NCBI GenBank assembly: GCA_003559575.1 | Contig: PWKZ01000256.1 | Span: 1 to 37,031 of the forward strand | DNA length: 37,031 nucleotides | Reading direction: 5' to 3' | Source of the DNA: Bradymonadales bacterium | GTDB lineage: Bacteria; Myxococcota_A; UBA9042; PWKZ01 | Shown: positions 1-37,031 of the stretch, one piece after another | Layout of the letters: each line of letters opens with the position of its first letter | Position numbering within the stretch: position 1 is the stretch's first letter | Position numbers and translations under genes: made by a program | The notes under the pieces: generated by a model | Told to the model about the DNA's origin: nothing | Seen by the model: only the letters and a program-made list of their open reading frames with translations | Databases searched by the model: none

Positions 1-120
1 GAAACAAGCCGAATTAGGCGGAGGCGTAGCAGCGCTACGTCGAGCACTAATTCGGTGCAGGTGACGCCGCAGATGTGCGTGAATCCGCGCGCGAATCCCA
101 GGATGGGCCGACGATTATGG
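1..120 (+). repeat. MITE-like fold-back element, left-truncated copy (copy 1)
   Basis: Bases 1-64 match 36968-37031 at 62/64 positions. The copy ends in CCGACGATTATGG (108-120), the exact reverse complement of CCATAATCGTCGG at 36911-36923. The rest aligns to the reverse complement of 8766-8954. Confidence 0.85.
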
Positions 121-142
121 CGCTGACCGCAAGGAGGATGGG

Positions 143-1351
143 ATGAGACACAAGGACTCGGCGCCCTCCTCGACCAAGCTCGAGGCCGCCGACCTCGTGC
201 GACTCGTCGAGCGGGTTTATCGCCCCGGCGAGCAGGATCGCGCGCTGGCGGTGATCGTCGATTTGCCCGACGACTTTCGCCCTGATCGTGAGCTTTGGCG
301 GTTGAGGCGTGAAATGGCCCGGCAGTGGGCCCTCGCGTTGTCCTCAATGTCGCCCGCGCCGAACTTCGAGACCAGACTGTTTCTCTATCGCAACGCGCAC
401 CGGAATAACGGGCCGCTGCCCGAGAGAGCCTGGCGACACAACGACTTGAGCGCTCCGCTGCCCGTCGAGTTTGGCGCGCCGCAGGAAGGGAGCGGGGTTC
501 CGTTCAGCGAGATCTTTGAGACCCACACGATGATTATGGCGCCGACCGAGCTGTCGGCCACCGCGCCGCTCAAGCTCGCCGCCAGGCGCCACGGCTTTCG
601 CGCCGCCACCATGCCCGGATTCCGTGCGGAGATGATCCCGGCGCTCAATATCGACTACGGAGAGGTCAACCGCCACGTCCTGAAGTTCAAGGCGCTTCTC
701 GATCAGGCCACCGCGGCGTCGTTTCGGTTTGTCGTCACGAGCGGCGCCGGGCGCTCGGAGTATCAGTTGCAGCTCGACTTGCGTCACCGCGTAGCGCACG
801 CCTCCGGAGGGATTCTGGCCAACCCCGGTGACGCGGGCAACCTCCCCTCCGGCGAGGCCTACATCGTGCCCTACGAGGGGGAGATCGCCGGGGACGAGAG
901 TCTCTCCGCGGGCGAGCTGCCGGTGGAGTTCAGTGACGGGCTCGTGGTCTACGAGATCAAGGCCAACAAGGTGGTGCGGGTGACTGGGGAGTCGCCCGCG
1001 GCCGAGCGCGAGGCGCGTCACCTCGAACGCGAGCCGGCTTACGGCAACATTGCCGAGCTGGGCCTGGGTGTTTTGGCCGGGTTCGGCGTGGCACCGGTGG
1101 GCGAGACTCTCCTGGATGAGAAGCTGGGGCTCCACATTGCGTTCGGCCGCAGCGACCACTTCGGCGGTCAAGTGGGGGTGGCCGACTTCTCCGAGCCGGG
1201 GGAGGCGATCCACATCGACCGCGTCTATATCCCCGAGATTCAGCCACGCATCGAGGTGGCCGAGGTGAGCTTACGCCTGGCCCCGGAGCCCGGCTCAGGG
1301 ACGCGGGAGAGCTTGGCGCTGCCGATTATCGAGAATGATCGCTACGTTTAG
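143..1351 (+). CDS. M29-like aminopeptidase (thermophilic metalloprotease-like)
   Basis: 402-aa ORF with AGGAGG at 132-137 upstream of the ATG. C-terminal YGNIAELGLGV...GETLLDEKLGLHIAFGRSDHFGG...IHIDRVY resembles the M29 metal-binding region. Confidence 0.6.
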   Translation: MRHKDSAPSSTKLEAADLVRLVERVYRPGEQDRALAVIVDLPDDFRPDRELWRLRREMARQWALALSSMSPAPNFETRLFLYRNAHRNNGPLPERAWRHNDLSAPLPVEFGAPQEGSGVPFSEIFETHTMIMAPTELSATAPLKLAARRHGFRAATMPGFRAEMIPALNIDYGEVNRHVLKFKALLDQATAASFRFVVTSGAGRSEYQLQLDLRHRVAHASGGILANPGDAGNLPSGEAYIVPYEGEIAGDESLSAGELPVEFSDGLVVYEIKANKVVRVTGESPAAEREARHLEREPAYGNIAELGLGVLAGFGVAPVGETLLDEKLGLHIAFGRSDHFGGQVGVADFSEPGEAIHIDRVYIPEIQPRIEVAEVSLRLAPEPGSGTRESLALPIIENDRYV

Positions 1352-1358
1352 CTCGTTC

Positions 1359-1385
1359 GCATCCGAGGACTCTGTTTCCGGATGC
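1359..1385 (+). terminator. hairpin downstream of the M29-like gene, possible terminator
   Basis: GCATCCG (1359-1365) / CGGATGC (1379-1385), 8 nt after the stop codon; no clear U tract. Confidence 0.35.
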
Positions 1386-1503
1386 AAACCGTCAGCTATC
1401 AGCAATCAGCCAAGCTACTGAAATGACGGCTCCTGTGCTGAAAAATCCTGCTCACCAGGCAATACACAAAGTCGTCCGCTGGCTCCGGGCTCTCCAGATG
1501 GAA

Positions 1504-1523
1504 ACCAGCTCGTTTTCGCTGGT
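1504..1523 (-). terminator. hairpin at the 3' end of the minus-strand membrane protein gene
   Basis: ACCAGC-tcgttttc-GCTGGT; on the minus strand it is followed by TTTCC. Confidence 0.3.
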
Positions 1524-2188
1524 CAGGGCAGAGGGCGTAGCTCGGAGATGATTATGCCAAGCACCTCGCTCGGCGTGTGATCGGTCAAGAGTGGCGCCAA
1601 GAGCAGCAACGCGGCGCAGATGGCGCCGAAGGAGAGCGACAGGATGTCGCCGACGGCCAACCGGCCCTGTACCCGCGTCTCCGGCGTGGGAGCGGCATCC
1701 GGCGTGGGTTCGTCCGGCGGGGGAGTGGGCGTGGCCGGACGATTCGCCCGGCGGGTCAGCGCGCGCCCTATCGCTTTGAAGGCCTGCGCCAGATCGTCGA
1801 GCGAGATCAAGACTATCCGCAACATGCGCTGCCATCCGGCGAAGCGCGCTCCCGCCGTGGCTGCCACTCGCGCGCCCGCCGAGATACCGACGACACCCAA
1901 GATGACGCCCATGTAAACGTCGATGACGAACGCGAACAGAATGAGCGCCGAGTCCAGCTTGATCTCCCACAGCGCCGCCGCCATGGCCGGCCGCCAGGGT
2001 TTCCCCTGGTCCCGCTGGATTATCAGCTCGAAAGTGTAGTGGACCCCCACCACAAAGCAGAGCCAGAACAGGCTTACGAAGGCGCTCAACAGGACTGCCA
2101 GGAGGATGTACAAGATGACAAACGACTTGCGGTCGTCGTGGTTGACGATCCAGTCATAAAGTGGAGCTGCGCGCGCCTCGTCCACCAT
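1523..2188 (-). CDS. integral membrane protein of unknown function
   Basis: 221-aa ORF with hydrophobic segments (SFVILYILLAVLLSAFVSLFWLCFVVGV; ALILFAFVIDVYMGVILGVVGI), 8 bp downstream of ribBA. Confidence 0.6.
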   Translation of the reverse strand: MVDEARAAPLYDWIVNHDDRKSFVILYILLAVLLSAFVSLFWLCFVVGVHYTFELIIQRDQGKPWRPAMAAALWEIKLDSALILFAFVIDVYMGVILGVVGISAGARVAATAGARFAGWQRMLRIVLISLDDLAQAFKAIGRALTRRANRPATPTPPPDEPTPDAAPTPETRVQGRLAVGDILSLSFGAICAALLLLAPLLTDHTPSEVLGIIISELRPLP

Positions 2189-2196
2189 CGCCGCCC

Positions 2197-3405
2197 TCAG
2201 ACATTCTCGAGGATGTGGCCCATCTTTTCCTTCTTGGTGCGTAGATAGTCTCGGTTGGTGCAGCAGGGATCCATCTCGAGGCTGACACGATCCGTTATCT
2301 CAAGCCCGAAGCCGCTGATGCCGACCACTTTGCGGGGGTTGTTTGTCAAGATACGGATTCGGCGCAAGCCCAGATGGCTCAGAATCTGGGCTCCAATCCC
2401 GTAATCGCGCAGATCGGGCTGGAACCCAAGATCGAGGTTGGCCTGGACCGTGTCGCGTCCCTGCTCTTGTAGCTCATAGGCCTTCAGCTTGTTCACAAGC
2501 CCAATGCCGCGCCCCTCCTGACGAAGGTAGAGGATAACCCCACGGCCTTCCTCGACGATCCGTTGCGCCGCCTGATCGAGCTGTTGGCCGCAGTCACAGC
2601 GTTGGCTATGGAAGACGTCTCCGGTGAGGCACTCGGAGTGGACGCGCACCAGCACCGGGGCGTCGCCTTTCAAGTCGCCATAGACCATGGCGAGGTGCTG
2701 CGAGCCATCCAATTCGCTCTCGTAGGCGACGGCGGTGAACTCGCCCCACGGAGTCGGGACCTTGGCGCGGGCCATGGCCGCGACGAAGTTCTCCTTGGCC
2801 ATTCGAAAGCGGATCAGGTCGGCAATGGTGACCACTTTGATGCCGTGCTCGCGACCGAACTCAATGAGATCGGGGAGCCGCGCCATGGTTCCGTCATCCT
2901 TCATGATTTCGCAGATAACCCCCGCCGGCCGAAGTCCCGCCAGGCGGGCCAGATCGACGGAGCCTTCGGTCTGGCCGGCGCGCACCAGCACTCCGCCCTT
3001 GCGCGCCACGATCGGGAAGACATGCCCTGGGGAGACCACATCTTCGGGGCGTGCGTCGTCACTGACGGCCACGAGAATTGTGGTGGCCCGATCGGCGGCC
3101 GAGATCCCGGTGCTGACCCCCTCGCGCGCCTCGATACTAACCGTAAACGCGGTGCCGAAACGCGACTCGTTTCGCTGCGACATGAGTGGGAGCTGCAAGC
3201 GTGAAGCCTGGCTCTTGGTGAGAGTCAGACAGACGAGTCCGCGCCCAAAGCGTGCCATGAAGTTGATCGCTTCGGGGGTCACATGCTCGGCGGCCATTGT
3301 GAGGTCCCCTTCGTTCTCGCGATCCTCATCGTCAACGAGGATGACCATCTTGCCGCGTCGGATGTCTTCAATGGCCTCTTCGATGGTTTGTACCTGGGAT
3401 GTCAT
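2197..3405 (-). CDS. ribBA: bifunctional 3,4-dihydroxy-2-butanone-4-phosphate synthase / GTP cyclohydrolase II
   Basis: RibB motif VDDEDRENEGDL...; RibA motifs RVHSECLTGDVFHSQRCDCGQQLDQA and LRQEGRGIGLVNKLKAYELQ. Start taken as MTSQVQTIEEA. Confidence 0.95.
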   Translation of the reverse strand: MTSQVQTIEEAIEDIRRGKMVILVDDEDRENEGDLTMAAEHVTPEAINFMARFGRGLVCLTLTKSQASRLQLPLMSQRNESRFGTAFTVSIEAREGVSTGISAADRATTILVAVSDDARPEDVVSPGHVFPIVARKGGVLVRAGQTEGSVDLARLAGLRPAGVICEIMKDDGTMARLPDLIEFGREHGIKVVTIADLIRFRMAKENFVAAMARAKVPTPWGEFTAVAYESELDGSQHLAMVYGDLKGDAPVLVRVHSECLTGDVFHSQRCDCGQQLDQAAQRIVEEGRGVILYLRQEGRGIGLVNKLKAYELQEQGRDTVQANLDLGFQPDLRDYGIGAQILSHLGLRRIRILTNNPRKVVGISGFGLEITDRVSLEMDPCCTNRDYLRTKKEKMGHILENV

Positions 3406-3500
3406 GTGTCGATTCTCCTGAAGAGCACTAAAGTTTTTGTTTCGAGCCCGGATGCGTGAACCCAGGGGGGTACCCTCGATACTCCACCCGCCGGAGTGCG

Positions 3501-4259
3501 TCAAGTCCCACGATTCCCTCTCTCTGCGCTCGTCCCCCCACCATCGGCCCTCGCACCGACTGCGGCGTTGAGGTGGCCGGAGGTGAAGAAATCCGCGGAG
3601 AGTTCGGTGAAGTCCCTTATCACTCGTGTCGCCAAATCTTTCAGGGGGCGGCAGTCGCTCTCATCACGCGCCCGGGCGATGGCGATACTGGTCATTCCGG
3701 CGGCGCGCGCGGCAGTGAGGCCCGCGACGCTGTCCTCAAAGACCAAGCAGCGCGAAGGCGCGACCTCGACCAACGCGGCGGCGCGCAAGTAGCACTCCGG
3801 CGCCGGTTTCGACCTTAGAACGTCCTCGGCGCAGACGGTCCACAGCGCGTCACGATCGAGCTCGAAGTGGGCCAGTGTGTGCTCCAGGGTCGCGCGGTTG
3901 TTCGAGGTCACGATCGCCGTCTTGAATCCTTGGAGGGCCGCCTGCAAGGCCGCCTCGGCGCCGGGGATCTTGCGCGGTGGGGCCGCCGCGGCCTCCTTGT
4001 CGAACACCTCCCGGAGCGTCGCGGCGGTGGCCGGGCCGTCGAGCACGGGGAAAGACTCGGCCAGCCGCGCGCCGATGTGGGCCCAGGTCTCGCCGTGGAA
4101 GGAGGATGGTTTGGGCGCTAACCTGGGAGCCAGCCCGTGGGCCTCGAGATGATCGCGCACCACCTGGTCGGTGAGGACCTCCGAGTCGACCAGAGTGCCG
4201 TCCAGATCAAAGAACACGGCGTCGAAGGAAGATGCTCGCGATGGTTTATTCGCCGGCAT
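3501..4259 (-). CDS. HAD-superfamily hydrolase (beta-phosphoglucomutase-like phosphatase)
   Basis: DxDGT motif FDAVFFDLDGTLVDSE, TSNN motif, SKPAPECYLRAA and FEDSVAGLTAARAAGM. Confidence 0.88.
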   Translation of the reverse strand: MPANKPSRASSFDAVFFDLDGTLVDSEVLTDQVVRDHLEAHGLAPRLAPKPSSFHGETWAHIGARLAESFPVLDGPATAATLREVFDKEAAAAPPRKIPGAEAALQAALQGFKTAIVTSNNRATLEHTLAHFELDRDALWTVCAEDVLRSKPAPECYLRAAALVEVAPSRCLVFEDSVAGLTAARAAGMTSIAIARARDESDCRPLKDLATRVIRDFTELSADFFTSGHLNAAVGARADGGGTSAERGNRGT

Positions 4260-4261
4260 TC

Positions 4262-5752
4262 TCAAAACCACTCGACTGGATGGGGCTCGAGATCACGAAA
4301 GATATGTTTCACTTCCGTGTATTCCTCGAGGCCGGCCCGGCCGAGCTCGCGGCCGACACCCGATTGGCGGAAGCCCCCCCAGGGGGCCGCCGCGAAATAG
4401 ACGTTGAAGCTGTTGATCCAGACGGTCCCGAAACGCAACAGGCGCGAGATTCGGTCGATCCGCGCCTCGTCCCTGGTCCAGAACCCGGCCGCGAGACCAT
4501 AGATCGTGTCGTTCGCCAGCCGCACCGCCTCCGCCTCGTCGGAGAATCGCTCCACTGTGATGACGGGGCCGAAGACCTCTTCCTGCACGATCCGCATCTC
4601 GGAGCGGCAGTCCAAAAAGAGCGTCGGCAGGAAGAAGAAGCCGCGGCCGAGAGCCGGGTCGTCGGGCCGTGTGCCCCCGAGCACGAGGCGCGCTCCCTCG
4701 CGCGAACCGGCGGTGACCGCCGCTTCCACTTTCGCGCGATGCTCGGCCGAGATCAGGGGCCCCATGCGAGTGTTGGGATCGAACGCGCCCCCAAGCCGAA
4801 TACGGGCCATTCGGTCCCTCAGCGCGGCCGTGAATTGGTCGTAAATCGTGTCTTCGACGAGGAGCCGCGTTCCGGCCGAACAGATCTGGCCGGCGTGGAA
4901 GAAAACGCCGTTCATGACGGTCTCTAGGGCGGCCTTCAGGTCTGCGTCGGCAAACACAAGGTGGGGGTTCTTGCCGCCAAGTTCGAGGGCGACACGCTTG
5001 ACGGTGGTCGCCGCCGAACGCATTACCTGGCGGCCAGTGACCAGCCCGCCGGTGAACGAGACCATGTCGACCGCCGCGTTCTCGGCGAGCTCGGCCCCGA
5101 CGGTGGCCCCGGGCCCCAAGACGAGGTTGAAGACCCCTCGCGGCACGCCCACCTCTTCGGCCAACTCGGCCAGGCGGATAGTCGACATCGGGGTCAGCTC
5201 GCTCGGTTTGATGACGAGCGTGCAGCCTGCCGCCAGGGCCGGCGCCACCTTCCATGCGGCCTGGAGCAGAGGGTAGTTCCAGGGGCAGATGAGGCCGCAA
5301 ACGCCGGCGGGTTCCCGCACCAGACGGCTTGATCGCCCGGGGCTTGGTTGGGGAACGGATTCGTCATGGCTCTCTCCGGCCAGTCCGGCGTAGAACGCGA
5401 ACACTTCGGCGACGTCGTCGATGTCCCAGCGGCTCTCTTCGAGGGTCTTGCCGGTGTCGCGACTCTCGATGCGCGCCAGATTCTCGCGATCCTTGGCGAT
5501 CGCGTGTCCCAGGGCGGCGACTGACCTGCCGCGCGCGGTGCCCGGCAGATGAGGCCAGTCGCTCTCGTCAAAGGCCCTGCGCGCTGCGCTGAGCGCTTCG
5601 CGGGCGTCCAATCGATCACCTTCGGCGACCTTGGCCAGCAGTGATTGGTCGAAGGGATCGACTATGTCGCGCATGAGCCCGGACACCGCTTTGCGCCAGC
5701 GCCCGTCGATAAAAAGAGTCTCGGGCCGAATCTCTTGGGGATTAGCAGCCAA
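4262..5752 (-). CDS. betB: aldehyde dehydrogenase, betaine-aldehyde dehydrogenase-like
   Basis: PWNYPLLQAAWKVAPALAAG, ELGGKNPHLVFADAD, FFHAGQICSAGTRLLVE. Start overlaps the end of the choline dehydrogenase-like gene. Confidence 0.85.
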   Translation of the reverse strand: MAANPQEIRPETLFIDGRWRKAVSGLMRDIVDPFDQSLLAKVAEGDRLDAREALSAARRAFDESDWPHLPGTARGRSVAALGHAIAKDRENLARIESRDTGKTLEESRWDIDDVAEVFAFYAGLAGESHDESVPQPSPGRSSRLVREPAGVCGLICPWNYPLLQAAWKVAPALAAGCTLVIKPSELTPMSTIRLAELAEEVGVPRGVFNLVLGPGATVGAELAENAAVDMVSFTGGLVTGRQVMRSAATTVKRVALELGGKNPHLVFADADLKAALETVMNGVFFHAGQICSAGTRLLVEDTIYDQFTAALRDRMARIRLGGAFDPNTRMGPLISAEHRAKVEAAVTAGSREGARLVLGGTRPDDPALGRGFFFLPTLFLDCRSEMRIVQEEVFGPVITVERFSDEAEAVRLANDTIYGLAAGFWTRDEARIDRISRLLRFGTVWINSFNVYFAAAPWGGFRQSGVGRELGRAGLEEYTEVKHIFRDLEPHPVEWF

Positions 5753-7418
5753 TGGCTTTGTCCAGACCGTGGGTGCTGGCGTGGCGGTGGAATTGAACCC
5801 GCGCCGCTTTTAGCGGTGTGTTGCCGAGGATGAGATCGGCGGCTTTCTCGGCCATCATCAGCACGGGGGCGTAGATGTTACCGTTGGTTATTTCCGGCAT
5901 GGCCGAAGCGTCGACCACTCTCAATCCCTGAAGGCCGTGGACCCGAAACTCCGGATCGACCACCGCCAGGTCGTCGGTCCCCATGCGGCAGGTGCAGCAT
6001 GGGTGGTACGCGCTCTCACCCTCCCGGGCGACGAAATCCAAGATCTCCTGATCGGATTGGACGTGGTCACCGGGGGCGAGCTCTTCTCCCCGCAAGGCGT
6101 CGAAAGCCGGCTGGGTCAGGATCGAACGGGCCGCCCGGACGGCTTCGACCCATTCGCGGCGGTCCCTGGCCGTGGAGAGGTAGTTGAACAGGATTCGCGG
6201 ATGAACTCGCGGATCCCTGGAGCGGATCTTCACATGCCCCGCCGCGTCGGAGAGGACCGGGCCCACGTGGGCCTGGTAGCCGTGGCTCGAGGCCGGCGCT
6301 GTCCCGTCATAGCGGATCGCCACTGGGATGAAGTGGAATTGCACGTTGGGATAGGGCACTTGGTCGTTGGTGCGGATGAACCCGCCGGCCTCGAAGTGGT
6401 TGCTTGCACCAATTCCTTTGCGTTGAAAGAGCCAGCGGTAGCCGATCCCCGGAGCGCGGAACCATTTCAGGGCGGGATACAGGCTGACGGGTTGCTGACA
6501 GATGTATTGGACGTAGACCTCAAGGTGATCCCGGAGGTTGGCGCCGACTCCCGGCAAGTCGAGGACCGGATCGATCGAGAGACGAGTCAACTCGCTGCGG
6601 TCGCCGACTCCGCTCAGCTGGAGAATCTGGGGCGACCCAATGGCCCCGCTGCTACAAATCACCTCGCCGCCACGGTATAAACGCCGGCCGCCCAGCCTCG
6701 TTCGGACCTCGACTCCGACCGCGCGCGAGCCCTCAAAGACTATCCGGTTGACGTGAGCGCGGGTGCGCACGGACAAGTTCTTGCGTCTCCGAACCGGGTG
6801 CAGCCATGCCCGCGCCGCGTTCCAGCGGCGCCCGCGGCGGGTTGTGCGCTCGAAAGCTCCGAACCCCTCTTGGCGGTAGCCGTTGACGTCGTCGGTCACC
6901 TGGTAGCCGGCCTCTTCGGCGGCTTTGAAGAAGGCATGGAAGAGCGGGTTGTCACACTCTGCGGCGCTGAGCGTCAGCGGCCCGTCGGCCCCCCGATAAT
7001 CGTCGGCGCCTTTCGGGTGTGACTCGACACGCTGGAAATAGGGCAGGCAGTGCGCGTAGTCCCAAGACTCGAGCCCCGGCCGAGCAGCCCAGCCGTCGTA
7101 GTCAAGCGGGTTGCCCCGAATGTAGATCATCCCGTTGATGGTGCTCGAACCACCGAGCACTTTGCCCCGCGGTTGGTAGATGCGACGGCCATTCATTTCC
7201 GGCTCGGGCTCTGATTCGTACCACCAGTTGTAGAACCGGTTCGCGAGAGGGTAGGTCAGGGCCGCCGGCATCTGGATTCGAAAGTCAAGGAGGTGGTCTG
7301 ATCGACCGGCTTCCAGCAGTAACACCCGGTTGGACGGATTGGCGCTCAGCCGGTTGGCCAGCACGCACCCGGCGGATCCGCCGCCGATGATGATGAAATC
7401 AAAAGATCGCTCAGTCAC
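5742..7418 (-). CDS. betA: GMC oxidoreductase, choline dehydrogenase-like
   Basis: FDFIIIGGGSAGCVLANRLS (FAD site), GKVLGGSSTINGMIYIRGNPLDYDGWA, YHPCCTCRMG..., VVDASAMPEITNGN. GTG start at 7418 preceded by TTGGAG. Confidence 0.87.
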   Translation of the reverse strand: MTERSFDFIIIGGGSAGCVLANRLSANPSNRVLLLEAGRSDHLLDFRIQMPAALTYPLANRFYNWWYESEPEPEMNGRRIYQPRGKVLGGSSTINGMIYIRGNPLDYDGWAARPGLESWDYAHCLPYFQRVESHPKGADDYRGADGPLTLSAAECDNPLFHAFFKAAEEAGYQVTDDVNGYRQEGFGAFERTTRRGRRWNAARAWLHPVRRRKNLSVRTRAHVNRIVFEGSRAVGVEVRTRLGGRRLYRGGEVICSSGAIGSPQILQLSGVGDRSELTRLSIDPVLDLPGVGANLRDHLEVYVQYICQQPVSLYPALKWFRAPGIGYRWLFQRKGIGASNHFEAGGFIRTNDQVPYPNVQFHFIPVAIRYDGTAPASSHGYQAHVGPVLSDAAGHVKIRSRDPRVHPRILFNYLSTARDRREWVEAVRAARSILTQPAFDALRGEELAPGDHVQSDQEILDFVAREGESAYHPCCTCRMGTDDLAVVDPEFRVHGLQGLRVVDASAMPEITNGNIYAPVLMMAEKAADLILGNTPLKAARVQFHRHASTHGLDKAIGC

Positions 7419-7592
7419 ATCAAACTCCAAAATTATTTCGATCCTCGCGACGAAACTCGCGAGTGGTGAGGGCCGGCTGGTCGAACGACAACGGGGCGCA
7501 CGGCATGCGGTGCGTGTCATGTGGCCGCCCGGAACTCACCGAGCCCCGCGGCCTGCAGATTCTAGAGATCTCGGGTTGCCGGTGCAAGTCAT

Positions 7593-8756
7593 TCAGAATT
7601 GGAATTGGAGCTGGGCGCGGACGCGACCATCGGTTCGGGTGACGCCCAACTCCTCTCGCAGCAGCGCTCCCCCATCGATTTGCAACTTGACGTCGTGACC
7701 GAAGAAGTAGACCCCTAAAACGCCCAAGACTTCGTGGACGTTGTCGTCCCATCGCGGGGCGACCAGGGCGTAGCGAGCCGAGATCTGATAGCGGCGGCTG
7801 AAGACATACCCGGCCTGGGCATGCATTCCGAGCCCGGCGTAGGCCTGATCAGCGAACCGACCGCCCGTTTGCTCGGTCCCGAAGTAGAAGGCGCCGGTGG
7901 TCGCGAACCCTCGGTATTTGAGCGCGTAGTCGACTTCGGCGCTGGCGAAAGAGTCGTCGTCGGAGGCGGCGTTGAAGGCCGCCTTGCCGCTGAGCCCGAG
8001 CGCGAAACGTAATCCCCCGCCCTCCAGGTCGGCTTCGCGATAGCCCCGGATCCCGCCGTAGTTGTAGCCCACGCGGACGACAGCCATCGGCTTGAACTTG
8101 TCCGGGACGTTGCTCCATCCGCCGCGAGTGATGGTGCCGTTCGTCACCTCGCCTGAGAAGGTCGGGCGGTCGCCGAACCCGTTGAATAGCCCGACGGCCC
8201 ACTCGAAGGTCGGCGACCCCCACAAATCGTTGTGCAGCATCAGGCCGAGATCGCGCCCGGCGCCGAAGGCCCGGTCGGTGATGGCGCGGTCCACGAACTC
8301 CTGGCTACCGCTGGAGGTCAAGTGTTGGCGAGAGAATGGCCGCCTGAACTGCCCCACCTGAAGATGCAAGACGCCGGGCAGGAGCCCGGCGTCCACATAG
8401 TAGTCCCTGAGGTAGGTGAATCCGCCTCCAAGTTCCATCTGGAAGACATATTGGAGCGCCGGCGAGAAGGCATGCCCGTCCACTCGGAGCCTGGCGCGGG
8501 GGATCGAGACCGCGTAATCGGCCTCGCGGTCCGGCCCCGCGTCTTCGCTCATAAAGGTGAACCTGGTCTGGAGCCGGCCTTTCAGCCTGATCTTGAACGC
8601 GTCGTCGGCGCCGCGCAGGAAGAACCCCCCGTCGTAGCCGGTCAGGCTCGGGGCCGCGCCGTCGCTCGCCCGTGCGGCCGGTGCGTCAATCATGAGGGCG
8701 GTCAACAGGCCCAAAGCCAACATGATCCTGGTCGAAACTGCCGCGAATCGTCCCAT
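7593..8756 (-). CDS. outer-membrane porin, phosphate-selective porin O/P (OprP)-like
   Basis: Signal peptide MGRFAAVSTRIMLALGLLTALMIDAPAARA; RARLRVDGHAFSPALQYVFQMELGG, QVGQFRRPFSRQHLTSS; C-terminus RVRAQLQFQF. Confidence 0.75.
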   Translation of the reverse strand: MGRFAAVSTRIMLALGLLTALMIDAPAARASDGAAPSLTGYDGGFFLRGADDAFKIRLKGRLQTRFTFMSEDAGPDREADYAVSIPRARLRVDGHAFSPALQYVFQMELGGGFTYLRDYYVDAGLLPGVLHLQVGQFRRPFSRQHLTSSGSQEFVDRAITDRAFGAGRDLGLMLHNDLWGSPTFEWAVGLFNGFGDRPTFSGEVTNGTITRGGWSNVPDKFKPMAVVRVGYNYGGIRGYREADLEGGGLRFALGLSGKAAFNAASDDDSFASAEVDYALKYRGFATTGAFYFGTEQTGGRFADQAYAGLGMHAQAGYVFSRRYQISARYALVAPRWDDNVHEVLGVLGVYFFGHDVKLQIDGGALLREELGVTRTDGRVRAQLQFQF

Positions 8757-8765
8757 CGACTCTTT

Positions 8766-8954
8766 CCATAATCGTCGGCCCATCCAGGGATTCGCGGACG
8801 AATTCACGCACATCCGCGGCGTCACCGGCACCGAATTGTCGTGGCGCACGGTGCTCGATGTAGCGCTACTGCGACTGCGCCCAATTTGGCTTGTTTCCTT
8901 GCACATGAACGCGCCTCCACACACTCGCTCCTCAGAACGAACCGAAGATTGTGG
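8766..8954 (-). repeat. MITE-like fold-back element, complete copy (copy 2, 189 bp)
   Basis: Terminal inverted repeats CCATAATCGTCGG (8766-8778) and CCGAAGATTGTGG (8942-8954), 11/13 complementary. Body aligns to the copies at both window ends, with a 12-bp internal insertion. Confidence 0.85.
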
Positions 8955-8992
8955 TTTTGCCCTTGCCCCCTTGGCGCCTGAGCAGTGGCCCG

Positions 8993-10024
8993 CTAGAGCT
9001 GCAGGTCGGCCTCGTGGCAGGTCTCGAGGAACGCCGTCAGGAGCGTGATTGCCGCCTCGATGTCATCCACATGGGCCGCCTCGACCACCGAGTGGACGTA
9101 ACGCGTCGGGACCGACAGCGTCACCACGGCCACCCCGTCGCGCGCCATCTGCATGGCCCCGGCGTCCGTGCCGCCCCGCGGGAGAATCTCAATCTGGTAG
9201 GGGACGCCGCGCGCCTCGGCCAGATCGACTAGAAATCGAACCAGTCCGGGGTGCGAGATGGAGGCCGAGTCCATCACCTTGATCGCCACGCCCTCGCCGA
9301 GCGAGGTCACTTGCTCGTGGGGTTGGGCACCGGGCACGTCGCAAGCGATCGTCACGTCGAGCGCGACGGCGATATCGGGGGCGATCGAGAACGCGCTCGT
9401 GCGAGCGCCCCGCAGCCCCACCTCCTCTTGCACCGTCCCCACGAAGTAGACATCCGCCACCTGGCCCTTCATGCGGCCGAGGGCCTCAATCCCGACATAC
9501 ATTCCCACGCGATCATCGAGCGCCTTGCCTGAGACGAGCTTGCCCACCTCGCTGAACTTTTGGCTAAGAGTGATCGGATCGCCCTTCTTGACCCGCTCGA
9601 CGACCTCATCGCCGGGCAGTCCTAGATCGACGAAAAGCTCGTGGATTTTTGGGGGCTGCTTTTTCTCTTCGTCTCTGAGGACGTGGATTGGTTTGCTACC
9701 AACCAGCCCCGGCATGGGGCCGCCGCGGGTGTGAACAGTGACGCGCGAGGCGAGCAGGGTGCGCGGATCGAACCCGCCGAGCGGTTCGATGCGAATGAAC
9801 CCCGTCTTGGGATCCACATGGGAGACCATGAACCCGATCTCATCCATGTGGGCGGCCACGACCACTTTTGGACCACTGCCGCGCCGGCGCGCGATCACGT
9901 TGCCCAGCCGATCGACGACCACGTCGTCCGCGTGGGGCCTGACGGCGTCGAGACAGATCGCGCGGATCTCATGCTCGAAGCCCGGGATTCCGGCCGCGTC
10001 CGACAGCTTACGCAACAACTCCAT
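8993..10024 (-). CDS. M42 family glutamyl aminopeptidase / endoglucanase-type metallopeptidase
   Basis: VVVAAHMDEIGFMVSHVDPKTGFIRIEPLGGFDP, ALDDRVGMYVG, GTVQEEVGLRGA, LPRGGTDAGAMQ. Start MELLRKLSDAAG preceded by AGGAGGAG. Confidence 0.92.
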   Translation of the reverse strand: MELLRKLSDAAGIPGFEHEIRAICLDAVRPHADDVVVDRLGNVIARRRGSGPKVVVAAHMDEIGFMVSHVDPKTGFIRIEPLGGFDPRTLLASRVTVHTRGGPMPGLVGSKPIHVLRDEEKKQPPKIHELFVDLGLPGDEVVERVKKGDPITLSQKFSEVGKLVSGKALDDRVGMYVGIEALGRMKGQVADVYFVGTVQEEVGLRGARTSAFSIAPDIAVALDVTIACDVPGAQPHEQVTSLGEGVAIKVMDSASISHPGLVRFLVDLAEARGVPYQIEILPRGGTDAGAMQMARDGVAVVTLSVPTRYVHSVVEAAHVDDIEAAITLLTAFLETCHEADLQL

Positions 10025-10170
10025 CAATCTCCTCCTGTGTGCCCCCGGGCCAGGCGGGGTTTGGGGGGGGCAAGCGCGCCCCACTCCCGCGTCATTGTGC
10101 CCCAAAACCGCCCCAAGGCCACCCCTTTTATCGAGGAGGTATCCGGCGCTGTGGCAATCTCTCGCCCCCC

Positions 10171-10265
10171 GATGAGGTGCCCGATGAGGTGCCGATGAGG
10201 TGCCACCCACCTCGCAAGGTGCCCCCGATGAGGTGCCCCCGATGAGGTGCCACCCACCTCGCAAG
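10171..10265. repeat. short tandem/interspersed repeat cluster (GATGAGGTGC, five copies)
   Basis: GATGAGGTGC starts at 10171, 10183, 10194, 10227 and 10241. The 25-mer GATGAGGTGCCACCCACCTCGCAAG is identical at 10194-10218 and 10241-10265. Confidence 0.9.
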
Positions 10266-10342
10266 ATGCTGATTCGACACGGGAAATCTGGGCGAGGTCC
10301 GCAAGCCTGAGGCGGCCGGGTGGGGATGCAACCCCAGCGCCG

Positions 10343-11947
10343 CTACAATCGGCGACGGATGAGGGCCTTGAGTTCGCTCAGCTCCGGGCTTCTAAGCGCC
10401 GCGGCGGCCGCCAGAAAGGCAAGGACGCCGGCGCCTCCGACCACCACCAGCTTGAGCGCCAGCACGAGCCGCCCCTGGTCCAGCTCTAGCCCCCATGCCT
10501 CCCGCAGCCCCCACATGATCGCGCCCATTGCCACCGCCGCGAGCCCGACTCGGAGGAGTGAGATGATTAGCGCGCGGCCCGCGATGGCGCCGAGTTTACC
10601 GCGCAACAGCAACAGCAGTACGGCGGCGTTTGTGGTGGCGGCGATGGCGCCGGCGGCCGCTATCCCGCCGTGGGCGCGCTCGGGCGCGAACAGGCCGGGC
10701 AGCATCAAGCAGAGGGTGACATTGACCACCATCGATAGGGCTCCGACCCGCATGGGAGTGCGCTGGTTCTTCATGGCGAAGAATGCCTGCTGGCCGACAC
10801 GCCCGACGGCGACGGGGTAGAGCGCCAGGGCGTGAAACAGCAGCACCAGTGTCGTGAGCCTGGTCGAGTGCGCGCTGAACTCGCCGTGCTCGAACAGCAG
10901 GCGAACGATTGGCGCCCCAAGGACGATGAGCCCCACCGTCGCCGGCAGGGTGACGAGGGTCAACAGGCCGAGCACGAAAACCAGAGTGTCGCGCGCCTCA
11001 TCGCGCTCACCGCGCGCCACATGGCGCGAGAGGGTCGGCAGGATGACCGTCGACAGTGAGACCACGAACACCCCGAGCACCAGCTCTTGCAAGCGCAAGG
11101 AGTACTGGAGCGAGGCCACCGAGCCCTCCTGGAGACGAGAGGCCAGCATTTGGGAGACGAAGACGTTGATCTGATAGATTCCGGCGGCGAAAACGCCGGG
11201 GCCCATGATCTTCAGGACCTCACGAACTCGCGGCGAGCAGACCCGGAGGGTGGGTTTGATCCGGCCCCCTATTCGGATCAGGAAAGGGATCTGAAACCCG
11301 AGCTGGATCGTCCCGCCCAAGATGAACCCCACCGCGAAAGCGTAAGAGGGGTCGGGGAACAGATCCCTCAGCAACACGGCGCAGCCGATGATGGCCAGGT
11401 TGAGCAGCACAGGGGTGAACGCCGACGGACCGAAGTGGCCAAAACTGTTGAGGATCCCTTGTATGATTGCGGCCACAGAGATGAGCGCCAGATAAGGGAA
11501 CATTATCTGGGTCAGGACAATGGTGAGCTCCACCTTGCCCTCGACCTCGGCGAACCCTTCCCCGAAGAAAGTGTTGACGATCCAGGGCGCCAGCAGGACG
11601 CCTCCGAGAGACACCGCGGTCGTCACGAGGGTCAAGAGGCTCAGGAAGCGAGAGGCGAAGAGCCACAGCTCGGCGCGGCCGGAGCGTTCCTTGGTCTCGG
11701 TGAAGACCGGCACGAATGCCGCGGTGGTGGCGCCTTCGGCGAACAGCCGCCGCAGAAGGTTCGGCAACAGCGCCGCCAATCCGAAGGCGTCGGAGCCGGC
11801 GCCGGTGCCGAGCAGATTGCTGCGGACCTGCTCGCGCACCAGCCCGAGGACACGCGAGAGGCTCGTCATCAGCGTCATGACAAAGGCCGAGCGCACGAGA
11901 CCGTCGACTCGCCGCCTCCGCTCCTCCCCGCCGTCTGAGTCCTTCAT
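10343..11947 (-). CDS. murJ: lipid II flippase MurJ (MviN)
   Basis: 534 aa polytopic protein; MTSLSRVLGLVREQVRSNLLGTGAGSDAFGLAALLPNLLRRLFAEGATTAAFVPVF is characteristic of MurJ. Confidence 0.93.
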   Translation of the reverse strand: MKDSDGGEERRRRVDGLVRSAFVMTLMTSLSRVLGLVREQVRSNLLGTGAGSDAFGLAALLPNLLRRLFAEGATTAAFVPVFTETKERSGRAELWLFASRFLSLLTLVTTAVSLGGVLLAPWIVNTFFGEGFAEVEGKVELTIVLTQIMFPYLALISVAAIIQGILNSFGHFGPSAFTPVLLNLAIIGCAVLLRDLFPDPSYAFAVGFILGGTIQLGFQIPFLIRIGGRIKPTLRVCSPRVREVLKIMGPGVFAAGIYQINVFVSQMLASRLQEGSVASLQYSLRLQELVLGVFVVSLSTVILPTLSRHVARGERDEARDTLVFVLGLLTLVTLPATVGLIVLGAPIVRLLFEHGEFSAHSTRLTTLVLLFHALALYPVAVGRVGQQAFFAMKNQRTPMRVGALSMVVNVTLCLMLPGLFAPERAHGGIAAAGAIAATTNAAVLLLLLRGKLGAIAGRALIISLLRVGLAAVAMGAIMWGLREAWGLELDQGRLVLALKLVVVGGAGVLAFLAAAAALRSPELSELKALIRRRL

Positions 11948-12020
11948 GCGGTCTTCCGTGTTTGCCTGTGCCCCCTCGTCGCCGCGAGCCCCCGGAGGCT
12001 CGCCGGCCTCAGGAGCGGGC

Positions 12021-12437
12021 TCAATCTCCGCCTGCTCGTTCGAGCCGCTTGGCCTCCTCCCAGAGATTGTCCAATACCGTTAGCGAGACCTCCTCCGGGC
12101 GGCGCCCGGTATGCGCCAAGCTATCGCGCACAAATGCGAATCGTTTCTCGAAACGTGCGATGGTCCCCGCGAGGGCATCCTCCGGCGACAAATCCAGGAA
12201 GCGCGCCACGTTGACGAGGGCAAAGAGCGCGTCGCCAAGCTCGGCAAAGACTGCGTCGCGGTTGCGCGAAGCGATGGCATCGTCGAGCTCTTCGATCTCT
12301 TCGCGGACCTTGGCGATGACCTCGCCGATAGTCGGCCAGTCGAAGCCGAGCCGCGCCGCCTGACGAGTTACGGCAGCGGCCCGGGCGAGCGTGCAACGCG
12401 GCGACAAAGATTGGTGCTCGATTGCGCGCTTTGACAA
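12021..12437 (-). CDS. MazG-like nucleotide pyrophosphohydrolase, single domain
   Basis: LGFDWPTIGEVIAKVREEIEELDDAI...VFAELGDALFALVNVARFL...RFEKRFAFV: MazG EExxE...ELGD motif. Confidence 0.85.
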   Translation of the reverse strand: MSKRAIEHQSLSPRCTLARAAAVTRQAARLGFDWPTIGEVIAKVREEIEELDDAIASRNRDAVFAELGDALFALVNVARFLDLSPEDALAGTIARFEKRFAFVRDSLAHTGRRPEEVSLTVLDNLWEEAKRLERAGGD

Positions 12438-12466
12438 CTAGACCTCGGCCTCACGGCGGTGAAGGG

Positions 12467-13864
12467 CTATTCGCCGGGATCGTCCTCGCTCTCGGGGTGA
12501 TCGCCCTGCTCTTCCGAGGGCGCCACGGTCGGAGGGGAGCGCAGCGCCGCCGGGGCGGGGCGTGAACCGCGGAATGTTATTCGCCCGGCGTTCTCGAGGG
12601 CGTGGAAATCGCTCCCCACCGGTGCCCAGACCGCCTGGTTCTCGATTTGATCGGCGCCGCGGCTGTCGAGGCGGTAGATGTTGAGCGCCCAGGTCTCGCC
12701 CTCCTCCGGCGGTCCGTCCCGGTTCGGCAACTCGGCGAAGGGAATCGCCAGCTCCACTGTCCACGACCGGTCGGTCACGTCGTCGTCGCGCTCATTGACG
12801 CTGCCATCGGCGGTGACGGCGCTCTTGATCCCGATGTTGAAGCGTTCGGCGGCCTCTTCCCAGGAGGGCCGGCGGTGCTCATCGAACCAGGCGTCGAACA
12901 ACACATTGCTCGGTGACACCTGAATCTCCACATAGTCTTTCTGATCGGCGCCCGGATCGATGAAGATCTCAACCACATCGTGCTCCCAGAGCGGGGCGTT
13001 GCGCTCGGTGTGAGGGTTCCAGATGTCGTCGTCCAGCGTGTGGACGCCCACGTACAGGTACTCGTCGTCCCACAGCATCCGCGCGCGGGTTTGAATATGG
13101 GGCGAGGCTCGCAAACCGTCCGGCCGCACGAACGGCCTGGTCTGGCGTGTTCTAATCCATGCGGTCTCGTCCAGCGCGCCATCTATGTCCAAGCCGGTTG
13201 TGAGCTTCATCACGTCGTAGGTCCGCCGGTCACGCGCCGACGGCTTCGCCTCTTCATCATCGTCCTCCTCATCGCGGACGGTGATTCTGGCGGCGCGGAC
13301 ACGGTTGTCGCCGTCGTTTGGGACGTCATCGGTGTTGACGAGGCGCAGCCGGTCGTTGCGGCCCTGCTCGCGCCAAGCGACTTCATTGAAGATTCCAAGC
13401 CATAAGTTGGCGTTCCCGGGGGGGAAGTTTGAGTCCAGAGAGACTGTCTGGACGTCCTTGATTATTTGCCCCTCCTGCCACTCGTTGATCGGATAAAGCT
13501 CGCCGACCGCGTGGTGATCCAGGATCTGGCGGCGCTGTTCGGGGGGGCCGGGATGCTCGAGATGGACAAAGATCTTCCACTCGCCGGCCGGCGGCTTGAC
13601 GCTCTCCCAGTAGTAGGTGATGTTGAAGCTGTCACCGGGCGCCACGGGCTCGTCGGGGACTTCGACGCCCAGCAGGCGGATGCGACCGTCGAAGTCGGCG
13701 TCGATGCGCGGTGAGAGCTCGGCCGGGGCCTGCTCCAAGATGTGGGCCGCGATGCGTTCTTGTTGATCCTTGGTGAGCACCACCCGGCGTGGTTTCGTGC
13801 ATCCAATCCAGACGAGCGCCGTAACCAAAGCAACAAAGATGAGTTTCCGAGCACGCATAATCAA
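12467..13864 (-). CDS. lipoprotein with C-terminal CBM9-like (DOMON-type) carbohydrate-binding domain
   Basis: Lipobox VWIGC; GLDIDGALDETAWIRTRQTRPFV...ARMLWDDEYLYVGVHTLDDDIW...LWEHDVVEIFIDPGADQKDYVEIQVSPSNVLFDAWFD. Confidence 0.72.
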   Translation of the reverse strand: MIMRARKLIFVALVTALVWIGCTKPRRVVLTKDQQERIAAHILEQAPAELSPRIDADFDGRIRLLGVEVPDEPVAPGDSFNITYYWESVKPPAGEWKIFVHLEHPGPPEQRRQILDHHAVGELYPINEWQEGQIIKDVQTVSLDSNFPPGNANLWLGIFNEVAWREQGRNDRLRLVNTDDVPNDGDNRVRAARITVRDEEDDDEEAKPSARDRRTYDVMKLTTGLDIDGALDETAWIRTRQTRPFVRPDGLRASPHIQTRARMLWDDEYLYVGVHTLDDDIWNPHTERNAPLWEHDVVEIFIDPGADQKDYVEIQVSPSNVLFDAWFDEHRRPSWEEAAERFNIGIKSAVTADGSVNERDDDVTDRSWTVELAIPFAELPNRDGPPEEGETWALNIYRLDSRGADQIENQAVWAPVGSDFHALENAGRITFRGSRPAPAALRSPPTVAPSEEQGDHPESEDDPGE

Positions 13865-13885
13865 TCCTCCCCGCCACTTGGCAAG

Positions 13886-14794
13886 TTATCGCGATTTGCG
13901 GGTCCGCGCAAGGTCGCGGCGGCGGTAATCCGGCCCTCTGACAACGTGAAAGTCACACATATCATGCAGTCGCGAGTAGATGCGGGGCCCCACCCGATCC
14001 TCCAGTGTCACCTGGACGGTTGCCTGGCGGGGCTGGTAGTACGACGCGCCGGATTCACCGGCAAGCTGGGTCGGATCGTCGCCGAAGTTGGTGGCGAAAA
14101 ATGTCGTTGAGTTGGTGTTGTAGCGCCGCGAGATCAGATCGTCGAGGACCGCCACCTCCCAGTCGGTGCTCCGCCCCTTGCCCAGCTCATCGACCGCGAG
14201 GACCTGAAATCCGAGCAGCGGCCCGATTATTGCGGCCTCGGACTTACCCTGGTTGTAGCCCTCCTTGATCTTCGAGAGGAGGCTCATGAAATCGATGTAG
14301 CGGCAACTCAGTCCGAGTTCGAGGCTCAGATAGGCGAGCAGCGCGGTCAGGAGGTGGGTCTTGCCGGTCCCGGGGTCGCCCATCAGCAGCATCCCACGTT
14401 GGCCCGGCGCGTAGTTTTTGCGGTAGTTCAGCAGCAGGTACTTGATCTCGTTTTGATTGCCGCCGAGGTGGCGGTAGCCCTCGATATTCTTGTCGGCGTA
14501 GCGCGCCGGCAAATGCACCGCGTTGAAGCGCGACACTCTCTGTTGAACCGAGGCACATTTGCATGGGCGCACCCACAGGTAGCCCCCGTCGTCGCGCTCG
14601 GTCGTGTGGCCTTCGCCGTTACACAGAGCGCAGGCGGAGATACATTCGCAGACCGCGGCGGCGGCAAGATCATCCGACGGAAAGGTCCGGTAGCCAAGCC
14701 CCCCACAACGGCGACAAGGTTCCGTTGGCGCCTTTTCGCGACGCCGGCGGGGCTGTTTTTCGCCTGTGCGCCTGGTTTCGCTCTCGCGGCTCAT
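13886..14794 (-). CDS. DnaC/DnaI-like AAA+ ATPase with N-terminal DnaJ-type cysteine clusters
   Basis: Walker A GDPGTGKTHLLTALL, Walker B VLAVDELGKG, sensor TFFATNF. N-terminal CRRCGGLGY...CEC...CALCNGEGHT...CKC. Start MSRESETRR with SD GGAGGA. Confidence 0.8.
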   Translation of the reverse strand: MSRESETRRTGEKQPRRRREKAPTEPCRRCGGLGYRTFPSDDLAAAAVCECISACALCNGEGHTTERDDGGYLWVRPCKCASVQQRVSRFNAVHLPARYADKNIEGYRHLGGNQNEIKYLLLNYRKNYAPGQRGMLLMGDPGTGKTHLLTALLAYLSLELGLSCRYIDFMSLLSKIKEGYNQGKSEAAIIGPLLGFQVLAVDELGKGRSTDWEVAVLDDLISRRYNTNSTTFFATNFGDDPTQLAGESGASYYQPRQATVQVTLEDRVGPRIYSRLHDMCDFHVVRGPDYRRRDLARTRKSR

Positions 14795-15561
14795 TCCTCC
14801 TCCCAGAGATCTTGAGGTTGCGCCCATCCCATTCCGGCTGAGCGTGGCCCACGCGGGGGCGCGGGGACCAGCCGCCAGAGGCCGAGCCGTCCCGTCACCA
14901 ACTGCTCGAAGAGCGCGCGTCGGCGCTCTTCGAGCCCTCGCGCGCCGAGCCGGCCCCGCTCGCGTCGCAGCGCCGCCTCGAGATCTTGATTTAGCCTTTT
15001 CTGCTCGTGGGGGTCGAGCGCCTTGACGGCGTCATCCACCAGGGCATGGTCGATAGCCAGGAGCGCTTCGATGAGCTCTCCATTGGAGTCGCCGCCGGGG
15101 CCCGCGACAGGCTTACGGCTGAGCCGCTGGAGGCGGCGAAAAGCGTTACGGTAGGCGGCTTGTACTTTGGGGTTTTGTTCGGCGCGGCCGATGGCCGCAA
15201 GCGGTTCGAGCAACACTTCGGGCGTGTCACTGGGCGGTGACGACGGCGCTTCGGGCTCCTCGGGCGGCGATGAGAAGCGGATCCCTCCGCGTGACAAGTA
15301 GCTGCGACCGCTCTCCTCGACCGCGGGCGCGAAGTAGTTGAGCTTGGCCGGGAGCGCCGCCTCGTCCCCGTGGACACGGCGATAATCCAAGGAGGCGTCA
15401 AGCAAGGCCTGGCAGACGACGCGGGACGGCAGACCGGACTCTCGCCAGCTCAGGACGAGTTGTACTTCGGCGGCCGAGATCATCAGCCCCCGACGGCGCA
15501 GCAGGAGCCAGAACCGCTCCACCTCCGCCAGATAGCTCTCCACTGGGGGGGTGGTCGCCAC
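14791..15561 (-). CDS. conserved-looking hypothetical protein between gyrB and a helicase-loader-like ATPase
   Basis: 256-aa ORF. Its stop overlaps the start of the DnaC-like gene by 4 nt (ATGA), and its start lies 9 nt after the gyrB stop. Confidence 0.65.
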   Translation of the reverse strand: MATTPPVESYLAEVERFWLLLRRRGLMISAAEVQLVLSWRESGLPSRVVCQALLDASLDYRRVHGDEAALPAKLNYFAPAVEESGRSYLSRGGIRFSSPPEEPEAPSSPPSDTPEVLLEPLAAIGRAEQNPKVQAAYRNAFRRLQRLSRKPVAGPGGDSNGELIEALLAIDHALVDDAVKALDPHEQKRLNQDLEAALRRERGRLGARGLEERRRALFEQLVTGRLGLWRLVPAPPRGPRSAGMGWAQPQDLWEEE

Positions 15562-15570
15562 TCAGCACCT

Positions 15571-18159
<2,589 letters not shown>

Positions 18160-18176
18160 CTACTATTGGGCACTTT

Positions 18177-18193
18177 GGAGGCGGACCGCCTCC
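18177..18193. promoter_or_regulatory. perfect 8-bp inverted repeat upstream of gyrB, possible operator
   Basis: GGAGGCGG-A-CCGCCTCC, about 63 bp upstream of the gyrB start codon. Confidence 0.35.
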
Positions 18194-18241
18194 CCGGATA
18201 CGAGGGGGCATAATAGCCGTTAGAGAGGTGTTTGTAAAGCG

Positions 18242-18272
18242 GCCCAAGCCCATTATTTTCAAGGGCTTGGGC
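18242..18272 (-). terminator. stem-loop terminator candidate after acetoacetyl-CoA synthetase
   Basis: Perfect 10-bp inverted repeat GCCCAAGCCC-(11 nt)-GGGCTTGGGC, 26 bp beyond the stop codon of the minus-strand gene. The U-rich tail is weak. Confidence 0.6.
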
Positions 18273-18297
18273 GCTCGCACACTGGCCCTGGGGCGCC

Positions 18298-20253
18298 CTA
18301 ATCGCGCTGGAGCTCCTCCAGGTTCGCAAAATAGTCGAGCGACTCCGGGTTGCGCAGCGCGTCGCGGTTCAGGATGGTCTTGCCCTCGATGGCCTTTTTG
18401 ACGGCCAGCTCCACCTTTTTCATATTCAAGGTGTAGGGCACGTCGGGGGTCGGCAGAATCTTGGCCGGCACGTGGCGCGGCGAGGCGTTCTTGCGCAAGG
18501 TCAACTTGATCTTCGCCACGAGCTCATCCGAGAACGAGACGCCCTCCGCCATCTTCACGAACAGCACGACGCGCACATCGCCCTTCCACTCCTGGCCGAT
18601 GACGAGGCTGTCTTGCACCTCGTCGAGCCCCTCGACCAGGCGGTAAATCTCGGCGGTCCCGATGCGCACCCCGCCCGGGTTCAGGGTGGCGTCGGAGCGC
18701 CCGAGCATGGTCACGCCGCCGCGGTCGTTGATTTCGATGAAGTCGCCGTGGCGCCACACGCCCGGGAACATGTCAAAGTAGGCCGCATGATACCTCGCGC
18801 CGGTCGGATCTTCCCAGAAGTAGATGGGCATGCACGGCGCGGCGGCCGCGCAGACCAGCTCGGCCTGTTCACCCACGACGGGCTTGCCCGCCTCGTCCCA
18901 GGCCTCGACCTTCATCCCCAGGCACCGGCACTGCAGCTCGCCGGCGTAGACCGGCCCCATGGGGTTTCCGCCCGCGAAGCAGCCGTTGATGTCGGAGCCG
19001 CCGGAGATGGAGGCGAGCTGAATGTCGCCCTTGATCTCGCGGTAGACGAACTCGAAGCTCTCGACCGAGAGTGGGCTGCCGGTGGACAGCACAGCTCTGA
19101 GCGGCGCGAGGTCGTAGTCGGTGCGCGGCGTGACCCCGGCGTTTTGGAGCGCCGCGAGGTAGCCCGCGCTCGTGCCGAAGAGGGAGATGCGTTCCTTCTC
19201 GGCCATCTCAAAGAGCGCGCCGGGGTGGGGGTGAAACGGGTTGCCGTCGTAGAGGACGACCGCGGCGCCCACGGCGAGCGAGCAGACGAGCCAGTTCCAC
19301 ATCATCCAGCCACAGGTGGTGAAGTAGAAGATCGTGTAGTCGCGCTTAAGATCCGAGTGCAGCATGAGTTCCTTGAGCTGGTTGACGAGGATGCCGCCCG
19401 CCGACTGCACCATGCATTTGGGCAACCCTGTCGTGCCTGACGTGAACATGATGTAGAGCGGGTGGCTCGCCGGGAGCTGCTCAAACCGGAACTCTGCATC
19501 GCCGGGCGTCGCCTTGAAATCGTCGAAGAGTACGGCGCCGGGCAGCGCCCCAAGGTCGGGGTCGGCGTCGATGTATGGCGTGATGACGATCTTTTCGAGC
19601 GACGGGAGATTGTCGGCAATCTCCTTGACCCGCGCCAGGGAGTCGAAGGGCCTGCCCTTGAACGCGTAGCCGTCGGCGGCGAACAGCACGCGGGGGCGTA
19701 TTTGGCCGAAGCGGTCCAGCACCCCCTTCTTGCCGAAGTCCGGCGAGCAGGAAGACCACGTGGCTCCGATGCTCGTGGCCGCGAGCATGGCGATGATGGA
19801 CTCGGGCATGTTGGGCATGAATCCGGCGACTCGATCGCCGGGCCGGATGCCGAGCGCCCGGAGCGCCGTGGCCACCCTTGTCACTTCGCGGTACAACTCG
19901 GCGTAGGTCACGCGGCGGCGTGCGCGGTCCTCGCCCCAGAATATGAGCGCCGTGCGGTCGTCGCGGAAGCGCAGTAGGTTTTCGGCGAAGTTGAGCTCGG
20001 CGCCCTCGAACCACCGGGCTCCCGGCAGACGGTAGGGGTCGTCCACGACTGTGTGAAACGGCTTGCTGGTGCGGATTTCGGCGAATTCCCACATCGCGGC
20101 CCAGAAGTCGGGGATGTTATCGACCGACCAGCGATAGAGCTCGTCGTAGGAAGTGAAGTTCTGACCGTGCTGTTCGTTGATTCGCCTCATGAACCGGTAC
20201 ATCTCGGTGTTCTGGATGCGTTCTTCTGAAGGTTCCCAGAGCTTCTTGGCCAT
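18298..20253 (-). CDS. aacS: acetoacetyl-CoA synthetase (acetoacetate-CoA ligase)
   Basis: [30 protein letters not shown]...[14 protein letters not shown]...[30 protein letters not shown]...RLGTAEIYR-like region [28 protein letters not shown]. Confidence 0.92.
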
Positions 20254-20420
20254 GTCGCCCTCCGTTGCGTGTCGTTCTATTCGTCTTCGCGATCTAACTC
20301 ACAGTCCTTCCGTACCACCAATTTCGGGCGCAGGCCAACAACGCTTGTCTCTTTGGCCGCTCTCTGTTACCAAGTTTCGTCAACAAGCTGGAGGTTGTGT
20401 AGAGTCATAAAGGAGACTGC

Positions 20421-21617
20421 ATGAAAATTGAGCCCTCGCTTCGGGTGGCATCCCTTGGCGGCTACGCCTTCGCTGAAATCGATCTGAAAGTGGCCGAACT
20501 ACAGTCCTCGGGGACCGCCTGCGCCGACTTCGGCGTCGGCGATCCGCGCGATCCGACCCCCGAGCACATCTGTCGCCGTGCCCGGGAAGCCGTCATGAGT
20601 CATCGGCGGACCGGCTATCCGAGCTACGTCGGCAGCGCGATCTTCCGCGAGGCCGTGGCCGCATGGTTGGAGCGGCGCTTTGGAGTGGCGCTCGATCCCG
20701 AGCGCGAGGTGTCCTCCACGATCGGATCCAAGGAGGCGGTCTTTCATTTTCCGTTGGCCTTGCTCAACCCCGGTGATCTGGTCCTGGCGCCCAGCCCGGG
20801 CTATCCGCCGTACGCGCGCGGGACGATGTTCGCCGGCGGCGAGACCTACTTCTACCCTCTCGCCCCCGAAAACGGATTTCTCCCCGACCTCCAGGCCATT
20901 CCACGTGAGATAGTCTCCCGCGCCAAGATCCTCTGGTTGTGCCACCCAAACGCGCCCACCGGGACTGTGCTCCCACCCGAGTTTTTGGCCGAGGTGGTGG
21001 AGTTTGCCCGCCGGAACGAGATTGTCCTGGCCTCCGACGAGGCGTATAGCGAGATCTGGTTTGGGGACGAGCCGCCGCAGTCGGCGCTTCAGTTCGGCTC
21101 CGAGGGGATTATTGCCTTCCATAGCTTGTCCAAGCGCAGCGCCATGACCGGCTGGCGGGTGGGGTTCGTGGCGGGCGATGAGCGCCTCGTCGCGCTGTTC
21201 AAGAAGGTCAAGACCAACATCGACTCGGGCACGCCCAACTTCATTCAGGAGGCCGCCGTCGCGGCGCTGTCGGACGAGACCCACGTGGCCGCGATGCGGG
21301 CGAGCTATCGCCGCAAGGGCGATCTGTTGCTCGCCGCGCTGGCCCAAGCAGGCCTGGTTACCACAAAGCCCGAGGCGACCCTCTACCTCTGGCAGCGCGC
21401 GCCGGAGGGGATGAGTGGGCTCGATCTGGCCACCCGCCTCCTCGCTCCCGAGGTGGCCGTGGTGACGATCCCGGGAGCATCGATTTCGACGCCGACGGAC
21501 GGCGGGGGCAACCCCGGCGAGCGATATGTGCGGTTTGCGCTCGTCCCCGAGGAAGAAGCGATCCGCGCCGCCGCGGCGCGGATCGCCAAACTCGATCTGA
21601 GAGCGCCGGCCTGTTGA
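20421..21617 (+). CDS. PLP-dependent class I/II aminotransferase (DapC / LL-DAP aminotransferase-like)
   Basis: LWLCHPNAPTGTVLPPEFLAEVVEFARRNEIVLASDEAYSEIWF...FHSLSKRSAMTGWRVGFVAGD (PLP lysine motif SLSKR). Confidence 0.88.
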   Translation: MKIEPSLRVASLGGYAFAEIDLKVAELQSSGTACADFGVGDPRDPTPEHICRRAREAVMSHRRTGYPSYVGSAIFREAVAAWLERRFGVALDPEREVSSTIGSKEAVFHFPLALLNPGDLVLAPSPGYPPYARGTMFAGGETYFYPLAPENGFLPDLQAIPREIVSRAKILWLCHPNAPTGTVLPPEFLAEVVEFARRNEIVLASDEAYSEIWFGDEPPQSALQFGSEGIIAFHSLSKRSAMTGWRVGFVAGDERLVALFKKVKTNIDSGTPNFIQEAAVAALSDETHVAAMRASYRRKGDLLLAALAQAGLVTTKPEATLYLWQRAPEGMSGLDLATRLLAPEVAVVTIPGASISTPTDGGGNPGERYVRFALVPEEEAIRAAAARIAKLDLRAPAC

Positions 21618-21632
21618 AGGAGTAGTCAATCG

Positions 21633-23642
21633 ATGGTGACCACCCCCCAGTCTCTTACCGGAAACGGTCTCGCGGTCTCACGCCGGACCATCTCTTTGTT
21701 GCTCTTGATTGCGCCGTTCGTGTTCGGCTGCGAGCTTGGCCCGCCACCCGATCATGCTCTGGTTCAGGTGCTGACCGGCTCGCCCTACGAGCGGGGCTTT
21801 CAGCACGGCGAGGCGATGGCCGACCGCATTCGCTCGCTTCAGACCACGTTGCTGACCAGCTCGCTGTTACCCTACCTGAACCGCGAGCGCGCCGCTGTGG
21901 CGTCGGTGATGTTGGCTTATCGGGACAAGGACGACGACGAGTTCGAGTCCTACTATCAGAGATACCGGCGCGAATGCCTTCAGGAGTTTCCCGATGATTG
22001 CCGTATCAAGTGCGGTTTCGCATATCTGGTGATGCGCGACAGCGCCCGCTCGCTCACCCCCTATCTCCCACAGCGCTACCTGGATGAGATGCAGGGGATT
22101 GCCGACGGTGCGGGCTTGCCCTTCGAACAGATCCTGGTGCTCAACACCTTCTTCGATACTCTGCTGTCGTTTCGCGCCATCACCGCTTTCATCCGCGGGG
22201 TGCAGGCTCCTCGTGTGGAGCGGGTGCGGTTTTTGGACCTCGAGGAGCGGGGGGACTACGACGGGGCCGATCTCCCGGATGAAGACTGGGACAAGATCAG
22301 CGGCCCGCATGAGCCTAGCCCGCACGCCGTCGCCGTCGAGGTGTCGCCTCGGAGCGCGGTCGAGTTCCTGATCCACGACACCAAGCTCGAGGTAGGCACC
22401 GACCTGGGGGAGCCGCCGGGGGTTGATCCGAGCACGGTCCGCGTGCGGGTCGACGATGTTCAGTACACCTACCCCGAGGACGACGGCATCTTGCAGGTCT
22501 TCGAGGTCCCGGACGACGAGGAGCGGGTCAGGGTGGTGTTGATTCCACCGGGCGGCTTTGCCGAAGCTGCCCAGGTGTCGCTGGTGGTCCAGGCCGGAGA
22601 CTTCAACGCCATCATCGATCCGCCGCCCGAGCGGGCGCGGTTCATGCGCGACGAGCGCATTACGTTCACCACCGCGGGGTTTGGTCGCGAGAAGCACGAG
22701 GTGGCCAACCGCGATCCGACTCCAGACGGATCCATTCCGCCGTCGATTTCGTTTGCCGCGCGCGGCACCGCCACCGCCGATGGTGCGCCGCTGCTGGCGC
22801 ACCACTATGCGCTACTAGATGCCAACACGGTTCACAAACACGCGGTGCTCTCCGTCCACCACCCGGACGAGGGGGCGGCCCACGCGGTGCTCGGTTACGC
22901 GGGCTTCATCTGGGGCTTTTCCGGCATGAACGAGCATGGCCTGACCTTCGCGTTCAACAACAGCGACACACTCAACAACCCCATGACCGGGGCGTTTTTG
23001 GAAGAGCTGTTCCAAGCCGAGTTCAGCTTGCGCGGGGTCCCTATCGGGATAGTCGGCCGCGAGCTACTGGCGAGCGAGGAGACGGTCGGCGGCGCCGTGG
23101 ACTTGCTCGCGGCCGTCTCCCACACCGGCGGCTGGAATGTGCTGTTGGCCGACGCCGAGGGAGATCTTGCGGCGGTTGAGCTCGACAGCAATATCGACTT
23201 CGAGGGCGCTCCCGCTGACCGAACCGGAGCGCATGTCATCAGGCCCGATGATCGCGACGAGCACGGGGAGCCGCTGGCCGGCATCAGCGGCGACGAGCTG
23301 TATCTCGGGAGCCACTATCGCAAGAACCTCGAGGATATTCGCACCACGGCGCTGGTCTTCGATGTCCAGCCGCAGCGCTACTGGACCACCTTTTACTATC
23401 GCTCGGTGCAGGCCACCGCGGTCCTTCGCGAGCGCTTGCGCCAGGCGCTCGGCGCGCTTGATCCGGAACGCGCCAAAGCCATTCTCCGCTTTCCCGAGCT
23501 GGTCGACCAACGCGACTCGATGAACGCCGCCATCTACCAACCGCGAAGCGGGACTTTCCTGTGGGCCGCCGGTGAGATCCCGGCCACCGATGGAGTGTTC
23601 CGGGAGTTCGCGTTCGAGCCTGCCGGGGGAGATGTCAAATGA
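21633..23642 (+). CDS. C45-type (acyl-CoA:6-APA acyltransferase-like) Ntn-hydrolase family lipoprotein
   Basis: Lipobox LIAPFVFGC; SPYERGFQHGEAMADRI; SISFAARGTATADGAPLLAHHYAL; GYAGFIWGFSGMNEHGLTFAFNNSD. Pattern typical of C45/AAT-like proteins. Confidence 0.72.
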   Translation: MVTTPQSLTGNGLAVSRRTISLLLLIAPFVFGCELGPPPDHALVQVLTGSPYERGFQHGEAMADRIRSLQTTLLTSSLLPYLNRERAAVASVMLAYRDKDDDEFESYYQRYRRECLQEFPDDCRIKCGFAYLVMRDSARSLTPYLPQRYLDEMQGIADGAGLPFEQILVLNTFFDTLLSFRAITAFIRGVQAPRVERVRFLDLEERGDYDGADLPDEDWDKISGPHEPSPHAVAVEVSPRSAVEFLIHDTKLEVGTDLGEPPGVDPSTVRVRVDDVQYTYPEDDGILQVFEVPDDEERVRVVLIPPGGFAEAAQVSLVVQAGDFNAIIDPPPERARFMRDERITFTTAGFGREKHEVANRDPTPDGSIPPSISFAARGTATADGAPLLAHHYALLDANTVHKHAVLSVHHPDEGAAHAVLGYAGFIWGFSGMNEHGLTFAFNNSDTLNNPMTGAFLEELFQAEFSLRGVPIGIVGRELLASEETVGGAVDLLAAVSHTGGWNVLLADAEGDLAAVELDSNIDFEGAPADRTGAHVIRPDDRDEHGEPLAGISGDELYLGSHYRKNLEDIRTTALVFDVQPQRYWTTFYYRSVQATAVLRERLRQALGALDPERAKAILRFPELVDQRDSMNAAIYQPRSGTFLWAAGEIPATDGVFREFAFEPAGGDVK

Positions 23643-24862
23643 GAGTAGCGCGACTCTTTTGCGGGATTATGTTGTCGCTGGTGTTGTGTCTGCCGGCCAC
23701 GGCGCGGGCGGCGTTTACCGAGACTCTCCCGCGCGGCACTTTTTTGCTGGATCTGGCCTACAACCACTCGTATCTCTCGAACAACTGGGACGATAGAGGC
23801 AATCTCGCCCCCCTGATCGAGTCCATCGATCGCTATGAGCCCGGCGGCGGCAAGCAGGGGCGCCTCATCCCCAACGCCGACGTGGAGTACTCGGTACTCC
23901 TGATTCAGCTCCAGTACGGCATCCTCGATTCGCTGAGCTTGGCCGTGGGGGTGCCGGTGGTGCTGAACACGACGGTCAACCCGTCGTTTGCCTGGGAGCC
24001 GGGCGACTATCAACCGATCCTGGGGCGCCCGTACAGCGGCACCGATTTCTGGGAGTGGGCCGGGAGCATGGGGCAGCCGCAGCCGTCGCGCTGGGACGGC
24101 AACCGCGGTGTGTTGTCCGATATCGTCCTCGGTTTCCGATTTCGTTTCACCGACTGGATTGAAGCGTTCGAGCGCGTCGATTTGGCGATGGCGGTGAGCG
24201 TCATGGGAGCGATCCCCATCGGCCAGCAAGGCGACCCCGACGAGCCGGTGGCGGTGGGCACGACTCTGTGGGACTTGCAGACCCAGGGGGATCTGGCGTT
24301 CCATTTGAGCATCGACAAGATGTTCACTCGCGAGCTTGATGGGCGGTTGGTGCTCGGGTTGGATGTCTACTACGAGGTGTTCTTCCCGCGGACACAGAGA
24401 ACGCCCACCGGTCGCACGCACCCGCTGCTGATGGATCAGGCGCCTTACGTCGGACGCACCCATACGCTGAACCCCGGCGACTACTTCGGGTTCGCGGTGG
24501 CCGCCGACGTGGTGGCGGTGCGCGGTCCGACCCGCGCCACCTGGCTTACGGGGGGTAGTTTGCAGCGCGCCATGACCCTGCCGCCGCTCCTGACCATCTC
24601 GCTTGGCTATCGCTTCAACGCCAACAACCAATCTCGTTTCAGCTCGCGCTCCGATCTGTGGGACCACGACCAGGAGCGCCAGTGGCAAGCCGGTTATCGC
24701 AACACCCTGAGCGCCACCGCGTTGTTCAGTTTCCTGCGACTCGGGGCGCCCCTCCAGCTCTATGTGGGTTATCGGACGATGGAGTTGATTCCGGGCAAGA
24801 ACGTGCGCGCCGGGCAGGTGATAGTCGCCGGCCTGAGGGCCCCATTTGCCTTCTCTTTATAG
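23639..24862 (+). CDS. predicted outer-membrane beta-barrel protein of unknown function
   Basis: Signal peptide MRVARLFCGIMLSLVLCLPATARA; alternating amphipathic strands; C-terminus GLRAPFAFSL. Start overlaps the upstream stop (ATGA). Confidence 0.65.
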   Translation: MRVARLFCGIMLSLVLCLPATARAAFTETLPRGTFLLDLAYNHSYLSNNWDDRGNLAPLIESIDRYEPGGGKQGRLIPNADVEYSVLLIQLQYGILDSLSLAVGVPVVLNTTVNPSFAWEPGDYQPILGRPYSGTDFWEWAGSMGQPQPSRWDGNRGVLSDIVLGFRFRFTDWIEAFERVDLAMAVSVMGAIPIGQQGDPDEPVAVGTTLWDLQTQGDLAFHLSIDKMFTRELDGRLVLGLDVYYEVFFPRTQRTPTGRTHPLLMDQAPYVGRTHTLNPGDYFGFAVAADVVAVRGPTRATWLTGGSLQRAMTLPPLLTISLGYRFNANNQSRFSSRSDLWDHDQERQWQAGYRNTLSATALFSFLRLGAPLQLYVGYRTMELIPGKNVRAGQVIVAGLRAPFAFSL

Positions 24863-24884
24863 GTTCGCGCGAGGGAGTTGGACT

Positions 24885-27401
24885 TTGAATCGACACAATA
24901 TTGCCCCTTGGGCGGTGCTCATTGCCTTCGGTGTGCTTTGTGGCGGATGCGCCGCCAGTTCCTTTTTGGGCTATCGAATCAACCCCGACTATCCCCGGAG
25001 CAAGAGCGCCGATGTCGCGCTTGAGGGGCTCGAGCATCCGGTCGAGGTATACCTCGACGACTACGGGATCCCGCACATTGAGGCGTCGAGCGAGCGCGAC
25101 CTCATGCGCGTGGTGGGCTACATGCAAGCTCGCAACCGCTTCTTCGCCATGGACGCCATGCGCCGCCTGGCTACCGGGCGGCTCTCCGAGCTGGTGGGGG
25201 AGCGACCGCTCTACGACAGCACCACCGTCGAGTTCGATCAGGCAATGCGCGGTTGGGGGTTCGAGGGGCTGGCCGAGCAGGACGCAGAACGCCTCGATCC
25301 CGAGGTTCTGGAGCTATTTGAAGCGTTTGTCGAGGGTATCAACGCGGCGCTCGATAATCACGTGCCTTTGGAGTATCGGTTGCTGCGAGTCTCTCCCGAG
25401 CCGTGGCGGCTGGCCGACACCTTTGCGCTTGGCCGTCTCAACGCCTGGACGGTGACTCACAACTGGCAGCACGAGCTGGCTCGTTTGCTGCTGGCGCTGC
25501 ATGGGGGGCTCGCGCGCGCGCAGCGGGTCCACCCCCAGGAGCCATGGGAGGGGCTCACGAGCCTGCCGGCCGAGGGGCCGGCGCGACCGCTCGAACAGGC
25601 GGTCGCGCCTGAACTCGAGAGCTTGTTCCCCTTGGCTGCCAATGAGGGACTGGCGACCGAGGCGCGCACATCCCCCGGTCGGGCGCGGGCGGCGGTCGCG
25701 CTCACCGCCGGCGGAGCCAGCAACGCGTGGGTCGTCAGTGGGGAGCGCTCCGCGAGTGGCCGGCCGCTATTGGCCAACGACCCGCATTTGCTCCACATGC
25801 TGCCGTCGCTGCTGTACCAGCAGTCGATGCGCGCGCCGGGGATCGAGGTCATCGGCGCCGGGATGGCGGGGCTGCCCTACGTCCTTGCCGGCCACAACGG
25901 GAAGGTGGCTTGGGGGATGACCTCGGCGGTGGCCGACGCCCAGGATCTCGTCGTCGAGCGACCGGAGGGGGAGCGCCGGGTGCGCACCCCGGAGGGCAGC
26001 GCGCAGATCGAGCACGACGAGCACATCATCAGGGTGCGCGACGGTGGGAAGTTTCGCGAGGTGGCGGCGACATTTCGTCGCACGCCCCACGGGCCGCTGT
26101 TGAATGACATCTACCCCGAGCTGCTCCCTCAGGGGTCTCCTCTCGTGGCCGTCAGGAGCGCCGCGGCCTGCGGGGCGCGAAGTATCTTGGCGCTGCGTGA
26201 GGCGGCCCGGGCCAAAGACGTCTTCGAGCTGAGAGCGGCGCTTCTCGGAATGGAGTCGCCGCCGCAAGTGTGGCAAGCGATCGATCTCGAGGGGAACATC
26301 GCGCTGTTCTTGACCGGCGCGCTGCCGCGACGGCGCGGCTACCGCGGCACATTCCCGGTGCCGGGCTGGTCCGCCGACTACGGCTGGGACGGGCTCGTCG
26401 CACCCGAGGATTTGCCGTTCGTGGTCTCGCAAACGGGTTTTTTGGCACACGCCAACAACTTAATCGTCGACCCGGGCCACGGCGAGGTCTTTATTGGCGT
26501 CGACAGCGCGCCCTCCTACCGCCAGGAGCGGATCATGGCGTTACTCGAGTCCCGCGAGCGCCACTCGGCCGACGAGATGCGGGAGATGCAGCTCGACTTG
26601 AAGGTCGAGCGCGCTCGCCGGCTGGCCCCCTTGATGGTCGCGAGCCTGAGCGATCCCGAAGGTGGCCGGGAGCTCACGGCGCACGAACAGCGCGCCGTGG
26701 CGCTGCTTGACGAGTGGGACTACGAGGCCACGGTGGACTCGGCGGCGGCGGCGATCTTCTTTAAACTCTATCGTCGGGCGATCCTCCTGGCGCTCGAAGG
26801 CGAGCTTGAAGGTCCGGCGTTGAGTTTTCTGCTGGGCCAACGCTACTTCACCAACGCGGCCGATCTGTGGTTCGACGAAGAAGATCACCCGGTCTGGGAC
26901 GATCCACGCACTCCCGCGCGCGAGACACGCGGCACCGTCTTGCGGGTGGCGTTGGCCGAGGCACTCGCGGGACTCACTGATTTGCAGGGAGAGCGGCCCG
27001 AGGACTTCCGCTGGGGGGCGCTGCACGACCTCCAGTTGCGCCATCTGTTTGGGGGCCAGAGGGCGATTGCGGGTTATGTGAACTTGCCGCCGATGGAGGT
27101 GGGCGGTGGGATCGACTCCATCTGGAAGACCCATTTCGATCTCGGCAACCCCGCGCACCCATTTCGGGCCGTGGCCGGGCCGGTGATGCGCATGGTGGTG
27201 GACGCGGCCGATTTCGACGCCGGCGGCTATGTGCTCGAGACCGGCAGCTCGGGCTGGCCCGGGAGCCCGCACTATGGCGATCAGCACGAGCTTTGGAAGG
27301 AGGGGCGGCTAGTCCCCATGTCTCTCGACGCCGCGGCCGTCCGTGAGTCGGCGAAGGCGAGACTCGAGTTCGTGCCACGCACTTCAGGAGCTCAACGATG
27401 A
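24885..27401 (+). CDS. penicillin acylase (S45) family Ntn-hydrolase, lipoprotein
   Basis: GGASNAWVVSGERSASGRPLLANDPHLLHMLPSLLYQQS (nucleophile Ser, codon 25719-25721), GHNGKVAWGMTSAVADAQDLVVER, ANN motif. Lipobox GVLCGGC. TTG start at 24885 preceded by GAGGGAG. Confidence 0.87.
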   Translation: MNRHNIAPWAVLIAFGVLCGGCAASSFLGYRINPDYPRSKSADVALEGLEHPVEVYLDDYGIPHIEASSERDLMRVVGYMQARNRFFAMDAMRRLATGRLSELVGERPLYDSTTVEFDQAMRGWGFEGLAEQDAERLDPEVLELFEAFVEGINAALDNHVPLEYRLLRVSPEPWRLADTFALGRLNAWTVTHNWQHELARLLLALHGGLARAQRVHPQEPWEGLTSLPAEGPARPLEQAVAPELESLFPLAANEGLATEARTSPGRARAAVALTAGGASNAWVVSGERSASGRPLLANDPHLLHMLPSLLYQQSMRAPGIEVIGAGMAGLPYVLAGHNGKVAWGMTSAVADAQDLVVERPEGERRVRTPEGSAQIEHDEHIIRVRDGGKFREVAATFRRTPHGPLLNDIYPELLPQGSPLVAVRSAAACGARSILALREAARAKDVFELRAALLGMESPPQVWQAIDLEGNIALFLTGALPRRRGYRGTFPVPGWSADYGWDGLVAPEDLPFVVSQTGFLAHANNLIVDPGHGEVFIGVDSAPSYRQERIMALLESRERHSADEMREMQLDLKVERARRLAPLMVASLSDPEGGRELTAHEQRAVALLDEWDYEATVDSAAAAIFFKLYRRAILLALEGELEGPALSFLLGQRYFTNAADLWFDEEDHPVWDDPRTPARETRGTVLRVALAEALAGLTDLQGERPEDFRWGALHDLQLRHLFGGQRAIAGYVNLPPMEVGGGIDSIWKTHFDLGNPAHPFRAVAGPVMRMVVDAADFDAGGYVLETGSSGWPGSPHYGDQHELWKEGRLVPMSLDAAAVRESAKARLEFVPRTSGAQR

Positions 27402-27997
27402 GGCTTGTACGGTTTATGACGGCGGCGCTCGTGACCCTCGCCGGTTTGACGATTGGGTGCGCGGACGAGTCCGAGTGGCCGGCGCCGTGCCCCGGGACTC
27501 TTGAGAGCACCGGGGGCGCCCCGAACATCCTCGAGCCGGCGCTGCCGGATGTCACCGCGCCGGGCGGTGGGATCGAGATGGGGCAACCGGGGGCGCCGTG
27601 CGCGGTCAACGCGGACTGCGCGACGAACTTTTGCATGACCACAGAGACAATCGGCACGCTTATCCCGGGCACGTCGGTTCAAGGAGGCTACTGCTCGGAG
27701 TTGATGTGTCCCGTCGACGGTGAGTCGGGGCTGTGCGGGAGCGCTGAGATTGGCGGGATCTGCTTCTCGCTGGTCCCGTTCGTACCGGATTGGGCTGAAA
27801 ACGGGATCTGTCTTGCGCCCTGCGAGGAGGATCACGACTGCCGGCCGGAGGACGACATCATCTGTTTCGACGCCCAGAGCCTGGTGGTCGAGGGGTTGCT
27901 GGAGCAGGAAGTGTTGGACAGGTACTACCCGACGGCCAGCGCCGGGTGCTTGTCGCGAAGTCTCGTCGCCGCGGCGATCGAGAGCCTCCAAGAGTAG
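27398..27997 (+). CDS. small cysteine-rich lipoprotein
   Basis: Lipobox LAGLTIGC; C-rich repeats CAVNADCATNFC, CPVDGESGLC, CLAPCEEDHDC. Start overlaps the S45 stop by 4 nt. Confidence 0.72.
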   Translation: MRLVRFMTAALVTLAGLTIGCADESEWPAPCPGTLESTGGAPNILEPALPDVTAPGGGIEMGQPGAPCAVNADCATNFCMTTETIGTLIPGTSVQGGYCSELMCPVDGESGLCGSAEIGGICFSLVPFVPDWAENGICLAPCEEDHDCRPEDDIICFDAQSLVVEGLLEQEVLDRYYPTASAGCLSRSLVAAAIESLQE

Positions 27998-28036
27998 ACC
28001 AGGCGCCCCAGCCACCATCGGCACGCATGCGGTTTT

Positions 28037-28561
28037 TCAATCGGCGCCGAAGCTCTCTGGATTCTGGCCGGCGAACACTCCCTCGTAGCGCCCCTCTCCC
28101 TCGGCGCGGGCGAAGATGAACTGACAGATGGCCGTGCCCGGCACTATCCTGAGCGGGATAGGGCCGAAATTGCTCATCTCCAACACCTGGTGGTTGGCGA
28201 TGCCCGGTTGCATGAAACTGGCCGAGATATGCACCAGAAGCCCCACTCGTGCGAATCGGCTGCGCCCTTCGAGCCAGCCGCACAGATCGGGGGCGAGCGA
28301 GAGTTTCTCCTCGGTGATGCCGAGCAGGGTCTGGCCCGGCTGCATCACCAGGGTCTCGTGCTCCTTGAGCATCAAGCCCCTGGTGGCGGAGCGAAAGTCC
28401 ATCCGCTCGGTGATCGAGAGCTCGGTGGGGAGGTGGACGAAGACGCGAAATGCGCGGCTCAGGTGAAGATCCACCGAGGCCGGCCCGAGATTTGCCTCGG
28501 AGAACGGCTCGATCTTGATCCTTCCGCGGCGCATCTCTTTTAAAATCTCGCTTTTGCTAAT
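28037..28561 (-). CDS. dcd: dCTP deaminase / dUTPase-family protein (Dcd)
   Basis: PASVDLHLSRAFRVF, LLGITEEKLSLAPDLCGWLEGRSRFARVGLLVHISASFMQPG, QVLEMSNFGPIPLRIVPGTAICQFIF. N-terminus extended to an ATT codon because ISKSEILKEMRRGRIKIEPF matches the expected Dcd N-terminus; the first conventional start is ATG at 28534. Confidence 0.87.
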   Translation of the reverse strand: MSKSEILKEMRRGRIKIEPFSEANLGPASVDLHLSRAFRVFVHLPTELSITERMDFRSATRGLMLKEHETLVMQPGQTLLGITEEKLSLAPDLCGWLEGRSRFARVGLLVHISASFMQPGIANHQVLEMSNFGPIPLRIVPGTAICQFIFARAEGEGRYEGVFAGQNPESFGAD

Positions 28562-29438
28562 CTCCCGTCAGCAGGTAATCGCGCTTTACGTTGCCGAGCG
28601 CCGCGAACACGCTCTGGCGAACCCTCGGATGATCCCGACTGAGTTCGGTGATGAGCGCCTTGATACGGGCTCGCTCGGTCTTTTGCCCCACCGGACAGTC
28701 GCCGGGGTGGCGTTTCATTTGGATCTCCTCGGTCACATAACGCAGGACCTCGGCCTCGGTGACGAGCGCGAGTGGTCGCACCACCACAAGTCGTCCGTCA
28801 AACAAAGGCTGGCGTGGACGCATGGTGGAGAAGTTGCCCTGGAACAGAAGATTGAGCAGCGCCGTCTCCACGATGTCGTCGAGGTGATGGCCGAGCGCCA
28901 GCTTGTGGGCGCCGACCTCCCGCGCCAGGCGAAACAGCGCCTGGCGGCGGGCGGTAGCGCAGCGATGGCAGTTGATCCCTTCGAGCGAGTCTCCGCCCGA
29001 GGTAGGGCCGTTTCGGGGGTGGCTCTGCGGGCGGACCACGGTCTCGACCTCGTGAAGCGGGATCTCGAGCGCGCGGCACGCCTCGCGAAGGGTCTCGAGC
29101 TCGGCGGTGGTGCCGCAGGTCGGCGTGACGCGGACATGGGCGGCCAGCAGCGTGAAGTCGATGGGCGCGGAGGGACGGCGGGCGTGCAGATGGTGGAGCA
29201 GCGCGAAGCTGTCTTTTCCTCCGGAGACGGCGACGAGGACCCGATCACCGTCCGTGAATAGATCCCAATCGCCGATGGCGCGCCCCACCTTGCGCGCGAT
29301 GCGCCGCGCGATCCTCGATCCCTTGTCGCCTGTGCCACGTGTTCGCGAGTGTTGCTTCACTAAGATTACCTCTCGGATCCCCTCGAGCGATCCCAGGATA
29401 GCGCACACTTGGGTTTGCCCCAAAAAGCCTTGAGACAA
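28557..29438 (-). CDS. ttcA: TtcA-like tRNA 2-thiocytidine biosynthesis / PP-loop ATPase
   Basis: PP-loop VLVAVSGGKDSFALLHHL; GINCHRCATARRQALFRLAREVGAHKLALGHHLDDIVETALLNLLFQG. The N-terminal start is uncertain. Confidence 0.8.
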   Translation of the reverse strand: MSQGFLGQTQVCAILGSLEGIREVILVKQHSRTRGTGDKGSRIARRIARKVGRAIGDWDLFTDGDRVLVAVSGGKDSFALLHHLHARRPSAPIDFTLLAAHVRVTPTCGTTAELETLREACRALEIPLHEVETVVRPQSHPRNGPTSGGDSLEGINCHRCATARRQALFRLAREVGAHKLALGHHLDDIVETALLNLLFQGNFSTMRPRQPLFDGRLVVVRPLALVTEAEVLRYVTEEIQMKRHPGDCPVGQKTERARIKALITELSRDHPRVRQSVFAALGNVKRDYLLTGD

Positions 29439-29469
29439 GCACGAAGCTGGCGTAGATTGCCTGTTTCCT

Positions 29470-29489
29470 CGCGGGGGGCGGCCCCCGCG
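29470..29489 (+). other. GC-rich stem-loop in the leader of the aspC-like gene
   Basis: CGCGGGGG-gcgg-CCCCCGCG perfect 8-bp stem, 22 bp before the start codon at 29512. Confidence 0.4.
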
Positions 29490-29511
29490 TCAGAGGTGGA
29501 AGGGGTGCGAG

Positions 29512-30675
29512 ATGAGTCTCAGTCTGCTCGCCCGTCAGCTCAGTGAATCGGCGACACTCAAGCTCAACGCAACGGCCGCTCAGCTTCGGGGGGAAGGCGC
29601 TCCCGTTATCCACCTTGGAGGCGGCGAACCGGAGAGCAAGGTGCCCCCCGGAGCGATCAAAGCCGCCACGGAGTTGGTGCAAAGCGGGGAGGTGCGCTAC
29701 ACGCCGGCCTCCGGGACGCGCGAGATCAAGGACGCCATCGTCCACTACACCGGGCGCTATTACGACTACGAGGTGGGGCGCGAGAACGTCATGGCGGCCG
29801 CCGGGGCCAAGCAGGCGCTCATGAACTGCTTGCTGGCGATTCTCGACCCCGGGGACGAGGTGATAGTCCCTCGCCCTTATTGGGTGAGCTATCCCGATAT
29901 GGTCGCGCTGGCGCGCGGGGTGACCAGGTTTGTTCTGCCCGATCCACGGACACTGGAGCCGCGCATCGGAGATATCGAAGCGCTCGTGACTGACCGAACC
30001 AAAGCCATTATCTTCAACAGCCCCAACAACCCTTCGGGGGGGGTCTACTCGGCGGAGCTGGTGCGGGCGGTGGTGGAGTTGTGCGAGGAGCGCGGCATCT
30101 ATCTGTTGCTCGACGACATTTACCACCGGTTGCTGTTCGACGGCCGGCTCCCCGTCTCCTGCTACCGCTACGCGCGCAAGCACGGCGATGAATCGCGGAT
30201 TGTGGTCATCAACGGTGTCTCGAAGAGTTACGCGATGACCGGGTTCAGGTTGGGCTGGGCGGTGGCCGCCAAACACCTCACAAAGATAATGAGTAACGTG
30301 CAGGGGCACATGACCTCGGGGCCTTCAACGGTCTCCCAGGCGGCGGCGGCCGCCGCCATTAGAGGCGACCAGGGCTCGGTCGATGAGCTGGCGCGGGGGC
30401 TCGAGGGTCGCCGCGACAGGTTGCTTCACGAGCTCGGCTCACTCCCTGGGCTCGAGGTCAACAAACCCGGGGGAGCCTTCTACTGCTTCGCCGATCTGCG
30501 GGCGTTCGACTCCGACTCGCGGCGGTTGGCGGCGTTCTTGTTAGACAAGGCGCTCGTGGTGACGGTGCCGGGCTTCGAGTTCGGCATGGAGGGTCACTTG
30601 CGACTCTCGTTTTGCGGCAAACTCGAAGATATAGTCGAGGGAGCGCAACGAATTAGGCGGGCCCTCACTCCTTGA
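29512..30675 (+). CDS. aspartate aminotransferase-like class I/II aminotransferase
   Basis: LGGGEPESKVP, RYTPASGTREIKDAI, IIFNSPNNPSGGVYSAE, INGVSKSYAMTGFRLGW. Confidence 0.92.
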   Translation: MSLSLLARQLSESATLKLNATAAQLRGEGAPVIHLGGGEPESKVPPGAIKAATELVQSGEVRYTPASGTREIKDAIVHYTGRYYDYEVGRENVMAAAGAKQALMNCLLAILDPGDEVIVPRPYWVSYPDMVALARGVTRFVLPDPRTLEPRIGDIEALVTDRTKAIIFNSPNNPSGGVYSAELVRAVVELCEERGIYLLLDDIYHRLLFDGRLPVSCYRYARKHGDESRIVVINGVSKSYAMTGFRLGWAVAAKHLTKIMSNVQGHMTSGPSTVSQAAAAAAIRGDQGSVDELARGLEGRRDRLLHELGSLPGLEVNKPGGAFYCFADLRAFDSDSRRLAAFLLDKALVVTVPGFEFGMEGHLRLSFCGKLEDIVEGAQRIRRALTP

Positions 30676-30685
30676 GCTTAAGGGT

Positions 30686-32266
30686 TCAGCGCACTACGGT
30701 CTTCAAGAGCCAGAGCACGGCGAACAAGTTGAGCACCACCAGGACGATGAAAACCAGGTAGTTCAGTCCGCTCCGCGCGGCGCCGAAGAGCCCCACCGGC
30801 GAAGACTCCGGCAGCTCATCGCCCGACTGCTCCGGGGCGGGCGTCGAATCGTCCCCCTCTTCCTCCATCAAGAGCGCCATCAGGCGGGCGTTGCGCTTGG
30901 TCTCCAGGATATTTGAACCCACCAACGCCACCGCCCACAACAAAAGCACGAAGAGCGCCGCCCCGAGCGCGACGAGCAGCCTGGCGCGCAACGCGTCGCG
31001 CCGGGCGTCCAGCGCTTCGCGGTCCTCTCGCAGCGTGTTGTGCAGGATCACCGAGGGCGTATAGGGCGGCACCAGCCGCGCTGCCAGGTAACTCTTCAAT
31101 ATCGCCTGATTTTCGCTCGGCAAACGGGACGCGTGTTGTTCGAGCCATCTCGCGTACTCGCGCTCGGTCTCGTCACTTGGCTGGAGCGCCGCTGCCAAGG
31201 CCGTGACGGGGCAGTCGCGGGGCGTCACCACCAGCGCGCGCCCGGCATAGGAGAGAGGGTTGGGCAGAGTGTGGTATGGCGCACACTGGACATGGTAGAT
31301 CCCCTCCACGCGGGGAATCGTGCGGGAGGCGGCCGCGCGAGCGCGAGTCACGTCCATTGTGAATGAATCCACGAGGCGGTTTTCGTGCAATATATCGCAG
31401 TGCAGCTTCTCTTCGCGCGCAGTGCTCGACACCTCCACCCGGACGATTTGCCCCGGGAGGGCGACGGGCGGGAGGAGTCGCAACCTCCGGCCTCGGGGGA
31501 CGGGTTTGAACACCTGTTCGATGGTGCCCTGGCGACCTCTTGCGTCCTCGGCGGTGACCCGAAACCGGTATTGGAAGGCGCCCCCTTCGATGTCCATTGC
31601 CGCAAGTCCGGAGGAGGCGCTCATCGAATTGCGTGGCGCCTGGCTGCCACGGCGCAGCGCCAGTTGAGCCGCGACCCCGGCCCCGTCCTCGTCGGCGACC
31701 CGCACGAAAAGTCGGTTCGGCAGGCCGTGGATGAGCACGTCATCCTCGGGGACTAGCGCCATTGCCAGCTCGCCGTCAGTCTTTCGGTAGCTGTCGTCCT
31801 CTCGTGGTTCGGCGTGGCTGGTGGGCTCGACCGTCAGCGGGATCTCAATCTCGCGCGCCTCAGCGCTGTCAATCGGGCGCACTCTCAAAATGAGCCGCCC
31901 CCCCGCGGCGGCCTCCGGCGGGACATCAAAGCGCGCCACCGCCGGTGTGTGGCCCTCGACCGTCATTGTAATCGGCCGCGCGGCGACTGCCGGGTAGCCG
32001 GCGGGGCGGAGTGTCGCCTCTTCGTCCACTGAGACGCGAGTCGCGCGGCGCTCGCGCGACTCGATGTCGCGGTAGGCCGTAATTCGAATGGCGGTGGATT
32101 GATCCGTGACCGGGTGGGGGTTGCCGGTGACCACGATGATGCTGTCCACTTGCAGCTGGGCGACGGAGAGATAGAGGGCCCCGAGCAGAAAGCCGAGCAG
32201 ACCGGCGAGGACGATGATGGGTGCGCGGAAACGGAAGAAGTTGTGCCAGAGGCGCGAGTCGGCCAT
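30686..32266 (-). CDS. membrane-anchored protein with large extracytoplasmic region and C-terminal transmembrane helices
   Basis: N-terminal TM PIIVLAGLLGFLLGALYLSVA and C-terminal TMs LLVALGAALFVLLLWAVALVGS and LNYLVFIVLVVLNLFAVLWLL. Start MADSRLWHNFF lies 4 nt after the stop of the M23-like gene. Confidence 0.7.
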   Translation of the reverse strand: MADSRLWHNFFRFRAPIIVLAGLLGFLLGALYLSVAQLQVDSIIVVTGNPHPVTDQSTAIRITAYRDIESRERRATRVSVDEEATLRPAGYPAVAARPITMTVEGHTPAVARFDVPPEAAAGGRLILRVRPIDSAEAREIEIPLTVEPTSHAEPREDDSYRKTDGELAMALVPEDDVLIHGLPNRLFVRVADEDGAGVAAQLALRRGSQAPRNSMSASSGLAAMDIEGGAFQYRFRVTAEDARGRQGTIEQVFKPVPRGRRLRLLPPVALPGQIVRVEVSSTAREEKLHCDILHENRLVDSFTMDVTRARAAASRTIPRVEGIYHVQCAPYHTLPNPLSYAGRALVVTPRDCPVTALAAALQPSDETEREYARWLEQHASRLPSENQAILKSYLAARLVPPYTPSVILHNTLREDREALDARRDALRARLLVALGAALFVLLLWAVALVGSNILETKRNARLMALLMEEEGDDSTPAPEQSGDELPESSPVGLFGAARSGLNYLVFIVLVVLNLFAVLWLLKTVVR

Positions 32267-32270
32267 CGGG

Positions 32271-33632
32271 TCAGGCGCCCACCTCCGGATCAACCACCGG
32301 CACGGATGAGAGGAGCGAGTCCAGATGACTCCTGACGTCATCAAAGCGCTCTCTCAAATCATCTGGGATCAGCCGCCGGGCTTCGCTCATCTGTCCTAGT
32401 GGGTTGATGAACTCGCCGCCGAGCTTCTTGGCGAAATGCAGCCGGGGCTCGGGGGTGCGGCCCGTGTCGCCCGAGAAACCAATGATTTCACCTCTCTCGA
32501 CGGTGCGCGCGCGGCGGAGCCCGGAAGCCAGTCGGGCGAGGTGGGCGTAGTAAGTGGTCGTGCCTCCCTGATGGCTGATTGTGACCAGGGTTCCGCTGGA
32601 GCCGCGAGGGCCTGCGAACTCCACTCGGCCGTCGGCGACGCTTACCACGGCGGCGCCTTTCGTGACGGGGTAGTTGATTCCCTTGTGGCGTCGATATGAG
32701 TGCAGTTGTGGTCTGAGTGGGGGGCCGTTGTAGGCCCGCTCGCCGGTCAGTCGGATGGGAGAGGGCAGGAAGCGCCGCTCATGAGAGCTGCCGTCGGCCA
32801 GGTAGTATCCGCTCGACTCGTCTTCCTCGGCGCCGTCGGAGGCTTCAAAGTAGTAAGTCGCGATGCTGCGGTGTTTGCCACGATAGTCGAGCGCGAGAAC
32901 CCTCCCATAGCGCAGGAACTCACCGTCGACCTCATGCTTTTCGACCACCACGCGAAGCTCGTCGCCGTTGCGAATCTCGGTGGCGGTGTCAATCACTTGC
33001 GCCATGAGAGTGTCGATCTGCGCGGCGATCCCGGCGTCGTGAGCGCAGCCGGTCAAGCTCGCGCGGTATCCGCCGCGAATTATGCAACCGAACCCGGCCG
33101 GCGCGATCTCGATCTTCACCTCGCGCCGTTCGGCGGAAAGCTCATTACCGTCGCGGGCGGCCACATAAATCTCGACCTGCGAGCGCACGAACTCGAGGCG
33201 CTCGACGCGGCCGGCGGGATCGACTTCGAGCTCGAAACGGTCGCCCGGGCGGGCGCGGCGGAAATCAAAGACTTTATCCAACGCCGCGACGGCGCGACGC
33301 GACTCTTGATGATCGAGGCCGATGCGATCGAGCGCGTCGAGGAGCCGGTCGCCCGGGCCAAGCTCGCCGGCGAAGACCTGCACCGCGGGCGGGAAGACAG
33401 TTGGCTCGTCGGTTTCGCCATACTCATAGGCCGCGCCGTCGGTGTCCGTATCATTCTGTTGTTGAAGCTCCAAATCCAACAGGGAGGGAGGGGGCGCGCT
33501 TCGGTCCTGGAAGAACACGAAATAGTTGACCACCAGAAGAGCACAGACGAGCAACACGGCCGGCAGTCGCGCCGAGAGCGCGCGGGATCGATCGCCGCTT
33601 CGCTGCCGGATATAGATGGGTCGATCACTCAA
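32271..33632 (-). CDS. M23 (LytM/peptidase) family protein with degenerate zinc-site residues
   Basis: N-terminal TM LPAVLLVCALLVVNYFVFF; RRHKGINYPVTKGAAVVSVADGRVEFAG...GTLVTISHQGGTTTYYAHLARL...EIIGFSGDTGRTPEPRLHFAKKLGGEFINP. Confidence 0.85.
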   Translation of the reverse strand: MSDRPIYIRQRSGDRSRALSARLPAVLLVCALLVVNYFVFFQDRSAPPPSLLDLELQQQNDTDTDGAAYEYGETDEPTVFPPAVQVFAGELGPGDRLLDALDRIGLDHQESRRAVAALDKVFDFRRARPGDRFELEVDPAGRVERLEFVRSQVEIYVAARDGNELSAERREVKIEIAPAGFGCIIRGGYRASLTGCAHDAGIAAQIDTLMAQVIDTATEIRNGDELRVVVEKHEVDGEFLRYGRVLALDYRGKHRSIATYYFEASDGAEEDESSGYYLADGSSHERRFLPSPIRLTGERAYNGPPLRPQLHSYRRHKGINYPVTKGAAVVSVADGRVEFAGPRGSSGTLVTISHQGGTTTYYAHLARLASGLRRARTVERGEIIGFSGDTGRTPEPRLHFAKKLGGEFINPLGQMSEARRLIPDDLRERFDDVRSHLDSLLSSVPVVDPEVGA

Positions 33633-33892
33633 GGCTGATTACCTCATGAGTTGTTATGACGAGCGGCGCGGGTGCCGGAGCAAGAGTGCGCACCGCGCAA
33701 GTCCAAAAACACACCGCCACGAGACGTAGCATGGAGCCCTCGACGGAGTCAACACCGGGATCGCCCCCCCCCCTGAGCCCTCCACATTTGAGGATGCAGG
33801 TGGGAGAGTTGTCTGCTAAACTGACGCGCCTTGAAGCAGCACTCAGGTGCGCTCTCTCAACCGTTTTCGCAGCACTTGGAGGAGAAAGCCCG

Positions 33893-34948
33893 ATGCTCAA
33901 ACCTTTGGCGCTCCCGTTCCTTTTGTCCACGCTGTTGCTCGCCTGGATGGGGCTCATGGTGTTGTCATGCACCGCCAAGCTCGAGGAAGTGTCCCTGGAC
34001 TGCGACTCCGACGCCTGCGCCTGCGGTCTGCCGAGCCCGTCAGACGACACCGACCGGCCGCCGCGGCACGATGTCGCGCGCCCTGACACCGACTCTAGCC
34101 CCTGCCACGCCTGCCTCGAGCCCGGGCTGACATTGAGGTTTTTTGATTTGACCGTGACCGAACCGCGAGTGGATGGCAGAACGGCGTTACCCGACTTCTT
34201 GAACCGAATCTGGCGCGCCGACGTCTGCGCCCACCGGCTCAACATCATGCTCCAGGTCCGAGAGGTCACCGAGAACCCGGACGGCTCGAGGGAGGTCCTC
34301 TTCGCCGCCGGCTCGGGGTGGCACGGTTTTTATGAAGACGGCACGCTGGTGCCGCATGAGCTGGAAGATGTCCTGGAGCCGGCTAATTGCGATGAGACAG
34401 ACCCGGCGGTGACAATCCCCGACGCCTACTACTTCGTGGAGGGATTCACGACCGAACTCCGCATTCTTGTCAACACCGACTGTAGCTTCGAGACAATCGA
34501 GCCGGGCGACTTGAACTTCCACCCGGGACCCATCGGCACAGCGCTCATCTGCTCGGGCGGCGATCCGGACATCGGCCTGCCGCGCGACACGATCCCCATC
34601 CGGCAGCTCACTGCCAGCGGACAGCTAAACGACACCTGCACTCGCATCAGCGACGCCGATTTGCAGGGCTGTATCGCGCAAGACGCTGCCTGCAAGATCT
34701 GTAGCTTCGCGCTGGCGCCGGACTACGCCACCTGGAGCTACGTCCCCGACGAGAGCAAGGAGCCCGTAAACTGTCAGGCGAGCTACTGTCAGCGGTGGTG
34801 TGGAGCGGCCGCATGGACCAACTTCGGCGGGTTCGTGAGCACCATCCGACTCGATCTGGCCTGCGCCGCCGACGGCGGCGCGACGAACAACGGCTACCAG
34901 ATAGCAGGGTTCTGGGAAGGCGAGGCCGTATCTTTCCAAGAACCCTAA
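33893..34948 (+). CDS. putative cysteine-containing lipoprotein of unknown function
   Basis: Signal peptide MLKPLALPFLLSTLLLAWMGLMVLSC; many Cys (CDSDACACG, CHAC, CKIC, CQASYCQRWC). GGAGGA upstream of the ATG. Confidence 0.65.
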   Translation: MLKPLALPFLLSTLLLAWMGLMVLSCTAKLEEVSLDCDSDACACGLPSPSDDTDRPPRHDVARPDTDSSPCHACLEPGLTLRFFDLTVTEPRVDGRTALPDFLNRIWRADVCAHRLNIMLQVREVTENPDGSREVLFAAGSGWHGFYEDGTLVPHELEDVLEPANCDETDPAVTIPDAYYFVEGFTTELRILVNTDCSFETIEPGDLNFHPGPIGTALICSGGDPDIGLPRDTIPIRQLTASGQLNDTCTRISDADLQGCIAQDAACKICSFALAPDYATWSYVPDESKEPVNCQASYCQRWCGAAAWTNFGGFVSTIRLDLACAADGGATNNGYQIAGFWEGEAVSFQEP

Positions 34949-34975
34949 CCTAAGCCTCAATCTCGAGGAATTAGG
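34949..34975. terminator. bidirectional hairpin between convergent genes
   Basis: CCTAA-g-CCTC-(AATCTC)-GAGG-aa-TTAGG, directly after the stop at 34948 and before the convergent stop at 34984. Confidence 0.4.
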
Positions 34976-34983
34976 GGTAAGGA

Positions 34984-36801
34984 CTACGCCAACTCCAGCC
35001 ACTTGAACCACACCGGGTGGTGCGCCTTGTACCACCGCAGGATCTCAGCCAGCAACACCCGCTCTTCGGGGCCGATGACCTCCGGCGCGATTTTTTCAAA
35101 ATCGATCCTGATACGGCCATCCCGCCGGTGCTCCAGGGCCTCCGAGCACAAGGTCTGCAGCTCGTTGCGGATCCGCCCGGAGTCGGAGATCCGCACGGGC
35201 CGCGCGCGAAAATCTTCGCCCTGGAAGAAGCGCACCAGCAGCGGGTTGAAGATGAGGCGGCTGTGCTTCATGCCCTCGACGAGCCGCAGCTTGAACGTGA
35301 TGAGCTTGTCGCCGAGCGCGGAACTCAGCCGCACTGAGGCGCTGAACACACCCGGCTCCACCTCGCTCACTCCGGGCGCGCCGGTGTACGGATCGTAGTT
35401 CATGTAACCGGCCACCGCCAAGGTCTGCCAGCGCTTCTCGGGGAAGAAATCGGCGGCGCGCACGGTGGCGCTCTTCAGGGGCAGGTTGGCATCATGTGCC
35501 TCCTGAATCATGCCCGCATAACGCATGGCCTCGGATTCATCGGGCGGCGCGCCAAGACGCCCGGCCAGCTCGGAGACAAATTCGGGAGAGCGCGGGTCGA
35601 GCCTCATGATCCCCACCTCCTGATCATGGGCCAGCTCGAAAGATGAGGTCAGGATCGCCATCGAGGCGTCTATCTCGCGAGTCTCGGCGAGGGTGGCGGC
35701 TTGCACCGCCTCGGCCGAAGCGGCGTAGCCGTCGCACAGCAGCAGATGAAGCTCGCCTTCCTCATCATGCCAGGTGCCCACCGAGTGAACCGGCGCGTAT
35801 GTGCCCGAGTCGGTGAACGCCTCGCCGCCGGCCGGGAGCTGCCAACCGTCTTCGATCAGGTGAACGCCCAGGGCACTCCACTCCTGCCACAACTTGCCGA
35901 TCCGTGGCTCACGGGTGCGACCGCTTAGCGTCCAGACGTGGACGTTTTGGGGCCGCAACTCCGGGTAGGTGGCCAGAATAGCCTCCAAGACCCGCGCCCG
36001 AGGGGTGCGGAAATCCACCAGCAGCGACCGCTCGGCGGCGCGCTCGACGACGGCCGCCGGGAGCAGCAAGTTACCGAAATAGCCCTCGTACGGCCTCGTT
36101 ATGACCATCGGCTGATCGAACAGGTGCAGCACCGTGAGTGGCCCGGTCTCGGCCCCGACGGCAAAGCGCGAGGTGTTCTCGAGGGTGTCGACGGCCACCC
36201 CCCAGACGGTTATCCCGGCGCGCCGGATGTCGCGATAGAAGCTCTCCCAGCCGTAGCCGGGCTCGTTCAGCAGGCGCAAGACACGGTTGTCGAGCCAGCG
36301 GGCGACACGAGGACGGGCGTAGACCCGCCCGAACCCAAGCTGCGGGTTACTGCCCATCTCGGGGGTCTCGCCACCCTTGGCCATCAGCCCTTCTCCCAGG
36401 CAGACCAAGATGGCGTGGTTCTCGGGGAGCTGGCGCGAGAGATACCACAGGCTCTCGCTCATGGCGTAGGCCGAGATGGCGTCGGCGTCCTTCTTGACCC
36501 GATTGAGCCCCTCGCGAGCACACCCGGCCCCCTCGCCAAAACGCCCGAAGAGCCGTGTCCCGAGAGCAGTAACCGCGCCGGTCATCGCCACCAAGCGCTC
36601 CAGGCCGCCGTCGAGAAACGACAGCTCGCGGGTGAACTCGGCCGAGCGGACACCACGCGGCCAGCGCACCTCCACGTCTTCGAGCTTGAGGTGAAAACGG
36701 AGCAGCAGCGGGCGGGTGTCGAACGCCCACTGAGCAATCAGGTCGCGTTTCCGCCGCGTCTCGGGATCATCACCCTTCGGAATGCTCATAACCGAACTCA
36801 T
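34984..36801 (-). CDS. large hypothetical protein (about 606 aa), no family recognised
   Basis: Single long ORF; start chosen at MSSVMSIPKGDDPETRRKR. The upstream extension of the ORF track is the fold-back repeat. Confidence 0.65.
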   Translation of the reverse strand: MSSVMSIPKGDDPETRRKRDLIAQWAFDTRPLLLRFHLKLEDVEVRWPRGVRSAEFTRELSFLDGGLERLVAMTGAVTALGTRLFGRFGEGAGCAREGLNRVKKDADAISAYAMSESLWYLSRQLPENHAILVCLGEGLMAKGGETPEMGSNPQLGFGRVYARPRVARWLDNRVLRLLNEPGYGWESFYRDIRRAGITVWGVAVDTLENTSRFAVGAETGPLTVLHLFDQPMVITRPYEGYFGNLLLPAAVVERAAERSLLVDFRTPRARVLEAILATYPELRPQNVHVWTLSGRTREPRIGKLWQEWSALGVHLIEDGWQLPAGGEAFTDSGTYAPVHSVGTWHDEEGELHLLLCDGYAASAEAVQAATLAETREIDASMAILTSSFELAHDQEVGIMRLDPRSPEFVSELAGRLGAPPDESEAMRYAGMIQEAHDANLPLKSATVRAADFFPEKRWQTLAVAGYMNYDPYTGAPGVSEVEPGVFSASVRLSSALGDKLITFKLRLVEGMKHSRLIFNPLLVRFFQGEDFRARPVRISDSGRIRNELQTLCSEALEHRRDGRIRIDFEKIAPEVIGPEERVLLAEILRWYKAHHPVWFKWLELA

Positions 36802-36879
36802 CGCCTCACCCCTCGCAAAAGCCAATAATTCCCCCTCACCCTGAGGGGCGCCGGGGACCCTGAGCCCACCATACCCCAT

Positions 36880-36908
36880 GTGACAGGCTGTGTCCTTCAC
36901 GCTATAAT
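36880..36908 (+). promoter_or_regulatory. near-consensus sigma70-type promoter reading into fold-back element copy 3
   Basis: GTGACA (36880-36885), 17-bp spacer, TATAAT (36903-36908). Confidence 0.6.
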
Positions 36909-36910
36909 CT

Positions 36911-37031
36911 CCATAATCGTCGGTTCGTTCTGAGGAGCGAGCGTGTGGAGTCGCGTGCATGTGCAAGGAAACAAGCCGAATTAGGCGCAGTCGTAGCAGC
37001 GCTACGTCGAGCACTAATTCGGTGCAGGTGA
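36911..37031 (+). repeat. MITE-like fold-back element, right-truncated copy (copy 3)
   Basis: Begins with terminal repeat CCATAATCGTCGG (36911-36923); last 64 bp match window bases 1-64; aligns to the reverse complement of 8766-8954. Confidence 0.85.

Follow-up and report, generated by a model that had tools for sequence, protein, structure and literature searches.

Layout of the five-gene locus

The window is the whole stretch of DNA that was analysed (37,031 nucleotides), and five consecutive open reading frames, all on the plus strand, lie between positions 20421 and 27997 of it. The genes and the features within them are as follows.

20421..21617, plus strand: class I/II aminotransferase, LL-DAP-aminotransferase-like (profile matches and neighbourhoods in relatives)
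21633..23642, plus strand: C45/AAT-fold lipoprotein without the nucleophile (C45-like pseudoenzyme), 669 aa, gene 1 of the obligate pair (profiles and alignment)
21729..21731, plus strand: lipobox Cys33 of the C45-like protein, FVFG/C (sequence and alignment A1)
22164..22748, plus strand: insertion of about 195 residues in the C45-like protein (residues ~178-372) at the alpha/beta junction (profile break and alignment A1)
22743..22745, plus strand: Ser371 of the C45-like protein, where ordinary C45 proteins have the catalytic Cys (alignment)
22803..22835, plus strand: H391...A393...D396...H401 of the C45-like protein, with the Asp replaced and the H-x4-D-x4-H motif (alignment)
23639..24862, plus strand: predicted outer-membrane beta-barrel with no Pfam or NCBIfam model, gene 2 of the obligate pair (family features)
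23993..24103, plus strand: conserved segment of the barrel protein, residues 119-155 (alignment A2)
24885..27401, plus strand: S45 penicillin-acylase-family lipoprotein, predicted active, found in the S45 clade only (PF01804 and catalytic residues)
25719..25721, plus strand: predicted N-terminal Ser nucleophile of the S45 beta chain, GGA/SNAW (PDB beta-chain alignment and 9 orthologues)
27398..27997, plus strand: small Cys-rich lipoprotein (7 loci of the S45 clade)

The ORF coordinates bear out the gene spacing described in an earlier, sequence-only reading of this DNA. A gap of 15 bp separates the aminotransferase gene from the C45-like gene, the C45-like and barrel candidate genes share an ATGA overlap, 22 bp lie between the barrel candidate and the S45 gene (best start a TTG at 24885), and the S45 and Cys-rich lipoprotein genes again share an ATGA overlap. 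A search for sigma-70-type promoters within the five-gene cluster found none, and the terminator-like matches (8 as compared to 5.2 expected by chance) were uninformative. Judged by spacing, transcription of the five genes as a single unit is plausible.

The aminotransferase matched Aminotran_1_2 and LL-DAP-aminotransferase-like models and scored below every equivalog cut-off among those listed. Because its orthologues (54-61% identity) sit on unrelated contigs and turn up even where the genome lacks the barrel, and none was found near the C45-like and barrel genes in other loci, the aminotransferase was ruled out as part of the system to which it had originally been assigned. It is probably co-transcribed with the pair in this genome only.

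The C45-like and barrel genes as an obligate pair

A total of 90 genomes of relatives, a myxobacteria-related group, were surveyed for the pair. The C45-like profile matched at exactly one place in 30 of these 90 genomes, which are phylogenetically non-independent, and the barrel gene was present in all 30. No C45-like gene without a barrel was found among the 90 genomes. In all 29 loci where both genes were readable, the C45-like gene lay directly upstream of the barrel gene and on the same strand. The two overlapped by 4 bp in 16 of these loci, and the arrangement held across barrel identities down to 38%. Genomes of family f4 carried the pair with no S45 gene of this type and none of the S45-clade genes nearby. 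The obligate unit is the C45-like gene together with the barrel gene, and the pairing of C45 with S45, initially taken to define the cluster, is not its defining feature because the f4 genomes have the pair without this type of S45. A scan for exact peptide patterns across 84,980 species genomes, which tests spread only weakly, returned one relative. A plasmid collection searched with both core proteins gave no match, and no description of the two-gene module was found in the literature searched.

No family was assigned to the barrel candidate in the profile search. The barrel family has a signal peptide, and 29 of 31 members end in [FV]W at the C-terminus as compared to 1 of 562 other genes; in the window the protein ends in FSL. 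One family member weakly matched the Phenol_MetA_deg family. The segment W-x2-GD...GR.Y..DFW.WA.SMGQ.P....N carried 12 of the 51 invariant residues in alignment A2. An AlphaFold model built from a shallow alignment of two sequences had a pLDDT of 31. The signal peptide, the [FV]W ends and the Phenol_MetA_deg match indirectly support the barrel first proposed for the third gene of the cluster, whereas the amphipathic-strand scan was not above shuffles and did not discriminate. The product of the third gene is predicted to resemble an outer-membrane barrel of an uncharacterised family.

The C45-like lipoprotein and the old active site

The C45-like protein matched PF03417 (AAT) at 43.9 bits in the profile search and, as a whole protein, NF040521 (C45_proenzyme) at 123 bits against a cut-off of 85. 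PF03417 was matched by 27 of 28 members, and the alpha parts hit by the family profile were those of AAT 2x1c (E 0.003) and, less strongly, of acid ceramidase. Similar to peptidase family C45 and AAT (isopenicillin-N acyltransferase), the family retained the alpha-part motifs G.Y.RG.QHG and E..GIADG...LN and the beta-part motif FA..G.AT.DG. Unlike C45 and AAT, it has a lipoprotein anchor, an obligate barrel neighbour and a long insertion at the junction, and it lacks both catalytic residues. The anchor had been noted previously, and the lipobox Cys33 was indeed present and conserved among full-length orthologues in alignment A1.

The insertion places the extra residues directly before the usual nucleophile, where ordinary C45 proteins have about 7, and the NF040521 match stopped at profile position 84 and restarted at 92. 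The inserted region is partly beta-rich and Ig-like with a weak protocadherin match, and DNDGDG-type loops occur in orthologues. All 8 ordinary C45 proteins of the same genomes had the nucleophile Cys at position 371, and none of the 28 C45-like orthologues did; these carried Ser (20), Pro (5), Ala (2) or Thr (1). The partner Asp of the [RQ][NTS]xD motif at position 393 was likewise found in 8 of 8 ordinary proteins and 0 of 28 C45-like proteins, with Ala, Ser, Thr or Ile in all 28. In the related acid ceramidase the equivalent mutations C143A and D162N block or strongly reduce autocleavage and hydrolysis (PMC5915598). As neither the nucleophile Cys nor the partner Asp occurs in the second gene product or its 27 aligned relatives, its designation as a C45 Ntn-hydrolase was abandoned, and so was the claim of two Ntn-hydrolases in one unit.

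A near-invariant new H-x4-D-x4-H motif was found in the family, with D396 invariant and H391 and H401 each present in 27 of 28 orthologues. P369 was also invariant among the 28 aligned sequences, and conserved residues crowded around the old active-site place. This conservation would fit catalysis by a new route, in which some members would use Ser371 as the nucleophile or H391/D396/H401 would act as a new metal or acid-base site. However, 8 of the 28 members have Pro, Ala or Thr at position 371, H391 and H401 are each missing from one member, none retains the catalytic Asp and most have Pro-Pro before the would-be cleavage site, making such a route distinctly unlikely. For the protein of this genome it is conceivable, though unlikely, that Ser371 serves as a nucleophile, because Ser occupies the nucleophile place in 20 of 28 orthologues. 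AlphaFold, again using a shallow two-sequence alignment, gave a pLDDT of 33. Most likely, the C45-like protein is a non-catalytic lipoprotein that partners the barrel and would bind a ligand.

The S45 clade and a candidate uptake pathway

The S45 protein matched PF01804 at 612.9 bits over residues 65-833, above the cut-off. The nucleophile Ser, the DPH His and the ANN Asn were invariant in 9 orthologues, PDB S45 beta chains aligned from the predicted nucleophile Ser onward, and the best PDB match was D-succinylase (E 7e-59). The family match and the retained catalytic residues confirmed the penicillin-acylase assignment, and by these residues the enzyme looks active. It shares Ser1, the His23-type DPH, the Asn (ANN) and the alpha-spacer-beta layout with peptidase family S45 (penicillin G acylase, GL-7-ACA acylase, D-succinylase, PvdQ). 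It differs in being a lipoprotein and in scoring far under the NCBIfam PvdQ/AHL acylase equivalog cut-off (54.1 against 950 bits); the acylase itself is not novel. Its apparent lipobox held up in part, as most orthologues share the Cys while the motif is atypical in this genome (LCGGC). The Cys-rich lipoprotein had no family in the profile search and was present in 7 loci of the S45 clade.

The S45 gene adjoined the pair in 9 of 29 loci, all in one clade, where it lay directly 3' of the barrel gene with short gaps or overlaps, and was absent beside the pair in the other 20. The tree placed the S45 loci in one supported clade, with 2 changes needed as compared to 6.8 for shuffles. Within this clade the association of S45 with the pair is conserved across the nine loci. 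Two active Ntn-hydrolases of different types acting jointly on acyl-amides, as the sequence-only reading proposed, would agree with HMMs recognising both families and with genes in one likely transcription unit, but the loss of nucleophile and partner Asp from the C45-like family and the 20 loci without an adjacent S45 gene make this very improbable.

Linkage in the S45 clade extended to a PLP enzyme in 7 loci and a DUF819 transporter in 5. DUF819 was found in 8 of 9 S45-adjacent genomes as compared to 1 of 17 others tested, genomes that are phylogenetically non-independent. This genome carries the PLP and DUF819 genes, with a 4-bp overlap, on contig C69, a different contig from the pair; the PLP enzyme is also present in genomes without the pair. 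The literature searched on DUF819 gives a CPA/AT transporter class and no substrate. The best PDB relatives of the linked PLP enzyme were sphingosine-1-phosphate (S1P) lyases (E 2e-92; MfnA reached 1e-32), and it resembles StSPL (3mad) in overall sequence and in having SADVHKYG around the PLP Lys. This similarity and the weak contact of the C45-like profile with acid ceramidase would suit a sphingolipid-degradation locus, made up of a C45-like ceramidase, an S45 deacylase, a barrel importer and an S1P lyase. The NPLH motif of S1P lyases has a role in phosphate binding. It was absent in 7 of 7 linked PLP enzymes, which form a separate subfamily with N[AG]L[NS]P or SAIDP instead, and this genome has a separate NPLH-bearing copy on contig C71. 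With the ceramidase-like Cys also missing from the C45-like protein, we consider a sphingolipid locus extremely unlikely.

We tentatively favour, at somewhat under an even chance, the cluster being a clade-specific extension of the obligate two-gene outer-membrane module, in which a binding or gating lipoprotein works with the barrel and the S45 clade has added uptake functions. The C45-like lipoprotein would be the non-catalytic partner of the barrel, its old amide-substrate pocket holding a ligand and handing it to, or receiving it from, the pore. One clade, to which this genome belongs, apparently gained an S45 acylase whose catalytic residues are intact; this lipoprotein would cleave an acyl-amide outside the cell or in the periplasm, and the pair would carry its substrate or product across the outer membrane. 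The DUF819 inner-membrane transporter may then take the amino or carboxylic product inward, where the PLP-dependent decarboxylase/lyase-like enzyme would consume it. Pseudomonas SphA and FadL-type systems take up hydrophobic compounds and place an outer-membrane channel beside amide-lipid enzymes; the parallel drawn here is one of logic.

Alternatively, the core pair could have a structural, export or signalling role (e.g. surface-lipoprotein placing or secretion, or envelope integrity), with the S45, Cys-rich, DUF819 and PLP genes belonging to another pathway that only happens, in one clade, to be transcribed together with the pair. The f4 genomes, which keep the pair but lack the S45-clade genes near it, are consistent with this, as are one locus (G014) with the Cys-rich gene directly after the barrel gene without S45 and the S45 paralogues (35-44% identity) that adjoin unrelated genes elsewhere. 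The position of S45 directly after the barrel gene in 9 loci and the tracking of S45 by DUF819 across genomes argue against it, and we regard it as possible but on the unlikely side. What stands of the sequence-only reading is an envelope gene cluster encoding lipoproteins, a predicted outer-membrane protein and an S45 acylase whose catalytic residues are kept; the second Ntn-hydrolase drops out. A surface system acting on acylated compounds is a reasonable proposal for the S45-bearing clade and not for other pair-bearing genomes. A more specific version is that a self-cleaving amide-hydrolase fold became a surface receptor or gate of a new barrel family through a junction-inserted domain, nucleophile loss and the new H-x4-D-x4-H pocket, and that one clade added S45, an inner-membrane carrier and the PLP enzyme to give a complete uptake pathway for N-acylated compounds; taken as a whole this is unlikely, though conceivable.

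Strict conservation marks the two-gene module, which would offer a rare example of an Ntn-hydrolase fold that has lost its nucleophile yet persists as the partner of an outer-membrane protein. Every member examined would be misdescribed by the profile label 'C45 autoproteolytic acyltransferase/hydrolase', and the module offers a concrete test case for the conversion of an enzyme into a binding or gating subunit.

The gene cluster and its conserved core

The sequence-only reading had described five genes in close succession on the + strand, and an ORF check found their positions and spacing as claimed.

Genes of the cluster with their family search results
20421-21617, + strand, aminotransferase (Aminotran_1_2)
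21633-23642, + strand, C45-like gene (PF03417/NF040521)
23639-24862, + strand, barrel candidate (no family)
24885-27401, + strand, S45 gene (PF01804)
27398-27997, + strand, Cys-rich lipoprotein (no family)

The best start for the S45 gene was a TTG 22 bp past the preceding stop, and its longest ORF started at 24846. The host is a draft genome of 306 contigs and, judged from its relatives, a Myxococcota member; the one named relative found was a Myxococcales MAG. The surroundings of the cluster look like ordinary chromosome. Genes for an M42 aminopeptidase and the lipid II flippase MurJ were found at 8993-11947, a dCTP deaminase-like gene (28037-28534) was convergent with the cluster end, and a second class I/II aminotransferase, aspartate-aminotransferase-like, lay at 29512-30675, placing two different aminotransferases on either side of the cluster. 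The first-gene aminotransferase had been counted as a cluster member. This assignment was dropped: its homologues in relatives (54-61% identity) were on unrelated contigs, some in genomes without any barrel gene, so its position in the cluster is only local here.

The barrel protein was present in 31 of 90 relatives and, phylum-wide, in 31 of 379 genomes, nearly all within one class, with the thorough search confined to one phylum. The C45-like gene was upstream of the barrel gene on the same strand in all 29 loci whose contig extended upstream, overlapping it by 4 bp in 16. An independent C45-like profile search detected one copy in each of 30 genomes, all of which had the barrel, and none in genomes without it; in one more genome, G047, a contig end truncated the barrel gene. 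This strict co-occurrence and adjacency makes the pair the unit. The proposed co-occurrence of C45 and S45 held in part, as an S45 gene followed the pair in 9 loci, but the invariant partner of the C45-like gene was the barrel. A Cys-rich gene was downstream in 7 loci, and an S1P-lyase-like PLP gene (7 loci) and a DUF819 gene (5 loci) were found near the pair. In a tree from both core proteins the S45-bearing loci formed one supported clade, and 2 changes were required, compared to an average of 6.8 for shuffles. Several genomes of f4, a family that has the pair with none of the S45-clade genes nearby, encoded large Cys-rich proteins with DDGNPCT.D.C repeats near the pair (L046:11059-14115, L042:5287-7155 and L038:10583-13033); these could be a type of surface protein that is widespread in such genomes.

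The C45-like protein and the barrel candidate

Ordinary C45 proteins were taken from the same genomes and eight were aligned with 28 barrel-linked C45-like proteins. The nucleophile position was Cys in all eight ordinary proteins and Ser (20), Pro (5), Ala (2) or Thr (1) in the barrel-linked proteins. The partner Asp, also present in 8/8 ordinary proteins, was replaced by Ala, Ser, Thr or Ile, and the earlier assignment as a C45-type Ntn-hydrolase did not survive these losses. In acid ceramidase, a structural relative, mutation of Cys143 or Asp162 blocked or strongly reduced autocleavage and hydrolysis (PMC5915598); spacing within the RxxD motif suggests that these residues correspond to the C45 positions. 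Judged by profile matches, the C45/AAT fold signature is otherwise retained: PF03417 matched 27 of 28 barrel-linked members, and a PDB search with the family profile hit the alpha parts of AAT (E 0.003) and, more weakly, of acid ceramidase. The C45 match ended at model position 84 and picked up at 92, with about 195 residues between in the window protein. Part of this insert had an Ig-like resemblance with a weak protocadherin match; it was beta-rich and the sole middling-confidence region of an otherwise poor AlphaFold model. New near-invariant residues (P369, H391, D396 and H401) were found at the former active-site location. We conclude that the protein is a pseudoenzyme with respect to the standard mechanism and probably a binding protein; a new chemistry is a less likely alternative. 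Long variants of 742-767 aa with an additional Cys-rich insertion and no S45 gene near were also observed (L027:10720-13020, L028:10478-12703 and L032:4965-7247).

Searching the window copy of the barrel candidate against Pfam gave no fitting model, and 1 of 24 relatives had a weak match to Phenol_MetA_deg, a putative outer-membrane family. A signal peptide and terminal Phe/Val-Trp were present in 29 of 31 members, and this ending occurred in 1 of 562 other genes of the same loci. Many BAM-inserted proteins have such an ending. The window copy ended in FSL. An amphipathicity scan of the barrel candidate scored no better than shuffled sequences, and its AlphaFold model was of low confidence (pLDDT 31). 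Segment 119-155 (37 residues) held 12 of the 51 invariant residues, a clustering that suggests a binding or partner site.

The S45 acylase and linked genes

The S45 nucleophile Ser, DPH His and ANN Asn were invariant across nine orthologues and the alignment of PDB S45 beta chains began at the predicted nucleophile Ser. The enzyme looks genuine, in agreement with the sequence-only reading. The closest solved structure was D-succinylase (E 7e-59) and the score was far under the PvdQ cut-off, which gives no ground for assigning the enzyme activity on AHLs or penicillins.

The DUF819 family comprises CPA/AT-type transporters and is classed with glutamate and carboxylate carriers (PMC8396727). Homologues were detected in 8/9 S45-adjacent genomes compared to 1/17 other genomes tested, with a hypergeometric chance of about 5e-5, a figure that overstates the evidence as the genomes are related. 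The nearest solved structures to the linked PLP enzyme were S1P lyases, and the NPLH motif was absent from all 7 linked copies. On contig C69 of the source genome a linked-type PLP gene had a 4-bp overlap with a DUF819 gene (both within L089:7913-10515), and this duo adjoins the C45-like/barrel genes in several relatives. Contig C71 of the same genome carried another homologue of S1P lyase, in which the NPLH motif is complete (L090:9069-10580), suggesting a separate true sphingosine-1-phosphate lyase locus.

Proposed working of the system

The sequences establish the gene pair and the residue losses; we infer the location, direction, ligand and pathway of the system as follows. In the core pair, the C45-like lipoprotein would bind a ligand and the partner barrel would be the pore. 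In the clade with S45 beside the pair, the S45 enzyme would deacylate a compound at the surface or in the periplasm, and the compound would then pass the pore, followed by an inner-membrane carrier and finally the PLP enzyme.
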